Shown here in pieces: positions 1 through 64,000 of a DNA stretch of 64,000 nucleotides. Position numbers and translations under genes: made by a program. Location of the stretch: NCBI RefSeq assembly GCF_036346295.1, contig NZ_CP107819.1:2790001-2854000 (forward strand), in the 5' to 3' direction. The notes below the pieces were generated by a model. The model ran no database searches. It saw only the letters and a list, made by a program, of their open reading frames with translations, and was not told the DNA's origin. The number at the start of each line of letters is the position of its first letter. Position 1 is the stretch's first letter. The stretch comes from Streptomyces sp. NBC_00536 (GTDB lineage: Bacteria; Actinomycetota; Actinomycetes; Streptomycetales; Streptomycetaceae).

Positions 1-119
1 GGGGCTCAGCGGGCCGTGTCCCCCGCGTGCCCGAACGGGAGGGCTTCGGCGGGGAGCCTCGGGGAAAGCCGGGGAGGCGGGCGGGGACGTGCAGGTCAGG
101 GCCTTGGCCGGTGAGGGGG
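1..119. repeat. Diverged direct repeat, copy A
   Basis: This stretch aligns by eye, at roughly 80 percent identity, with 2868-2985. Shared blocks in the same order include GCGGGCCGTGTC, CCCCGCGTGCCCG, CTCGGGGAA, GGCGGGCGGGGACG and AGGTCAGGG. Copy B is the 3' end and downstream flank of the cupin gene at 2964-3581. Copy A also holds a TCA at 95-97 where that gene's stop would lie, so it may be the tail of a paralogous minus-strand gene that is otherwise lost or lies left of the window. No gene is called from 1 to 346. Confidence 0.6.
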
Positions 120-134
120 ATAGTGCGTACGCAA

Positions 135-176
135 TCTTCCAAACTAGCTACGCGGGTTCGATTCCCGTCGCCCGCT
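135..176 (+). other. tRNA-Gly(UCC) 3' fragment, probable att site scar
   Basis: The sequence reads as the 3' half of an actinobacterial tRNA-Gly. It has an anticodon loop CTTCCAA with anticodon TCC, the 3' anticodon arm ACTAG, a T-arm with GGTTCGATTCC, and the acceptor 3' strand CGCCCGC followed by the discriminator T. The 5' acceptor strand, D-arm and 5' anticodon strand are absent upstream, so it cannot be a working tRNA. Tyrosine integrases often use tRNA 3' ends and leave such a copy at the far end of the element. With this orientation an element would lie to the left, outside the window. No integrase gene is visible. Confidence 0.75.
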
Positions 177-185
177 CTTGTATGG

Positions 186-228
186 CTCAGGGCCAGGTCA
201 GAGGATGTTTCCTCAACCTGGCCCTGAG
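186..228 (+). terminator. Hairpin after the tRNA-Gly fragment
   Basis: CTCAGGGCCAGGT (186-198) pairs perfectly with ACCTGGCCCTGAG (216-228). An inner GAGGA/TCCTC stem closes a TGTT loop. It sits ten bases past the tRNA 3' end, where a tRNA terminator is expected, so it probably travelled with or belonged to the original tRNA-Gly gene. There is no clear T-run, which is common for Streptomyces terminators. Confidence 0.7.
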
Positions 229-346
229 TCGTTCCCGGGGCCATGATCAGGTCGGGGTGGTCCGTTCCACCGGGAGAGCCGGACCGAGGTGAAGGTGCCT
301 GCGCAGACGGCGCCCTGTGCGAGATCGCGTACGAGGTCCTTGTAGG

Positions 347-1192
347 TCAATCCTTCTTGAGCTCGAAAAGGTCAACCCTCGCAACGCATACGTTTTCTTC
401 TATCCGTTTTGCCCGGCGTACGATCTCAGGGTTTTTATTTAGCGCAGCAAAGTCCGCATGCGCCATATCCACGCGATGCCGCACCTCAAAACATTGCACA
501 TCTGTGGGATTTGGCAGGTCATCTACCAGCATCATCGCGCTCAGGGCCCAGTATGCCCGGGTGTACTGGCGGGCTTCGACGGCTATGTACCGGTTACGCT
601 TCCCCTCTTGCTCGGATATTTCCAGCGCCACCTTGTACTCTTTCATCATCGCGTCAAAATTGAGATTTTGGGCGGCGATGTCGCCGAGCACGCGATGGGC
701 TTGGAGCGCTTCGAGCGGATCGTCCATCCGTGGAACCCCGGCACCGTCAGGCGTCGTGTGGGCAGCGAGTTCCACTGCCCGGCCAGCCATGCGAGCCGCG
801 AGTTCAAGGTCCGTGGTCGAAAGTGCCAGGAAAAGTCCGATGACTCTGTATGTCGATGCGCTGATGTTCAGCCTTTTCTGCCCGTACTGAGAGACCAGGG
901 CGTCCACCTGCCTGGCGAGTGTGACGATCTCATTTCTACGGCCGGATCCACCCGTTCGGTCCATCTCGCTCATCTGCACTACATAGTCAGATATCTCGGT
1001 GCGCGCCGCATTCTGCTGCTGCGCATCGGCGATTCCCTGGGATGTATGGACGGCGACAAGCGTCGAGAAGAGAGATATCGTAGTAGCTATCACCGCAACG
1101 GTGGCACCGGCTACTGCCGCCCATGCAGACATCCGTTCCGTACCAGACGAAGGCGTTGCAATCCGCCACGTTCGCCGGACAGACCGAGGCAT
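347..1192 (-). CDS. Membrane-anchored hypothetical protein with helical (TPR-like) cytoplasmic domain
   Basis: A protein of about 281 residues with one strongly hydrophobic segment near the N-terminus (AWAAVAGATVAVIATTISLF), followed by a long helical soluble part rich in Ala, Leu, Glu and Arg that resembles tetratricopeptide-type repeats. No enzyme motif is seen. The ATG at 1192 is chosen because GGGAG lies just upstream and the membrane segment then falls near the N-terminus. An ATG at 1228 is also possible. The coding sequence is noticeably less GC-rich than the genes to the right, which fits acquisition by transfer. The gene is divergent from 1426-1668. The function is unknown. Confidence 0.7.
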   Translation of the reverse strand: MPRSVRRTWRIATPSSGTERMSAWAAVAGATVAVIATTISLFSTLVAVHTSQGIADAQQQNAARTEISDYVVQMSEMDRTGGSGRRNEIVTLARQVDALVSQYGQKRLNISASTYRVIGLFLALSTTDLELAARMAGRAVELAAHTTPDGAGVPRMDDPLEALQAHRVLGDIAAQNLNFDAMMKEYKVALEISEQEGKRNRYIAVEARQYTRAYWALSAMMLVDDLPNPTDVQCFEVRHRVDMAHADFAALNKNPEIVRRAKRIEENVCVARVDLFELKKD

Positions 1193-1425
1193 GTCCCTCT
1201 CCCGTTCTCCGTCGTCACTACCGACCATCCAGCACGGAACGGAGCTTGACCACCGGGAGACAGCCAAGTGGGCCCGCCGGTATACCGCGTGCTCTTCCCA
1301 GAGGCTTGCGGTGGCGAGAGTTACCGTGGTGGACACATCGCAGTACCGTGCTCCCCACGTGCCCGATGCGGTGACGACGAGGTACCTCCCCCGTACGATC
1401 ACCGCACGTCGTCCAGGTGGTTCGC
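1193..1425. promoter_or_regulatory. Divergent intergenic region
   Basis: A 233-bp gap between the minus-strand membrane gene and the plus-strand small genes, so it should hold both promoters. The only clear signals are AGGTGG just before the 1426 start and GGGAG before the 1192 start. I see no convincing inverted repeat. Confidence 0.4.
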
Positions 1426-1668
1426 ATGAGCGCAGGTATGGCACTCGCCGTCAGCCACACCAGGGAATGGATCATCCGCAACGCCAAGGGGCGGAAGTTC
1501 GTCTACGAGTCCGCGGCGGAAGCCTTCGGGGAACTACACGAGTACGGCGAGGGAGCCGTCGTCCTGACCCGCGAGGTCTACCGCGGCATGTTCCGCACCA
1601 AGCCCGTCACCGACTGGCGAGAGGTCCCGCCGCCGACCGCCGATCCCGGCGTCGAGTGCCCGCGCTGA
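1426..1668 (+). CDS. Small hypothetical protein (80 aa)
   Basis: Start ATG at 1426 has AGGTGG five bases upstream. The 80-residue product has a mixed, soluble composition, with REWIIRNAKGRKFVYESA near its start and a proline-rich end. It has no signal peptide and no membrane segment, and I recognise no family. It lies ten bases before the next plus-strand gene and probably shares its transcript. Third-position GC bias supports it as coding. Confidence 0.6.
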   Translation: MSAGMALAVSHTREWIIRNAKGRKFVYESAAEAFGELHEYGEGAVVLTREVYRGMFRTKPVTDWREVPPPTADPGVECPR

Positions 1669-1678
1669 AGAGACGCCC

Positions 1679-2157
1679 ATGACAGACGCAGACGTCGCCC
1701 TGCATTTCGAGCGTGTCCGTACGCGAGGGGCTCACAACGATCTCCGACTGCGCATCGGCCCTCACCGGCAGAAATGCGATTCGTACTACTTCGCGATCGA
1801 TGACTCCCCCCAGGCCCCCGGCGGCCTGGGCCCAAGGCTCGCGCGCCTGCTGGACCAGTGGATCACCCAAGTAGCCCGGCTCACGGATGGGGGCGGCACG
1901 GCCTACCTTCCGTACGACTTCTCCGATCAGTGCAGAGCATGGCTGCGAGTGTCGTCCGCAGACGGGCAGAGTGCCGAAGTCCAGGCCGGGTGGAGCCTGC
2001 GGGAAGCGTGGGAATCGCACCCTCCGACTACCTGGCCACAGCTTCCGAGGTAACGGACTTCGACCCGATCACCAATGCCCGCACCGAGTGCTCACTGCCC
2101 GAGCTGCTCGCACGCATTGAGGCCGACAGGACCACTCTTGCCGCCACAGGACCGTAG
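1679..2157 (+). pseudogene. Hypothetical protein gene with a one-base frameshift
   Basis: The gene starts at ATG 1679 with AAGAGA upstream. The first frame gives a good protein up to about residue 110 (ending in GWSLREAW), then runs into poor sequence and stops at 2053. The +2 frame from about 2011 gives PSDYLATASEVTDFDPITNA and a plausible end at 2157. Joining them needs one extra G in the run TGGGAA at 2009-2013, giving a protein of about 159 residues. From memory, similar full-length Streptomyces proteins contain 'YLPYDFSDQC' and 'EVTDF' in one frame. It could be a real mutation or a sequencing error in a homopolymer. The function is unknown. Confidence 0.7.
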
Positions 2158-2292
2158 CGCGGCAAGAGTTTCCCTGCTCCATCAAGGTGCGGTTCCTCGG
2201 CACGCGAGCAGCCGAGCGGGTCGCCGTTCCGGGCGGACATGCCAGCGAGCGCCGAGGAGGCATCGCTCCTCGCGATAAGAAGGGGCACCACT

Positions 2293-2562
2293 GTGGACGC
2301 GGAGCGCAAGGCCCGCATCGCCGACCTGGCCTCGACGGCGCGGCCTGTCTGGGCGGGGAACCATGACGGCGACGCCCTACAGGAGTTCCTGAAGAAGGCC
2401 GGCTGTGCCGGCGTGGACGCGGTCATGGTGACCATGCGGGTCGCCGGGTGCGACCTTGGCGAGGCGCAGAGGATGTTCCTCACTGCGTCTTGCCGAGCCG
2501 CCGAACTCGCCTTCCATGATGAGGTCATGCAAGGCCTTGAGTCATCTCAGGGCGACGCCTGA
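2293..2562 (+). CDS. Small hypothetical protein (89 aa)
   Basis: A GTG start at 2293 is preceded by GAAGGGG at good spacing. An upstream ATG at 2239 in the same frame has no ribosome binding site. The product is a short, acidic, probably helical protein with two cysteines (AGCAGVDAV and AGCDLGEAQ) and no membrane segment. I recognise no family. It follows the frameshifted gene by 135 bp on the same strand and closes the accessory block. Confidence 0.55.
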   Translation: MDAERKARIADLASTARPVWAGNHDGDALQEFLKKAGCAGVDAVMVTMRVAGCDLGEAQRMFLTASCRAAELAFHDEVMQGLESSQGDA

Positions 2563-2963
2563 GCGCGCCGGTCGAGTTCCTTACCGCGGTGGGCACCCGA
2601 CGGCCCGGCGTACACCCGCACACGCCACCAGCGCGCTGCCGTCCTCCGAAGACGCCTGCGTGCCGCTTCGAGGAAGAAGCCCGATCCGGTACATCGTGGG
2701 CACCGCCGGACCGGAGGGCGGCCAGGGCAGCAACGGATGCCGCATCATCGCCGGCCAGTAGCCGTTCCAACTGATGCCGTTCCATCGCCGCCCCCTGTGG
2801 GCATCCTGCGATGCGGCAGCGACGTGCCGCAACCACCTATACCCCTCATCACCGCTGTCTCCCAGAGCGCTGCGGGCCGTGTCTCCCCCGCGTGCCCGGA
2901 GGGGAGGGCCTCTTGGGGGGGGGAGACTCGGGGAAGGTCGGCAGGCGGGCGGGGACGGGGAGG
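2563..2963. other. Intergenic stretch with no confident gene
   Basis: About 400 bases without a gene I can defend. Possible short minus-strand reading (ATG 2785, about 86 codons) has weak codon bias and no recognisable family, so it may be a decayed gene. Copy B of the direct repeat occupies the right end, and it includes a run of eleven Gs near 2915. Confidence 0.5.
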
Positions 2964-2985
2964 TCAGGGGGTGAGGAGGGGGAGG
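2868..2985. repeat. Diverged direct repeat, copy B
   Basis: This is the partner of copy A at 1-119. It covers the last few codons of the cupin gene, which ends at 2964, and its downstream flank. The two copies bracket the whole accessory block of 2.7 kb. Divergence between them is too high for a fresh target-site duplication. Confidence 0.6.
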
Positions 2986-3581
2986 TGGGTGAAGGTGTGG
3001 GCCAGGTCGAAGTGCTTCGCCTTCTCCTGGCGGGAAGCGGGGTCGTAGACCGTGCTGAACGGCTTCGCGGCCGGGGCCTGGACCAGGAGGGTGGCCGTGC
3101 CCGGGGCGACCGCGCCGAGGGAGTGGATCTCGGAGTGGGCGATCGCGTACGTCTCGCCGCTCGGGCGGCGGTGGTCGCCGGCCGCCGTGATGCGGCCCTC
3201 GTGGATGCGCCAGCGGCGTTCGCGCAGTTCTCCGGCCAGGACCGCGCTCACGAAGGAGTAGCGGTGGTCGTGGATCGAGGCGGCGTGGCGGTCCTCGCCG
3301 GGGATCCAGGGTTTGTAGGTGTGCAGCCAGACGCGCAGGCCGCGGTGTTCGCCGCCGGCCAGGCACCACTTGAAGTGGGTGGGCGTCTCGACCGAGCGGA
3401 CCATGAGCAGGTCGCGGCCTGCCGGTGAGAGGGCCGACATCTCCTCGCGTACGGCGTTCAGCACGTCGTCCGTGTCGCAGATGTCGGCCCGCACGCTTTT
3501 GAGCAGGTCTTCTTCGCCGAACCGTGAGGCCGCGGCCTCCCAGGAGCTAAACAGTGCTCCCATCGTGGCTGAACGCCCCAT
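2964..3581 (-). CDS. Cupin-fold protein (cysteine-dioxygenase-like), third gene of the 2TM-Nudix-cupin operon
   Basis: The 205-residue protein has a cupin-type metal site: IHDHRYSF with His104 and His106, and a later His153 in HSEIHSLG. Spacing is as in cysteine dioxygenase-like and other single-domain cupins that bind iron or another metal. The substrate is unknown. The ATG at 3581 has GGAG seven bases upstream and overlaps the end of the Nudix gene by 35 bases, so the two are translationally coupled. No signal peptide. The family call rests on the histidine pattern and predicted beta-rich sequence only. Confidence 0.65.
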   Translation of the reverse strand: MGRSATMGALFSSWEAAASRFGEEDLLKSVRADICDTDDVLNAVREEMSALSPAGRDLLMVRSVETPTHFKWCLAGGEHRGLRVWLHTYKPWIPGEDRHAASIHDHRYSFVSAVLAGELRERRWRIHEGRITAAGDHRRPSGETYAIAHSEIHSLGAVAPGTATLLVQAPAAKPFSTVYDPASRQEKAKHFDLAHTFTHLPLLTP

Positions 3582-4041
3582 GCGGAATCTCCGTCCGAAA
3601 GACCTGCTTGATGGTGTTGACCGTGAAGTCGTCGAGCTTGGATTCGCTCAGTTCATCGAGCCGTACCCAGCGGAAGTCCTGGTTGGAGCGGTCCAGTACG
3701 ACTTCCTTGTCCGGGGCCTCGACCTCGAAGTTGACCTGGACGTTGTGGACTTCCTCGCCGTCCTTCTGGCTCATGAAGGTGGAATAGCCCACGATCCGCC
3801 GGACCGTGCCGGTGATTCCGGATTCCTCGCGCAGTTCGCGCAGGACGGCTGTTTCGAGGTCTTCGCCGAATTCGATCTTTCCGCAGGGCAGCCCCCACGC
3901 GCCCGGCATGAACTTCTCCGACATGCTGCGCTGCAGCACGAGGACATGGCCGTCGATGACCGGGATGGCGCCGACGAGAACGATGAACTTCACTTCTGGA
4001 GCTCCCTGGGTTTGTTCGTTCGTGTGGGTTGTCCGTGTCAT
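3547..4041 (-). CDS. Nudix hydrolase
   Basis: A 164-residue protein with a complete Nudix box, G54-x5-E60-x7-REL-x-EESGI, which binds Mg2+ and hydrolyses nucleoside diphosphates linked to another group. The substrate cannot be told from sequence. The start is ATG 4041, which shares ATGA with the stop of the upstream membrane gene, so translation is coupled. An in-frame ATG further upstream (4161) would lie inside that gene and is rejected. Downstream it overlaps the cupin gene. Confidence 0.9.
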   Translation of the reverse strand: MTRTTHTNEQTQGAPEVKFIVLVGAIPVIDGHVLVLQRSMSEKFMPGAWGLPCGKIEFGEDLETAVLRELREESGITGTVRRIVGYSTFMSQKDGEEVHNVQVNFEVEAPDKEVVLDRSNQDFRWVRLDELSESKLDDFTVNTIKQVFRTEIPHGAFSHDGSTV

Positions 4042-5033
4042 GCGTTGGTGGTTCTGAGGAAATCGAGGAATCCCTCCATGCCCCTCCAGTACGCCTCGCT
4101 GTACCGGGCCAGGTCGGCCGGGGAAAACGGCCGTGCGAAGCGGGACGAGAGGAGATCGCACATCTCCCGCTCGGTCAGGTCCCTCCTGATGTGGATGACG
4201 TCGTCCGCGATGTCGTGCCTGCGGACCAGGTCCAGCCGGTGCACCTGGTAGGCGAAGGAGCCCGGGCGGAAGGCCACCGTCAGGGGAAAGGGACGCCGGT
4301 CGGCGTCGGGGGCGTGGAACCAGCTCACGAAGACACGGCTGTCCGTGAGTTCGACGCGGGTGACCGACGTGTCGGGGCTGAAGGCGACGTCGACCGAGCA
4401 GTACGCCCGGCAGTCGTAGAGGCCGACGAAGGAGGAGATCATCTCCTCCAGCAGGGCGTCGAACAGCTCACCCGCGTTGCTCGCCGCGTACTTCGGGTTC
4501 TTGAGCCGGTCCGCGACCCGGGTCCGCACCGCCGCGGCGGCCGTGGGGCCCGGGATGAAGACCTTCACCGAACTCGGGCACCGGCGGGACGCCTTGATCC
4601 GCGCGGGCAGGTACTTGGCGCTCGTACCGCGGAAGTAGAAGGAGGAGCTCCGCTCGAAGGCCTCCATCAGCGCGGTGTTGAACGCGCGGTCGAATCCGTC
4701 GGTCGCCGGATAGGTCGCGTCGGGGAGGTAGAGGCCGTTGTCGCTCTGCCATTCGCGGAGCATGGACCGCGAATGCTCCAGGAAGTTCAAGGAGATCTCC
4801 GACCGGATGAGGGACCTGTTCTCCCGGTCGCTGAGCAGGGCGAAGACCACCGCGAATACGGCCGAGCCGACCAGACTGACACCCAGGTCGGACAATTTCT
4901 GCGGCACGGTGTCCGCGGTGTTGGTCATGGTCAGATACGCGCCGCTGGCGAGGCATACGACGATTCCCAGGCCGAAGGCATAACGGGCGGCGAACCTGCG
5001 GGCGGCCGTTCCCCTGGATATCAGGTCAGCCAT
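4038..5033 (-). CDS. Two-TM membrane protein with cytoplasmic domain, first gene of the operon
   Basis: About 331 residues. Two hydrophobic segments near residues 17-37 and 48-68 form a hairpin in the membrane. A soluble domain of about 250 residues follows, with RVELTDSRVFVSWFHAP and TVAFRPGSFAYQVHRLD that look like beta strands. I do not recognise the domain, and no HKD phospholipase or nuclease motif is present. ATG 5033 is preferred to GTG 5042 because GGGACGGGG sits at better spacing. It heads a coupled operon with a Nudix hydrolase and a cupin. A membrane sensor or effector is possible but unproven. Confidence 0.7.
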   Translation of the reverse strand: MADLISRGTAARRFAARYAFGLGIVVCLASGAYLTMTNTADTVPQKLSDLGVSLVGSAVFAVVFALLSDRENRSLIRSEISLNFLEHSRSMLREWQSDNGLYLPDATYPATDGFDRAFNTALMEAFERSSSFYFRGTSAKYLPARIKASRRCPSSVKVFIPGPTAAAAVRTRVADRLKNPKYAASNAGELFDALLEEMISSFVGLYDCRAYCSVDVAFSPDTSVTRVELTDSRVFVSWFHAPDADRRPFPLTVAFRPGSFAYQVHRLDLVRRHDIADDVIHIRRDLTEREMCDLLSSRFARPFSPADLARYSEAYWRGMEGFLDFLRTTNA

Positions 5034-5166
5034 CGCGCACACCCCGTCCCACGCACACCAGACCGACCACTCCCGTGCGGTGACGGGGCATATCCCGTGC
5101 GAGTGGCGAGCGTAGCGGATGTGCGGGGGCCCCGGGGCGCGCTCCCGGCCTCTTGGTTATCTGTTG

Positions 5167-5188
5167 ACCCGCGGTGTTGACCGCGGGT
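5167..5188 (-). terminator. Hairpin downstream of the small membrane protein gene
   Basis: ACCCGCGG (5167-5174) pairs perfectly with CCGCGGGT (5181-5188) around a TGTTGA loop. It lies 31 bases past the stop of the minus-strand gene 5219-5413 and ahead of the promoter region of the next operon. Confidence 0.6.
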
Positions 5189-5218
5189 GAATTCGATCAA
5201 GCGGAATAGGGAGTCGGG

Positions 5219-5413
5219 CTAGAGCTTGATGCCTGCGATCGTGTCCGCGAGGGAGTTGAGGAAGCGGTTCACGTCCGGCGCGATGGAGCTGGAGGCCAGG
5301 AAGAACCCGAAGAGGGCGGCGACGAGCGCGGGGCCCGTCTTGATGTGGTTGCCGCGGATCAGCACCACCAGGATGACCGCCAACAGAACCACCACTGACA
5401 GCGAAATGGCCAC
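5219..5413 (-). CDS. Small two-helix membrane protein (64 aa)
   Basis: The 64-residue product is almost entirely two hydrophobic helices (LSVVVLLAVILVVLI and ALVAALFGFFLASSSIAP) joined by a short basic loop, ending in a polar tail. Similar small membrane proteins are common across Streptomyces, but their role is not known to me. It stands alone, with a hairpin after it and an HD-domain gene upstream on the same strand 134 bp away. Confidence 0.75.
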   Translation of the reverse strand: MAISLSVVVLLAVILVVLIRGNHIKTGPALVAALFGFFLASSSIAPDVNRFLNSLADTIAGIKL

Positions 5414-5547
5414 TACTGATCACACCTTCGGTCGTCCCCTGGTCGGCCCGAGGGCGCGCGGCCACGCGCGTCCCCCAGGAACATCGTGCCACCAACGGGC
5501 CCCGGCTATCCGCCCGGTGACGACCCTTTCTGCCAACTGGGCCGGAT

Positions 5548-6024
5548 TCAGAGGCCGAGCAGGGACCGCACGCGGGCATATTTGCGGGTCAAGCGCAGCC
5601 GGGTCGGCTCGTCCAGGACGGACAGCCGGGCCGGGTCCGCGTTGTGGGCGAGGTCGGCCTCCTTGACCAGCAGGGCTCCCGGGGTGGCCAGGATGCGCGC
5701 GGTGTACTCCTCGACCGGTTCGCCCGGGCGCTTGGTGACCGCCAGGACCATGTCCTTCACGGACCGCGGGAGGGCGGCGGTTTCCAGCCACTCCCGGCTC
5801 AGGGCGTCGTCCTCGACCGCGTCGTGCAGCCAGGCCGCCGCCTGCTGCCCGGTGCTGCCGCCGCGGATACGGACGCCCTCGGCGACGGCGGCGAGGTGCT
5901 CGGCGTACGGACGCCCGGCCTTGTCGGTCTGGCCCGCGTGCGCCGCGCGGGCCAGGGCCTCGACCTCGGTGAGGGTGAGCGGGGGCGCGGGCGGGGGCGG
6001 TGGAAGTGGTGTGCTGTCGGTCAT
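5548..6024 (-). CDS. HD-domain phosphohydrolase (SpoT-like)
   Basis: A 158-residue single-domain HD protein. The metal-binding pattern is visible: HAGQ near residue 34, YAEHLAAV, then AAWLHDAVEDD with the His-Asp pair, followed by ALLVKEADLAHN. Stand-alone proteins of this type are related to the hydrolase half of SpoT/RelA and to small alarmone hydrolases, but this one could act on other nucleotides. The proline-rich first 20 residues are probably disordered. Its ATG overlaps the decarboxylase stop (ATGA), so the two are translated together. Confidence 0.85.
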   Translation of the reverse strand: MTDSTPLPPPPPAPPLTLTEVEALARAAHAGQTDKAGRPYAEHLAAVAEGVRIRGGSTGQQAAAWLHDAVEDDALSREWLETAALPRSVKDMVLAVTKRPGEPVEEYTARILATPGALLVKEADLAHNADPARLSVLDEPTRLRLTRKYARVRSLLGL

Positions 6025-7502
6025 GCGATCCCCTCGGCGGCGGCGCGCAGGGCCCGGGCGGCCCGGTGCACATCGGCGGGCGTGGTGCGCCAGTTGGAGA
6101 ACGCGGCGCGCAGGGCCGGGGTTCCCGCGAAGACGGTGGGGGTGACGAAGACCTCGCCGTTCGCCGCCTCGCGCAGGGCGGTCAGGCGGGCCGGGGTGGG
6201 GTCGGTGGCGAGGGTGAAGCAGACGACGTTCAGCCGGACCGGTGCGAGCAGCGTGAAGGCCGGGTCGCCGGCCAGTTCCGCGCCGAGGGCCCGGGCGCAG
6301 GAGATGTCCCGTTCGACGATCTCCCGGTGGCCCTGGCGCCCGTACGCCCGCAGCGTGAACCAGGCCGCCAGAGCGCGCAGCCGGTGGGAGTTCTCGGGGG
6401 TGAGGTGGACCAGGTCGGGGTGGTCGCCGAGCGGGCCGAGGTAGGCGGCGGAGTTCTGGAACACGCGGGCCTGGAGGTCGCGGCGGCGGGTGAACAGGAC
6501 GGCGCTGTCGTAAGGGACGTTGAGCCACTTGTGGAGGTCGACGGTGACGGAATCGGCCGCACCGAGGCCGTCGGTGAGGTGGGCGTGCTCGGGCGAGAGG
6601 GCCGCGAAGGCGCCGAAGGCGGCGTCGGTGTGGAGCCAGAAGCCGTGGCGTTCGCGGAGCGCGGCCACGGCGCGGAGGTCGTCGAAGTCGACGGTGTTGA
6701 CGGTGCCCGCGTTGGCGACGACCACGCAGGGGCCGGGGGCGTCGGCGAGGGCCCGGTCCAGGGCGGCCGGGTCGACGGCCTCGCGGCCGGGCAGGGTCGG
6801 CACGGGGACCAGGGCCGCGCGGCCGAGGCCGAGGACGGCGAGGGCCTTGGCGATGGAGGAGTGCGGGGCGCCGGACAGCACCCGGACCGGGCCGAGGGCG
6901 GCCGCGCCGTCCTCGGCCGGGGAGACCCCGGCGCGCTCCCCCAGCCACTCGCGGGCGACGGCGAGGCCGGTGGTGTTGGACATGGTGGCGCCGCTGACGA
7001 AGGTGCCGGTGTGGGCGTCGCCGAGCCCGAAGAGTTCGCGCAGCCAGTGGGTGGTCTCGCGCTCCAGGTCCTGGCCGGCCGGATCGAGGGCGGAGTTGGA
7101 GTTCTGGTCGTGGGCGGCGGTCAGCCAGTCCCCGGCGAGGGCGGCGGGGGTGACGCCGCCGGTGACGAAGCCGAGGTAGCGGGGGCCGGCGGAGGCGGAG
7201 AAGCGGGGGGCCCAGCGTTCCTGGAAGGCGGCGAGGGTGTCGGCGAGGCCGGTGCCCTTGTCCGGGAGCCGTGCACCTGGCGGTGGGCCGGGGTTCGCGG
7301 CTTGCGGTGGGCCGGGGTTCGCGGCTTGCGGTGGGCCGGGTCGTGCACCTGGCGGTGGGCTGGGGTGAACGTCCGGCCTTGGGGCGGGCGGTGGTACGAC
7401 GGGACGCTCGGCCAGGGTGGCCAGCGTGTCGGCGGCTGCGCGGCGGGTGGCGTCGAGCAGTGCGGGGAGGTCGGCGAGATCGGCGGCGAGCGTGGGATCC
7501 AT
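6021..7502 (-). CDS. PLP-dependent (group II) amino acid decarboxylase
   Basis: A 493-residue protein of the aromatic-L-amino-acid/glutamate decarboxylase family. The PLP lysine lies in SVTVDLHKWLNVPYD near residue 326, TDAAFGAF supplies the conserved Asp, and FVSGATMSNTTGLAVAR binds the cofactor phosphate. The substrate is not predictable. Residues of about 48-80 form a proline/glycine/alanine repeat (PGPPQAAN units) not found in typical family members, encoded by tandem DNA repeats. Upstream lies an extremely G-rich gap and a divergent lipoprotein gene. It is coupled to the HD-domain gene through ATGA. Confidence 0.88.
   Translation of the reverse strand: MDPTLAADLADLPALLDATRRAAADTLATLAERPVVPPPAPRPDVHPSPPPGARPGPPQAANPGPPQAANPGPPPGARLPDKGTGLADTLAAFQERWAPRFSASAGPRYLGFVTGGVTPAALAGDWLTAAHDQNSNSALDPAGQDLERETTHWLRELFGLGDAHTGTFVSGATMSNTTGLAVAREWLGERAGVSPAEDGAAALGPVRVLSGAPHSSIAKALAVLGLGRAALVPVPTLPGREAVDPAALDRALADAPGPCVVVANAGTVNTVDFDDLRAVAALRERHGFWLHTDAAFGAFAALSPEHAHLTDGLGAADSVTVDLHKWLNVPYDSAVLFTRRRDLQARVFQNSAAYLGPLGDHPDLVHLTPENSHRLRALAAWFTLRAYGRQGHREIVERDISCARALGAELAGDPAFTLLAPVRLNVVCFTLATDPTPARLTALREAANGEVFVTPTVFAGTPALRAAFSNWRTTPADVHRAARALRAAAEGIA
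7270..7364 (-). repeat. Tandem repeats inside the decarboxylase gene
   Basis: A 24-bp unit starting GGTTCGCGGCTTGCGGTGGG occurs at 7292 and again at 7316. It is flanked on both sides by the variant GTGCACCTGGCGGTGGGC (7271 and 7343). It encodes the repeated Pro-rich linker near the N-terminus of the decarboxylase. Confidence 0.85.
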
Positions 7503-7843
7503 GGGGGCACGCTAGGCCGGTCACGTGCGCGGGACCCGGTCCAATCACCGCGAAGTGGCCGGGTGGGGCGGGGCCGCGAGGGCCGCCGGAGCGGGCGGGG
7601 TGGGGCGTCGGGGGCCGGGGTGCCGTGTGCCGTGCCGGTGGCGGGCCAGGGGCCGGGGGGTCGGGCCAGGGGCCCGGCATCGGGGAGCGGAGCGCCGTAC
7701 CGGCGCGGGCCGGGGCCGGGGCTGGGCCGGGCCGGGCCGGGCCAGGAGCGGGGACCCGGGGTCGGGGTCGGGGTCGGGGCCCGGTGGGGAGTGGGGGTTG
7801 TGGTGCGGCTGGGGGTGGAGTGGGGGCGTCGTAGGGTCGGTGT
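7503..7843. other. G-rich divergent intergenic region
   Basis: A gap of 341 bp between divergent genes. The plus strand is almost only G, C and scattered T, with GGGCC and GGTCGG/GGGTCGG runs repeated several times between 7710 and 7790. These satisfy a simple G-quadruplex pattern. Both promoters must be here, but no -10 or -35 hexamer stands out. No gene is supported. Confidence 0.6.
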
Positions 7844-8590
7844 ATGACGGGGAAGCGGGCGTGGGGGATGTGCACGGGCGTGGTCGGGGTGGGGGTGTTG
7901 GCGGCGGTGTTGGTGGGGTGTGACACGCCGCCGGCGCCGGAGCCGGTGGGCGGGGCGACCGTTCGGCCGAGCCGGGAGGCGGTGGGCGGGCCGGATGGTC
8001 GGCCGAGCCGGGAGGCGGAGGGTGGGCCGGGTGGTCGGGCCGCCGCGGAGGGGGGCGGGCCGAGTGGGCGGGCGGGTGCGGGCGGGCCCAGTGGACGGGC
8101 TGCGCCTGAGGGGGGTTGGCCCGGTGGGCGGGGTGCGTCGGGTGAGGTGTGTTCCGGGGGTGGGGTGCGGCTCAGTGAGGAGCAGGAGGACGCGGCGATG
8201 GGGCTGCGGGCCGGGGGGCTGCGGCTGGTCAACTGCGGGACGCAGGCCTACCGGCTGGACGGCTACCCCGAGGTACGGGTGCTCGACGCGGATGCGCGGC
8301 CGGTGGCGCGGGTGGCGGTGGTGCACGGCTCGGGCGGGATCAGCACGGGCGTGCCCGGCATGGACCGACCCCCGGAGCCGGTGGTCCTGATGCCGGGTGA
8401 GAGCGCGAGTTTCCCGCTGCTGTGGCGGAACACGGTCACGGACGGGGCCGCGGTCGACGGCCGTTACGTCGAGGTGGTGCCGCGCCCGGGGGACGCGGCG
8501 GTGCGGTTGGAGCTCGTCCACTCCCTTGACCTCGGGACGACCGGGAAGCTCGGCATCGGCCCGTGGCAGCCCGCGAGGACGGCACCGTGA
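7844..8590 (+). CDS. DUF4232 lipoprotein
   Basis: A 248-residue secreted lipoprotein. The lipobox is LVGC (Cys26) after a hydrophobic signal. About 75 residues of glycine/arginine/proline-rich repeats (GGPxGRPSREA units) form a likely disordered linker. The C-terminal domain begins near [20 protein letters not shown] and contains [20 protein letters not shown], typical of DUF4232 proteins, which are exported actinobacterial proteins of unknown function. Its stop overlaps the GTG of the P-loop ATPase gene (GTGA at 8587-8590). Confidence 0.8.
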
Positions 8591-9292
8591 TCGTCTGGCT
8601 CAACGGCCCCTTCGGCGGCGGCAAGACGCAGACCGCGCACGAGCTGCTGCGGCGGCTGCCCGGCAGTGTGGTGTGCGATCCCGAGCACATCGGCTTCGGG
8701 CTGCACCGCGCGCGGCCGCCCGCGCTGCGCGGGGACTTCCAGGACCTCCCGGCCTGGCGCCAGGGCGTGTTCGAGGTGCTGGACCTGGCCGCCGCGCGAC
8801 ACCCGGGCCCGGGGGTGGTGCTGGTCCCGATGACTGTCACCGAGCCGCGCTACTTCGCCGAGACGGTCGGGCGGCTGCGCGAACGGAGCCACGACGTACG
8901 GCACTTCGCCCTGCTGGCCGAGCGTGCGACCGTACTGCGGCGGGTCCGCGAGCGCGGTCTGGGCCGCGGCCTCAAGCGCGAGAGCTTCGCCGTCGCGCGC
9001 CTCGACGGGGCCCTGGGTCCTGTCGTCACATTGCCGTCGTCGCCCGAAGGGCGGCCCCGCGGCGTCTGGCGGCGAGAGTGCGTGCCAGACGCCGCGGGGC
9101 AGACGGGAATGTGACGACAGGACCCAGCCGCCCTGCGCGCACCGGAGTTCGCGGAGCACCTGTGGACGGACCGGCTGTCCGTGTCCGGGGGCGCGGACCG
9201 GGTCGCCGCAAGCGCGGGCCTGTCGCTGAACCCGGACACGGACGGCCCGCTGCGCGGACGGCTGCGGCGTGCGCTGGTCGGCGTACGCAACA

Positions 9293-9318
<26 letters not shown>
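8587..9318 (+). pseudogene. P-loop ATPase gene (tunicamycin-resistance-protein-like) interrupted by a miniature element
   Basis: GTG at 8587 overlaps the lipoprotein stop. The N-terminal part has a Walker A motif (GPFGGGKT) and resembles small actinobacterial P-loop ATPases annotated as TmrB-like tunicamycin resistance proteins. At 9015-9125 a 111-bp inverted-repeat element is inserted after Leu-Asp-Gly-Ala, bringing an in-frame TGA at 9112-9114. Because 111 is divisible by three, the original frame resumes exactly: [19 protein letters not shown] to a stop at 9316-9318. Without the element the protein would be about 206 residues. The truncated product keeps the nucleotide-binding half but lacks the C-terminal lid region, so it is probably inactive. 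Confidence 0.85.
9015..9125. mobile_element. 111-bp miniature inverted-repeat transposable element (MITE)
   Basis: The element begins GGGTCCTGTCGTCACATT and ends with its exact reverse complement. The inverted repeat continues to about 24 bp with one mismatch (next block CCGTC). Inside is a second palindrome, CCCCGCGGCGTCTGGC against GCCAGACGCCGCGGGG, with a 13-base loop, so the whole forms a two-tier hairpin. It sits exactly between CT and AG of a CTAG tetranucleotide, with no duplicated target visible. It codes for no protein and must rely on a transposase elsewhere. The sharp ends and the precise disruption of a gene make it an insertion rather than a terminator. Confidence 0.88.
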
Positions 9319-10105
<787 letters not shown>

Positions 10106-10260
10106 GGTGTGCCGCCTTCCGCGTCTGCCGTTCCCGCTCGTGACCTTGACGCTACGCAGCGGGCGGGGGCCGGGCCATGGTGGAAACGGGCCGGTCAGGG
10201 GTGGGGGAAACCCCACCCGACGAGTTCAGAGAACTCAGAGCGAGGACTCAGGGCGAGGAC

Positions 10261-11388
10261 TCAGATCGAGCGGCGGATCAGCAGCAGCGCGCGGTCGTCG
10301 TTGACGTCCTTGGCGACCTTCTCGATCAGGTGCCAGGTCGCGCCCTCCCAGCCGGAGGCGACGTAGCGGTCGGCTTCGCCGGTGAGCCGGTCGATGCCCT
10401 CGCTGATGTCGCGGTCGGCGGTTTCGACGAGCCCGTCGGTGAAGAGCATCAGGACGTCGCCGCGGCGGAGGTTGCCGTGCGCGGCCTCGAAGGTGGCCCC
10501 GTCGTAGACGCCGAGGAGCGGGCCCTCGCCGCTCTTTTCCTGCCAGCGGCCGGTGCCCGCGGAGAGCTGGAGGGCGGGCAGGTGGCCGGCCGAGAGCAGG
10601 TCGTAGTCGCCGGTCTCCAGGTCGAGGACGAGGTGGATGGAGGTGGCGAAGCCCTCGTCCCAGTCCTGGCGCAGCAGGTAGCCGTTGGCGGCGGGCAGGA
10701 AGTCCCGCGGGGGCAGCGAGCCGAGCAGGCCGCCGAAGGCGCCGGAGAGGAGCAGGGCGCGGGAGCCCGCGTCCATGCCCTTGCCGGAGACGTCGGTGAG
10801 GACGACTTCGAGGGTGCGGCCGGCGTTGGTCCGGGCGGCGACCACGAAGTCGCCGGAGAACGACTGGCCGCCCGCCGGGCGCAGGGCCATCTCGCGGTGC
10901 CAGCCGCGCGGCAGGTCGGGCAGTTTGCTCTGGACCCGGATGCGTTCGCGCAGGTCGAAGAGCATGGTGCCGCCGCGTCTCCAGGGCACGCCGACGCGGC
11001 TGCGGAACTGGGCGATGACCAGCCCGAAGAAGCCGCAGGCGGCGACGACCAGGATGGTGCCGGGGGTGACCCGGGCGGGCCCTTCGGTGTACGGGCCGAG
11101 GACCAGGGCCTCGACGATCAGCGCGCTCGCGGAGGCGGCGTAGAGGGCGAGCAGGCTGGCGGGGCGCAGCAGCAGGCCGCCCGCGACGATGGGCAGGACG
11201 AGCGCGGACGGCGAGAACCAGACGGGCAGCAGGAGCGTGCCCCAGGTGATCGCGGGGACGGTGAGGATCAGGCCGCCGAAGGCGAGCCAGTCGGAGGCGT
11301 CACCGCGGAAGTAGTCGACGGCGGATTTGCGCAGGGCTGTGCGGACCCGGTGCGAGGTCTTCCGCAGCCGTGCCGTGAGGGTCTCCAT
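10261..11388 (-). CDS. SpoIIE-type PP2C serine phosphatase, membrane-bound
   Basis: About 375 residues. The first 35 are basic, followed by several hydrophobic segments (roughly residues 35-125, including WLAFGGLILTVPAITWG and TILVVAACGFFGLVIAQF). The cytoplasmic PP2C/SpoIIE domain has GDFVVA, LTDVSGKGMDAG, ATSIHLVLD, SAGHLPALQL and LFTDGLVET, supplying the metal-binding aspartates. Such enzymes dephosphorylate anti-sigma factor antagonists. No anti-sigma partner is adjacent. ATG 11388 has GGAG five bases upstream. A short GGCGAGGACTCAG repeat lies just past the stop. Confidence 0.88.
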   Translation of the reverse strand: METLTARLRKTSHRVRTALRKSAVDYFRGDASDWLAFGGLILTVPAITWGTLLLPVWFSPSALVLPIVAGGLLLRPASLLALYAASASALIVEALVLGPYTEGPARVTPGTILVVAACGFFGLVIAQFRSRVGVPWRRGGTMLFDLRERIRVQSKLPDLPRGWHREMALRPAGGQSFSGDFVVAARTNAGRTLEVVLTDVSGKGMDAGSRALLLSGAFGGLLGSLPPRDFLPAANGYLLRQDWDEGFATSIHLVLDLETGDYDLLSAGHLPALQLSAGTGRWQEKSGEGPLLGVYDGATFEAAHGNLRRGDVLMLFTDGLVETADRDISEGIDRLTGEADRYVASGWEGATWHLIEKVAKDVNDDRALLLIRRSI

Positions 11389-11519
11389 CCGTGCTCCGCC
11401 CATTGTTCGGGACCCTATCCATCCTGACTGTGAGCGCGCAGGGGTACCCCCCGACCGCCCGGTGATTTCAGGACCAAAACGGGTCGACCGGGATGGATCG
11501 CCCTGGTAGGCATGGCCCC

Positions 11520-12755
11520 ATGGCTCATGAGACGCGGGTATTGCGGCCCGAAGAATGGGATGTCTGGTACGACCATCTGGAGCTGGCCTTCGGCGGTGTG
11601 CCGGAGGCGGCGGAAGAGCGTGAACTGTACAGGTCACTGACGGAGACCGGGCGTTCGCTGGGGGTCTGGGACGGGGAGACCTGCGTGGCCTCGGCGGGTG
11701 CCTTCACCTTCCGGGTCTCGGTGCCCGGCGGGGCGCTGGTCCCGGCGGCGGGCGTGACCATGGTCGGCGTGACGCCGACGCACCGGCGGCGGGGGCTGCT
11801 CGGCGCGCTGATGCGCCGGCAACTGGACGACATCCGTGCGGGTGGCGAGCCGCTCGCCGTGCTGACGGCGTCGGATCCGGCGATCTACGGACGGTTCGGC
11901 TACGGCACGGCGACGTACGCGCTGGCCGTCGACATCGACACGACCCGGGTCGGGCTCCGGCTGCCGCCGGGGACGGACGGCGTGCGGCTGCGCCTGGTGG
12001 ATCCGGAGAAGGGCCTGGCCGCGTGCGAGGAGGTGTACGCGGAGCTGGTGCCGCGGCGGCCCGGGATGACGGCGCGGCAGCCGGGCTGGGAGCGGCAGGC
12101 GCTGCTCGATCCTGAGTCGAACCGCGCGGGGCGCTCCCCGCTGAAGTGCGTGCTGGCGGAGCGGGAGACGGACGGGCGGGTGGTGGGTTACGCCCGCTAC
12201 CGGGTGCGGCCGGACTGGGACCCGGCCGGTTCGGCCGGGGTGGTGGACGTCCAGGACCTCGACGCGCTGGACCCGGCGGCGTACGGGGCGCTGTGGTCGT
12301 ACGTCTTCGGGATCGACCTGACCTGGACGGTACGGGCGCACAAGCGGCCGGTGGACGATCCGCTGCTGCACCTGGTCAGTGACGTGCGCCGGGCGCGGCC
12401 GCGCACCCGGGACTCGATGCACGTGCGTCTGGTGGACCTCGGGGCGGCGCTGGAGGCCCGGACGTACGGGGCTCCGGTGGACGTGGTCTTCGAGGTGGCG
12501 GACGCCTTCTGCCCGTGGAACGCGGGGCGCTGGCGGCTGACCGGCGATGCCAAGGGGGCGTCCTGCGCGCGGACCGGGGATCCGGCGGAGCTGGCCCTGT
12601 CGGTGGCGGAGCTGGGCGCGGCCTATCTGGGCGGGGTCACCCTGACGTCACTGGCGGGCGCGGGTCTGGTCACCGAGCTGCGGCCGGGCGCGCTGGCGGA
12701 GGCCTCCCGGGCCTTCGTGAGCGACCTGGCGCCCTGGCTCCCGCACGGGTTCTAG
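11520..12755 (+). CDS. Eis-like GNAT N-acetyltransferase
   Basis: 411 residues with the architecture of Eis (enhanced intracellular survival) proteins. An N-terminal GNAT domain has VTMVGVTPTHRRRGLLGALM, the acetyl-CoA pyrophosphate-binding loop. A second GNAT-like domain and a C-terminal SCP2-like domain follow, the chain ending in ASRAFVSDLAPWLPHGF, whose terminal carboxylate in Eis serves in catalysis. Eis enzymes acetylate amines on aminoglycosides and other substrates. The native substrate here is unknown. ATG 11520 is chosen from the MAHETRVLRPEEW alignment. It converges on the glycosylase gene with only 8 bp between stops. Confidence 0.88.
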   Translation: MAHETRVLRPEEWDVWYDHLELAFGGVPEAAEERELYRSLTETGRSLGVWDGETCVASAGAFTFRVSVPGGALVPAAGVTMVGVTPTHRRRGLLGALMRRQLDDIRAGGEPLAVLTASDPAIYGRFGYGTATYALAVDIDTTRVGLRLPPGTDGVRLRLVDPEKGLAACEEVYAELVPRRPGMTARQPGWERQALLDPESNRAGRSPLKCVLAERETDGRVVGYARYRVRPDWDPAGSAGVVDVQDLDALDPAAYGALWSYVFGIDLTWTVRAHKRPVDDPLLHLVSDVRRARPRTRDSMHVRLVDLGAALEARTYGAPVDVVFEVADAFCPWNAGRWRLTGDAKGASCARTGDPAELALSVAELGAAYLGGVTLTSLAGAGLVTELRPGALAEASRAFVSDLAPWLPHGF

Positions 12756-12763
12756 CACCCGGG

Positions 12764-13579
12764 CTACCTGGGCTGGCAGCCCGGGCACCAGAAGAGGTTG
12801 CGGGCGGCGAGGTCGGCGGTGCGGATCTCGCCGCCGCACAGCAGGCAGGGCAGGTGCGCGCGGCGGTAGACGTAGACCTCGCCGCCGTGGTCGTCCACGC
12901 GCGGCGGGCGGCCCATGGCCTCGGGGGTGTGCTCCGGGCGGACGGTGTCGATGCGGTTCAGCCGGACGCCCTCGCGCATCAGCGCGGCGAGGTCGCGCCA
13001 CATCGCGTCCCATTCGGCGCGCGTGATGTCCCGGCCGGGCCGGTAGGGGTCGATGCCGTGCCGGAAGAGGACCTCGGCGCGGTAGACGTTGCCGACGCCC
13101 GCCACGATCTTCTGGTCCATGAGGAGCGCGGCGATGGTGGTGCGGGAGCGGGAGATCCGCGCCCAGGCCCGGTCGGGGTCGTCGGCGGGGCGCAGCGGGT
13201 CCGGGCCGAGGCGCTCGTGTATCGCCTGCTTCTCGGCGCCGGTGATCAGCGCGCAGGTGGTGGGGCCGCGCAGGTCGGCGTACTGCTCGCGGCCGACGAG
13301 GCGCAGCCGCACGGTGTCCGTGGCGGGCGGGGCGGGGACGGGTCCGAAGCCGTACTTGCCGAAGAGGCCGAGGTGGATGTGGACCCAGTCCCCGGCGGGG
13401 CCGTCGAAGCCGAGGAAGAGGTGCTTGCCGTGCGCCTCGGCGGTGTCGAGTTCCCGGCCGTCGAGCAGGGCCGCGCTCTCGGCGAAGCGGCCCTGGGGGC
13501 TGCTGACGCGCAGCGCCCGGCCCGCGAAGCGCTCGGCGTGGTCCTGGGCGAGGCGGTGGATCGTATGCCCCTCGGGCAC
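12764..13579 (-). CDS. nei: Fpg/Nei-family DNA glycosylase
   Basis: About 271 residues. After removal of the initiator Met the protein begins Pro-Glu-Gly-His, the catalytic N-terminal proline and Glu of the Fpg/Nei family, which fixes the start at GTG 13579 (GGAGCAGC upstream). The helix-two-turn-helix segment DQKIVAGVGNVYRAEVLF is clear, and a zinc finger CLLC...CPGC closes the protein. It excises oxidised bases and cleaves the abasic site. Nei (endonuclease VIII) is more likely than MutM from PEGHTIHRLA. It sits next to rpiB, an arrangement I recall from other Streptomyces. Confidence 0.9.
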   Translation of the reverse strand: MPEGHTIHRLAQDHAERFAGRALRVSSPQGRFAESAALLDGRELDTAEAHGKHLFLGFDGPAGDWVHIHLGLFGKYGFGPVPAPPATDTVRLRLVGREQYADLRGPTTCALITGAEKQAIHERLGPDPLRPADDPDRAWARISRSRTTIAALLMDQKIVAGVGNVYRAEVLFRHGIDPYRPGRDITRAEWDAMWRDLAALMREGVRLNRIDTVRPEHTPEAMGRPPRVDDHGGEVYVYRRAHLPCLLCGGEIRTADLAARNLFWCPGCQPR

Positions 13580-13650
13580 GGCGCTGCTCCTGTGTGCGTG
13601 CGGCGGACGCGACGGTGCCGCCGGGGATCCCGGCGGCACCGTCTTCTTGC

Positions 13651-13717
13651 TGCGTTACGGGCGTACGGCGTTACGGGCGTACGACGCCACGGCCGTACGG
13701 CGTTACGGGCGTGCGGG
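13651..13717. repeat. Short tandem repeat between rpiB and nei
   Basis: GCGTTACGGGCGTAC is repeated head to tail: two near-perfect copies, then a degenerate part (GACGCCACGGCCGTAC), then another copy ending GCGTTACGGGCGTGC. It fills the gap between the rpiB stop and the nei start on the minus strand. It could slip in length between strains. Confidence 0.75.
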
Positions 13718-13723
13718 GCGGAA

Positions 13724-14209
13724 TCAGCCCTGCGGGTGGTGGGCCGGGATCGGGGGCAGCTCGCCGGTGGTCTCGTAGGCGGAGAGCATCTCGATCCGGC
13801 GGGTGTGGCGCTCCTCGTCGGAGTACGGGGTCGCCAGGAAGATCTCGACGAACTTCGTCGACTCCTCGGCGGTGTGCATGCGCCCGCCGATGGAGATGAC
13901 GTTGGCGTTGTTGTGCTCGCGGCCGAGGGCGGCGGTCTGCTCGCTCCAGGCCAGCGCGGCGCGGACGCCCTTGACCTTGTTCGCGGCGATGGCCTCGCCG
14001 TTGCCGGAGCCGCCGATGACGATGCCGAGGCTGTCCGGGTCCGCGGCGGTCTGCTCCGCGGCGCGCAGGCAGAACGGCGGGTAGTCGTCCAGGGCGTCGT
14101 AGATGTGGGGACCGCAGTCGACGGCCTCGTGGCCCTGGGCCTTGAGCCACTCGACGAGGTGGTTCTTCAGTTCGTAGCCGGCATGGTCGGAGCCGAGGTA
14201 GACGCGCAT
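13724..14209 (-). CDS. rpiB: Ribose-5-phosphate isomerase B
   Basis: 161 residues. It starts MRVYLGSDHAGYELKNHL, the RpiB/LacAB N-terminus with the substrate-binding Asp-His. GIVIGGSGNGEAIAANKVKGVRAA is the family's active-site loop; in actinobacterial RpiB a Ser replaces the Cys base seen in E. coli, as here (GGSGNGE). HNNANVISIGGRM completes the site. The enzyme interconverts ribose-5-P and ribulose-5-P in the pentose phosphate pathway. ATG 14209 is used since the longer reading adds a non-homologous arm. Confidence 0.93.
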   Translation of the reverse strand: MRVYLGSDHAGYELKNHLVEWLKAQGHEAVDCGPHIYDALDDYPPFCLRAAEQTAADPDSLGIVIGGSGNGEAIAANKVKGVRAALAWSEQTAALGREHNNANVISIGGRMHTAEESTKFVEIFLATPYSDEERHTRRIEMLSAYETTGELPPIPAHHPQG

Positions 14210-14450
14210 GGGCACGAGTGTGACACGAGGGCCCGGGACGGCACGCAAGGGGTGCCGGGGCGATGTCGCGTAAGTCACTTCTAAAGCTCAAGTAAACCCA
14301 AAGGACGCAGTTGGGGCGGGGTGAAGGGGTCCGGGTCTTTGGTCCCGGACGTTCGTCCTACGGACACGATCCGGATTCAGGTCTTCCGTCCTGCGTTCAT
14401 CCCGGGTTTGAATGCCGGGGCTCGTAACCCGAGAACCTAAGGATTCGTCC

Positions 14451-15911
14451 ATGAGCTCCACGACGACCCTTCAGAAGTCAGGCGGCTCCACCGGTGAACC
14501 CGGTGACACCCAGCCCTCCGACGGTCTGAAGGCCGGTCTCAAGAACCGCCACCTGTCCATGATCGCCATTGGCGGCGTCATCGGCGCCGGCCTCTTCGTC
14601 GGCTCCGGCGGCGGCATCGCCAAGGCCGGTCCCGCCATCCTGATCTCCTACGCGCTGGTCGGCGCGATGGTCGTCTTCGTGATGCGGATGCTCGGTGAGA
14701 TGGCCGCGGCCAGCCCGAACTCCGGCTCCTTCTCCGCGTACGCCGACCGGGCGCTCGGCCGCTGGGCCGGTTTCTCCATCGGCTGGCTGTACTGGTTCTT
14801 CTGGGTCGTCGTCCTGGCCGTGGAGGCCACGGCCGGCGCGAGCATCCTGGAGAGCTGGGTCCCGGCCGTCCCGCAGTGGGCCTGGGCGCTGATCGTGATG
14901 GTCGTCCTGACCGTCACCAACCTCGGCTCGGTCGCCTCGTACGGCGAGTTCGAGTTCTGGTTCGCGGGCATCAAGGTTGTCGCCATCGGCGGCTTCGTGA
15001 TCGTCGGCATGCTGGCCGTCTTCGGCGTGCTGCCGGGCTCGGACAACCCGGGCGCGGGCTTCGCGCACCTGACCGACACCGGCGGGTTCATGCCCAACGG
15101 CATCGGATCGGTCCTGACCGGTGTCCTGATGGTCGTCTTCTCCTTCATGGGCAGCGAGATCGTCACCCTCGCCGCCGGTGAGTCCGAGGACCCGCGCCGC
15201 GCGGTCACCAAGGCCACCAACTCGGTGATCTGGCGGATCGGCATCTTCTACCTCGGCTCGATCTTCATCGTGCTGACCCTGCTGCCGTGGAACGACAAGT
15301 CGATCACCGAGAAGGGCTCGTACGTCGCCGCCCTCGACTCGATCGGCATCGCGCACGCGGGCCAGATCATGAACGTGATCGTCCTGACGGCCGTGCTGTC
15401 CTGCCTGAACTCGGGCCTCTACACCGCGTCCCGCATGGCGTTCTCGCTGGGCGAGCGCGGTGACGCCCCCAAGATCTTCGCGAAGGTCTCCAAGAACGGC
15501 GTCCCGGTCGCCGCGATCCTGGGCTCGGTGGTCTTCGGCTTCATCGCCGTCTACTTCAACTACGCCTTCAAGGACACCGTCTTCAACTTCCTCCTCAACT
15601 CCTCCGGCGCCATCGCGCTCTTCGTCTGGCTGGCGATCTGCTTCACCCAGCTGCGGATGCGCGCGATCCTGCTCCGCGAGGCGCCGGAGAAGCTGACGGT
15701 GAAGATGTGGTTCTTCCCGTACCTGACCTGGCTGACCGCCGCGATGATCAGCTTCGTCCTCGTCTACATGCTCTTCGACGACGACAACCGCGAGGTGGTC
15801 CTGCTCTCGCTGCTGGTCGCCGCCGTGGTCCTGGCCATCGGCACGGCGCTCGACTTCAAGCGCCGCAAGGACGCGAAGCAGGACGAGCTCCAGGACGCCG
15901 CGAGCGTCTGA
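14451..15911 (+). CDS. APC-family amino acid permease (paralogue 1)
   Basis: 486 residues with about twelve hydrophobic segments. The first membrane helix carries the family motif GGVIGAGLFVGSGGGIAKAGPA, and the conserved NxGSVASYGEFEFWFAGIKV follows mid-protein. This matches the AAT/GABA-permease branch (GabP, AnsP, AroP, CycA), which moves amino acids with protons. The substrate is not predictable. ATG 14451 has AAGGA seven bases upstream. Two paralogues follow on the same strand. A perfect 22-bp hairpin terminates it against bioY. Confidence 0.9.
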   Translation: MSSTTTLQKSGGSTGEPGDTQPSDGLKAGLKNRHLSMIAIGGVIGAGLFVGSGGGIAKAGPAILISYALVGAMVVFVMRMLGEMAAASPNSGSFSAYADRALGRWAGFSIGWLYWFFWVVVLAVEATAGASILESWVPAVPQWAWALIVMVVLTVTNLGSVASYGEFEFWFAGIKVVAIGGFVIVGMLAVFGVLPGSDNPGAGFAHLTDTGGFMPNGIGSVLTGVLMVVFSFMGSEIVTLAAGESEDPRRAVTKATNSVIWRIGIFYLGSIFIVLTLLPWNDKSITEKGSYVAALDSIGIAHAGQIMNVIVLTAVLSCLNSGLYTASRMAFSLGERGDAPKIFAKVSKNGVPVAAILGSVVFGFIAVYFNYAFKDTVFNFLLNSSGAIALFVWLAICFTQLRMRAILLREAPEKLTVKMWFFPYLTWLTAAMISFVLVYMLFDDDNREVVLLSLLVAAVVLAIGTALDFKRRKDAKQDELQDAASV

Positions 15912-15921
15912 CCGTACGGAT

Positions 15922-15968
15922 GAACACGGCGGCCCCGGACCACTGAGTGGTCCGGGGCCGCCGTGTTC
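15922..15968. terminator. Perfect 22-bp bidirectional terminator
   Basis: GAACACGGCGGCCCCGGACC at 15922 begins an arm of 22 bp that is matched exactly by 15947-15968 around the loop TGA. It lies 10 bp after the permease stop and 32 bp before the end of the convergent bioY gene, so it can stop transcription from both sides. Confidence 0.93.
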
Positions 15969-15999
15969 GTACGCCACGTACGGGTCAACCGCGGCCGGG

Positions 16000-16593
16000 T
16001 CAGCCGCGGCCGGCCAGCTTCCAGGAGGCCGGGAGCAGCCCCATGGCGAGGACGGCCTTGAGCGCGTCGCCGATCAGGAACGGGGTCAGGCCCGCGGCGA
16101 CGGCCGCGCCGAAGGACATCCCGGTGGACAGGGCCAGGTACGGGACGCCCACCGCGTAGATGACCGCGGAGCCCGCCGCCATGGTCAGGGCGGTGCGGAG
16201 CACCGAGCGGTCGGCGCCGCGGCGCGCGAGGGCGCCGACGACGGTCGCGGCGAGCAGCATGCCCAGCACGTAGCCGAAGGAGGCGCCGCCCGCGCCCGAG
16301 GTGCCGTTGGCGAACCAGGGCATCCCGGCCATGCCGACCAGGGCGTAGAGCGCGAGCGAGAGGAAGCCGCGGCGGGCGCCGAAGGCGGTGCCGACGAGCA
16401 GGGCCGCGAAGGTCTGCCCGGTGACCGGGACCGGCGAGCCGGGGACCGGTACGGCGATCTGCGCGGCGAGGCCGGTCAGCGCGGCTCCGCCGACGACGAG
16501 CGCGATGTCACGGACCCGGCTCGCGGGGAGCAGGTCGGCGAGGACGGCACCGGGCCGGAAGGCGGCGGTCGTCGGAACGGAAGCGGTGCTCAT
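16000..16593 (-). CDS. bioY: Biotin transporter substrate-binding subunit BioY
   Basis: 197 residues, six hydrophobic segments. The BioY signatures are visible: PVPGSPVPVTGQTFAALLVGTAFG and RRGFLSLALYALVGMAGMPWF, then GYVLGMLLAA and YAVGVPYLAL. BioY is the S-component of an ECF transporter for biotin. It can work with the shared ECF ATPases and transmembrane component encoded elsewhere, or alone at low efficiency. No bioMN genes are adjacent. The gene is inserted between two amino acid permease paralogues on the opposite strand. Confidence 0.93.
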   Translation of the reverse strand: MSTASVPTTAAFRPGAVLADLLPASRVRDIALVVGGAALTGLAAQIAVPVPGSPVPVTGQTFAALLVGTAFGARRGFLSLALYALVGMAGMPWFANGTSGAGGASFGYVLGMLLAATVVGALARRGADRSVLRTALTMAAGSAVIYAVGVPYLALSTGMSFGAAVAAGLTPFLIGDALKAVLAMGLLPASWKLAGRG

Positions 16594-16806
16594 CGGGACT
16601 CCGGAGGTCGGGTACTGCGGAACGGGACAGGACGGGGCGGGACGGGATGTGACAGGGCTGGGCGGACCGGCCGAACGGGCCGGTCAACGTGACGTTAGTC
16701 CCGCGCCCCCGGCCCGCCCGGCGTCGCGCGGAGACAAAGCGGTGATCCCCCGCTTGGTGGAGATTCCACAAAGAGAGGGCCTCCCAGGAACCCCCTAAGG
16801 GGTGAA

Positions 16807-16841
16807 GTGACCTGGGTCACCAACGACTTTGGCCATAAGTC
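16807..16841. promoter_or_regulatory. Inverted repeats upstream of permease paralogue 2
   Basis: Two small palindromes lie between bioY and the second permease: GTGACCTGGGTCAC (16807-16820, six-base arms) and GACTT-N7-AAGTC (16825-16841). Either could be an operator for the permease, about 45-75 bp ahead of its start. No biotin-repressor box is recognisable in this gap. Confidence 0.4.
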
Positions 16842-16884
16842 AGCCGTTTTGCGTCGCCACACCCCGCTCGGGGACACTGTGGAA

Positions 16885-18270
16885 ATGTCACAAGCACCCC
16901 TGCCGGAACTCGCCCAGGAGCCGGAACCCCTCGGCCACGGGCTCAAGCAGCGCCACCTGACCATGCTCGGCCTGGGCGGTGTGATCGGCGCCGGGCTCTT
17001 CGTCGGCTCGGGCGCGGGCATCACCATCGCCGGTCCCGCGATCGTCGTCTCGTATCTGCTCGCGGGCGTCCTCGCGATGCTGGTGATGCGGATGCTCGGC
17101 GAGATGTCGGCCGCCCTGCCCGCGTCGGGCTCCTTCTCCGTGCACGCGGAGCGGGCGCTGGGCCGCTGGGCCGGGTTCTCGGCGGGCTGGCTGTACTGGT
17201 TCCTGCTCGTCGTGGTGCTGGCCGTGGAGGCGACTGGCGCCGCGAAGATCGCGAACGGCTGGGTGCCGGGGATCGCCCAGTGGGCCTGGGTGCTGATCTT
17301 CATGGTGGTCTTCACCGCGAGCAACCTGGCCGCCGTGCGCAATTTCGGCGAGTTCGAGTTCTGGTTCGCGACCCTGAAGGTCGGCGCGATCGTGCTGTTC
17401 CTGGTGCTCTCCACGCTGGCGGTCTTCGGCCTGCTGCCGGACACCGATCCGGTCGGCATGACCAACCTGACCGGTCACGGCGGTTTCGCGCCCAACGGGT
17501 TCAGCGGGGTGATCGCGGGCATGCTCGCCGTCGTCTTCGCCTTCGGCGGCCTGGAGGTCGTCACCATCGCGGCGGCCGAGTCCGACGACCCGGCCCGCTC
17601 GGTGGCCCGCGCGGTGCGCAGCGCGGTGTGGCGCATCCTCTTCTTCTACATCGGGTCGATGCTGGTCATCGTGACCCTGCTGCCGTGGGATGCGATGAAG
17701 GCGGGAGCGAGCCCGTACGTCGCCGTCCTGGACTCGATCGGCATCCCGGGCGCCGGGCAGATCATGAACATCGTGGTGTTCGTGGCACTGCTGTCGGCGC
17801 TGAACGCCAATCTCTACGGGTCCTCGCGGATGGTGTTCTCGCTGGCCGAGCGCGGCGAGGCGCCCCGGGCGCTGCTGACGGTGTCGCCGGGCGGGGTGCC
17901 GCGGCGCGCGGTGTTCGCGTCGGTGGCCTTCGGGTTCGTGTCGGTGGTGCTGAACCTGCTGTGGCCCGACACGGTCTTCCTCTACATGCTCAACGCGGTC
18001 GGCGCGGTGCTGCTGTTCGTGTGGGCGCTGATCGCGGTCTCGCAGCTGAAGCTGCGGCGCCGGATCGAGCGGGAGATGCCGGAGCGGCTGACCCTGCGGA
18101 TGTGGTGCTTCCCGTACCTGACCTGGGTGGCGCTGGCCGGCATGGCGGCGGTGCTGGTGCTGATGCTGTTCGACGACTCGGCCAGGCCGCAGCTCCTGTG
18201 GTCGGGCGGCGCGGCGGTGGTGGTGCTGCTGGTGGCGTGGGCGCGGGAGATCCGGGCCGGCCGCTCCTGA
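16885..18270 (+). CDS. APC-family amino acid permease (paralogue 2)
   Basis: 461 residues and about twelve membrane segments. It is closely related to its neighbours: GLGGVIGAGLFVGSGAGITIAGPA in helix 1, MRMLGEMSAALPASGSFSVHAERALG, and AAVRNFGEFEFWFATLKV. The start is ambiguous. ATG 16885 gives MSQAPLPELAQ; a GTG at 16879 in the same frame has GGGGA at better spacing. The last residues are basic and cytoplasmic. The substrate is unknown. Confidence 0.88.
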   Translation: MSQAPLPELAQEPEPLGHGLKQRHLTMLGLGGVIGAGLFVGSGAGITIAGPAIVVSYLLAGVLAMLVMRMLGEMSAALPASGSFSVHAERALGRWAGFSAGWLYWFLLVVVLAVEATGAAKIANGWVPGIAQWAWVLIFMVVFTASNLAAVRNFGEFEFWFATLKVGAIVLFLVLSTLAVFGLLPDTDPVGMTNLTGHGGFAPNGFSGVIAGMLAVVFAFGGLEVVTIAAAESDDPARSVARAVRSAVWRILFFYIGSMLVIVTLLPWDAMKAGASPYVAVLDSIGIPGAGQIMNIVVFVALLSALNANLYGSSRMVFSLAERGEAPRALLTVSPGGVPRRAVFASVAFGFVSVVLNLLWPDTVFLYMLNAVGAVLLFVWALIAVSQLKLRRRIEREMPERLTLRMWCFPYLTWVALAGMAAVLVLMLFDDSARPQLLWSGGAAVVVLLVAWAREIRAGRS

Positions 18271-18426
18271 TGCCGTCGCCCGTTCCTGATGCCGTCACCG
18301 CGGGCGCATGATCACTTGATGTGAACGGGCCGTCCGGATGCTGGACAGGGAACGTCCGATAAACGGACGGTAGGCAAACTGGTGCACCTCACCCCGTCCC
18401 CCCGCACACCGGACAGGCACCTCTCC

Positions 18427-19869
18427 ATGAGCCAGCGCACCGCCCCATCCACAGAGCAGCAAGAGCAGACGCAGGACCAGCAACAGGACCAGACGCCGGG
18501 GGGCGACACCGGATCCCCCCTCGGCAACGGCCTCAAGCAGCGCCACCTCTCGATGATCGCCCTCGGCGGAGTCATCGGGGCCGGTCTCTTCGTGGGCTCC
18601 GGCGCGGGCATCGCCGCCGCCGGGCCCTCGATCGTGCTCGCCTACGCGGTGTCCGGGCTGCTCGTGATGTTCGTGATGCGGATGCTCGGCGAGATGTCCG
18701 CCGCGAACCCCGCCTCCGGCTCCTTCTCGGTGCATGCCGAGCGCGCGATCGGCCCGTGGGCCGGTTTCACGGCGGGCTGGATGTTCTGGATCCTGCTGTG
18801 CGTCGGCGTGGCCATCGAGGCCATCGGCGCGGCGCACATCGTGACGGGCTGGCTGCCGGGCACCCCCTCGTGGATGTGGGTGCTGATCTTCATGGCCGTG
18901 TTCTGCGGCTCCAACCTGGGCGCCGTCGCGAACTTCGGCGAGTTCGAGTTCTGGTTCTCCGCGCTCAAGATCGGCGCCATCGCGCTCTTCCTGGGCCTGG
19001 GCGTGCTCGCCGTCCTCGGCGTGCTGCCCGGCACCTCCTCCCCCGGCTCGGCGAACCTGCTGCACGACGGCGGCTTCCTGCCCAATGGCATGGACGGGCT
19101 GCTCGTCGGCCTGCTGGCCTCGGTCGTCGCCTACGGCGGCCTGGAGACGGTGACCATCGCCGCCGCCGAGTCCGAGGACCCGGTGCGGGGCGTCGCCAAG
19201 GCCGTGAAGACCACCATGTGGCGGATCGCGATCGTTTACGTCGGCTCGATGCTGGTGATCGTGACGCTGCTGCCGTGGAACGACCCGGCGGTCACCGACC
19301 AGGGCCCGTACGCCGCCACGCTGAACCACCTGGGCATCCCCGCCGCGGGCCAGGTCATGAACGTGGTCATCCTGATCGCGCTGCTGTCGGCGATGAACGC
19401 CAACATCTACGGCTCCTCGCGCATGGCCTACTCGCTGGTCTCCCGCGGCCAGGGCCCCAAGGCGCTGGGCAAGCTCAGCAACCGGGTGCCGCGCCGCGCG
19501 GTCCTCGCCTCCTCCGGCTTCGGCTTCGTCACCGTGCTGCTGTCCTACTGGTATCCCGAGACCCTGTTCGCCTGGCTGCTGAACATGGTCGGCGGCGTGA
19601 TCCTGGTGGTCTGGGGCTTCATCGCCGTCTCCCAGTTCGTGCTGCGGCGCCGGCTGGAGCGCGAGGACCCGCGCAAGCTGGTCGTCCGGATGTGGGGCTT
19701 CCCGTACCTGACCTGGGTGGCCCTGGCGGGGGTCGTCGGCGTCCTGGTCCTGATGGCGGTGGGCGAGGACACCCGGGTCCAGGTCCTGTTCACCGGCGGG
19801 CTCGCGGTCGCCCTCGCGGTGACCGGGTACGTCCGCCAGCGCGCGGCGGCGGCGCGCGCGGCGGCGTGA
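18427..19869 (+). CDS. APC-family amino acid permease (paralogue 3)
   Basis: 480 residues. The N-terminal 30 are polar and Gln-rich (EQQEQTQDQQQDQ), then the shared core begins (GLKQRHLSMIALGGVIGAGL), ending with an Ala/Arg tail. Motifs match the other two copies, including NFGEFEFWFSALKIG and SRMAYSLVSRGQGPKAL. Start ATG 18427 has GGACAGG upstream. A 157-bp gap before it suggests its own promoter. Tandem duplication with later divergence is the simplest origin. Confidence 0.88.
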   Translation: MSQRTAPSTEQQEQTQDQQQDQTPGGDTGSPLGNGLKQRHLSMIALGGVIGAGLFVGSGAGIAAAGPSIVLAYAVSGLLVMFVMRMLGEMSAANPASGSFSVHAERAIGPWAGFTAGWMFWILLCVGVAIEAIGAAHIVTGWLPGTPSWMWVLIFMAVFCGSNLGAVANFGEFEFWFSALKIGAIALFLGLGVLAVLGVLPGTSSPGSANLLHDGGFLPNGMDGLLVGLLASVVAYGGLETVTIAAAESEDPVRGVAKAVKTTMWRIAIVYVGSMLVIVTLLPWNDPAVTDQGPYAATLNHLGIPAAGQVMNVVILIALLSAMNANIYGSSRMAYSLVSRGQGPKALGKLSNRVPRRAVLASSGFGFVTVLLSYWYPETLFAWLLNMVGGVILVVWGFIAVSQFVLRRRLEREDPRKLVVRMWGFPYLTWVALAGVVGVLVLMAVGEDTRVQVLFTGGLAVALAVTGYVRQRAAAARAAA

Positions 19870-19937
19870 CGCTCCCCCACCCGTGACACTCCCTCACCCT
19901 CGACCGCACGCCGGAAATAGATGCTGCTAGCGTGCAG

Positions 19938-19954
19938 TTGCGCAAGTGTTGCAA
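19938..19954 (+). promoter_or_regulatory. Probable Nur (nickel-responsive) operator of sodF
   Basis: The sequence TTGCGCAAGTGTTGCAA sits 29 bp before the sodF start. Read on the minus strand it is TTGCAA-N5-GCGCAA, close to the published Nur box of S. coelicolor sodF (TTGCAA-N5-TTGCAA, recalled). Nur with nickel represses sodF so that the nickel enzyme SodN is used instead. The overlap with the expected promoter fits repression. Confidence 0.65.
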
Positions 19955-19983
19955 TAAGAACACTGAGGGGACCGGATATCCGC

Positions 19984-20640
19984 ATGGCCATCTACACGCT
20001 TCCTGAGCTGCCGTACGACTACGCGGCGCTGGAGCCGGTGATCAACCCGCAGATCATCGAGCTGCACCACGACAAGCACCACGCCGCCTACGTCGCGGGT
20101 GCCAACACCACGCTGGAGCAGCTGGAGGAGGCGCGCGACAAGGAGAACTGGGGCGCGCTGAACGGCCTGGAGAAGAACCTCGCGTTCCACCTCTCCGGCC
20201 ACATCCTGCACAGCATCTACTGGCACAACATGGCGAACCCGAAGACGGACGAGGGCGGCGGCGTCCCGGACGAGAAGGACGGTCTCGGCGACCTCGCGGA
20301 CGCCATCACCGCGTCCTTCGGATCGTTCGAGAAGTTCCGCAAGCAGCTCACCTTCGCGGCCTCCGCGACGCAGGGCTCCGGCTGGGGCGTGCTCGCGTAC
20401 GAGCCGGTCAGCGGCCGTCTGATCGTCGAGCAGATCTACGACCACCAGGGCAATGTGGGCCAGGCCTCGGTGCCGGTCCTGGTCTTCGACGCCTGGGAGC
20501 ACGCCTTCTACCTGCAGTACAAGAACCAGAAGGTGGACTTCATCGAGGCGATGTGGAAGGTCGTCAACTGGCAGGACGTGGCCAAGCGCTACGCCGACGC
20601 CAAGGCGAACACCCCGCTGCTGATCCCCGCCCAGGGCTGA
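19984..20640 (+). CDS. sodF: Iron (Fe/Zn) superoxide dismutase
   Basis: 218 residues. The four metal ligands are in place: His in [13 protein letters not shown], His in [11 protein letters not shown], and Asp and His in [29 protein letters not shown] is the typical Fe/Mn SOD core. It is cytoplasmic and converts superoxide to peroxide and oxygen. ATG 19984 lies behind GAGGGG. The upstream Nur-like site suggests it is off when nickel is plentiful. Confidence 0.95.
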
Positions 20641-20675
20641 TCAGCTCCTGAGCCGCCCGCCTCGTGATCGTCTTC

Positions 20676-21401
20676 TCACCCTTCACGTACGGGCGTTTCC
20701 ACCGGAGGGCCCTCGCGAGGACATGACTCGCGGGGGCCTTCCGCGTCCCCCGGGCTCACCGGACCCGCCGCGTCCACCAGGCCGTCGACCTCGCCGACCG
20801 CCGTGAACTCCTGCGCCAGACCCGTCTCGTGCAGCCGCGCGAAGGGCGTGAAGGGGATGCCGAACTCCGACTCGCCGTGGTCGAAGTTCCAGCTCTTGTG
20901 GACCTGGAAGCGGTAGTCGGTCACCACCGATCCGTCCGCGTGCACCCGGACCGTGCCGCTGATCCGGTACTGGGCCCCGCGCAGCGCCAGCCACCAGTCC
21001 GCGCTGCCCCGCCGGGTGATCAGCACCCCGCGCCAGCCGCTGTCCGCCGCGTACGCCCCCGGCTCGCCCAGCGCCCGTGCGCCCTCCCGCCACTGCGCGA
21101 GCCGCCGGTCGACCTCGGCCCGTACGGCGGGCACCGCCAGCAGCGCCCGCGCGTCGACCCGGTACGGGCGCCCCGCGCCCCGCAGGTAGTGGCGCAGGGT
21201 GCCCGCGGCGTGCCGGACCCCGAGCGCGGTCCACAGCGGGGGCACGGCGAGCGCGGCGGCGCGCAGCACGCGGTCGCGGGGGCGGGCGGGGAGGCTGCCG
21301 TGGGGCGCGTTGTCACCCGGCTGCCCCGGCGTGGACCGGCCGCCCTCACGCCCGAGCGGCACCGCGCCCGCGCCCGCGTCCGTACCCGGATCCGTCCCCA
21401 T
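20676..21401 (-). CDS. Hypothetical protein (241 aa)
   Basis: No signal peptide, but a short hydrophobic patch near residue 50 (VLRAAALAVPPLWTALGVRH). The middle has WREGARALGEPGAYAADSGWRGVLITRRGSADWWLALRGAQYRI, then a likely beta-rich part with VVTDYRFQVHKSWNFDHGE. Both ends are Pro/Gly-rich. I do not recognise the family; similar stand-alone proteins occur in Streptomyces. ATG 21401 is the most plausible start. It converges on sodF with 35 bp between. Confidence 0.7.
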   Translation of the reverse strand: MGTDPGTDAGAGAVPLGREGGRSTPGQPGDNAPHGSLPARPRDRVLRAAALAVPPLWTALGVRHAAGTLRHYLRGAGRPYRVDARALLAVPAVRAEVDRRLAQWREGARALGEPGAYAADSGWRGVLITRRGSADWWLALRGAQYRISGTVRVHADGSVVTDYRFQVHKSWNFDHGESEFGIPFTPFARLHETGLAQEFTAVGEVDGLVDAAGPVSPGDAEGPRESCPREGPPVETPVREG

Positions 21402-21451
21402 AACGGGACGGTAAGGGAGGATCCGGGCGGCTGCTACTCGACTGCCCGCCG

Positions 21452-22099
21452 CTACGCGAAGTTCGGGCCGACCGTACGGGTCCGCTTGATCTCGAAGAAG
21501 CCGGGCGTGGACGCCACCAGCAGGGTGCCGTCCCACAGCCGGGCCGCGGCCTCGCCGCGCGGGGCCGGGGTGACGACCGGGCCGAAGAAGGCCACGTCCG
21601 CGCCGTCGGCGCCGGGCACCGAGATCACCGGGGTGCCGACCTCCTGGCCGACCCGGTCTATGCCGTTGTTGTGCGAGGCGCGCAGGATCTCGTCGTACTC
21701 GTCCGAGTCGGCGTACTCGATCAGCTCGGCCGGGAGACCGACGTCGGCGAGGGCGGCGGCTATGGTGTCGCGGCCCGCGCCCTGGTCCTCGTTGTGGAAG
21801 CGGGTGCCGAGCGCCGTGTAGAGCTTGCCGGTGATCTCGCTGCCGTGCTTCTGCTGGGCGGCCACGACCACGCGGACCGGCTCCAGGCCCTTGGGGCCGA
21901 GCAGGTCGCGGTAGCGCTCGGGCAGTTCGTCGAGCTTGTTCTCGTTCAGCACGGCGAGGCTCATGACGTGCCAGCGCACCTCGATGTCACGGACCTTCTC
22001 GACCTCCAGCATCCAGCGGGAGGTCATCCAGGCCCAGGGGCAGAGCGGGTCGAACCAGAAATCGACCGGGGTCTTCTCGGGCACCTGGGTGTCGGGCAT
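21452..22099 (-). CDS. DsbA-family protein, Rv2466c-like (mycothiol-dependent reductase family), monothiol
   Basis: 215 residues with a thioredoxin fold carrying a helical insert. It begins VDFWFDPLCPWAWMTSRWMLEVE, matching Rv2466c of Mycobacterium tuberculosis, a mycothiol-dependent reductase with CPWC. Here the second cysteine is Ala (Cys20, Ala23), leaving a monothiol site. GTPVISVP is the cis-Pro loop. Such monothiol sites can still form mixed disulfides with mycothiol. Start ATG 22099 has GAGGAG upstream. Divergent from pepN. Confidence 0.85.
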   Translation of the reverse strand: MPDTQVPEKTPVDFWFDPLCPWAWMTSRWMLEVEKVRDIEVRWHVMSLAVLNENKLDELPERYRDLLGPKGLEPVRVVVAAQQKHGSEITGKLYTALGTRFHNEDQGAGRDTIAAALADVGLPAELIEYADSDEYDEILRASHNNGIDRVGQEVGTPVISVPGADGADVAFFGPVVTPAPRGEAAARLWDGTLLVASTPGFFEIKRTRTVGPNFA

Positions 22100-22252
22100 G
22101 ACTCTCCTCGTGGCGACGGGATTCGGGGGCGCATGGGGGGCGCACCGAGGGGGCGCGCTCCCCGTCGCCAACCGCCCGCGAGTCCGGCGCATTCCCCGTG
22201 GGAGGATTCGAACCGAAAACGTGAACACGTGAACACGCACGAAGGAGTGCCC

Positions 22253-24814
22253 GTGTCCGGTGAAAACCTGTCCCGCGACGAGGCCCGTGAGCGGGCCGAG
22301 CTGCTGTCCGTCCAGGGGTACGAGGTGGTCCTCGACCTCCGGTCCGCCGTGGACGAGAGCGAACCGGCCGAGGGGCCACGGACCTTCCGTTCGGTGACGA
22401 CGCTCCGCTTCCGCTCCGCGGTGCCCGGCGCCGCCACCTTCGCGGACCTGATCGCCCCTTCGGTGAACGCGGTCACCCTCAACGGCGCCGCCCTCGACGT
22501 GGCCGCCGTGTTCGACGGCTCGCGGATCGCGCTGGCGGACCTGGCGGCCGAGAACGTCCTGGTCGTGGACGCGAACTGCGCGTACAGCCGGACCGGCGAG
22601 GGCATGCACCGCTTCGTCGACCCGGAGGACGGCGAGGTCTACCTCTACACCCAGTACGAGCCGGCCGACGCCCGGCGGGTGTACGCGAACTTCGAACAGC
22701 CCGACCTGAAGGCCCCGTACCGCTTCGAGGTGACGGCGCCCGAGGGCTGGCAGGTGTGGAGCAACGGCGTGGAGGAGTCCCGCGAGGGAGACACCCGCCG
22801 CTTCGCCGAGACCGCGCCCATCTCGACGTACATCACCTGCGTGGTCGCGGGCCCCTACCACTACGTCACGGACACCTACACGCGCGGCGACCTGACGATC
22901 CCGCTCGGCGCGATGTGCCGCAAGACGCTGGCCAAGCACTTCGACGCGGACGACGTCTTCCTCGTCACCAAGCAGGGGTTCGACTTCTTCCACGAGCACT
23001 TCGACTACCCGTACCCCTTCGGCAAGTACGACCAGGCCTTCGTGCCGGAGTACAACCTGGGCGCCATGGAGAACCCGGGGATGGTGACCTTCCGCGAGGA
23101 GTACATCTTCCGCGGCAAGGTCACCCAGGCCTCCTACGAGCGGCGCGCGAACGTCATCCTGCACGAGATGGCGCACATGTGGTTCGGCGACCTGGTCACC
23201 ATGAAGTGGTGGGACGACCTGTGGCTGAAGGAGTCCTTCGCGGACTTCATGGGCACCTTCTCGATGGTCGAGGCGACCCGCTTCGACAACGGCTGGGTCA
23301 CCTTCGCCAACAACCGCAAGGCCTGGGCCTACCGGGCCGACCAGCTGCCCTCCACGCACCCCATCACGGCCGACATCCGTGACCTGGAGGACGCGAAGCT
23401 CAACTTCGACGGCATCACCTACGCCAAGGGCGCGGCGGTGCTCAAGCAGCTCGTCGCCTACGTCGGCCGGGACGCCTTCCTCGAAGGCGCGCGCCGCTAC
23501 TTCAAGGCCAACGCGTACGGGAACACCACCCTCGACGACCTGCTGTCGGTCCTGGCCGAGGTCTCCGGCCGGGACATGGCCGCATGGTCGCGGGCCTGGC
23601 TCCAGACGGCCGGCGTGAACGCGCTGACCCCGCTGGTGACCTACGACGCGGCCGGGCGGATCACCGAACTCGCCGTGCTCCAGGAGGGCGACGAGCTGCG
23701 CCCGCACCGGGTGGCCGTCGGCCTCTACCGGCTCCAGGACGGCGCGCTGGTCCGCTACGCGCGCACCGAGGCCGATGTCGCGGGCGCGCGCACCGTGGTC
23801 GCCGAACTGGCGGGCGCCGAGCGGCCCGACCTGATCCTGGTCAACGACGACGACCTCACCTACTGCAAGATCCGCTTCGACGAGGGCTCGCTGGCCACGC
23901 TGCGCGCGCACCTGGGCGACCTGACCGACCCGCTGGCGCGGGCGCTGTGCTGGTCGGCGCTGTGGAACCTGACGCGGGACGCGCTCATGCCCGCGCGGGA
24001 CTTCCTCGCGCTGGTCCTGGCCCACGCGGGCCGGGAGAGCGACGTCGGCGTGCTCCAGATGCTGCACGCGCAGGCGCAGAGCGCGGTCACCCACTACGGG
24101 GCGCCCGAGTGGCGCGAGCAGGGCGGCCGGGAGCTGGCCGCGGGCGCGCTGTCGGAACTGCGCCTCGCCGAGCCGGGCTCGGAGCACCAGCTCACCTGGG
24201 CCCGCTTCTTCGCCGCGGGCGCCGCGACCGAGGGCGACTTCCAGCTGCTGCTGGGCCTGCTGGACGGCAGCGCCCGGATCGACGGCCTGGAGGTGGACCA
24301 GGAGCTGCGCTGGGACTTCCTGCTGCCGCTGAGCGCGCACGGCGCGGTGGACGAGGGCGTCCTCGCCGCCGAACTGACCCGGGACGACACGGCGTCGGGC
24401 AAGCGGCACCAGGTGCGGTGCCTGGCGGCGCGGCCGTCGGAGGCCGTCAAGGCGCAGGCGTGGGCCGTGGTCGTCGAGTCGGACGCGCTGTCGAACGCGC
24501 TGGTCGAGGCGACGATCTCGGGGATGCAGCAGTCCTCGCAGCGGGAGCTGCTGGCGCCGTACGCGCAGCGATACTTCGACGCGATCGAGCGGGTGTGGAG
24601 CGAGCGGTCGATCCAGATCGGCATGGACGTGGTGCGCGGGCTGTTCCCCTCGCTCCAGGATCCGGACGCGACGCTGGCGGCGGCCGATGCGTGGGTGGGC
24701 TCGCACGGGGACGGGGCGCCGGCGCTGCGGCGGCTGGTGCTGGAGGCGCGGGACGACCTGGCGCGGGCGTTGCGCGGGCAGCGGTGCGATGCGGGGGCCT
24801 CGGCGGCCGTCTGA
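22253..24814 (+). CDS. pepN: Aminopeptidase N (copy 1)
   Basis: 853 residues, M1 zinc metallopeptidase. The exopeptidase motif is GAMENPG, the zinc site is HEMAHMWFGDLVTMKWWDDLWLKESFA (HExxH-x18-E) and a C-terminal ERAP1-like helical domain follows. It is cytoplasmic and removes N-terminal residues from peptides. GTG 22253 has GAAGGAG at ideal spacing. A second copy is at 34815. Downstream is a hairpin and a repeat-filled gap. Confidence 0.95.
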   Translation: MSGENLSRDEARERAELLSVQGYEVVLDLRSAVDESEPAEGPRTFRSVTTLRFRSAVPGAATFADLIAPSVNAVTLNGAALDVAAVFDGSRIALADLAAENVLVVDANCAYSRTGEGMHRFVDPEDGEVYLYTQYEPADARRVYANFEQPDLKAPYRFEVTAPEGWQVWSNGVEESREGDTRRFAETAPISTYITCVVAGPYHYVTDTYTRGDLTIPLGAMCRKTLAKHFDADDVFLVTKQGFDFFHEHFDYPYPFGKYDQAFVPEYNLGAMENPGMVTFREEYIFRGKVTQASYERRANVILHEMAHMWFGDLVTMKWWDDLWLKESFADFMGTFSMVEATRFDNGWVTFANNRKAWAYRADQLPSTHPITADIRDLEDAKLNFDGITYAKGAAVLKQLVAYVGRDAFLEGARRYFKANAYGNTTLDDLLSVLAEVSGRDMAAWSRAWLQTAGVNALTPLVTYDAAGRITELAVLQEGDELRPHRVAVGLYRLQDGALVRYARTEADVAGARTVVAELAGAERPDLILVNDDDLTYCKIRFDEGSLATLRAHLGDLTDPLARALCWSALWNLTRDALMPARDFLALVLAHAGRESDVGVLQMLHAQAQSAVTHYGAPEWREQGGRELAAGALSELRLAEPGSEHQLTWARFFAAGAATEGDFQLLLGLLDGSARIDGLEVDQELRWDFLLPLSAHGAVDEGVLAAELTRDDTASGKRHQVRCLAARPSEAVKAQAWAVVVESDALSNALVEATISGMQQSSQRELLAPYAQRYFDAIERVWSERSIQIGMDVVRGLFPSLQDPDATLAAADAWVGSHGDGAPALRRLVLEARDDLARALRGQRCDAGASAAV

Positions 24815-24821
24815 TCCGTAG

Positions 24822-24838
24822 CCGGGGCTCCGCCCCGG
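24822..24838 (+). terminator. Short GC hairpin after pepN copy 1
   Basis: CCGGGGC (24822-24828) pairs with GCCCCGG (24832-24838) around TCC, eight bases past the stop. It is part of the dispersed repeat family, which often includes such a 'CCGGGGCTCCGCCCCGG' piece, so its role as a terminator is uncertain. Confidence 0.5.
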
Positions 24839-24845
24839 ACCCCGC

Positions 24846-25025
24846 GCCTCAAACGCCGGCGGGGCTGAAAGATGCCCTCAAACGCCGGGCGGGCTGAATG
24901 TGCCTGCTGGCGGGGCTGGGTTGCCGCGTAGCGGCAATTCCAGCCTCGCCGGCGTTTGAGGCGCCGCCGGAGGCAATGCCCGGCCCCGGGCCGGCTCAAA
25001 GATGCCCTCAAACGCCGGGCGGGCT
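24846..25025. repeat. Dispersed palindromic repeat cluster 1
   Basis: Four variants of CCTCAAACGCCGGCGGGGCTG are packed into this gap: forward at 24847 and 24877, inverted at about 24940-24962, and forward again near 25005. Inverted and forward copies can pair into long stems. The same unit recurs at 37480, 38640 and 46202. The remaining bases to 25147 hold the promoter of the next gene, but no gene of their own. Confidence 0.85.
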
Positions 25026-25147
25026 GGAGTTTGCACCGGCGCCCTATCGACAGTCGAACGCCCGTACTTTAGCCCGGGCTTGTCCCGGTTTGTCGACGAG
25101 CGTGTAACAGCGGTTAGCTGGGCGGCCGGATGCGGAATCCCCGGCTC

Positions 25148-26107
25148 ATGAACCACAACACGCCCCTCCCCCTCCGGCACCTCACCGGCACCCGCCCCCG
25201 CGTCCTGACCCTCGCCCAGCTCCGCGAGCACGGTGTCACCGCCTCGGACGCCGCCGGGCGGCCCTGGCAGCAGATCCTGCCGGGGGTGTTCCTGCTCCAC
25301 TCGGGGGCCGCGACCAGTGAGGAGCGGCTGCACGCGGCGCTGCTGTACGCGGGCCGCCGCGGCGGCGAGGTGATGATCACGGGCCTGGCCGCGCTCGCGC
25401 TGTACCGCTTCACCTCGGCGCCCACCCTGCTCGCCCTGCCGCAGATCGACGTCCTGGTCCCCGGCACCCGGCGGCTGCGGTCCACCGGCTGCGTCCGGGT
25501 GGTCCGTTCGCACGTCCCGCCCCGCCCCGAGGAGGTCACCGGGCTCCCGGTGGCCCCGGTGGCCCGCGCGGTGGCCGACGCCGTCGCGCAGCTCACGGAC
25601 GCGCAGACCGTACGGCGCCTGCTGAGCGAGGCGGTCCGCGGCGGGCACTGCGAACCGGCCGCGCTGGTGCGGGAGCTGACGGTGGCCCGGCTGCTGAACC
25701 AGCCCCACGTGGTGGACGCCGTCGAGTCGCTGCTGGCGGAGGGCCGGGCCATCGCCGAGGACCGGCTGTACGACCTGGTGCGCCTGTTCGGCCTGCCCGA
25801 GCCGGTCTGGAACGTCGACCTGCGCCTCCCCGGCGGCCCGCACCTGGGCGGGGTGGACGCCTACTGGCCCGACCAGGCGGTCGCGGTCGAGCTGGACACC
25901 CGGGCCCCGCGCCAGGGCGAGGACGAGCAGTGGTCGGAGTGCGCGCGCAAGCGGGACGCCCTGGAGCGGCTCGGGGTGACCGTCCTGCACATCACCCCGC
26001 GCAAGCTGCGCGACCACGCCGAGCAGCAGGCGGCGGTCGTCCGGACCGCCCTGACGGCGTCCGGCGACCGCGAGCCCGCCGCCTACCTCGTCGTGCTCCC
26101 CCGGTGA
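25148..26107 (+). CDS. AbiEi-antitoxin-like / DUF559 (restriction-endonuclease-like fold) protein
   Basis: 319 residues. The N-terminal third (TLAQLREHGVTASDAAGRPWQQILPGVFLLHSG) is the winged-helix pattern of AbiEi-type proteins. The C-terminal 100 residues (GGVDAYWPDQAVAVELDT, RKRDALERLGVTVLHITPRKL) look like the DUF559/Vsr-like endonuclease fold, with Asp and Glu-x-Asp in suitable places. This two-domain family is common in actinobacteria, mostly without a neighbouring AbiEii toxin, as here. Start could be ATG 25130 or 25148. The end overlaps the convergent flavoprotein gene. Confidence 0.75.
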   Translation: MNHNTPLPLRHLTGTRPRVLTLAQLREHGVTASDAAGRPWQQILPGVFLLHSGAATSEERLHAALLYAGRRGGEVMITGLAALALYRFTSAPTLLALPQIDVLVPGTRRLRSTGCVRVVRSHVPPRPEEVTGLPVAPVARAVADAVAQLTDAQTVRRLLSEAVRGGHCEPAALVRELTVARLLNQPHVVDAVESLLAEGRAIAEDRLYDLVRLFGLPEPVWNVDLRLPGGPHLGGVDAYWPDQAVAVELDTRAPRQGEDEQWSECARKRDALERLGVTVLHITPRKLRDHAEQQAAVVRTALTASGDREPAAYLVVLPR

Positions 26108-27006
26108 TCCCCGCCCGGCGCGGGGGCGAGCGGCGGATTGGCCGGGGAGTACTCCGGCCCGCTCCAGCGCAGCCGGCCCGGGTGGCGGCTCTCGACCACC
26201 GCGTCGACGGTGAACCGGACGGTCCGCCCGCCGTCGGCCCCGTACTCGGTCCGGGCCCGGCCGCTGAGCTGGAGGAGCGCGCCGCTCTCCCAGTGCGGGA
26301 AGAGCAGCCCGGCGCGCGGATCGCTGACGAGGTTGCCCAGGGTCAGGAACATGGCGTTGCCGGGATAGTCGGGCCAGGACAGTTCGTACGGCGAGTGCAC
26401 CTCGACGAAACCCGGGAAGCCGCCCCGGTGGCTGGCCTCGACGCCGCCCTCGGCGGTGGTCGCGACGAAGAAGGTGTCGGCGGACCGGACGAACCCCTCC
26501 TGGTCGGGGTCGAGCACACCCCCGCGCCGCTCGACCCCGCCCCCCTCGGGCTCCAGAGCCAGCGGATGCCTCTTCTGGAGGTACTTGGGGCAGTTGGAGA
26601 ACACCTGTTCCGCCTCGATGCTGAATCCGGCCGCCCCCTCGGCCCCCCTGTCCACGACGCCGTTGAGCCGCATCCGGCGCCGGGTGCGCGGGTCGAGGGC
26701 GATGGTGCCCACGGCGGTCCCCGGGGTCGCGAGCACCCCGGCGAGCGGATCCCCCTCGCCCGGCGCCCCGGTCACCGTGATCCGGTGGGAGCCGGTGGCC
26801 CGTACGAAGCCGGGCGGGCCGGTGAGCTGCGAGGCCCACAGCCGGCCCCCCTCGTCCGCCGCGCCGACCACCAGGAAGGGCTGCTGCGCGAGGAAGGCGG
26901 CCGCGACCTCGCGGATCCCGCTGCCGACGGAGCGCCCGACGTGTTCGGCGGCCTCCCGGACGCCGACCTGCCGCTGCACGGCCAGTGAACCCCTGCGGTA
27001 CGTCAC
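26083..27006 (-). CDS. Pyridoxamine 5'-phosphate oxidase-like FMN-binding protein
   Basis: 307 residues. It is a split-barrel flavin-binding protein of the PNPOx-like superfamily: FLVVGAADEGGRLWASQLTGPPGFVRA in the first half and NAMFLTLGNLVSDPRAGLLFPHWESGALLQLSGRA in the second. FSNCPKYLQKRHP is typical of this subfamily. Its oxidoreductase substrate is unknown. GTG 27006 has GGGAGAGG upstream; longer readings add unlikely sequence. It is 37 bp after the VOC gene on the same strand and probably shares its promoter. Confidence 0.85.
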   Translation of the reverse strand: MTYRRGSLAVQRQVGVREAAEHVGRSVGSGIREVAAAFLAQQPFLVVGAADEGGRLWASQLTGPPGFVRATGSHRITVTGAPGEGDPLAGVLATPGTAVGTIALDPRTRRRMRLNGVVDRGAEGAAGFSIEAEQVFSNCPKYLQKRHPLALEPEGGGVERRGGVLDPDQEGFVRSADTFFVATTAEGGVEASHRGGFPGFVEVHSPYELSWPDYPGNAMFLTLGNLVSDPRAGLLFPHWESGALLQLSGRARTEYGADGGRTVRFTVDAVVESRHPGRLRWSGPEYSPANPPLAPAPGGDHRGSTTR

Positions 27007-27043
27007 GACGACACCTCTCCCTGAGACCAGTGGAAACTGCGGG

Positions 27044-27502
27044 TTAGAAGAAACCGCAGGTCGGAGCGCCCGTGACGGGCGCCGGAGCGTCCTCGGCACC
27101 GGCCGGGACGGAGATCTCCAGCCGGGTGCCGTCGGGGTCGTGGAAGAAGATCCCGCCGGAGGCCGCACCCTCCCCGTGGGCGACGAGCCCCTCGTAGGCG
27201 AACTCGACGCCCAGGGCGCGCAGCCGCTCCTCGTACGCCCGCACCTCCTCGACCGTCTCCGCCTGCAGGGCCAGGTGGTGCAGTCCGGCGGCGGCCGGGG
27301 CGAAGGGACCGGTGGCCTGCTCCCAGAGCGTGAGGACGAGGACGCCGTCCTGGCCGAGGAAGGCGAACCGGCGGTCCGCCTCCTTGCCCTCGCCGAGCTG
27401 TGCGAAGCCGAGCGCGTCCCGGTAGAACCCGAGCGAGCGGTCGAGATCGGTGACGTTCAGGCCGATGTGGCCGGTGCGCAGTGTGCTGATGGCAGTCGTC
27501 AT
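27044..27502 (-). CDS. VOC (glyoxalase/bleomycin-resistance/dioxygenase) family protein
   Basis: 152 residues forming one VOC unit of two beta-alpha-beta3 modules: GHIGLNVTDLDRSLGFYRDALGF at the N-terminus and FHDPDGTRLEISVPA at the end, with the metal ligands His12-type, His in LHHLAL and Glu in LEIS. It could be a glyoxalase-like lyase, dioxygenase or thiol transferase. First gene of a two-gene operon with the PNPOx-like protein, divergent from a CGNR regulator. Confidence 0.88.
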   Translation of the reverse strand: MTTAISTLRTGHIGLNVTDLDRSLGFYRDALGFAQLGEGKEADRRFAFLGQDGVLVLTLWEQATGPFAPAAAGLHHLALQAETVEEVRAYEERLRALGVEFAYEGLVAHGEGAASGGIFFHDPDGTRLEISVPAGAEDAPAPVTGAPTCGFF

Positions 27503-27533
27503 GACTGGTCTCTCCCCTGGATCGTCCCGCTGA

Positions 27534-27563
27534 CTAACCTTCTATCTCCAAGTTAAAGGTTAG
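27534..27563. promoter_or_regulatory. Inverted repeat operator between VOC and CGNR genes
   Basis: CTAACCTT (27534-27541) and AAGGTTAG (27556-27563) are perfect inverted repeats separated by 14 bp of AT-richer sequence. They lie in the 132-bp divergent promoter region, about 32 bp from the VOC start. The CGNR protein encoded next door is the likely binder. Another TTAG lies close to the CGNR start at about 27600. Confidence 0.65.
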
Positions 27564-27634
27564 GAGCCGGGACGTCAACCGGTCACGTACTCTTGAGGGG
27601 TTAGTACGGCACCCGAGAGGCGAGTGGAGCAGGC

Positions 27635-28198
27635 ATGACGACGACGGACCCGCGGCCGCTGACCGGGGAACCGATCGCCCTGGACCTGCTGAACACCCGC
27701 TGGATGCAGGACGGGGTGCTCACCGACCTCTTCGCCGGGGCCGGAGCCGCCGGGCTGACCCGACTGGAGGGGGTCGCCCTCTGGCTGCGCTCCACCGGGC
27801 TCGACGACCGCTTCCGGGCGGATCCGCCGACCCTGATCCATCTGCTGACCGCGCGCGAGGCCCTCACCCGCGCGATCGCGGACCCGGCCGACGAGGGAGC
27901 CCGCGCGCTGGTCGACGCCGTGCTCGAACATGGCCGGATCCGTGCCACGCTGACCGCCGACGGACCCGGCGAGCGGGCCGAATTCGACGACCCGGCCTGG
28001 GGTCCGGCCTGGACGGCCGCCCGCGGCTACCTCGACCTGCTCTCCACGCCCGACCGGATCCGCGCGTGCGCCTCGGAGACCTGCGTACTGCGGTTCTTCG
28101 ACGTCTCGCGCAACGGCACCCGGCGCTGGTGCTCGATGACCGTCTGCGGAAACCGGGCGAAGGCTTCCCGTCATTACGCGCGCACGCGCGAGCGCTAA
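27635..28198 (+). CDS. CGNR zinc-finger transcriptional regulator
   Basis: 187 residues. The N-terminal region is an ABATE-type ligand-sensing domain (LTGEPIALDLLNTRW). The C-terminus has the CGNR zinc finger: CASETCVLRFFDVSRNGTRRWC, then CGNRAKASRHYARTR, with four cysteines. Such proteins bind DNA and usually regulate a neighbouring enzyme gene. The start is ATG 27635. It probably represses the VOC/PNPOx operon through the inverted repeat at 27534. Confidence 0.9.
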   Translation: MTTTDPRPLTGEPIALDLLNTRWMQDGVLTDLFAGAGAAGLTRLEGVALWLRSTGLDDRFRADPPTLIHLLTAREALTRAIADPADEGARALVDAVLEHGRIRATLTADGPGERAEFDDPAWGPAWTAARGYLDLLSTPDRIRACASETCVLRFFDVSRNGTRRWCSMTVCGNRAKASRHYARTRER

Positions 28199-28472
28199 AG
28201 GCCCGGAATCTGTCACACCCGCACCCCGGCCGAAGCCGGGCCGTGCGCTGACATCCGGTCAGCGAGTCTACAAATCTCCTCTTCAGCACCCTCGGTTGGT
28301 ACGGGTCTGCCCGCCTATGAGCCCGATGGCGCATACCCCACGGTGGCGAGTTTCCGCCATGACAGGTCACGGTCAATGACAACCCTCCCCAAACAGCTGT
28401 CACTTGCGCCAAGCTGACCGGTCATCCGGCACCGAAATCCGGACCGTTTCTTTCACTTATCCAGGGATGCTG

Positions 28473-31400
28473 ATGACCCTCGAATCCCCCGGCTCCATAT
28501 CCGGCACGCGACGCGTCGCACGCGTCGCTGCCGCTGCGGGCCTGGTGGCCGCCCTCGCGGCCACCGGTGCAGTGCCCGTGTTCGCTGCGGGTGGCACCGT
28601 CGACCCGGCCGCTACCGCCGCGGTCAAGTCCGCTGACCAGAAGCTCGGTTCCGCCGACGCCGAACTGCTGCAGCAGGCCCAGGCCAAGGGCGAGAAGAAC
28701 GTCACCGTGATGGTGGCGACCGCCCCCGGCGAGACCAAGCAGGTGGCCCAGCAGCTGAACGGCGTACAGGGCGCCTCGGTGGGCCAGACGTACGACAAGC
28801 TCGGCTACGTGCGCGCCACCCTGCCGACCGACAAGGCGGACGCGGCCCTCAAGGCCGCCGCCAAGCTGTCGGCCGTGCACGGCATCGACCTGCGGCACGA
28901 GATCGAGCTGCCGGACCCGCGTCCCGACGCCAAGCAGGAGAACGCGGCCGCCAAGAAGACGGCCGCCGAGACCTACCCGGGGCCCGACAAGAACACCCCC
29001 GCGAAGAACCCGTACAACCCGTCCTTCGAGACGGGCGCGGTCGACTTCGTGAAGCAGCACCCGCAGGCCGACGGCCGCGGCGTGACCATCGGCATCCTGG
29101 ACTCCGGCGTCGACCTCGGCCACCCGGCGCTCCAGAAGACCACCACCGGCGAGCGCAAGATCGTCGACTGGGTGACGGCGACCGACCCGATCGCGGACAA
29201 CGACGCGACCTGGCGTCCGCAGATCACCCCGGTGACCGCCACCGGCGGCTCCTTCACCGCGGGCGGCCAGAGCTGGAAGGCCCCCGAGGGCTCGTACCAG
29301 TGGAGCCGTTTCAGCGAGTCGATCACCGCTACCGGTGACATGAAGGGTGACGTCAACCGCGACGGCGACACCACCGACAAGTTCGGCATGCTGTACGACC
29401 CGGTGGCCGGCACCGTCCGCGTCGACACCGACCAGGACGGCGACTTCACCAACAACGAGCCGATGAAGCCGTACAAGGACGGCTACCAGGTCGGCTACTT
29501 CGGCACCGACAACCCGGCGACCGACGTCGCCGAGCGGATCCCGTTCACCATCGAGATCCGCAAGGACGTCCCGATGGACCCGTACGGCGGGGACTGGGTC
29601 GGCAAGAAGGCCGACTTCGTCAACATCGGCATCATCGAGTCCGAGCACGGCACCCACGTCGCGGGCATCACCGCGGCGAACAGCCTGTTCGGCGGCAAGA
29701 TGAACGGTGAGGCCCCCGGCGCGAAGCTCGTCTCCTCGCGCGCCTGCTCCTGGTCCGGCGGCTGCACCAACATCGCGCTGACCGAGGGCATGATCGACCT
29801 CGTCGTCAACCGCCACGTGGACATCGTCAACATGTCCATCGGCGGCCTGCCCGCGCTGAACGACGGCAACAACGCGCGCTCCGAGCTGTACGGCCGCCTG
29901 ATCGACACCTACGGCGTCCAGCTCGTCATCTCGGCGGGCAACGAGGGCCCGGGCGTCAACACCATCGGTGACCCCGGCCTCGCCGACAAGGTCGTCAGCG
30001 TGGGCGCCGCGGTCTCCAAGGAGACCTGGGCCGCCAACTACGGCTCCGGCGTGACCAAGAAGTACCAGCTCTTCCCGTTCTCCTCGCGCGGTCCGCGTGA
30101 GGACGGCGGCCTGACGCCGACCATCACCGCCCCCGGCGCCGCGATCAACACCACCCAGACCTGGCTGCCCGGCTCCCCGGTCAAGGAGGCCGGCTACAAC
30201 CTGCCGGCCGGTTACTCGATGCTCCAGGGCACCTCGATGTCCTCGCCGCAGGCGACGGGCGCCACCGCCCTGCTGATCTCGGCCGCCAAGCAGCAGCACG
30301 TCGCGCTGACCCCGGCGAGCCTGCGCATCGCGCTCACCAGCACCGCCAAGAAGATCGACGGAGCCTCCGCGATCGACCAGGGTGCCGGTCTGATCAACAT
30401 CGGCGGCGCGTGGGAGTCCCTCCAGCGCGGCCCGAAGGCCAACGACTTCACTGTCAAGGCCCCGGTCGACACCGCGATCGACCAGCTCCTGAAGACCCCG
30501 GGCTTCGGCACCGGCCTCTACGACCGCGAAGGCGGCCTCAAGGTCGGCCAGAAGAAGGTCTACGACGTCGTCGTCACCCGCACCACCGGCGTCAAGTACG
30601 GCACCCGCCACAACCTGAGCTGGCGCAACAACGACGGCACCTTCAAGGTGGTCGGCGGCTACGACTACGTCACCCTGCCGCTGAACAAGCCCGTCACCAT
30701 CAAGGTCGAGGCCAACGCGAAGACGGCCGGCGCGCACAGCGGCATCCTGCAGCTGGACGACGAGACCACCGAGGGCATCGACAAGCAGATCATGACGACC
30801 GTCGTCGCGGCGACCCCGCTGGCGAAGCCGTCCTTCGGTCTCTCGGACACCTCTTCGGTGCAGCGCAACAGCACCAAGTCGTACTTCGTCACCGTGCCGC
30901 AGGGCGCCAAGACCCTTGAGGTCGCCCTCGGCGGTCTCGCGGCGGGCAGCCAGACGCGCTTCATCTCGATCCACCCGTACGGTGTGGGCGTCGAGGACAG
31001 CGCGACCACCCAGTGCTACCCGAACTACGACAACCCGGCCAACAAGTGCCGTCCCGACGTGCGTTCGTACGCTGCCCCGACGCCCGGCATCTGGGAGATC
31101 GAGGTCGAGGCGCGCCGTACGTCGCCGCTGCTCGACAACCCGTACAAGCTGGACGTCAGCGTCCTGGGCGCGGGCTTCGACCCGGCGGTCAAGGTGCTCC
31201 CCGAGGTCAAGCAGGGCACCCCGGCGCCGGTCCAGTGGACCATCAAGAACGAGGCCGCGGCCATCACCGGCGGCAACCTCAAGGGCGGCCCGCTCGGTTC
31301 CGCGAAGGTCGACAAGCCGACCATCAAGGCCGGCGAGACCCAGACCTCGACCGTCACCATCGGTGAGGGCGTCTCGCGTCTGGACATCGCCATCGGCAAC

Positions 31401-31796
31401 GTCTCCGACGCGGCCGCCGACCTGGACCTCGAAGTCCAGCTCAACGGTGTCAAGGTCGGCTCTTCCGCCGACGGTGACTCCGAGGAGTCGGTGAGCCTGG
31501 CCAACCCGGCCGCCGGCACCTACACGATCATCGTCACCGGCTACGCCGTTCCGACGGGCACCACCACGTACGACTACCGCGACGTGTACTTCTCGTCCGC
31601 CCTGGGCTCGGTCCAGGTCGACGAGGCCGCCAAGGTGAACCTCGCCACCGGCGCCTCGGCGAACGTCACGGCGAACGTCCTGGTCTCCGGTGCGGCCCCC
31701 GAGGGCCGTCAGTTCTTCGGCCAGGTCCAGCTGCTGAACGCGCGCGGCACCGCCGCGGGCACCGGCAGCGTGCAGATCGAGAAGGTCCTCCCGTAA
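28473..31796 (+). CDS. Secreted subtilisin-like serine protease (S8 family)
   Basis: 1107 residues. A twin-basic start and hydrophobic stretch (VARVAAAAGLVAALAATGAVPVFA) give a signal peptide with cleavage after AAG or AFA. An inhibitor-like propeptide follows. The catalytic triad is clear: Asp in GILDSGVDLGHP, His in ESEHGTHVAGI and Ser in GTSMSSPQATG. Long C-terminal beta domains follow. ATG 28473 has AGGGA six bases upstream; ATG 28467 is less suitable. The 275-bp upstream gap must hold its promoter. It converges with the M28 peptidase gene. Confidence 0.92.
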   Translation: MTLESPGSISGTRRVARVAAAAGLVAALAATGAVPVFAAGGTVDPAATAAVKSADQKLGSADAELLQQAQAKGEKNVTVMVATAPGETKQVAQQLNGVQGASVGQTYDKLGYVRATLPTDKADAALKAAAKLSAVHGIDLRHEIELPDPRPDAKQENAAAKKTAAETYPGPDKNTPAKNPYNPSFETGAVDFVKQHPQADGRGVTIGILDSGVDLGHPALQKTTTGERKIVDWVTATDPIADNDATWRPQITPVTATGGSFTAGGQSWKAPEGSYQWSRFSESITATGDMKGDVNRDGDTTDKFGMLYDPVAGTVRVDTDQDGDFTNNEPMKPYKDGYQVGYFGTDNPATDVAERIPFTIEIRKDVPMDPYGGDWVGKKADFVNIGIIESEHGTHVAGITAANSLFGGKMNGEAPGAKLVSSRACSWSGGCTNIALTEGMIDLVVNRHVDIVNMSIGGLPALNDGNNARSELYGRLIDTYGVQLVISAGNEGPGVNTIGDPGLADKVVSVGAAVSKETWAANYGSGVTKKYQLFPFSSRGPREDGGLTPTITAPGAAINTTQTWLPGSPVKEAGYNLPAGYSMLQGTSMSSPQATGATALLISAAKQQHVALTPASLRIALTSTAKKIDGASAIDQGAGLINIGGAWESLQRGPKANDFTVKAPVDTAIDQLLKTPGFGTGLYDREGGLKVGQKKVYDVVVTRTTGVKYGTRHNLSWRNNDGTFKVVGGYDYVTLPLNKPVTIKVEANAKTAGAHSGILQLDDETTEGIDKQIMTTVVAATPLAKPSFGLSDTSSVQRNSTKSYFVTVPQGAKTLEVALGGLAAGSQTRFISIHPYGVGVEDSATTQCYPNYDNPANKCRPDVRSYAAPTPGIWEIEVEARRTSPLLDNPYKLDVSVLGAGFDPAVKVLPEVKQGTPAPVQWTIKNEAAAITGGNLKGGPLGSAKVDKPTIKAGETQTSTVTIGEGVSRLDIAIGNVSDAAADLDLEVQLNGVKVGSSADGDSEESVSLANPAAGTYTIIVTGYAVPTGTTTYDYRDVYFSSALGSVQVDEAAKVNLATGASANVTANVLVSGAAPEGRQFFGQVQLLNARGTAAGTGSVQIEKVLP

Positions 31797-31821
31797 CGGT
31801 CGACCCGATCACGGCATGACG

Positions 31822-31852
31822 GAGGGGCGGTGCTCATCGAGCACCGCCCCTC
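31822..31852. terminator. Bidirectional terminator between two protease genes
   Basis: GAGGGGCGGTGCTC (31822-31835) pairs perfectly with GAGCACCGCCCCTC (31839-31852) around ATC, followed by a T-run (TATTTTTTTG) at 31866. It lies between the convergent subtilase and M28 peptidase genes. Confidence 0.92.
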
Positions 31853-31883
31853 CCCCGTTCCCCCGTATTTTTTTGGTGTGTGA

Positions 31884-33368
31884 TTACTTGCCGATCGAGC
31901 TGAGGTCCTGGGCGTAGGTGCCCACCGCGTGCGCGATGACGTCCAGGTTGGTGTCGAAGGCCTTCAGGTCCAGGTTCTTCAGGGTGTCGCCGGCCCCGTG
32001 GTAGTTGGGGTCGTACGGAGCCCCCGCCGTGCCGCCGTACCGCTTGGCCTGCTCGGGCGTCTTGATGCCCTCGGCGCCGGTGAAGGTGCCGCCCGCCGGG
32101 ATGCCGTTCGCGATGAAGGGGCCGTAGTCGGAGCGGCCGTCGAAGTCACTGCCCTCGTGCGGCTTCTTCTTCTTGTCGAGGAAGCCGTTGATGAGGGCTT
32201 CGATCTGCGCGGATCCGGCCGGTCCCGCGCCCTCGCCGGTCTTGTCCGAGTCGTCGCCGTCGTAGACGAACTGGACCGGGTTCGGCGAGGCGATCATGTC
32301 GAAGTTCAGGTAGAGCGCGATGTCCTTCTTCTGCCGCTCGGACAGCTGCGCGACGTAGTGCTCGGAGCCCAGCAGGCCCAGCTCCTCCGCCGACCACCAG
32401 GCGAAGCGGACCTTGTTCGCGGTCCCCTTGCCCTTCTTGTTGGCGCCCTCGTCCGCCAGCTTGAGCGCGACCTCCAGCAGACCGGCCGAGCCGGAGCCGT
32501 TGTCGTTGATGCCCGGGCCCTCGGGGACCGAGTCCAGGTGGGAGCCGACCGTGACCACCCGGTCGGCGCGGCCGCCGCGGGTCTCGGCGATGACGTTGCG
32601 GGTGGTCTTCTTCAGGTGCTCCTGGTCGAGGTCCAGGCGCACGGAGACCTCGCCCTTGGCGGCGGCCGCGGTCAGCGCCTCGCCGTCGGCGAGGGTGATG
32701 CCCGCGCTCGGGATGATGCCTTCGGCGGGCGAGGAGAACCCGCCGCGGACCGGGGTGGTCCCGCTGTGGTTGTAGACGATGACGCCGATCGCACCGGCCG
32801 CGGCGGCCGCCTTCTGCTTCTCGACGAAGGTGCAGCTGCCCCGCTTGACCAGGGCGATCTTCCCGGTGAAGGCCCCGGCGGGGTAGTCGGCCGCGTCGCA
32901 GCCGGGGGTCTCGTCGACCCGGGCGAGGGCCAGCGGGGCGACCAGGCCGCCCGCCGGGGTGGACTTGGTGAAGGTGAAGGCGGCGGTGGCCAGCTCCCGG
33001 GTGTCCGGGCCGAGGACGGTGGTCTTCTCGGTCTTGGTGTGCGCCTCGAAGATGTCGAAGTCCTGGTAGGAGACCTGGTACCCGGCCTTCTTCAGGGTGT
33101 CGTGGACGTAGGCGGCGGAGGCCGCGTGGCCCGGGGAGCCCGCGGCCCGGTTGCCGCCGTTGGCGTCGGCGATCTGCTGGAACTTCGCCAGGTGGCGGTA
33201 GGCACCGCGGGCGGTGACCTCCTCGACCAGTTCCCTGGCGAGCTTCCCGTCGCGCGCGGGGGCCGCGGTGGCCGGGGTGGCGGCGAGCAGCAGCGGAGCG
33301 GCGACGGCGGCGGCCGCGAGGGCGGCGAGCGCCGGTATGGACCGGCGGCGGTGGCGGTGGGCGCGCAC
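31884..33368 (-). CDS. Secreted M28 zinc aminopeptidase with PA domain
   Basis: 494 residues. Signal peptide: basic RAHRHRRRS then a long Ala/Leu stretch ending ATAAP. A protease-associated (PA) domain (about residues 140-230, KIALVKRGSCTFVEKQKAAAAAGAIGV) is inserted. The zinc site is GSHLDSV, PGINDNGSG (Asp), SAEELGLLGS (Glu), NFDMI and YHGAGDT (His), as in S. griseus aminopeptidase. GTG 33368 has GGAGG upstream. It probably trims peptides released by the convergent subtilase. Confidence 0.92.
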   Translation of the reverse strand: MRAHRHRRRSIPALAALAAAAVAAPLLLAATPATAAPARDGKLARELVEEVTARGAYRHLAKFQQIADANGGNRAAGSPGHAASAAYVHDTLKKAGYQVSYQDFDIFEAHTKTEKTTVLGPDTRELATAAFTFTKSTPAGGLVAPLALARVDETPGCDAADYPAGAFTGKIALVKRGSCTFVEKQKAAAAAGAIGVIVYNHSGTTPVRGGFSSPAEGIIPSAGITLADGEALTAAAAKGEVSVRLDLDQEHLKKTTRNVIAETRGGRADRVVTVGSHLDSVPEGPGINDNGSGSAGLLEVALKLADEGANKKGKGTANKVRFAWWSAEELGLLGSEHYVAQLSERQKKDIALYLNFDMIASPNPVQFVYDGDDSDKTGEGAGPAGSAQIEALINGFLDKKKKPHEGSDFDGRSDYGPFIANGIPAGGTFTGAEGIKTPEQAKRYGGTAGAPYDPNYHGAGDTLKNLDLKAFDTNLDVIAHAVGTYAQDLSSIGK

Positions 33369-33384
33369 GGGGGTTCCTCCCTGA

Positions 33385-34662
<1,278 letters not shown>

Positions 34663-34674
34663 CCCCACCGCACA

Positions 34675-34708
34675 CCGAGGGGCGGCGCCGCCGGGCGCCG
34701 CCCCTCGG
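34675..34708 (+). terminator. Terminator after asd
   Basis: CCGAGGGGCGGCGCC pairs perfectly with GGCGCCGCCCCTCGG around GCCG, 13 bases past the asd stop. Confidence 0.9.
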
Positions 34709-34814
34709 GCGTATCTCCAGGCACCGCCGATTTCGCCCGTGGATTACTCCGACGCGGTGAAGGTGTCCACATGGAAAGATGGCCGGGCAACGTCACCATC
34801 GAAGGAGATGCCGC

Positions 34815-37403
34815 GTGCCTGGCACGAATCTGACCCGTGAAGAAGCCCAGCAGCGCGCGAAGCTGCTGACCGTCGACTCGTACGAGATCGATCTCGATCT
34901 GAGCGGCGCGCAGGAGGGCGGCACCTTCCGGTCCGCGACCACCGTGCGCTTCGAGGCGGCCGAGGCCGGCGCGGAGACCTTCATCGACCTGGTCGCACCG
35001 TCCGTCCGCGAGGTCGTGCTGAACGGCACCGCGCTCGACGCCGCCTCCGTGTTCGAGGATTCCAGGATCGCGCTGCCGGGCCTGCTGGCCGGGCAGAACG
35101 AGCTGCGCGTCGTCGCCGACTGCGCCTACACCAACACCGGTGAGGGCCTGCACCGCTTCGTCGACCCGGTCGACGAGCAGGCGTACCTGTACACCCAGTT
35201 CGAGGTGCCGGACGCCCGCCGCGTCTTCGCGAGCTTCGAGCAGCCCGACCTGAAGGCGACCTTCCGGTTCACCGTGACGGCCCCCGAGGGCTGGACCGTG
35301 ATCTCGAACTCGCCGACGCCCGAGGCCGCCGACGTCAAGGACAACGTCTGGCGCTTCGAGCCGACCCCGCGGATCTCGACCTACATCACCGCGCTGATCG
35401 TCGGCCCGTACCACGCCGTCCACAGCTCCTACGAGGGCGCCGACGGCCAGTCCGTCCCGCTCGGCATCTACTGCCGCCCCTCGCTCGCCGAGTTCCTCGA
35501 CGCGGACGCGATCTTCGACGTGACCCGGCAGGGCTTCACCTGGTTCCAGGAGAAGTTCGCCTACGACTACCCCTTCGCGAAGTACGACCAGCTCTTCGTG
35601 CCGGAGTTCAACGCGGGCGCGATGGAGAACGCGGGCGCGGTCACCATCCGCGACCAGTACGTCTTCCGCTCGAAGGTGACGGACGCGGCGTACGAGGTCC
35701 GCGCGGAGACGATCCTCCACGAGCTGGCGCACATGTGGTTCGGCGACCTCGTCACCATGGAGTGGTGGAACGACCTGTGGCTGAACGAGTCGTTCGCCAC
35801 CTACACCTCCATCGCCTGCCAGGCCTACGCGGAGGGCTCGAAGTGGCCGCACGCCTGGACCACCTTCGCCAACTCCATGAAGACCTGGGCGTACCGGCAG
35901 GACCAGCTGCCCTCGACGCACCCGATCATGGCCGACATCCGTGACCTGGACGACGTACTCGTCAACTTCGACGGGATCACCTACGCCAAGGGCGCCTCGG
36001 TCCTCAAGCAGCTCGTCGCCTACGTCGGCACGGACGAGTTCTTCAAGGGCGTGCAGGCTTATTTCAAGGCGCACGCCTTCGGCAACACGCGCCTGTCCGA
36101 CCTGCTGGGCGCCCTGGAGGAGACCTCCGGCCGCGACCTGACCACCTGGTCGAAGGCATGGCTGGAGACCGCGGGCATCAACATCCTGCGCCCGGCCATC
36201 GAGACCGACGCGGACGGTGTCATCACCTCCTTCGCGGTCCGCCAGGAAGCCCCCGCGCTGCCCGCGGGCGCCAAGGGCGAGCCGGTCCTGCGGCCGCACC
36301 GGATCGCGGTCGGCTTCTACTCGATCGACGAGGCCAGCGGCCGGCTGCTGCGCGAGCGGCGCGTCGAGATGGACGTGGCCGCCGCCGAGCTGACGGACGT
36401 ACCGGAGCTGGTCGGGCACAAGCGCCCCGACGTCGTCCTCCTCAACGACGACGACCTGTCCTACGCCAAGGTCCGCCTCGACGAGCAGTCCCTGGCCACG
36501 GTCACCGCGCACCTGGGCGACTTCGAGGCCTCGCTGCCGCGCGCGCTGTGCTGGGCCTCGGCCTGGGACATGACGCGTGACGGCGAGCTGGCCACCCGCG
36601 ACTACCTCGCCCTCGTCCTGTCGGGCATCGGCAAGGAGTCGGACATCGGTGTGGTGCAGTCCCTGCACCGCCAGGTGAAGCTGGCCATCGACCTGTACGC
36701 CGACCCGGCCTGGCGCGAGGAGGGCCTCGCGGTCTGGACCGAGGCCACCCTGGAGCACCTGCGCGCGGCTGCCCCCGGCAGCGACCACCAGCTCGCCTGG
36801 GCCCGCGCCTTCGCGGCGACGGCCCGCACCGAGGGCCAGCTGACGTTCCTGTCGGCGCTGCTGGACGGCAACGCGGAGATCGAGGGCCTGGCCGTCGACA
36901 CCGAGCTGCGCTGGGCGTTCCTGGAGCGGCTCGTCGCGACCGGCGTGCTCGGCGAGGCGGCCATCGTGGCCGAGCTGGAGCGGGACAAGACCGCGGCGGG
37001 CGAGCGCCACGCGGCGACCGCGCGTGCGGCGCGGCCGACCGCCGAGGCGAAGGCCGAGGCCTGGGCCTCGGTCGTCGAGTCCGGTGACCTGCCGAACGCC
37101 GTGCAGGAGGCCGTGATCGGCGGCTTCGTGCAGACCGACCAGCGCGAGCTGCTGGCGCCGTACGCCGAGAAGTACTTCGCGGCGGTCAAGGGCGTGTGGG
37201 ACTCGCGCAGCCACGAGATCGCGCAGCAGATCGCGGTGGGTCTGTACCCGGCGCTCCTCGTCTCGCAGCAGACGCTGGACGCGACGGACGCGTGGCTGAC
37301 GACGGCCGAGCCGAACGCGGCGCTGCGCCGCCTGGTGTCGGAGTCCCGCTCCGGCGTCGAGCGCGCCCTGCGCGCCCAGGCCGCCGACGCGGCCTCCGCG
37401 TAA
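34815..37403 (+). CDS. pepN: Aminopeptidase N (copy 2)
   Basis: 862 residues, M1 family. Motifs match copy 1 at 22253: GAMENAGAVT, and the zinc site HELAHMWFGDLVTMEWWNDLWLNESFA. The N-terminus (MPGTNLTREEAQQRAKLLTVDSYEIDLDL) aligns with copy 1 but the two differ widely, so they are old paralogues. GTG 34815 has GAAGGAG upstream. This copy looks like the housekeeping one from its conserved residues. It lies downstream of asd with its own start region after the asd terminator. Confidence 0.95.
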   Translation: MPGTNLTREEAQQRAKLLTVDSYEIDLDLSGAQEGGTFRSATTVRFEAAEAGAETFIDLVAPSVREVVLNGTALDAASVFEDSRIALPGLLAGQNELRVVADCAYTNTGEGLHRFVDPVDEQAYLYTQFEVPDARRVFASFEQPDLKATFRFTVTAPEGWTVISNSPTPEAADVKDNVWRFEPTPRISTYITALIVGPYHAVHSSYEGADGQSVPLGIYCRPSLAEFLDADAIFDVTRQGFTWFQEKFAYDYPFAKYDQLFVPEFNAGAMENAGAVTIRDQYVFRSKVTDAAYEVRAETILHELAHMWFGDLVTMEWWNDLWLNESFATYTSIACQAYAEGSKWPHAWTTFANSMKTWAYRQDQLPSTHPIMADIRDLDDVLVNFDGITYAKGASVLKQLVAYVGTDEFFKGVQAYFKAHAFGNTRLSDLLGALEETSGRDLTTWSKAWLETAGINILRPAIETDADGVITSFAVRQEAPALPAGAKGEPVLRPHRIAVGFYSIDEASGRLLRERRVEMDVAAAELTDVPELVGHKRPDVVLLNDDDLSYAKVRLDEQSLATVTAHLGDFEASLPRALCWASAWDMTRDGELATRDYLALVLSGIGKESDIGVVQSLHRQVKLAIDLYADPAWREEGLAVWTEATLEHLRAAAPGSDHQLAWARAFAATARTEGQLTFLSALLDGNAEIEGLAVDTELRWAFLERLVATGVLGEAAIVAELERDKTAAGERHAATARAARPTAEAKAEAWASVVESGDLPNAVQEAVIGGFVQTDQRELLAPYAEKYFAAVKGVWDSRSHEIAQQIAVGLYPALLVSQQTLDATDAWLTTAEPNAALRRLVSESRSGVERALRAQAADAASA

Positions 37404-37479
37404 CCCGGCGGGCCCGCCCGGCCCGGCCCCCACCGCCCTGCGGTGCGGCCGGGCCCCGGGCGGGCCCCCTTGCGCCTCC

Positions 37480-37545
37480 GGCGGGCCCTCAATCGCCGGG
37501 CGGGCTGGATGCAGCCCCGCCGGCGTTTGAGGCGCGGGTCCGGCC
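37480..37545. repeat. Dispersed palindromic repeat cluster 2
   Basis: CCCTCAATCGCCGGGCGGGCTGG at 37487 is followed by AGCCCCGCCGGCGTTTGAGG, its inverted partner, at about 37512-37531. They form a stem-loop. The 297 bp from 37404 to 37700 otherwise hold GC-rich flank and the hemC promoter, with no gene. Confidence 0.82.
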
Positions 37546-37700
37546 GGAGCCCGGTTCCGCCTCCGGCGGGCGGCGGGCCGCCCCTCGATCTCGACTTCCT
37601 CGAACGCCTGCCCGACGCTCCCAACTTCCATGCCATACCCACGAGATGGGCCTCATGGCTTGTGGTCGGCGCCCGTATCTGACGGTCTATCGTGGGAGGC

Positions 37701-38636
37701 ATGTCCACCCCTGAACTCGTGCGCATCGTCTCCCGGGACTCCCCCATGGCCCTCGCTCAGGTAGAGCGCGTGCGCCAGGCACTGGCCGCGCTCTACCCCG
37801 GCACCGCCACCGAAGTGATCCCCGTGAAGACGACCGGGGACAAGTGGATGGGTGACCTGGCAGCCGTCGAGGGGAAGGGGGCGTTCACGAAGGAGGTCGA
37901 CGCCGCGCTCCTGGACGGAACCGCGGACCTGGCCGTGCACTGCGTGAAGGACATCCCCGCGGACAGGCCCCTCCCGGCCGGCACCACCTTCGCCGCGTTC
38001 CTGGCGCGCGACGACATCCGCGACGCCCTCATCCACCCCGCAGGGCTCACCCTGGACGAATTGCCCGCCGGTACTCGGATCGGAACATCATCGGTCCGCC
38101 GGATCGCACAGCTCGCCGCCTCACACCCCCACTTGGAATGTGTGCCCATCCGGGGCAACGCGAACCGGCGGCTCGACAAGCTCGCCGTCGGCGATGCGGA
38201 CGCCCTCCTCCTCGCCGTGTCCGGGCTGGAGCGGATCGGCCGCCGGGACGCAATCACCGAGATCCTGTCCGTCGAGACGATGTGCCCGCCGATCGGCGCC
38301 GGCATCCTCGCCCTCCAGTGCCGCGAAGACGACACCGCCCTGATCGAAACCGTGAGCGCCCTCGGCGACCCCGCCACACACCGCGAGGTCACCGCCGAGC
38401 GCATGCTCCTCCATGTCCTCCAAGGGCACTGCAACTCCCCGATCGCCGGATACGCGACCACCGAACGCACAGGTGAACTCGCCCTGTACGCGAAGGTGTT
38501 CACGCCGGACGGCAAGACCGTGTTGCGCGCCCACGAGTGGGCCGGCCCGCTCGACCCCGCCACCCTCGGCACCTCCGTAGCCGTCGCCCTCCTGCGCCAA
38601 GGTGCCCGGGAGCTGATCGACGGCATCGCTCACTGA
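37701..38636 (+). CDS. hemC: Hydroxymethylbilane synthase (second copy)
   Basis: 311 residues. Porphobilinogen deaminase motifs are present: [75 protein letters not shown], and the cysteine that binds the dipyrromethane cofactor in [10 protein letters not shown]. It joins four porphobilinogens into hydroxymethylbilane. It lies outside a heme operon, so it is probably a second copy. ATG 37701 follows GGGAGG too closely; GTG 37692 is the alternative start. Confidence 0.9.
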
Positions 38637-38830
38637 CCAACGGGTTGTCAGCCCCGCCCGGGGGCACCTCCCAGCGTTGGCTGGGGGAGTTTGAGGCGCG
38701 GGTGACCGAGGCGCGGCTCGTGGGGCCTCCGGCGGGCCCTCAAACGCCGGCGGGGCTGAATTCAGCCCCGCCCGGGGGCACCTCCCAGAGTTTGAGGCGC
38801 GGGTCCGGGCGGAGCCCGGTTCTGGGCGGT
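38637..38830. repeat. Dispersed palindromic repeat cluster 3
   Basis: Contains CCTCAAACGCCGGCGGGGCTG at 38738-38759 and its inverted partners, plus two copies of CAGCCCCGCCCGGGGGCACCTCCCAG (about 38650 and 38763). The 303-bp gap from hemC to malQ contains no gene. The rest holds the malQ promoter. Confidence 0.82.
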
Positions 38831-38939
38831 GGCGGCCAGGAATGCGGCACGGCCGGATGGGTAGGGCTGCGGTGTTCCCCGTAACGAGCCGAGCCCGCGC
38901 GTCGTCAGCATGCGAGGAGCACCCAGCGAAGGGATACGC

Positions 38940-41009
38940 ATGGACCAGGCCCTCGCCCGGCTCGCCGCCCACCACGGAGTCGCCACCTCCTACCACCCCT
39001 CCGAGGGCGTGACCGTCCAGGTGCCGGAGCGGACCGTCGTGGCCGTGCTCGGCCTGCTCGGTGTCGACGCCCGCGCCCCCGAGGACGTACGCGCACAGCT
39101 CGCCCGCGCCGAAGCGGAGGCGGCGCGGCGGCTGCTGCCGGTCACCCTGGTCCACTGGACGGGCGCGCCGCCGCCCCCGGCGCTGGCCGCACTGCCGTCG
39201 GGCACCGCGGTCCGGCTGGTTGCGGAGGACGGCGCGACATCCGCGTGGGAGACCGGGCCGCGGGGCCCGCTCCCGGCGGCCGGGCTGCCGCTCGGGGTGC
39301 ACCGGATCACGGTCACCCGGCCCGACGGCCGGACCGGCGAGGCCACCTTGATCGTGGCCCCGGACCGGGCCCCGGCCGCGCCGGAGCGCGCCCACGGCCT
39401 GCTGGTGCAGCTCTATTCGCTGCTGTCCGAGGACTCCTGGGGCATGGGCGACCTCGGCGACCTCGGGCATCTCGCGCGCTGGGCCGGGCGCACCCACGGC
39501 GCCGGGTTCATCCAGGTCAACCCGCTGCACGCGGCCGTCCCCGGCACCCCGACCGACCCCTCGCCCTACCGGCCTTCCTCGCGCCGCTTCCCGGACCCGG
39601 TCCACCTGCGGATCGAGGACCTCCCCGAGTACGCCGCCTGCCCCGACCGCGAGGCGCTGGACGCGCTGTCCGCACGGGGCGCGGAGCTGCGCCGCCAGGT
39701 GCTGGAGAAGGACGCGCTGATCGACCGGGACGCGGTGTGGGCCGTCAAACGGGCCGCCCTGGAGCTGCTGTACGCCGTTCCGCGCGACCGGGACCGCGAA
39801 GCCGCCCTGGAGGCGTTCCGCGCCGAGGGCGGTTCCGCGCTGGCCCGGCACACGGCCTGGTGCGCGCTGGCGGAGCGGTACGGGGCCGATCCCGCCGGCT
39901 GGCCCGAGGACGCCGTAGCGGAGCCCGGGGTCCAGGAAGCCCAGGCCTTCCACCGCTGGCTCGCCTGGCTGACGGACGCCCAGCTCGCCGACGCCCAGCG
40001 CGGCGCCCGGGAGGCGGGCATGACGGTGGGCATCGTCCACGACCTCGCGGTGGGGGCGCACCCCGAGGGCGCCGACGTCTGGGCCGAGCCCGCCGCGTAC
40101 GCCACCGGCGCCTGCGTCGGCGCCCCGCCCGACGCGTTCAACGCGCGCGGCCAGGACTGGGGCCTGCCGCCGTGGCGCCCGGACCGGCTCGCCGCCTGCG
40201 GCTACGCGCCCCTGCGCGATCTGCTGCGCGGGGTGTTCCGCTATGCGGGGGCGCTGCGGATCGACCACGTCATGGGTCTGTTCCGGCTCTGGTGGATCCC
40301 CCGGGACACCCCGCCCGCGGAGGGCACGTACGTCTCGTACGACGGCGAGGCCATGCTCGCGGTCCTGGTGCTGGAGGCCCACCGGGCCGGGGCGCTGGTC
40401 ATCGGCGAGGACCTCGGGACGGTGGAGCCGGGGGTCCGCGAGGCGCTCGCCCGGCGCGGGGTGCTCGGCACCTCGGTGCTGTGGTTCGAGCGGGACTGGG
40501 CGGGCGACGGCGCGCCGCTGGCTCCGGCGCGGTGGCGCGCGGACTGCCTGGCCACCGCCACCACCCACGATCTGCCGCCCACCGCCGCCAAACTGGCGGG
40601 CGGTCACGTCGAACTGCGCGACCGGCTGGGCCTGCTGACCCAAGCGGCGGAGCGGGAGCGGGCCGAGGACGCGGCCGACACGGAGGAGTGGCTGGCCGTA
40701 CTGGACCGGCTCGGCCTGGACACCAAGGGCGAGGAGGCCGCCGTACGGGCCCTCTACGGGTTCCTGCTGCGCACCCCGGCCCGGCTGGTCGGGGTGTGGC
40801 TGCCGGACGCGGTGGGCGACCGGCGGCCGCAGAACCTGCCGGGGACCTGGGACCAGTACCCCAATTGGCGGCTCCCGGTGGCCGACGCGGCCGGACGGCC
40901 ACTGACGCTGGAGCGGCTGACCGCCTCGCCGCGCGCGAACGCCCTGCTGAGCGCGGTGCGGGAGGGCGCGCACCCCCGTACGGCACCCCCGGGCGCGCGC
41001 GCCGTTTAG
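38940..41009 (+). CDS. malQ: 4-alpha-glucanotransferase (amylomaltase)
   Basis: 689 residues, glycoside hydrolase family 77. Catalytic motifs: LRIDHVMGLFRLWWIP (nucleophile Asp), VIGEDLGTVEPGVREAL (acid/base Glu) and ATTHDLPPTAA (stabilising Asp). It transfers alpha-1,4-glucan chains in maltose/glycogen metabolism. ATG 38940 has GAAGGG upstream. It is followed at 21 bp by a small secreted protein gene. Confidence 0.93.
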   Translation: MDQALARLAAHHGVATSYHPSEGVTVQVPERTVVAVLGLLGVDARAPEDVRAQLARAEAEAARRLLPVTLVHWTGAPPPPALAALPSGTAVRLVAEDGATSAWETGPRGPLPAAGLPLGVHRITVTRPDGRTGEATLIVAPDRAPAAPERAHGLLVQLYSLLSEDSWGMGDLGDLGHLARWAGRTHGAGFIQVNPLHAAVPGTPTDPSPYRPSSRRFPDPVHLRIEDLPEYAACPDREALDALSARGAELRRQVLEKDALIDRDAVWAVKRAALELLYAVPRDRDREAALEAFRAEGGSALARHTAWCALAERYGADPAGWPEDAVAEPGVQEAQAFHRWLAWLTDAQLADAQRGAREAGMTVGIVHDLAVGAHPEGADVWAEPAAYATGACVGAPPDAFNARGQDWGLPPWRPDRLAACGYAPLRDLLRGVFRYAGALRIDHVMGLFRLWWIPRDTPPAEGTYVSYDGEAMLAVLVLEAHRAGALVIGEDLGTVEPGVREALARRGVLGTSVLWFERDWAGDGAPLAPARWRADCLATATTHDLPPTAAKLAGGHVELRDRLGLLTQAAERERAEDAADTEEWLAVLDRLGLDTKGEEAAVRALYGFLLRTPARLVGVWLPDAVGDRRPQNLPGTWDQYPNWRLPVADAAGRPLTLERLTASPRANALLSAVREGAHPRTAPPGARAV

Positions 41010-41029
41010 GTGTTCGCTACGTTTGCACC

Positions 41030-41272
41030 GTGGACAAGAAGAACGCTCTGCGCGCCGGCGCCGTCACGGCCGGAACGACGCTGATGATGCTGCTGATGAC
41101 GTCTCCCGCGCTCGCGGCGGCCCGCGACGACGGTGACGACCCGGGCAAGGGCCTGAGCATTGCCGAGACGCTCGGCCTGTTCGTGGCCGCGCCGATCGTG
41201 CTGTTCCTGGTCATCGCGGGTCTCGTGATGGTCGGCGACAAGTCGCGCAAGCCGCAGGACCAGCAGGGCTGA
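41030..41272 (+). CDS. Small exported membrane protein (80 aa)
   Basis: VDKKNALRAGAVTAGTTLMMLLMTSPALAA gives a typical signal peptide; a short polar part and a second hydrophobic helix (LGLFVAAPIVLFLVIAGLVMV) follow, ending in a basic tail. No family is recognised. GTG 41030 has no ribosome binding site, and a TACGTT hexamer lies about seven bases before it, so the message may be leaderless. The position after malQ may be accidental. Confidence 0.75.
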   Translation: MDKKNALRAGAVTAGTTLMMLLMTSPALAAARDDGDDPGKGLSIAETLGLFVAAPIVLFLVIAGLVMVGDKSRKPQDQQG

Positions 41273-41303
41273 CCCCGCGGGGTCGGACCCCTCAAGGCTT
41301 CCG

Positions 41304-41396
41304 GGGCGCCGGAGGTCCGCAGTAGCCCGGTACGTGACGCATGACGCGCGATGCGTGATGCGTGACGTACCGGTGAACTGTGGACCTCCGGCGCCC
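41304..41396. repeat. Long near-perfect palindrome (93 bp)
   Basis: The 20-base arm 41304-41323 (GGGCGCCGGAGGTCCGCAGT) matches the reverse complement of 41377-41396 with a single difference. A second stem CCGGTACGT/ACGTACCGG (41327-41335 and 41365-41373) and a third ACGCAT/ATGCGT continue inward. It lies between convergent genes (41272 and 41410), so as RNA it would terminate both; its length and structure are also like a MITE remnant. Confidence 0.85.
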
Positions 41397-41409
41397 TTTC
41401 GGCGTTCCC

Positions 41410-41898
41410 TCAGAGGCCGCCGAGCAGCTTGCGGAGCAGCGCGGTGAGGACGGCGACCTCCTCCTCGTCCAGGCCGTTCAGGCCCGCGCGCTGGACCTCC
41501 AGCCCGGCGGTGACCGCCTCGTCGATGAGGGCGAGGCCGCGCTCGGTGATCGTCACCTGGAGCCCCCGCCGGTCGTGCGGATCGGGGCTGCGGACGAGCA
41601 GCCCGGCCTTCTCCAGCTTGTCCAGCCGCCCGGTCATGCCGCCCGTGGTGAGCATGAGCGTGGCCGAGAGCTGGCGCGGCGAGAGGGTGTAGGGCTCGCC
41701 CGAGCGGCGCAGGGTGGCGACGACGTCGAACTCCCCGCGGGAGATTCCGTAGCGGGCGTACGTCCGGTCCATGGCATCGCCCATGGCCCTGCTGATCCGG
41801 TAGATCCGGCCGAAGACGGCCATGGGGGTCACGTCCAGGTCCGGGCGGACCGCGTTCCACTGGTCGGCTATCGCGTCGACCGCGTCCTTTTCGCTCAT
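41410..41898 (-). CDS. MarR-family transcriptional repressor
   Basis: 162 residues. A winged helix-turn-helix is visible around YGISRGEFDVVATLRRSGEPYTLSPRQLSATLMLTTGGMTGRLDKLEKAGLLVRSPDPHDRRGLQVTITERG, with the MarR wing DPHDRRG. It is divergent from an MFS exporter, with a perfect operator-like repeat between. ATG 41898 is chosen; a longer start adds unlikely residues. It probably represses both genes until a drug-like ligand binds. Confidence 0.93.
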   Translation of the reverse strand: MSEKDAVDAIADQWNAVRPDLDVTPMAVFGRIYRISRAMGDAMDRTYARYGISRGEFDVVATLRRSGEPYTLSPRQLSATLMLTTGGMTGRLDKLEKAGLLVRSPDPHDRRGLQVTITERGLALIDEAVTAGLEVQRAGLNGLDEEEVAVLTALLRKLLGGL

Positions 41899-41951
41899 GT
41901 GTGAAGTATCCCGAGTCCCCTCGATTGATCGCAAGAAACTTGCTTGACGAA

Positions 41952-41975
41952 AAGTAGCTTAGAGGTAAGCTACTT
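41952..41975. promoter_or_regulatory. MarR operator (perfect inverted repeat)
   Basis: AAGTAGCTTA (41952-41961) and TAAGCTACTT (41966-41975) are perfect inverted repeats around GAGG. They lie in the 104-bp divergent gap, 27 bp before the MFS start. AT-rich for this genome, it overlaps the probable promoters. Binding by the neighbouring MarR protein is inferred. Confidence 0.85.
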
Positions 41976-42002
41976 CCTAACAACCTACTTGGGGGAGCAG
42001 AG

Positions 42003-43298
42003 ATGTCGGCGAAGCGGCGGCGGGTGGCGGTGGAGCGGGTCGCGGGCGAGCGCGAACTGCTCGTGGCGGCGGGGATCAACGCGGTCGGGATCGGCATGTT
42101 CATACCGTTCACGCTGGTCTTCTTCCACCACGTCACCGGCCTCTCCTTCGCCTCCGTCGGCATGGTGCTCACCGTCACCGGCCTCGCCGGGCTGGCCCTG
42201 ATGCCGCTGGCGGGCGTGGCCGTCGACCGGTTCGGCGCCAAGCCGGTCGTCCTCGTCCTCTACGCGATCCGGACGCTCGGCTTCCTGCTCTACCCCCTCG
42301 CGACCTCGCTGCCCGCCTTCGCCGCCGTCACCCTGTTCACCGCCCTCGCCGACCGCTCCTTCTCCCTCGTCCAGCAGTCGCTGATAGGCGAAGTGGCGCG
42401 CGGCGGGGCCCGGGACCGGCTCCAGGCCTCCCTGCGCGCCCTGCAGAACGCCGGGATGGGCGCCGGGGCGATGATCGTCTCCGGCGTACTGGCCCTGTGG
42501 GGCGCGGACGGCTTCTCCTGGACCGCCTGGGCCAACGCCCTCGCCTTCGCGGCGGCCGGACTGCTCGTCAGCCGGGTCCGCCCGGTCCGCGGCCTCGCCG
42601 CGGCGCCCGAGCGGGCCGCGGGGCGCCCGGCCGCCGGGTACCGGATGGTGCTGCGCGACCGCCCCTTCCTCGGCCTGACCGCCGCCAACTTCCTGACCGC
42701 CCTCGGCTACTCGGCCCTCTCGGTCCTCTTCCCGCTGTACATCGCCACCTGGCTGCGCGGCCCCGACTCGCTCACCGGCGCCGCCTTCACCCTCAACACC
42801 GTGCTGTGCGCCGGAGCGGGCGTCCTGATCGCGAGCCGGGTCCGCCGCTCCGGCGCCCGCCGGACCCGCTCGGCCGCCCTCGGGGCCCTGCTCTTCGCCG
42901 CCGCCTTCACCGGCCAGATCGCCCTCGGCACCGTCCGCCCCGGCTCGACCGGTCTGCTGATCGCCCTCATGGCGATCGTGGTCGTCTACACCGTGGGCGA
43001 GCTGGTCCACAGCCCCTCCGGCGGCGCGCTCTCGGTCTCCGCCGCCCCCGAAGCGGTGCGCGGCCGCTACCTCGCCACCTACCAGCTCTCCTACTCGCTC
43101 GCCGGCGCGCTGGCGCCCTCCCTCTTCACCGCCCTGCTGGACGTCGACGGCCGGCTGCCCTGGGCCGTGCTCGCCGTCGCCGCGCTCGGCGCCGCCGCGG
43201 CCCTGGTCCGCCTGGAGCGGCACCTGCCCGCCGAGGCCGTCCACGCCGAGCCCCCGGTCCCGGCCACCGCCGCGGCCCCGGCGGCCGTCGCCGCCTGA
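42003..43298 (+). CDS. MFS transporter
   Basis: 431 residues with about ten to twelve membrane segments. The motif GVAVDRFGAKPVVLVLYAIRT is the MFS loop 2-3 signature, and a large loop at mid-protein separates the two halves. The C-terminus is Ala/Pro-rich. Family members of this length pump drugs or metabolites out. ATG 42003 has GGGGGAG upstream. Divergent from the MarR gene and followed by two EamA transporters. Confidence 0.9.
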   Translation: MSAKRRRVAVERVAGERELLVAAGINAVGIGMFIPFTLVFFHHVTGLSFASVGMVLTVTGLAGLALMPLAGVAVDRFGAKPVVLVLYAIRTLGFLLYPLATSLPAFAAVTLFTALADRSFSLVQQSLIGEVARGGARDRLQASLRALQNAGMGAGAMIVSGVLALWGADGFSWTAWANALAFAAAGLLVSRVRPVRGLAAAPERAAGRPAAGYRMVLRDRPFLGLTAANFLTALGYSALSVLFPLYIATWLRGPDSLTGAAFTLNTVLCAGAGVLIASRVRRSGARRTRSAALGALLFAAAFTGQIALGTVRPGSTGLLIALMAIVVVYTVGELVHSPSGGALSVSAAPEAVRGRYLATYQLSYSLAGALAPSLFTALLDVDGRLPWAVLAVAALGAAAALVRLERHLPAEAVHAEPPVPATAAAPAAVAA

Positions 43299-43375
43299 AC
43301 CCCGCACTCCGCCCGCCCGTCGCCCGTACGCCCGCACCTCGCCCGTACGCCCGTACCTCACCCGAGGAGTCCGCC

Positions 43376-44317
43376 ATGAAGCGCCTCGCCACCGTCGCCC
43401 TGACCGCCCTCGCCCCGATCTCCTGGGGCTCCACCTACGCCGTCGCCACCGAACTGCTGCCCCCCGACCGGCCCCTGTTCACCGGGGTGATGCGGGCCCT
43501 GCCCGCCGGGCTGATGCTCATAGCCGTCGCCCGGATCCTGCCCAAGGGCGCCTGGTGGTGGAAGTCCGCCGTCCTGGGCGCACTGAACATCGGCGCCTTC
43601 TTCCCGCTGCTGTTCCTCGCCGCCTACCGGCTGCCCGGCGGGGTCGCCGCCGTCCTCGGCTCGCTCGGCCCGCTCGTCGTCATCGGCCTCGCCGCCCTAC
43701 TGCTGGGGGAGAAGGCCAGTACGAAGGCACTGCTCGCTGCGATCGTGGGCGCCTTCGGGGTCAGCATGGTGGTGCTCAAGGCCGGAGCCGCGCTCGACCT
43801 GGTCGGCGTACTCGCCGGCATCGCCTCCTCCGTCTCGATGGCGGCCGGAACGGTCATGACCAAGCGCTGGGGGCGCCCGGAAGGCGTCGGCCCGCTGGCC
43901 CTGACGGGCTGGCAGCTGACCGCGGGCGGGCTGCTGCTCCTGCCCGTCGCCGCCCTGGTCGAAGGCGCCCCGCCGGCCCTCGACGGCAAGGCCTTCCTCG
44001 GCTACGGCTACATGATGCTGATCAACACGGGGATCGCGTACTGGCTCTGGTTCCGCGGGATCGGCCGCCTCACCGCCACCTCCGTGACCCTGCTCGGCCC
44101 GCTGTCGCCGCTCACCGCCGCCGTCATCGGCTGGGCCGCCCTGGGACAGTCGCTCTCGCCGGTCCAGGTGACCGGGATGACGATCGCCTTCGCCGCGACG
44201 ATCGTGGGCCAGCTGCCGGGCCGCACTCCGCGCAAGCCCCAGGAACCGTTCAGTATTAGTGAACAGAATGATCGAAACATTTCGATGGACCTGGGCAATG
44301 GGCAGGTGCGACGGTAA
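43376..44317 (+). CDS. EamA-family (DMT) transporter 1
   Basis: 313 residues with ten predicted membrane helices in two EamA repeats; ISWGSTYAVATELLP marks the first and GVLAGIASSVSMAAGTVMTKRWG the second. It resembles exporters of amino acids or metabolites (RhtA-like). ATG 43376 has CGAGGAG upstream. The last 25 residues are polar, and the DNA encoding them carries two small palindromes that probably serve the next gene. It follows the MFS gene by 77 bp with CCGTACGCCCG repeats between. Confidence 0.88.
   Translation: MKRLATVALTALAPISWGSTYAVATELLPPDRPLFTGVMRALPAGLMLIAVARILPKGAWWWKSAVLGALNIGAFFPLLFLAAYRLPGGVAAVLGSLGPLVVIGLAALLLGEKASTKALLAAIVGAFGVSMVVLKAGAALDLVGVLAGIASSVSMAAGTVMTKRWGRPEGVGPLALTGWQLTAGGLLLLPVAALVEGAPPALDGKAFLGYGYMMLINTGIAYWLWFRGIGRLTATSVTLLGPLSPLTAAVIGWAALGQSLSPVQVTGMTIAFAATIVGQLPGRTPRKPQEPFSISEQNDRNISMDLGNGQVRR
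44248..44285. promoter_or_regulatory. Inverted repeats ahead of the second EamA gene
   Basis: GTTCA-N7-TGAAC (44248-44264) and TCGAAACATTTCGA (44272-44285) are inverted repeats in unusually AT-rich sequence, inside the 3' end of the first EamA gene and about 70-105 bp before the second. They are likely operator and promoter DNA; the neighbouring LysR-type gene may bind them. Confidence 0.5.
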
Positions 44318-44352
44318 CCCCACGACACCTACACCCCAGGGGGAGACACACA

Positions 44353-45297
44353 GTGGCCGTCATGGACCGCGTCCGTACCGCTCGCACTGCTCGTACCGCT
44401 CGTACGGAGGCACAGCAGGGCGGCGGCAAGAAGGGCGCCGCCGGGCTCGGCGTGCTCCTCGCCCTGACCGCCACGGTCGTCTGGTCCGGCAGCTTCGTCG
44501 CCACCCGGGACATGGCGGGATCCGTCCCGCCCGTCCAGGCCGTCTTCTGGCGCTGGATCATCGCGATCCTCGCCGTCGCCCCCTTCGCCGCCCGCCAGGC
44601 CTGGCGGCAGCGGGCCCTGATCCGCCGCCACTTCGGCTTCCTCGCGCTCGCCTCGCTGCTCGGCATAGCGATGTACAACACCCTGGTCCACCAGGCCGGA
44701 CTGACCACCCCCGCCGGCACCATGGGCATGATCATGGCGGCCTCGCCGGTCATCATGGCCGTCTACTCCCGCATCGGCGGCGAGAAGCTGGGCCCGCGCC
44801 GCACCGGCGGCATGCTGCTCGCCGCCTTCGGCGTGCTGCTCCTCGTCGGCGACGGCTCGCTCGGCTTCGACTTCGCCCCCGGCGACCTGTGGATGTTCGC
44901 CGCCGCCCTGTCCTTCGCCTCGTACAGCGCCCTGCTGCGCCGCAAGCCCGCCGAGATCAGCGGCCCCGCCTTCCTGCTGACCACCTTCGTCCTCGGCGCC
45001 CTGATGCTCGCCCCGGTCTACGCCGTGTCCCTCTCCGTCCAGGGCGGCTTCGACGTCCGCGCCGGCACCGTCGGCCCGCTGCTCTACGTCGGGATCTTCT
45101 CCTCCGCCGTCGCCTTCTTCGCCTGGAACAAGGCCGTCTCGATGATCGGCGCGGCCCGCGCGGGCGTCGTCTACTACCTCCAGCCGGTCTGCGTCGCGAT
45201 CCTCGGCTTCCTCCTCATCGGCGAACAGACCAGCCTGACCAAGCTGCTGTGCATGGGCCTGATCCTGGGCGGTGTGACGCTGGGTGCCCGCCGGTAG
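44353..45297 (+). CDS. EamA-family (DMT) transporter 2
   Basis: 314 residues, ten membrane helices in two EamA units (TATVVWSGSFVATRDMAG; FAAALSFASYSALLRRKPAE). An N-terminal RTARTARTAR repeat is an oddity and probably disordered. GTG 44353 has GGGGGAG at good spacing. Ten bases before the LysR gene, so the two are likely cotranscribed. Substrate unknown. Confidence 0.88.
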   Translation: MAVMDRVRTARTARTARTEAQQGGGKKGAAGLGVLLALTATVVWSGSFVATRDMAGSVPPVQAVFWRWIIAILAVAPFAARQAWRQRALIRRHFGFLALASLLGIAMYNTLVHQAGLTTPAGTMGMIMAASPVIMAVYSRIGGEKLGPRRTGGMLLAAFGVLLLVGDGSLGFDFAPGDLWMFAAALSFASYSALLRRKPAEISGPAFLLTTFVLGALMLAPVYAVSLSVQGGFDVRAGTVGPLLYVGIFSSAVAFFAWNKAVSMIGAARAGVVYYLQPVCVAILGFLLIGEQTSLTKLLCMGLILGGVTLGARR

Positions 45298-45307
45298 GTT
45301 CGGTCCC

Positions 45308-46219
45308 ATGCACGACTGGGACATCAAGAAGCTGCGGATCCTGCGGACCCTCGCCGAACGGGGGACCGTGACCGCGACGGCCGAGGCGCTGACCATGACG
45401 CCCTCGGCCGTTTCGCAGCAGCTGACCAACCTCGCCAAGCAGCTCGGCGTGACCCTGCTGGAAGCGCAAGGGCGCCGGGTCCGGCTCACCGACGCCGCGC
45501 ACCTGGTCCTGCGGCACACCGAAGCCGTCTTCGCCCAGCTGGAACGGGCCGACGCCGAACTCGCCGGATACCTCGCCGGGGAAGCGGGCGAGGTCCGGGT
45601 GGGCGCCTTCTCCACCGCCGTCCCCGCGCTCGTGGTCCCCGCCGTCGCCGCGCTGCGCACCAGCCATCCCGGGATCGAGGTCCGGGTCCGGGAGGCGGAG
45701 GCCGCCGAGGCGTACGAGCTGCTCTCCGCCGGGTCGGTGGACCTGGCCCTGTCCCTCGCGGCCCACGCCCCGACCGCCCGCGACCCCCGGTTCACCCGGA
45801 TCCCGCTCTTCGCGGACCCCCTGGACGTGGCGCTCCCGGCCGACCACCCGCTGGCCGACGCGCCCGGGCTGCGGCTCGCGGACCTCTCCGGCGAGCGGTG
45901 GATCTTCGGCGGCAGCGGGCCCTGGTCCGAGATCACCCGTACCGCGTGCGAGGCGGCGGGCTTCGTCCCCGAACAGGCCCACTCGGCCGCCGGGTGGACG
46001 GCGATCCTGGCCATGGTCGAGGCGGGCATGGGCGTGGCCCTGGTCCCGCGGATGGCGGTCACCCGCCGGGCCTACGACGTCGCGGTGCGGGTCCTGGCGG
46101 CCGACCGCCCCGCCCGGCACGTCATCGCGGCGCTGCGCCGCGGCGCCGAAGCCGCCCCCGCGGTGGCCCGCGTCCTGACGGCCCTCCGCGAAGCCGTGCC
46201 TCAATCGCCGGCGGGCTGA
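45308..46219 (+). CDS. LysR-family transcriptional regulator
   Basis: 303 residues. An N-terminal winged helix (LRILRTLAERGTVTATAEALTMTPSAVSQQLTNLAKQLGVTLLEAQGRRVRLTDAA) and a periplasmic-binding-like effector domain follow. It is probably the regulator of the EamA transporter upstream. The last residues (QSPAG) and stop lie within the dispersed palindromic repeat at 46202, so the C-terminus has been rewritten by the repeat. Confidence 0.92.
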   Translation: MHDWDIKKLRILRTLAERGTVTATAEALTMTPSAVSQQLTNLAKQLGVTLLEAQGRRVRLTDAAHLVLRHTEAVFAQLERADAELAGYLAGEAGEVRVGAFSTAVPALVVPAVAALRTSHPGIEVRVREAEAAEAYELLSAGSVDLALSLAAHAPTARDPRFTRIPLFADPLDVALPADHPLADAPGLRLADLSGERWIFGGSGPWSEITRTACEAAGFVPEQAHSAAGWTAILAMVEAGMGVALVPRMAVTRRAYDVAVRVLAADRPARHVIAALRRGAEAAPAVARVLTALREAVPQSPAG

Positions 46220-46500
46220 CAGATGGCGCAGCCAAACCCAGCCCGCCCGGCGATTGAGGGCCCGCCGGAGGCCCCACGAGCCGCGCCCCGGTCACCGGCG
46301 GCGCCGACGCGCACCCCCGGGCTCCGCCCGGACCCGCGCCTCAAACGCCGGCGAGGCTGAGAGTGGCGCCCCGGGGGCGAGATGGCGCGGCCATCTCCAG
46401 CCCGCCCGGCGTTTGAGGGCCCGCCGGAGGCGCCACGAGGCGCACCTCGGTCGCCGGGGGGCGGCACATCGAGCCCGCCCGGCGATTGAGGGCGCACGTC
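46202..46500. repeat. Dispersed palindromic repeat cluster 4
   Basis: CCTCAATCGCCGGCGGGCTG starts within the LysR gene and pairs with CAGCCCGCCCGGCGATTGAGG near 46238-46258. Further copies CCTCAAACGCCGGCGAGGCTG (about 46340), CAGCCCGCCCGGCGTTTGAGG (about 46399) and AGCCCGCCCGGCGATTGAGG (about 46472) follow. The 288-bp gap to the HNH gene has no gene. Confidence 0.85.
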
Positions 46501-46507
46501 ACCGAAG

Positions 46508-47044
46508 TCAGGACACCGCCACGCCGATGCGATCGAGCGCGTCCTCGGCCCCGTACGGCTGGAGGTACGGCATCCAGCACGGGTCCCGGTGCCCGGTGCC
46601 GATGATCCGCCAGGCCAGCCCGGACGGCGGCGCGGGCTGGTGCCGCAGCCGCCAGCCCAGTTCCAGCAGGTGCCGGTCGGCCTTGACGTGGTTGCAGCGG
46701 CGGCACGCGGCGACGACGTTGTCCCAGGCGTGCTGCCCGCCCCGGCTGCGCGGGATGACGTGGTCGACGCTGGTGGCGACGGCCCCGCAGTACATGCAGC
46801 GGCCACCGTCGCGGGCGAACAGGGCGCGCCGGGTGAGAGGAACGGGCCCCCGGTAGGGGACCCGCACAAATCGCTTGAGCCTGACCACGCTGGGCGCGGG
46901 GACGACTCTCGTCGAGCTGTGCAGGAAGGCGCCGGATTCCTCCAGGGAGACCGCTTTGTTCTCCAGGACGAGGACGAGCGCGCGGCGGAGCGGTACGACG
47001 CCGAGGGGCTCGTACGACGCGTTGAGGACCAGGACGTGCGGCAC
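46508..47044 (-). CDS. HNH endonuclease family protein
   Basis: 178 residues. The C-terminal half has the zinc-bound HNH motif: CMYCGAVATSVDHVIPRSRGGQHAWDNVVAACRRCNHVKADRHL, with two CxxC pairs, the His of DHVIP and the Asn of WDN. The N-terminal part begins MPHVLVLNASYEPLGVVPLRRAL. This widespread actinobacterial form is stand-alone and not linked to an intron or phage; its role is unknown. Divergent from mscS. Confidence 0.9.
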   Translation of the reverse strand: MPHVLVLNASYEPLGVVPLRRALVLVLENKAVSLEESGAFLHSSTRVVPAPSVVRLKRFVRVPYRGPVPLTRRALFARDGGRCMYCGAVATSVDHVIPRSRGGQHAWDNVVAACRRCNHVKADRHLLELGWRLRHQPAPPSGLAWRIIGTGHRDPCWMPYLQPYGAEDALDRIGVAVS

Positions 47045-47322
47045 GGACTGCCTCCTTGTACGCCGGCGGCGCGTGGCTCGCGCCGGGACGATCTGCTTTC
47101 CAGTCTCTCCTTACCGCTGGTCGAAGCGCCACCACGCGCCCGTAACGGGTCGGAGGTGTTTTCGACCACATCGGGGCCGCCCCGGGAGCGGGTCCGGGGT
47201 GAGTCCGGTCTCTCCGCCGGAACACGGCAACGGGGTCGCGGGATTGCCCCGTTAGTGTGGTTGGTCTGCCCGCGCATCCCATCCCCCCGGCGGGCAGACC
47301 GCTATGCCTGGAGGTTCCTGCC

Positions 47323-48414
47323 GTGCCTTGGCCCGCCACCCCGTACCCGCTGGCCGACGACGTCCCCGCCGTCCCCCGCAACGCCGAGGAAGCCACCCAG
47401 AGCGTGAACAACGCCGCCGGTTTCATCCAGGAGAACTGGGCCGACTGGCTGTTCCTCGGTCTGAAGATCCTGCTGATCATCGTGATCGCGCTGGCCCTGC
47501 GCTCGGTGGTCCGCAAGTCGCTGACCAAGCTGATCGGCCGGATGAACCGCGGCGCGGAGGCCGTCGAGGGCACGGCCCTGGGCGGGCTGCTGGTCAATGC
47601 CGAGCGGCGGCGCCAGCGCTCCGAGGCGATCGGTTCGGTGCTGCGCTCGGTGGCGTCCTTCCTGATCCTGGGCACGGCCGGGCTGATGGTGCTCGGCGCC
47701 CTCGACATCAACCTCGGCCCGCTGCTGGCGAGTGCCGGTGTGGCCGGTGTGGCGATCGGTTTCGGTGCCCGGAACCTGGTGACGGACTTCCTGTCCGGCG
47801 TGTTCATGATCCTTGAGGACCAGTACGGCGTCGGCGACAAGATCGACGCGGGGGTGGCCTCCGGCGAGGTCGTCGAGGTGGGCCTGCGGGTCACCAAGCT
47901 CCGCGGGGACAACGGCGAGATCTGGTACGTCCGCAACGGCGAGATCAAGCGGATCGGCAACCTCAGCCAGGGCTGGTCGACGGCGGGCGTGGACGTCCAG
48001 GTCAAGCCGTCCGAGAGCCTGGACCGGATCCGCGAGGTGATCAAGGGCGTCTCGGAGACCATGGCGAAGGAGACGCCGTGGGACGAGCGGCTCTGGGGCC
48101 CGGTGGAGGTGCTCGGGCTGGACGAGGTGCTCCTCGCGTCGATGACCGTGAAGGTCTCCGCGAAGACGATGCCCGGCCAGCAGTTCTCGGTGGAGCGCGA
48201 GCTGCGCTGGCGGATCAAGGAGGCCTTCGACGACGCGGACATCCGGATCATCGGCGGGGTGCCCGCCGCGGAGGAGGAGACGGCCGCCGCGGACCCGTCG
48301 GCCGCGGTCGCCGCGCCGTCCGCGCTGGCGAACCCGGCCTCGCCGCAGTCGATGGCGACCACCCCGATACCGCCGCCCGCCACCGGTCCGGGGATGCCCC
48401 GCATCACCAAGTAG
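47323..48414 (+). CDS. MscS-family mechanosensitive channel
   Basis: 363 residues. Three membrane segments (about residues 34-55, 105-125, 133-155) precede the pore-lining helix (LGPLLASAGVAGVAIGFGARNLVTDFLSGVFMILEDQYGVGD), then the beta domain and a helical C-terminus. It opens on membrane tension to release solutes. GTG 47323 has GGAGG. The tail is Ala/Pro-rich. It is followed by a tandem repeat and a terminator. Confidence 0.92.
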   Translation: MPWPATPYPLADDVPAVPRNAEEATQSVNNAAGFIQENWADWLFLGLKILLIIVIALALRSVVRKSLTKLIGRMNRGAEAVEGTALGGLLVNAERRRQRSEAIGSVLRSVASFLILGTAGLMVLGALDINLGPLLASAGVAGVAIGFGARNLVTDFLSGVFMILEDQYGVGDKIDAGVASGEVVEVGLRVTKLRGDNGEIWYVRNGEIKRIGNLSQGWSTAGVDVQVKPSESLDRIREVIKGVSETMAKETPWDERLWGPVEVLGLDEVLLASMTVKVSAKTMPGQQFSVERELRWRIKEAFDDADIRIIGGVPAAEEETAAADPSAAVAAPSALANPASPQSMATTPIPPPATGPGMPRITK

Positions 48415-48417
48415 GCG

Positions 48418-48480
48418 CAAGCCGCGAAAGACGCAGCGGCGCAGGCCGCGAAGAACGCAGCGGCGCAAGCCGCCGAGGAG
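48418..48480. repeat. Tandem repeat downstream of mscS
   Basis: About two and a half copies of a 27-base unit containing GCCGCGAAGAACGCAGCGGC lie just past the stop. If translated they would read as Ala-rich KDAAAQAA-type repeats, so this may be a lost extension of the gene. Confidence 0.75.
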
Positions 48481-48490
48481 CGCGACCACC

Positions 48491-48522
48491 TTGCCCCCGC
48501 GGGCCGTTTTCCGCGGGGGCAA
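48491..48522. terminator. Terminator after mscS
   Basis: TTGCCCCCGCGG pairs with CCGCGGGGGCAA around GCCGTTTT. It separates mscS from csnR. Confidence 0.88.
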
Positions 48523-48548
48523 CGCCATTGACATGGGCGGAAGGCTGA

Positions 48549-48563
48549 TAGGAAACTTACCTA
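48549..48563 (+). promoter_or_regulatory. Probable CsnR operator
   Basis: TAGGAAACTTACCTA is an imperfect palindrome with the arms TAGG and CCTA and central AAxxTT, 35 bp before the csnR start. ROK-family repressors such as CsnR of Streptomyces lividans bind sites of this shape upstream of csnR and other csn genes, so autoregulation is likely. Confidence 0.7.
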
Positions 48564-48597
48564 ACAGTTCACACCTGCGTCAGGGAGAGAACACCCC

Positions 48598-49827
48598 ATG
48601 GCCGGCATCATCCCCGGAACCCCCAGCCTGCTCCGCGCGATGAACGACCGCGCCGCACTGGATCTGCTGCTGGCCCACGGCCCCCTGTCCCGGACCCGCA
48701 TCGGCCGTCTCACCGGGCTCTCCAAGCCCACCGCCTCCCAGCTGCTGGCCCGGCTCGAAGCCCGTGGGCTGGTCGTGGCCACCGGCACCGCCACCGGGCG
48801 CCCCGGCCCCAACGCCCAGTTGTACGCGCTCAACGCGCGGGCCGCCCACGCCGCCGGGCTCGACGTCACCCCGGGCCGCATCATCGCCTCCGTCGCCGAT
48901 CTCGCCGGCGCGGTCGTGGGCAGCTGCGAGCTGCCCAACCCCGGCCCCGGCACCCCCGTCGTGGACCAGGTCACCCAGGCGCTCGGCGAAGCCGTCAAGG
49001 AGGCCGGGCTCCAGCGCTCCGACGTGCACCGCCTGGTGATCGCCACCCCCGGCTCCTTCGACCCGCGCACCGGGGTCCTGCGCTACGCCGACCACCTCCC
49101 CGGCTGGCACTCCCCCACCCTCCTGGAGGAGCTGGCGGCGGCGCTGCCGATGCCCGTCGAGTACGAGAACGACGTGAACCTCGCCGCGATCGCCGAGCAG
49201 CGCCTGGGCGCGGCCCGCGGTCACGAGGACTTCGTCCTGCTGTGGAACGAGGAGGGCCTCGGCGCCGCCCTCGTCATCGGCGGGCGGCTGCACCGCGGCT
49301 GGACCGGCGGCGCGGGCGAGGTCGGCTACCTGCCGGTGCCCGGGCGGCCGCTGCTGCGCCACGTGACCCGGGAGAACTCCGGCGGCTACCAGGAACTGGC
49401 CGGTGTGGAGGTGCTGCCCGGCCTGGCCGCCGGGCTGGGCCTGGAGATGCCGCGGACGCAGCCGCTCCCGCCGGGCACCCCGGGGCACGCCGCCGAGGTG
49501 GCCAGCGCGGTGGCGCTGCTGGAGCGGGCCGCCGCCGAGCCCGTGGGACCGCACCTGCGGCTGCTGGAGGCGTACGCCACCGCGCTCGCCACCGGTCTGG
49601 CCTCGCTGGTCGCCGTACTGGACCCGGAGATCGTGGTGCTCTCCGGGGCCGTGACCGCCGCGGGCGGGGACCGGCTGCGCGAGCTGATCGAGGCCGAACT
49701 CGCCGATCTCGCCCCCTCCCGGCCGCGGCTGGTGACCGGCGAGGTGCGCGAGCGGCCCGTCCTGCGGGGCGCGCTGGAGAGCGCGCTCGCCGCCACCCGC
49801 GACGAAGTGTTCGACACCTCCCGCTGA
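48598..49827 (+). CDS. csnR: ROK-family transcriptional repressor CsnR
   Basis: 409 residues. Winged helix at residues about 15-75 (SRTRIGRLTGLSKPTASQLLARLEARGLVVATG) and a ROK domain (DVTPGRIIASVADLAGAVVG, YENDVNLAAIAEQ, GWTGGAGEVGYLPVP) that binds a sugar. It heads the csn gene order known from S. lividans, where CsnR represses chitosan and glucosamine-oligosaccharide use until the oligosaccharide is present. The ROK kinase ATP site is not essential in repressors. Confidence 0.88.
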   Translation: MAGIIPGTPSLLRAMNDRAALDLLLAHGPLSRTRIGRLTGLSKPTASQLLARLEARGLVVATGTATGRPGPNAQLYALNARAAHAAGLDVTPGRIIASVADLAGAVVGSCELPNPGPGTPVVDQVTQALGEAVKEAGLQRSDVHRLVIATPGSFDPRTGVLRYADHLPGWHSPTLLEELAAALPMPVEYENDVNLAAIAEQRLGAARGHEDFVLLWNEEGLGAALVIGGRLHRGWTGGAGEVGYLPVPGRPLLRHVTRENSGGYQELAGVEVLPGLAAGLGLEMPRTQPLPPGTPGHAAEVASAVALLERAAAEPVGPHLRLLEAYATALATGLASLVAVLDPEIVVLSGAVTAAGGDRLRELIEAELADLAPSRPRLVTGEVRERPVLRGALESALAATRDEVFDTSR

Positions 49828-49845
49828 ACCACCGCCCCGCTCTGC

Positions 49846-49931
49846 CCTGCCGTTCGTCCCTGCCGTTCCCTGCCGTTCCCTGCCCTTCCCTGCCCTTCCC
49901 TGCCGTTCCCTGCCGTTCCCCGCCCTCCCCG
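49846..49931. repeat. 10-bp tandem repeat between csnR and csnE
   Basis: About eight head-to-tail copies of CCCTGCCGTT and the variant CCCTGCCCTT follow the csnR stop and precede the csnE ribosome binding site. The gap is 148 bp. Such repeats may alter the spacing or RNA structure ahead of csnE. Confidence 0.88.
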
Positions 49932-49975
49932 CTGAACCCCGACCGGTCGTTCCCCGCGCAGAGAGAGACACCGCC

Positions 49976-51313
49976 ATGCCCGGACGCTCCCGCCGCCTGA
50001 CCACCCTGGCGGCCGCACTCGCCGCGATATCCGCCCTGGCCACCGGCTGTACGGGCCAGAGCGGCGCCGCCGCCTCCGACGACCCCGGCAAGGAGGTCAC
50101 GCTCAACTTCTGGCACGGCTGGAACGAGCCCCGCGAGGTCAAGGCCATCCAGGACAACATCGCGCGGTTCGAGAAGGCGCACCCGAACATCAAGGTCAAG
50201 GTCACCGGCAACATGACCGACGAGAAGATCAACCAGGCGCTGCGGGCGGGCGGCGCCAAGGCCCCGGACGTGGTGTCCTCCTTCAGCACCGACAGCGTCG
50301 GCAAGTTCTGCGCCTCGGGCGCCTTCGCCGACCTGAACCCCTTCCTCGCCAAGTCGGGCATCGACAAGACCAAGGTCATCCCCAAGACCCTGCTGGAGTA
50401 CACCCAGTTCAACGGGAACCAGTGCACCCTGCCGCTGCTGAACGACGCCTACGGCCTCGTCTACAACAAGACCGCCTTCGCGGCCGCCGGGATCACGACG
50501 CCGCCTGTGACCTGGAGCGAGTTCGTCGCGGACGCGCAGACGCTCACCAAGCAGAGCGGGGACACCTACCAGCAGCTCGGCGTGATGCCCACCTTCCACG
50601 GGTACGAGACCACCCCGATGCGCCTCGCCGCGCAATGGAGCCCGGCGTACTTCGGCGCCGACGGGAAGTCGAACCTGGCCAAGGACCCCGCCTTCACCAA
50701 GATGCTGACCGCGCAGCAGGACCTGGTGGGCAAGCTGGGCGGCTACGACAAGCTGGAGAAGTTCCGCTCCACCTTCGGTGACGAGTGGAGCCCCGAACAC
50801 CCCTTCCACAAGGGGCTGGTCGCCATGCAGATCGACGGCGAATGGCGGGCCGCCATGGCCAAGGCCGCCGGGGCCACCTTCGAGATCGGCACCGCGCCGA
50901 TGCCCGTACCGGACGACCAGCGGGGCGACTACGGCAAGGGCTACCTGTCCGGCACCATCATGGGCATCGCCTCCGGCAGCGCCAAGCAGAACGCGGCCTG
51001 GGAGCTGGTGAAGTACATGACCACCGACACCGACGCGGTGGTCGCCTTCGCCAACGACATCCACAACGTCCCCTCCACGCTGGCCGCGCTGGACTCGCCG
51101 AAGCTCCAGGTCACCCCGGAGTTCAAGACCTTCCTCGACATCGCCAGGCACCCGAAGTCGAACACCACCCCGGCCCAGCCCGACGGCGGCACCTACCAGC
51201 TGACCTTCGCGGACTTCGCGTACGGCGTCGAGAAGGGGGCCGTGCCCGACCTCCAGGCCGGGCTCGCCAAGACCGACCAGCAGATCGACACGGACATCGC
51301 GAAGGCGAAGTAG
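49976..51313 (+). CDS. csnE: ABC transporter sugar-binding lipoprotein CsnE
   Basis: 445 residues. Lipobox SALATGC with the lipidated cysteine, then a family 1 extracellular solute-binding protein (LNFWHGWNEPREVKAIQDNIARFEKAHPNIKVKV). The region AYGLVYNKTAF is characteristic. It captures oligosaccharides (GlcN oligomers in the csn system) and delivers them to the permease. Start ATG 49976 has GAGAGAG. Six bases separate its stop from csnF. Confidence 0.9.
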   Translation: MPGRSRRLTTLAAALAAISALATGCTGQSGAAASDDPGKEVTLNFWHGWNEPREVKAIQDNIARFEKAHPNIKVKVTGNMTDEKINQALRAGGAKAPDVVSSFSTDSVGKFCASGAFADLNPFLAKSGIDKTKVIPKTLLEYTQFNGNQCTLPLLNDAYGLVYNKTAFAAAGITTPPVTWSEFVADAQTLTKQSGDTYQQLGVMPTFHGYETTPMRLAAQWSPAYFGADGKSNLAKDPAFTKMLTAQQDLVGKLGGYDKLEKFRSTFGDEWSPEHPFHKGLVAMQIDGEWRAAMAKAAGATFEIGTAPMPVPDDQRGDYGKGYLSGTIMGIASGSAKQNAAWELVKYMTTDTDAVVAFANDIHNVPSTLAALDSPKLQVTPEFKTFLDIARHPKSNTTPAQPDGGTYQLTFADFAYGVEKGAVPDLQAGLAKTDQQIDTDIAKAK

Positions 51314-51319
51314 CCCACG

Positions 51320-52267
51320 ATGACCTCCCCGTCCTCACCCCTGCGCGCCAAGCGGCGCCGGTCCGCGCTGCGGACCGCGGCCTTCATGTCCCCGTGGCTG
51401 ATCGGGTTCGCGGTCTTCTTCGCCTACCCGCTGATGTCCACGGTGTACTTCTCCTTCACGAAGTACGACGGCTTCCGTCCGCCGGTCCTCAACGGCCTGG
51501 ACAACTGGTCGTACGTCTTCACCGACTCCCCGATGTTCTGGCCCGCGATGCGCAACACGCTGTGGCTGGTCGTGGTCATGGTGAGCTGCCGGGTGGTCTT
51601 CGGCCTCGGCATCGGCCTGCTCATCACGAAGATCAAGACCGGTGCCGGGATCTTCCGCACCCTGTTCTACCTGCCCTACCTGGCTCCGCCGGTCGCCGCG
51701 ACCCTCGGCTTCGTCTTCCTGCTCAACCCCGGCACCGGGCCGGTCAACACCGGGCTGGAGGCGCTCGGGCTGCCCGCGCCCGGCTGGTTCACCGACCCCG
51801 ACTGGTCCAAGCCCGCGCTGACCGCGCTGGCGCTGTGGGGGGTGGGCGACCTGATGGTGATCTTCATGGCCGCGCTGCTCGACGTACCGAAGGAGCAGTA
51901 CGAGGCCGCGGAGCTGGACGGGGCCGGGTCCTGGGCGCGGTTCCGGCACATCACCCTGCCGAACATCTCGCCGATCATCCTGTTCGCGGTGGTCACCGGG
52001 GTCATCCAGGCCATGCAGTACTACACGCAGCCGCTGGTGGCGGGGAAGGTCGCGGCCGGGCAGATCGGCGGCTCGGGCCAGCAGGTCGAGCCGGGCTACC
52101 CGGACAAGTCCACGCTGACCCTGCCCCAGCTCGTCTACAACCTCGGCTTCCAGCGGGGCGACTACGGCACCGCCTGTGTGCTCGCGCTCGTCCTCTTCGC
52201 CCTCTCCATGGCCTTCACCGCGCTCCTGCTGCGGCGCCGTGGCGGACTGATCGGAACCGGTGACTGA
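51320..52267 (+). CDS. csnF: ABC sugar permease CsnF
   Basis: 315 residues, six membrane segments, with the EAA loop EAAELDGAGSWARFRHITLPNI that contacts the ATPase. It pairs with CsnG to form the channel. No ATPase is encoded here; the shared multiple-sugar ATPase MsiK is presumably used, as is known for Streptomyces sugar importers. ATG 51320. Confidence 0.9.
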   Translation: MTSPSSPLRAKRRRSALRTAAFMSPWLIGFAVFFAYPLMSTVYFSFTKYDGFRPPVLNGLDNWSYVFTDSPMFWPAMRNTLWLVVVMVSCRVVFGLGIGLLITKIKTGAGIFRTLFYLPYLAPPVAATLGFVFLLNPGTGPVNTGLEALGLPAPGWFTDPDWSKPALTALALWGVGDLMVIFMAALLDVPKEQYEAAELDGAGSWARFRHITLPNISPIILFAVVTGVIQAMQYYTQPLVAGKVAAGQIGGSGQQVEPGYPDKSTLTLPQLVYNLGFQRGDYGTACVLALVLFALSMAFTALLLRRRGGLIGTGD

Positions 52268-52268
52268 G

Positions 52269-53180
52269 ATGGCCGTGACCACCGACACGACCGCGCCGCG
52301 CGCGAAGGCCGCCCCGGCCCCCCGGGCGTCCGGACCGGCGGCGGCCCGCCACCGCCGCAAGGAAGCGCTGCACTGGGTCGCCGTGCACTCCCTCGGGGTG
52401 GCCGCCGCGCTCTTCTTCGTCCTCCCCTTCGTCTTCCTCTTCCTCACCTCGCTGATGAGCGACCAGCAGGCGCTCACCCGTGACCTGTGGCCGCGCACCT
52501 GGGAATGGGGCAACTACGCGAAGGTGTGGCACACCCCCGGGTTCCTCCTGTGGTGGCGCAACACCCTGCTGTACGCGGGGCTCGGGACACTGCTGACCGT
52601 GGTGTCCTCCGTGCCCGTCGCCTACGCCCTCGCCAAATTCCGCTTCCGCGGCCGGCGGCTCTCGCTGCTGCTGGTGATCTCGATGATGATGCTGCCGCCG
52701 CAGGTGGTGGTCATCCCCATGTACCTCTTCTGGGCCAAGCAGCTCGACCTGTCCGGCACCCTGTGGCCGCTGATCATCCCGATGGCCTTCGGGGACGCCT
52801 TCTCCATCTTCCTGCTCCGGCAGTTCCTGCTGACCATCCCGGACGAGTACCTCGACGCGGCGCGCGTCGACGGCTGCGGGGAGGTCCGTACGCTGCTGCG
52901 GGTCGTGCTGCCCATGGCCAAGCCGGGGATCGCCGCGGTCGCGCTGTTCCAGTTCTTCTGTGCCTGGAACGACTACTTCGGCCCGCAGATCTACGCCTCC
53001 GACAACCCGGCCGCCTGGACCCTCAGTTACGGCCTGGAGTCCTTCAAGGGCGCGCACCACACCAACTGGAACCTGACCATGGCCGCGACCGTGCTGGTCA
53101 TGGCCCCTGTGATCGTCCTCTTCTTCTTCGCCCAGAAGGCGTTCGTCGAGGGCGTCACCCTGACCGGAGTGAAAGGCTAG
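52269..53180 (+). CDS. csnG: ABC sugar permease CsnG
   Basis: 303 residues. The second permease, with a longer N-terminal Ala-rich tail, six membrane helices and the EAA-like loop DAARVDGCGEVRTLLRVVLPMAKP. Start ATG 52269 is one base after the csnF stop; a GTG at 52260 would overlap. It is followed by csnH two bases after its stop. Confidence 0.9.
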   Translation: MAVTTDTTAPRAKAAPAPRASGPAAARHRRKEALHWVAVHSLGVAAALFFVLPFVFLFLTSLMSDQQALTRDLWPRTWEWGNYAKVWHTPGFLLWWRNTLLYAGLGTLLTVVSSVPVAYALAKFRFRGRRLSLLLVISMMMLPPQVVVIPMYLFWAKQLDLSGTLWPLIIPMAFGDAFSIFLLRQFLLTIPDEYLDAARVDGCGEVRTLLRVVLPMAKPGIAAVALFQFFCAWNDYFGPQIYASDNPAAWTLSYGLESFKGAHHTNWNLTMAATVLVMAPVIVLFFFAQKAFVEGVTLTGVKG

Positions 53181-53182
53181 AA

Positions 53183-54448
53183 ATGAAACTCGCAGTGGTG
53201 GGCGGCGGTTCCACTTACACCCCCGAACTGATCGACGGCTTCGCGCGGCTGCGCGACACCCTCCCGATCGGTGAGCTGGTGCTGATCGACCCCGCCGCCG
53301 ACCGGCTGGAGCTGGTCGGCGGGCTCGCCCGGCGGATCTTCGCCCGGCAGGGCCACCCCGGCACCATCACCACCACCTCCGACCTGGACGCGGGCGTCGC
53401 GGACGCGGACGCCGTCCTGCTCCAGCTGCGGGTGGGCGGGCAGGCGGCCCGGCAGCAGGACGAGACCTGGCCGCTGGAGTGCGGCTGCGTCGGCCAGGAG
53501 ACCACCGGCGCGGGCGGCCTCGCCAAGGCCCTGCGCACGGTCCCGGTCGTCCTCGACATCGCCGAGCGGGTCCGGCGCGCCAACCCGGACGCCTGGATCA
53601 TCGACTTCACCAACCCGGTCGGGATCGTCACCCGCGCCCTGCTCCAGGCCGGGCACAAGGCCGTCGGGCTGTGCAACGTCGCGATCACCCTCCAGCGGCA
53701 GTTCGCCTCGCTGCTCGACGTGGCTCCCGGTGAGCTGCACCTGGACCACGTCGGTCTGAACCACCTCACCTGGGAGCTGGGGGTGCGTCGCGGCGGCCCC
53801 GGCGGGGAGGACCTGATGCCCCGGTTGCTCGCCGAGCACGGCGACGCGGTCGCCGCCGACCTGCGGCTGCCGCGCGCGGTCCTGGACCGGCTCGGCGTCG
53901 TCCCCTCGTACTATCTGAAGTACTTCTACACCCACGACGAGGTGGTGCGGGAGCTGGGCGAGAAGCCCTCGCGGGCCGCCGAGGTCGCCGCGATGGAACG
54001 GGAACTGCTGGCGCTGTACGGCGATCCCGCGCTCGACGAGAAGCCCGAGCTGCTGGCCAAGCGGGGCGGGGCCTTCTACTCGGAGGCCGCGGTGGACCTG
54101 GCGGCCGCATTGCTGGGCCACGGCGGCAGCCCCGTACAGGTGGTCAACACGCGGAACAACGGGACCCTGCCGTTCCTCCCGGACGACGCGGTCATCGAGG
54201 TGCAGGCCCGGGTGGACCGCTCCGGTCCGGTGCCGCTGGCCGTACCCCGGCTGGACCCGCTGTACGCCGGACTGACCGCGCACGTCACGGCGTACGAGGA
54301 CCTCGCGCTGGACGCCGCCCTGCGCGGCGGCCGCGACCGCGTCGCCAAGGCGCTGCTCGCGCACCCGCTCGTCGGGCAGTTCGACCTCGCCGAGGGGCTG
54401 ACCGACCGGCTCCTCGCGCACAACAAGGAGCACCTGGCATGGGCGTGA
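53183..54448 (+). CDS. csnH: GH4-family glycosidase CsnH
   Basis: 421 residues. The NAD-binding N-terminus MKLAVVGGGSTYTPELIDG, the Cys/His metal-binding motifs GLCNVAI and VGLNHLTWE, and NNGTLPFLPDDAVIEV are as in 6-phospho-glucosidases and other family GH4 enzymes, which use NAD and Mn2+. It probably splits imported amino-sugar oligosaccharides. Its stop overlaps the csnK start by 10 bases. Confidence 0.9.
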   Translation: MKLAVVGGGSTYTPELIDGFARLRDTLPIGELVLIDPAADRLELVGGLARRIFARQGHPGTITTTSDLDAGVADADAVLLQLRVGGQAARQQDETWPLECGCVGQETTGAGGLAKALRTVPVVLDIAERVRRANPDAWIIDFTNPVGIVTRALLQAGHKAVGLCNVAITLQRQFASLLDVAPGELHLDHVGLNHLTWELGVRRGGPGGEDLMPRLLAEHGDAVAADLRLPRAVLDRLGVVPSYYLKYFYTHDEVVRELGEKPSRAAEVAAMERELLALYGDPALDEKPELLAKRGGAFYSEAAVDLAAALLGHGGSPVQVVNTRNNGTLPFLPDDAVIEVQARVDRSGPVPLAVPRLDPLYAGLTAHVTAYEDLALDAALRGGRDRVAKALLAHPLVGQFDLAEGLTDRLLAHNKEHLAWA

Positions 54449-55458
54449 GGGACACCGTGCCGAGGGACACCGTGCTGCTGGCCGTCGACGCGGGCAACAG
54501 CAAGACGGACCTCGCCTTCGTCGACGGGAGCGGCTCGGTGCTCGTCACCGCGCGCGGTCCCGGTTTCCGGCCGCAGGCGGTCGGCGTCGAAGCGGCCTTC
54601 GACGCGATCGCCCCGGCCCTCGACGAGGCCCGGGCGAAGGCCCGGCAGCTCGGTCTGCCGGTGGGCTCGGCCGGCCCGGTGGCCCACGTGTCGGCCTGTC
54701 TGGCGGGCGCGGACCTCCCGGTCGAGGAGCGGGCGCTGACCGAGGGCCTGCGGGCGCGGGGCTGGGGGCGGACCGTCGAGGTCCGCAACGACACCTTCGC
54801 CATCCTGCGGGCCGGCCTGGTGGGCAGCGAACCGCCGCTGGGCGTCGCGGTGGTGTGCGGCGCCGGGATCAACTGCGTGGGGATGCTGCCCGACGGGCGC
54901 ACCGCCCGGTTCCCGGCGCTCGGGCAGCTCTCCGGCGACTGGGGCGGCGGGGGCGGCCTCGCCGCCGAGGCACTGTGGTGGGCGGCGCGGGCCGAGGACG
55001 GGCGCGGCGGTCCGACCGGGCTGGAGGAGGCCCTGCCGGGCCACTTCGGGCTGGGTTCGATGACCGAGCTGATCGAAGCGGTGCACCTGGGCGCGATCGC
55101 CCCGGAGCGCACCCACGAACTGGTCCCGGTGCTCTTCGCGGTGGCCGCGGCGGGCGACCCGGTCGCCCGCGCGCTGGTGGACCGGCAGGCGGACGAGGTG
55201 GTGGCGCTGGCCGCGGTGGCACTGGCCCGCCTCGACCTGCTGGACCGGGAGGCCCCCGTACTGCTGGGCGGCAGCGTCCTGGCGTCCGGTCACACCCGCC
55301 TCGGCGACCGCGTCGAGGAGGGCCTCGCCGTACGCGCCCCACTGGCCCGGGTCTCGGTGGTCACGGAGCCCCCGGTGCTCGGCGCGGCGCTGCTGGGCCT
55401 GGACGCGATCGGCGCGGCGCCCGACGCGTACGGAAAACTCCGTGCCCATTTCGGGTGA
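54439..55458 (+). CDS. csnK: BadF/BadG-type sugar kinase CsnK
   Basis: 339 residues. ASKHA kinase fold: LLAVDAGNSKTDLAFVDGSG (phosphate 1), NDTFAILRAG, CGAGINCVGM and SGDWGGGGGLAAEA (adenosine). Related to N-acetylglucosamine/glucosamine kinases. It phosphorylates the sugar released by CsnH. Last gene of the csn run. Confidence 0.88.
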   Translation: MGVRDTVPRDTVLLAVDAGNSKTDLAFVDGSGSVLVTARGPGFRPQAVGVEAAFDAIAPALDEARAKARQLGLPVGSAGPVAHVSACLAGADLPVEERALTEGLRARGWGRTVEVRNDTFAILRAGLVGSEPPLGVAVVCGAGINCVGMLPDGRTARFPALGQLSGDWGGGGGLAAEALWWAARAEDGRGGPTGLEEALPGHFGLGSMTELIEAVHLGAIAPERTHELVPVLFAVAAAGDPVARALVDRQADEVVALAAVALARLDLLDREAPVLLGGSVLASGHTRLGDRVEEGLAVRAPLARVSVVTEPPVLGAALLGLDAIGAAPDAYGKLRAHFG

Positions 55459-55639
55459 ACCCGCCCCGGGCCGGGGCAACTCTGGAACCGTGGCGCCCGT
55501 AGGAACGTATTGAGGGTGAAGGGGTGCCGGTGGCGGGGTGAGGGGAGCGCGCCGTCAAGATCCAGCACCTGGTGCTGTGCTGGGCCGTCGTTGCGGCCAT
55601 ACTGCTCCCGAGCAGTCCACGACCGAGGGGGAGGTCACG

Positions 55640-57037
55640 GTGGCCATCACATCGCGCGCACCCGCGTCCGCGCCCGCAGCCACGCCCGGCGCCGCGGGGC
55701 CCGGGGGCGGCGGCCCGGCGCTGCCGGGGCGGCGCAGTGCGTGGGCGGAGGGCGTGGAGCGGCTGCGGGAGGCGGCGACCACCGAGCCCGGGCGGCTGCG
55801 GATCATCGGGGCGGCCCTGGCCGCCCTGGTGCTGCTGTTCGGGGTGGTGACCGTCTGGGAGATCTCGGACCGGTCCGGCGCTGCGGACGACGTCGTCGGC
55901 CGCAGCCAGCCGCTCAGCGCGGACGCGGCGAGCATCTACCGCTCGCTGGCGGATGCGGACACGGCCAGCTCCAGCGGGTTCCTCGCGGGCGGCCAGGAGC
56001 CGCGCGAGGTCCGCGAGCGGTACGAGAAGGACATCGCCAACGCCTCCCGGCTGCTGGTCAACGCGGCCGCCAACACCGGCGGTGACGAGGAGTCCCGCAA
56101 GGAGATCACCCTGCTCGGCGAGCAGTTGCCGCGCTACACCGGCCTGATAGAGCAGGCCCGGTCCACCAACCGGCAGGGGCTGCCGCTCGGCGGGGCCTAT
56201 CTGCGGTACGCCAACGAGCAGATGAGCACCCAGCTGCTGCCCGCCGCGCAGCGGCTCTACCAGGCGGAGACCGCCCGGCTCTACCAGGACTACGACGACG
56301 CCCGCGCCTTCCCCGTGGGCTCGATCGCCACGGGCCTGCTGGCCATCGGGTTCCTGGTGTGGGCCCAGCGGCGCAACTACCGCCGCACGCACCGGGTCTT
56401 CAACCACGGGCTGCTCGCCGCGACGGCCGCCTCCACGGTGGTGCTGCTGTGGCTGGCCGTGGGGCACACCGTGGCGCGCACCGAGCTGAGCACGGCCCGC
56501 TCGGGCGGGCAGGAGTCGCTGAAGGTGCTCAACGACGCCCGGATCTCCTCGCTGCAGGCGCGGGCCAATGAGAACCTGACCCTGATCGCGCGGGGCGCCG
56601 TCCTCGCCGACGACAAGAAGTCCGACAAGTACGACGTCGACTTCGCCAAGGACATGAAGGACCTCGACGCGGGCCTCGCCCAGGCCGCGCGGCTCGCCGA
56701 CGACGAGAGCGGCCGGACCCCCGTCGCGCACGCCGTGGACGGCGTCAAGCAGTGGAAGCAGCGGCACGCGGCCGCCCGGGAGACCGACAACAAGGGCGAC
56801 TACGACCTCGCGCTGCCCCAGGTCATCGGGGGCAAGGACAGCAGCGGGGCGTCCTTCGACACCGTGGACGCCTCCCTGGAACAGGCGATCGCGCACGAAC
56901 AGCGGCAGTTCACGAGCGCGGCCCGGTCCGGGCTCGGCGCACTGGGCGGTCTGGTCACGGGCGGGGCGGCCCTGGCGGTCCTCGGGGCCGCGGCCGCGCT
57001 GCTCGGTATCGGGCGCAGGCTTTCGGAGTACAGGTGA
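55640..57037 (+). CDS. glnX: GlnX-like membrane sensor protein
   Basis: 465 residues with four membrane helices: one near residues 52-73, two close together near 232-275, and one at the C-terminus (GLGALGGLVTGGAALAVLGAAAALLGI). The two long loops between them are helical and face outward. This matches GlnX of mycobacteria and corynebacteria, which contacts GlnH outside and activates PknG inside. GTG 55640 has GGGGGAGG. The stop overlaps the glnH start (TGATG). Confidence 0.82.
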   Translation: MAITSRAPASAPAATPGAAGPGGGGPALPGRRSAWAEGVERLREAATTEPGRLRIIGAALAALVLLFGVVTVWEISDRSGAADDVVGRSQPLSADAASIYRSLADADTASSSGFLAGGQEPREVRERYEKDIANASRLLVNAAANTGGDEESRKEITLLGEQLPRYTGLIEQARSTNRQGLPLGGAYLRYANEQMSTQLLPAAQRLYQAETARLYQDYDDARAFPVGSIATGLLAIGFLVWAQRRNYRRTHRVFNHGLLAATAASTVVLLWLAVGHTVARTELSTARSGGQESLKVLNDARISSLQARANENLTLIARGAVLADDKKSDKYDVDFAKDMKDLDAGLAQAARLADDESGRTPVAHAVDGVKQWKQRHAAARETDNKGDYDLALPQVIGGKDSSGASFDTVDASLEQAIAHEQRQFTSAARSGLGALGGLVTGGAALAVLGAAAALLGIGRRLSEYR

Positions 57038-58077
57038 TGCGGATGCGAGGGCGCCGGGTGGAGCGGAACGAGGGCGCGGGACCGGGACCGGTCCCGCGGC
57101 GGCTGCGCGGCTGGGGCGGGGTGAGCGCGATGGCCGCGGCCTGCGCGGTGACGGCCGCCGCCGTCCTGCTGCCGCTCGCCCAGGCCGCCCCGGAGCCGGG
57201 TCGCACCGGCACCGTCCACGAGGGCGCCGCCGCGCCCGCGCTGTCCCCGGCCGCCCCGTCCGTGGACGAGACCTGCCAGGACCCGGAGGCCAGCCTGCGC
57301 CCGCCGGGGGTGGACGGGGCGTCCATCGCCCGGATCAAGGCGGCGGGCAAGCTCGTCGCGGGCGTCGACCAGAACAGCTTCCGCTGGGGTTACCGCAATC
57401 CGGTCGACGGCAAGCTCGACGGCTTCGACATCGCCCTGGTGAAGGCCATAGCGAAGGACATCCTGGGCGACGAGAACGCGGTGATATACCGGGCGATCCC
57501 CACCAGCCAGCGCATACCCGCGCTGGTGGAGGGCCGGGTCGACATCGTCGTGCGGACCATGACCATCAACTGCGCCCGGCTCAAGGACGTCGCCTTCTCC
57601 ACCGCGTACTTCGAGGCGGGCCAGCAGGTGCTGGCCCCCAAGGGCTCGCCCATCACCGGCTACGACGCCTCGCTCAAGGGCCGCAAGATCTGCACGGCGG
57701 CCGGTTCCATCGCCGAGAGCAAGCTCAAGGAGAACGGTTTCGGCTCGGTGTCGGTCACCGTTCCCAACCAGCTGGACTGTCTGGTCCGGCTCCAGCTCGG
57801 CGAGGTCGACGGGATCATCACGGACAACGCGCTCGCCGCCGGCCAGGCGGCGCAGGACCCGACGGTGCGCCTCGTCGGCTCGCCCTTCACCCGCGAGTTC
57901 TACGGGGTGGCGATGAACAAGGACGCGACCGATCTGGTGCGCCGGATCAACAAGGTGCTGGAGAACTACCGCGCGGGCGGCGACGGCAGCCAGTGGGAGA
58001 AGGCCTACCGCACCCACCTGGAGTCCGTGCTGCCCGGCATCCCGGGCCCCCCGGCACCCAAGTACCGGGACGGCTGA
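57037..58077 (+). CDS. glnH: GlnH-like amino acid-binding protein
   Basis: 346 residues. A hydrophobic segment (AAACAVTAAAVLLPLAQAAP) anchors or exports it; no lipobox is seen. The rest is a type 3 solute-binding protein: LVAGVDQNSFRWGYRNPVDGKLDGFDIALVKAIAKDILG, VDIVVRTMTINCARLKDVAFS, and FGSVSVTVPNQLDC. GlnH senses aspartate/glutamate in mycobacteria. Start: ATG 57037 inside glnX's stop; GTG 57034 possible. Confidence 0.85.
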   Translation: MRMRGRRVERNEGAGPGPVPRRLRGWGGVSAMAAACAVTAAAVLLPLAQAAPEPGRTGTVHEGAAAPALSPAAPSVDETCQDPEASLRPPGVDGASIARIKAAGKLVAGVDQNSFRWGYRNPVDGKLDGFDIALVKAIAKDILGDENAVIYRAIPTSQRIPALVEGRVDIVVRTMTINCARLKDVAFSTAYFEAGQQVLAPKGSPITGYDASLKGRKICTAAGSIAESKLKENGFGSVSVTVPNQLDCLVRLQLGEVDGIITDNALAAGQAAQDPTVRLVGSPFTREFYGVAMNKDATDLVRRINKVLENYRAGGDGSQWEKAYRTHLESVLPGIPGPPAPKYRDG

Positions 58078-58082
58078 GCGCC

Positions 58083-59375
58083 GTGGCGGGAACAGAGGAG
58101 GCCGGACCCGCGGTGATGGACCGGGACGACGTCGACCGCGCGCTGACCCGGCTGGACGCGGAGCACGAGGCCGTCGAGACCTCGCTGCTCGCACTCCAGG
58201 ACCATGCCGGGCGCCGGCTGCTGGAGGGCGCCGCGCTGGCCGGGGTCACCCGCGAGCGGTGGGCCGCGGCCGACGCCGCCATCAACCGCCTGTGGACGTA
58301 CTTCGACGCCTACAGCGGGGCGCTCGCCGCCGCCCGGGAGCTGCGCGAGCGGCGCCGCTGGCCCAGCCGCGAGGACCTGGCCGAGCTGACCGAACGGCTG
58401 CGCGGCGCCGGGGTGATGATCGCGGGCGGCGCGGTGGAGGGCGCCCAGCTGGCCGAGCGGTTCTCGCTGGCCGAGCTGGTCGCGCGGATGAACGAGCTGT
58501 ACGCCGCCTCGCTGGACATGGTGGTGGCCGCCGACGCGGTGTGGTCGGCGCTGCCCGCCCGGATAGACCTGCTCGCCGCCGAACTGCACCGCACCCGCGC
58601 GCTGGCGCACTCCGTGGGCGTGCGCCCCGGTGAGCACCCCTCGGGCGACGACCTGGAGGCGATCACCGCCGAGCTGGCGGACCTGCGCGCCCGGGTCATC
58701 GAGGACCCGCTGGCCTTCTGGACCCCGGCGCCGGGGAGTTCGGCGCCGGGTGGCGGGCGGCCGGACACCGTGCGGTACGACCGGGCGGCGCGCGCGCTGG
58801 AGGACGTACGCCGTGAGGTGGAGGCGGTCCTGGCGGTGCGCCAGGACGCCGAGCAGCGGCTGATCAGCCTGCGCGACGTGCTGTCGCGGGCCGACCGGAC
58901 CCTGGCGGAGGCGCGGACCGCGCGCGGCGAGGTGCTGGCGAAGATCGCGGCCTCCGAGGTGCCCGCGGTGAGCGGGCCGCCGACCGTGCTCCAGGAGCAG
59001 CTGGCGGCGGCCGCCGACTACCGGCGCCAGTCCCAGTGGCACCGGCTGTCCCCGCTGCTGGAATCCCTGGAGGAGCGGGCCGAGGACGAACTGCTCCGGG
59101 CCCGCGAGTCGTTGACCGCGGTGACCGCGCCGCTGGCGGTGCGGGCCGAACTGCGGGGCAGGCTGGATGCTTACCGGGCGAAGATGACCCGGCACGGAAC
59201 GGCGGGAGACCCCTTGCTCGTTGAGCGGTACGACACGGCCCGGCGGATGCTGTGGAGCGCGCCCTGTGATCTGCGGGCCGCCGAACAGGCCGTCCTGCGC
59301 TACCAGCAGGCCGCCGCCGAGTCACTGGTGCCGCAGCAGGACCGGCCCCTCGGGCCGGGGAAGGAAGACGCATGA
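58083..59375 (+). CDS. Coiled-coil hypothetical protein of the glnX-pknG locus
   Basis: 430 residues, no membrane segment. Mostly long helices rich in Arg, Glu, Ala and Leu (for example SREDLAELTERLRGAGVMIAG and AARALEDVRREVEAVLAVRQDAEQRLISLRDVL), suggesting a coiled-coil rod. No enzyme motif is found. It starts 5 bases after glnH (GTG 58083) and overlaps pknG through ATGA, so it belongs to the same operon. It may tether the kinase to the membrane sensor. Confidence 0.82.
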   Translation: MAGTEEAGPAVMDRDDVDRALTRLDAEHEAVETSLLALQDHAGRRLLEGAALAGVTRERWAAADAAINRLWTYFDAYSGALAAARELRERRRWPSREDLAELTERLRGAGVMIAGGAVEGAQLAERFSLAELVARMNELYAASLDMVVAADAVWSALPARIDLLAAELHRTRALAHSVGVRPGEHPSGDDLEAITAELADLRARVIEDPLAFWTPAPGSSAPGGGRPDTVRYDRAARALEDVRREVEAVLAVRQDAEQRLISLRDVLSRADRTLAEARTARGEVLAKIAASEVPAVSGPPTVLQEQLAAAADYRRQSQWHRLSPLLESLEERAEDELLRARESLTAVTAPLAVRAELRGRLDAYRAKMTRHGTAGDPLLVERYDTARRMLWSAPCDLRAAEQAVLRYQQAAAESLVPQQDRPLGPGKEDA

Positions 59376-62173
59376 GCCTGATCGGGACTCCGTGCGGCCG
59401 GCCCGGCTGCCCGGGCACGTACGAGGACATGGGCGGCGCGGAGCCGTACTGCGACACCTGCGGCCTGGCGCCGCTGGCGGGCGCGGCGCCCGCGCCGGTG
59501 ACGGGGGCCGCCGAGCTGGTGTCGCCGCCCACCGGGATGACCAGCGCGGCCCGGGGCGGCGCGGCGCGCGGCTCCCAGGGGTCGCAGCCTTCGGGTCGCA
59601 GTTCCGGTTCGGCGCGCTCCGCGCGGTCCTCGCGGTCGTCCTCCTCGCGGCGTTCGGTCTCAGGAAGGCTCTCGCGGGCCCTGTCGGGGAGCGCCGGGTC
59701 CAGCCGTTCGGTGTCGGTGCGCAGTTCGGGCGCGGCGGCCGGGCACTCGGGCCGCAGCCGGCTGGGGGCCGGGCTGGTGAACGTACCGGAGGTTCCGCGT
59801 CCGGATCCTTCGGCATCGGTGCTGGAGAACCCCGAGGTCCCGGAGCGCAAGCGGTTCTGCTCGAAGGCGGACTGCGGGGCCCCGGTGGGGCGTTCGCGCG
59901 GGGACCGGCCGGGCCGCACCGAGGGCTTCTGCACCAAGTGCGGGCACCCCTACTCCTTCGTGCCCAAGCTCGCCTCGGGCGATGTGGTGCACGGGCAGTA
60001 CGAGGTGGCGGGCTGCCTGGCGCACGGCGGCCTCGGCTGGGTGTACCTGGCCGTGGACCGGGCGGTCTCGGACCGCTGGGTGGTCCTCAAGGGCCTGCTG
60101 GACACCGGGGACCAGGACGCGATGGCCGCGGCCATCTCGGAGCGGCGCTTCCTCGCGGAGATCGAGCACTCCAACATCGTGCGGATCTACAACTTCGTGG
60201 AGCACCTGGACCAGCGGACCGGTTCGCTGGACGGGTACATCGTGATGGAGTACGTCGGCGGCAAATCGCTCAAGGAGATCGCCAACGAGCGGCGCCAGGC
60301 CGACGGGCGGCGCGATCCGCTGCCGGTGGAGCAGGCCTGCGCGTACGGCATCGAGGCCCTGGAGGCCCTCGGCCACCTGCACAGCCGCAATCTCCTCTAC
60401 TGCGACTTCAAGGTCGACAACGCCATCCAGCAGGCCGACCAGCTCAAGCTGATCGACATGGGCGCGGTCCGGCGGATGGACGACGACGAATCCGCGATCT
60501 ACGGCACGGTCGGCTACCAGGCGCCCGAAGTCGCCGAGCTGGGGCCCTCGGTGGCCTCCGACCTCTACACCGTCGCGCGCACGCTGGCCGTGCTGACCTT
60601 CGACTTCCAGGGCTACACGAACGTCTTCGTGGACAGCCTGCCGGACCCCGACCACATCGAGGTCTTCCGGCGCTACGAGTCCTTCTACCGGCTGCTGGTG
60701 CGGGCCACCGATCCGGACCCGGGGCGGCGGTTCGCCTCCGCGCAGGAGATGGCCGACCAGCTGACGGGCGTGCTGCGCGAGGTGGTGGCGCTGCAGACCG
60801 GGCGGCCGCGGCCGCAGCTGTCCACGCTGTTCGGTCCCGAGCTGCGGGTCACCGACACCCTGCTGTTCGCCGAGGAGACGGGGGCCGAGGTGTCCCGGCT
60901 CGGCGCGCGGGACGTGACGGCGCGGCGCGGCAAGCTGCTGGGCCGCCGCCGCGTGGCGCCCGCCCCGGCCGCGCTCGCCGGTGGTGGCGGGGGCTCGGTC
61001 TCCGCGGTGACGGCGGTCGCCCCGGGGGCCCCGGCCGCCGCGGTGTCCGTCGTGGGCGCGGCTGCCCCGGTGTCCGGCGTGGGCGCGCTGGCGACGACGG
61101 CGACGCACCTGGCGGGTGGCCCGGGCGCCCTCGCGAGCGCCGCGAGACCGGCCCCGGCCGGGGTGTCCCTGCCGGCGCCGCGACAGGCACCGGCCGAGGC
61201 ACCGCCCGCCCTACGGGCGTACCCCGGCGGGGTCCCCGGATCGGCCGCGCTGGCCGGGCTGGACGCGCGGGGCACCGCGCTGGCCCTGCCGGTGCCGCTG
61301 GTGGACCCGGCCGACCCCAACGCCGGATTCCTGGCCGCGCTGCTGGCCTCGGCGCCCGCCGATCTGCTGGGCGCGCTCGGGGCGGCGCCCGCCGACTCCG
61401 CCGAGCTGCGGCTGCGCGCCCTGCGGGCCCGGCTGGAACTGGGCGAACTCACGGTGGCGGCCCGGACCCTGACCGAGCTGGAGGACGACCACTCCGACGA
61501 CTGGCGCGTGGTCTGGGCGCGCGGGATCGCCTCCCTGGCCGCCGGGGACGACGAGGTCGCGGCGCTGTCCTTCGACGCGATCTACGACGCCTTCCCGGGC
61601 GAGCCCGCGCCGAAGCTGGCGCTGGGCCTGTGCGCGGAGGTCCTCGGCCAGCTGGACAACGCGGCCGAGTACTACAGCCTGGTCTGGGTCACCGACCCGG
61701 GCTTCGTGAGCGCGGCCTTCGGGCTGGCCCGGGTCCAGCTGGCCGCCGGGGACCGGACGGCGGCGGTGCGGACGCTGGAATCCGTACCGGAGGCGTCCAT
61801 CCACTACACGGCCGCGCGGGTGGCGGCCGTACGGGCACGCTTGCGCGACCGCTCCCCCGACGAGCCGCTCCTGGAGGATCTGCGGGCGGCCTCGGGGCAG
61901 GTGGAGGCGCTACGGCGGTTCGGCCTGGACGCCGTGCGGTACGAGGTGCTGACGGCGGAGGTTCTGGGCTCGGCGCTCGACTGGGTACTGTCGGGTAGCC
62001 GGGGCGCGGACCCCGGCCGGACCTCGCTGCTCGGCAGCCAACTGGACGAGCGGGGGCTGCGCTTCGGCCTGGAACGCTCTTACCGGGTCCTGGCCCGCCT
62101 GGCGCAGCGGGGCGAGGAGAGGATCGAACTGGTGGAACGGGCAAACCGTTTCCGTCCACGGACGTGGGTGTGA
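59372..62173 (+). CDS. pknG: PknG-type serine/threonine protein kinase
   Basis: 933 residues. N-terminal zinc ribbon (CGRPGCPGTYED...YCDTCG), a low-complexity Ser/Arg region, then a second zinc ribbon (FCSKADCGAP...FCTKCGHP, near residue 165) corresponding to PknG's rubredoxin part. The kinase runs from about 206: VHGQYEVAGCLAHGGLGWVYLA, catalytic NLLYCDFKVDN (Asp about 345) and KLIDMGAVRRM. TPR-type helices from about 650. PknG phosphorylates OdhI/GarA to control 2-oxoglutarate dehydrogenase. The Pro/Ala-rich linker at about 525-640 is long. Starts at ATGA overlap. Confidence 0.92.
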   Translation: MSLIGTPCGRPGCPGTYEDMGGAEPYCDTCGLAPLAGAAPAPVTGAAELVSPPTGMTSAARGGAARGSQGSQPSGRSSGSARSARSSRSSSSRRSVSGRLSRALSGSAGSSRSVSVRSSGAAAGHSGRSRLGAGLVNVPEVPRPDPSASVLENPEVPERKRFCSKADCGAPVGRSRGDRPGRTEGFCTKCGHPYSFVPKLASGDVVHGQYEVAGCLAHGGLGWVYLAVDRAVSDRWVVLKGLLDTGDQDAMAAAISERRFLAEIEHSNIVRIYNFVEHLDQRTGSLDGYIVMEYVGGKSLKEIANERRQADGRRDPLPVEQACAYGIEALEALGHLHSRNLLYCDFKVDNAIQQADQLKLIDMGAVRRMDDDESAIYGTVGYQAPEVAELGPSVASDLYTVARTLAVLTFDFQGYTNVFVDSLPDPDHIEVFRRYESFYRLLVRATDPDPGRRFASAQEMADQLTGVLREVVALQTGRPRPQLSTLFGPELRVTDTLLFAEETGAEVSRLGARDVTARRGKLLGRRRVAPAPAALAGGGGGSVSAVTAVAPGAPAAAVSVVGAAAPVSGVGALATTATHLAGGPGALASAARPAPAGVSLPAPRQAPAEAPPALRAYPGGVPGSAALAGLDARGTALALPVPLVDPADPNAGFLAALLASAPADLLGALGAAPADSAELRLRALRARLELGELTVAARTLTELEDDHSDDWRVVWARGIASLAAGDDEVAALSFDAIYDAFPGEPAPKLALGLCAEVLGQLDNAAEYYSLVWVTDPGFVSAAFGLARVQLAAGDRTAAVRTLESVPEASIHYTAARVAAVRARLRDRSPDEPLLEDLRAASGQVEALRRFGLDAVRYEVLTAEVLGSALDWVLSGSRGADPGRTSLLGSQLDERGLRFGLERSYRVLARLAQRGEERIELVERANRFRPRTWV

Positions 62174-62176
62174 GTG

Positions 62177-63706
62177 ATGTCGATGCATCGGCCGTCGGGC
62201 TGCCCCAGCTGTGCGGAACCCCTGGAAGAGGGTGACCGTTTCTGCGGAGTCTGCGGATACGCCCTCTCCGCGGATCCCCCGCCCCCGGACGACCACCCGA
62301 CGGTCGCCCTGACCCCGGGCCCGTCCCCCGTACCCGCGGGGCATGCCGCCGAGGGGTACGCCGCCGAGTCCGCGCCCGGCGCCGGGGCCTCCGGCCCGGC
62401 GGGCTGGCCCGGCCCGGCGGGCGGTGCCCGTTCCGGTTCCGGTTCCGGTTCCGGTTCCGGTGGCGAACCCGTCGGAGCGACCGGCGGATACGGCACGGCT
62501 CCCGCCGGGGCCTCCGGCGCGGCGCCCTGGTCCGGCGCGGACCTGGACGGCACCGCCGACGGCCCCACCGGCGCATCGGCCTGGTCCGGTCCGACCGGCC
62601 CGACCGGCCCGGACCAGCCCGCCGTGGCGACGGGCACCGTGCCGGGCCCGGGCGCCACGCTCGTCGACGGGCCCGACGGCTGGGACCTCGCCGCCCCCGA
62701 CGGGGCGACCTCCGGCCACCTGGGCACGAGCCCGGGCAGCGGCACCGGCACCGGAGCGGACGCGGGGACCGGCACCGGCGGCGAGCCGACCGGCGAGGCG
62801 ACCGGCGGGAAGACCTGTGTCGCCTGCCGGGCCGGCCGGGTCGACACCGACGGCTACTGCGAGCACTGCGGCCACGCCCAGCCCCGCGAGCGCGACCACC
62901 TCGAAGAGGAGCTCGGCAGCGTCGCCGCCGTCAGCGACCGCGGCCTGCGCCACCACCGCAACGAGGACTCCTTCGCCGTCGCGGCCACCGCGCTGCCCGA
63001 CGGCAGCGCCGCCACCGTCGCCATCGTCTGCGACGGCGTGTCCTCGGCCAGCCGCCCCGACGAGGCCTCCGCCGCCGCGGCCGTCGCCGCCAACGAGGCG
63101 CTGCTGGACGCGCTGCCCCGCGGCGCCCTGCCCCAGCAGGCCATGCACGAGGCCATCCTGGCCGCCGCCACGGCCGTCAACGCCCTGGCCCCGGAGATCC
63201 CCGGCGCGCAGAACGCCCCCGCCTGCACCCTCGTCGGCGCGGTCACGGCGGGTGGTCTGCTGATCATCGGCTGGGTCGGCGACAGCCGCGCGTACTGGGT
63301 GCCCGACGACCGCAACGCCCCGCCCGCCCGCCTCACCGAGGACGACTCCTGGGCCGCCCAGATGGTCGCGGCGGGCCTGATGAACGAGGCCGAGGCGTAC
63401 GCCGACGTCCGCGCGCACGCCATCACCGGCTGGCTCGGCGCCGACGCGTACGAACTGGAGCCGCACACCGTCGCCTTCAAGCCCGACCGGCCCGGCGTCG
63501 TGGTCGTCTGCACCGACGGACTGTGGAACTACGCGGAGTCCGCGCAGGACATGGCCCGGGTGCTGCCCGCCGACGCCGCCGTGCGGCCGCTGCACAGCGC
63601 GCAGGTCCTCGTCGGGCACGCCCTGGACGGCGGTGGCCACGACAACGTGACCGTGGCCGTCGTGCCGTTCGCCGTGCCCGAGGCGGCCGCCGTACCCGCC
63701 GCCTGA
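62177..63706 (+). CDS. PP2C-family protein phosphatase with zinc ribbons
   Basis: About 509 residues. First zinc ribbon CPSCAEPLEEGDRFCGVCGYAL; then 140 residues of Gly/Ser/Pro-rich linker (including a GSGSGSGSGG run); second ribbon CVACRAGRVDTDGYCEHCGH near 213; PP2C domain from about 250: SDRGLRHHRNEDSF, VCDGVSS, GDSRAYWV, CTDGLWNY, GGHDNVTVAVV. It would reverse the kinase reaction. Start may be ATG 62177 or GTG 62174 right after the pknG stop. Confidence 0.9.
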   Translation: MSMHRPSGCPSCAEPLEEGDRFCGVCGYALSADPPPPDDHPTVALTPGPSPVPAGHAAEGYAAESAPGAGASGPAGWPGPAGGARSGSGSGSGSGGEPVGATGGYGTAPAGASGAAPWSGADLDGTADGPTGASAWSGPTGPTGPDQPAVATGTVPGPGATLVDGPDGWDLAAPDGATSGHLGTSPGSGTGTGADAGTGTGGEPTGEATGGKTCVACRAGRVDTDGYCEHCGHAQPRERDHLEEELGSVAAVSDRGLRHHRNEDSFAVAATALPDGSAATVAIVCDGVSSASRPDEASAAAAVAANEALLDALPRGALPQQAMHEAILAAATAVNALAPEIPGAQNAPACTLVGAVTAGGLLIIGWVGDSRAYWVPDDRNAPPARLTEDDSWAAQMVAAGLMNEAEAYADVRAHAITGWLGADAYELEPHTVAFKPDRPGVVVVCTDGLWNYAESAQDMARVLPADAAVRPLHSAQVLVGHALDGGGHDNVTVAVVPFAVPEAAAVPAA

Positions 63707-63772
63707 CCGCCCGTCACACCCCCCGCACCCCGCCCCCGCCCGCCCCGCACACACCCCGAGGAGACCGTCCTG

Positions 63773-64000
63773 ATGGCGAACTTCGCCAAGCCGAGCGCCC
63801 CGCGCTTCACCGTGGAGGTGTACCAGAACGAGTTCCTCCCGGTGGGCGGGCAGGACGTGCACGCCATCGTGACGGTCACGTCCACCGGGGGCGCGGCGGC
63901 GACCCGCGCCGCGACCCCGGGCAGCGGGGCCGCCGTCGTGATCATGGTCGACTGTTCGGGGTCCATGGCGTACCCGCCGGCCAAGATGACCGGGGCCCAG
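63773..64000 (+). CDS. von Willebrand factor A domain protein (5' part)
   Basis: The first 76 codons are in the window and the gene runs off the right edge. The start ATG 63773 has GAGGAG. MANFAKPSAPRFTVEVYQNEFLPVGGQDVHAIVTVTS leads into a VWA domain with the metal site VDCSGSM. The arrangement (kinase, PP2C, VWA) matches TerY/YegL-type stress and phosphorylation signalling sets. It is 66 bp after the phosphatase. Confidence 0.85.
   Translation, partial: MANFAKPSAPRFTVEVYQNEFLPVGGQDVHAIVTVTSTGGAAATRAATPGSGAAVVIMVDCSGSMAYPPAKMTGAQ

Follow-up and report, generated by a model that had tools for sequence, protein, structure and literature searches.

The questions raised by this locus are what the 111-bp hairpin lying inside a P-loop ATPase gene is, into which bases it was inserted, and how it came to be flanked by TG on one side and CA on the other, which are reverse complements and not the direct target duplication that is the standard sign of transposition. 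The window referred to below is the whole 64-kb stretch of DNA that was analysed, and an earlier description of it, made by a model from the letters alone, is referred to as the sequence-only reading.

Structure of the element and of the interrupted gene

The hairpin was confirmed as 111 bp long, with terminal arms GGGTCCTGTCGTCACATT that pair exactly over 18 bases and with one mismatch over 24, and the second, internal palindrome reported previously was found to have exact arms of 17 nt (Table 1). When the flanking CT and AG are included, the arms reach 26 nt (9013-9038 against 9102-9127, 96% match). Folding of positions 9013-9127 as single-stranded DNA gave -66.1 kcal/mol against a mean of -26.2 for shuffled sequences (z -14; none of 200 shuffles was as good). 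The element is short, is bounded by terminal inverted repeats (109-bp core, 24-nt arms, one mismatch) and carries no transposase gene.

The damage to the gene was correctly located by the sequence-only reading in an in-frame TGA: the frame opened at the mechanically assigned GTG ends there, and beyond the element it is open up to the next TGA (Table 1). A net insertion of 111 bp preserves the frame, as had also been stated, and most likely the element broke the P-loop gene by means of this stop codon, situated in its right arm. Matches to the left part of the gene are present in 338 of 392 Streptomyces genomes (E <= 0.001), many of them over short stretches only.

Table 1. Coordinates of the element, the interrupted gene and the plasmid insertion sequence compared with it
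Feature	Position	Strand	Details
5' part of interrupted P-loop gene (AAA_33)	8563..9014	+	PF13671, 33.5 bits against cut-off 27; GTG 8563 is a mechanical start
Left flanking dinucleotide TG	9014..9015	+	Matches the CTG codon of orthologues (CTG 47/51, CTC 4/51)
Left terminal inverted repeat	9015..9038	+	24 nt, one mismatch
Element as first drawn	9015..9125	.	111 bp, equal to the net insertion (111 in 14/18 aligned orthologous loci, 110 in 4/18)
MITE core, GG...CC	9016..9124	.	109 bp; ends set from the 166 de-duplicated copies of the family
Inner hairpin	9054..9100	.	Exact 17-nt arms, 9054-9070 and 9084-9100
Right terminal inverted repeat	9102..9125	-	Inverted-repeat comparison
In-frame TGA truncating the gene	9112..9114	+	ORF reading; inside the right arm of the element
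Right flanking dinucleotide CA	9125..9126	+	Reverse complement of TG
3' part of P-loop gene	9126..9318	+	Frame open to TGA 9316-9318
IS5-family element of plasmid pCMU01 (L346)	1504-2346 (numbering of L346)		Core 843 bp; end match, CTA and TAG flanks

A family dispersed through Streptomyces

The 18-base end was found with at most two mismatches in 121 of 392 Streptomyces genomes, with the reversed pattern, used as a control, giving 0 to 2 per strand among the matches listed. In S. albiflavescens (G212) the exact 13-base end occurs 62 and 61 times on the two strands. A scan for family stretches returned at least 120, and the 80 matches listed lie in Streptomyces records, except for Actinobacteria bacterium OK074. 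Copies were gathered by their end pattern and are therefore not a random sample; 221 raw copies were reduced to 167 by removing those with flank identity of at least 80%, and to 166 by dropping L321, an orthologue of L158, and copies lying no more than 40 bases from the end of a locus were left out of the de-duplicated set. These 166 de-duplicated insertions at unrelated sites, together with the empty orthologous sites described below, bear out the earlier view of the element as a MITE with further copies in other genomes: it is an ordinary MITE and a member of a large Streptomyces family.

Within its own genome (9.15 Mb) the window element is the sole full copy, accompanied by a lone stretch at C1:532683 that resembles the right end of the family. 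Some relatives of L158 (among L299, L319 and L325) carry at the orthologous position what appear to be remnants, 47 and 43 bp long, of a partly deleted element.

The empty site

One orthologous locus per genome was read, by means of a motif at the insertion site, and all 51 loci are contiguous there, without the hairpin. Where both flanks could be aligned to the junction (18 loci, 17 genomes), the net insertion was 111 in 14 loci and 110 in 4. The four bases at the site read CTGG in 45 orthologues, CTCG in three, and CTGA, CTGC and CTCA in one each. An empty site was found in the orthologues as expected by the sequence-only reading, but the CTAG it had placed there, between CT and AG as boundaries of the element, occurs in 0 of the 51; comparison across the family gives instead the 109-bp core with TG and CA as flanks. 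In the window as a whole the tetranucleotide CTAG is found 6 times, against 639 for CTGG, and the 13-residue peptide across the rejoined site is identical with either CTG or CTA.

For the window copy the most likely insertion site is C-TG-G, the CTG leucine codon of the P-loop gene, and CTGG would have been the target in this lineage. Seen against the rest of the family, one of the two flanking dinucleotides would represent the target, and the second would be the reverse complement of the first. Counting against this, the left flank of the orthologues is at most 84% identical to that of the window copy, so an unseen change of CTG to CTA before insertion is possible. A terminal dinucleotide carried by the element itself, which requires a net length of the core plus four bases, was ruled out by the net length of the core plus two.

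Flanks across the family

The flanking dinucleotides of the 166 copies are TA on both sides (TA/TA) in 80, reverse complements in 18, direct repeats in four, other palindromes in two, TA on one side in 50 and other combinations in 12. The reverse-complement copies, hereafter inverted copies, are of the kinds TG..CA, CA..TG and GA..TC and include the window copy; in it and the 17 others the flanking dinucleotides extend the hairpin into the flanks. Under simple two-base duplication, copies flanked by bases other than TA should carry direct repeats. In 20,000 partner shuffles, 5.4 reverse-complement pairs were expected (maximum 14) against the 18 observed, whereas the four direct pairs are at chance (5.2 expected). 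Leaving out S. albiflavescens (125 copies) gave 18 against 6.3 (maximum 16) and 4 against 6.1, respectively. When copies are scored by their departures from TA/TA, 17 fall into the two reverse-complement double states and 5 into the remaining four double-transition states. Among the first 117 copies the bases on the left and right were strongly associated at positions -1 and -2. The association was borderline (p 0.06) at -3, there was none from -4 to -7, and a weak one (p 0.04) was seen at -8. The excess of reverse-complement flanks is statistically firm; the mechanism proposed for it below is one that we infer.

Of the 18 inverted copies, 12 have a TA/TA or one-sided copy as their nearest element and 3 have another inverted copy, so that the reverse-complement flank is not simply inherited. 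Mismatches between the arms within the outer 12 bases were seen in 3 of 18 inverted copies against 44 of 80 TA/TA copies (21 of 44 without S. albiflavescens; p 0.025), and over 22 bases the difference was not significant (p 0.29). The smaller number of outer-arm mismatches is in keeping with copying that ran on into the arms, but may reflect sub-family structure.

Proposed fold-back copying and its alternatives

The reading that we consider probable is that of a MITE moved in trans by an IS5-family transposase of DUF4096 type, inserted at C-TG-G, with one flank filled in from the opposite flank by way of the hairpin. The usual target would be C-TA-G, giving CTA|GG...CC|TAG. Insertion with a two-base stagger would leave a two-base gap on each strand, and a gap filled on its normal template would become a direct duplicate. 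Alternatively, the primer end would pair, beginning at the outer C/G, with the opposite flank held near by the folded hairpin, and the bases filled in would then be the complement of that flank, yielding TG..CA or CA..TG from a single CTGG target; both arrangements occur in the family. A template switch at the same place during later replication would leave an identical mark, and both the copying by fold-back and its timing are proposals.

Individual empty sites were read for the inverted copies, and the six that were readable, that of the window copy among them, gave CTGG four times and CG twice. In favour of fold-back copying, L480 (TG..CA) has CTGG with exact spacing in one relative with 97/86% identical flanks, and for L161 (CA..TG) five of five relatives read CTGG. 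The three relatives of L030 (TG..CA) have CTGG one base short, C-AG-A, and a sequence that could not be aligned. Against fold-back copying stand L170 (CA..TG), with CG in one relative (86/93%) while no other relative could be aligned there, and L142 (CA..TG), with CG in one relative (98/98%) in a variable stretch. L005, L067, L100, L151 and L158 were looked at and had no readable empty site; at L067, the net inserted length suggested by four relatives is that of the core, which also counts against fold-back copying. Among copies of other kinds, the TA/TA control L461 has CTAG in one relative, with the projected spacing off, L454 (CA..TA) has TA in a relative, L459 (GG..CG) has CG within CCGG in a relative, one base short, L071 (TA..TC) reads TG with ambiguous spacing, and L014 (CG..CG) reads TT, again contrary to fold-back copying. 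A further point against it is an association that it does not predict, between flank type and position 3 of the terminal inverted repeat: G is present at both ends in 1 of 8 TG..CA copies and in 7 of 9 CA..TG copies (p 0.015), the former tending to C or T and the latter to G.

It is unlikely, in our estimate, that TA was the sole insertion target, duplicated in the ordinary way, after which one of the two TAs mutated to TG or CA and a template switch in the hairpin copied the change across. The TA at the empty site of L454, the 34 MITE copies with a single transition on one side and the TA/TA flanks of all 22 clear full-length insertion sequence copies described below are in keeping with such a course, which nevertheless needs CTAG before insertion, found in none of the relatives read for inverted copies, and leaves those same 34 one-sided copies uncorrected.

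Somewhat less likely still is a 111-bp element, as drawn by the sequence-only reading, whose outermost base varies between A and G and which inserts without duplication in the middle of a palindrome (CT|AG or CC|GG). Reverse-complement flanks would then arise without special repair, the CG predicted for CA..TG copies is what was found at L170 and L142, and the CCGG in a relative of L459 also fits. However, CTAG is predicted for TG..CA copies, and what relatives show at L480, at L030 and at the window site is CTGG and in no case CTAG; CCGG is predicted for L161, where CTGG was read throughout; and the nearest element of an inverted copy is often TA/TA. That the structure is a hairpin of the host, either a terminator or a regulatory RNA, fits its very stable fold but has next to no probability, being refuted by its absence from every orthologue read and its presence at many unrelated loci, with mir-8515 as the sole Rfam family matched, at 27-28 bits far below the cut-off of 100.

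The wider proposal, that short IS5-type hairpin transposons repair one end of a fresh insertion from the opposite flank through the folded element, is put forward tentatively, and we lean slightly against it. If it were true, a target that is not palindromic would give a mirrored and not a direct duplication, while at palindromic targets (TA, CG) the copy would resemble an ordinary duplication and be hidden; the direct-repeat test for transposition would overlook such insertions, and the way in which insertions are called would have to change. A bacterial family with reverse-complement flanks would then show its own hairpin serving as repair template during or after insertion.

The probable type of transposase partner

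The family end GGGCCTGTCGTCA matches an IS5-family (DUF4096) insertion sequence on plasmid pCMU01 of Methylorubrum extorquens CM4 (Table 1). When the 30-base end consensus was compared with plasmids, the matches besides Streptomyces records comprised 17 exact bases at the end of this transposase gene, with an E of 5, so that the match proves nothing on its own. The two ends of the pCMU01 element are identical at 17 of 18 positions, the protein is DUF4096 and the ORF is spread over two frames; judged by this layout it would belong to the IS427 group, an assignment made here. An alphaproteobacterial element is in this instance matched to an actinobacterial MITE family.

DUF4096 elements of Streptomyces are placed like the MITE (CTA|GG...CC|TAG), as L353 and, in the own genome, L354 appear to be. 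All 22 full-length copies with clear matching ends are TA/TA (L561-L567, L577-L582, L593-L595, L383-L385, L387, L391 and L398), the remaining rows of the listing being chance or ambiguous pairings that were left out. TA stands on both sides in 22/22 of these full-length copies, as in the TA duplication at CTAG of the IS5/IS427 group, and in 80/166 MITE copies, and the uniformity of the long elements means that they give no test of fold-back copying. The own-genome DUF4096 insertion sequence at G000:C1:25990 (L354) reads CTA|GGCACTGTTTCTCGGATC with TAG at its other end, and its end differs from that of the MITE.

An insertion sequence with the same ends, as called for by the sequence-only reading, was found in part: ends of the same kind are present in Streptomyces DUF4096 elements, the nearest among those read being GGGCCTGTCTGATAAT in G154, but these are similar and not identical, and the exact end was seen only in pCMU01. 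A partner carrying the MITE's end was not found in the own genome. The earlier statement that no transposase lies nearby holds for DUF4096, the sole family looked for there, with 0 of 15 own-genome matches falling in the window. Most likely the family is moved by IS5-family, IS427-like transposases of DUF4096 type.

Other candidate partners were rejected. PF13359 (DDE_Tnp_4) transposases of G212 and G350 had no matching ends among 24 loci, and no exact end was present among the 30 loci listed for DUF4096 elements of eight genomes, including the own genome, or among the 30 listed for those transposases of 377 Streptomyces genomes that most resemble the one of pCMU01. Lone family ends, considered as ends of complete insertion sequences, shared no common inward sequence among 65 entries, many of which repeat paired copies.

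Relation to known elements and to stop codons

CTAG with TA duplication is typical of IS630. With the IS5/IS427 group the family shares placement as CTA|GG...CC|TAG and, by way of the pCMU01 element, the DUF4096 transposase, two overlapping frames and the end sequence; it differs in that the MITE is gene-free with a short core and that some of the copies have reverse-complement flanks in place of direct ones. In Paracoccus, most of the IS5/IS427 entries read measure 832-865 bp, carry direct repeats of 2 bp and have two ORFs that overlap (PMC3281130). Like other bacterial MITEs the element is short, non-coding, bounded by terminal inverted repeats, present in many copies and presumably mobilised in trans; the main text of a MITE review (PMC10969869) does not mention the family and contains no occurrence of Streptomyces, and no published work on the family appeared in the literature listings.

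Spy and other PHIS transposons, which are IS5-related and eukaryotic, have related transposases and unusual target rules, Spy leaving no duplication and NuwaII having C|TNA|G duplications (PMC4482050). The accessible part of that report describes no reverse-complement flanks, in contrast to the Streptomyces MITE, whose net length is the core plus two. Mirrored target duplications are hardly reported in the open-licence literature searched. The flank of a terminal inverted repeat element of Zymoseptoria tritici is reported as inversed at the opposite end, a likeness limited, in the text available, to a single fungal insert with neither family statistics nor empty sites (PMC7174668).

Of 181 family ends flanked by CTA, 75 form the TAG stop of an open, coding-like frame, with 9 and 5 such frames in the other phases and none at 94. 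The TAG stop is rebuilt by the first G of the element, so that members of the family can sit harmlessly at stop codons. The copy in the window does not belong with these and breaks its gene; examples of family loci with a CTA flank are L007, L018, L073, L089 and L200.
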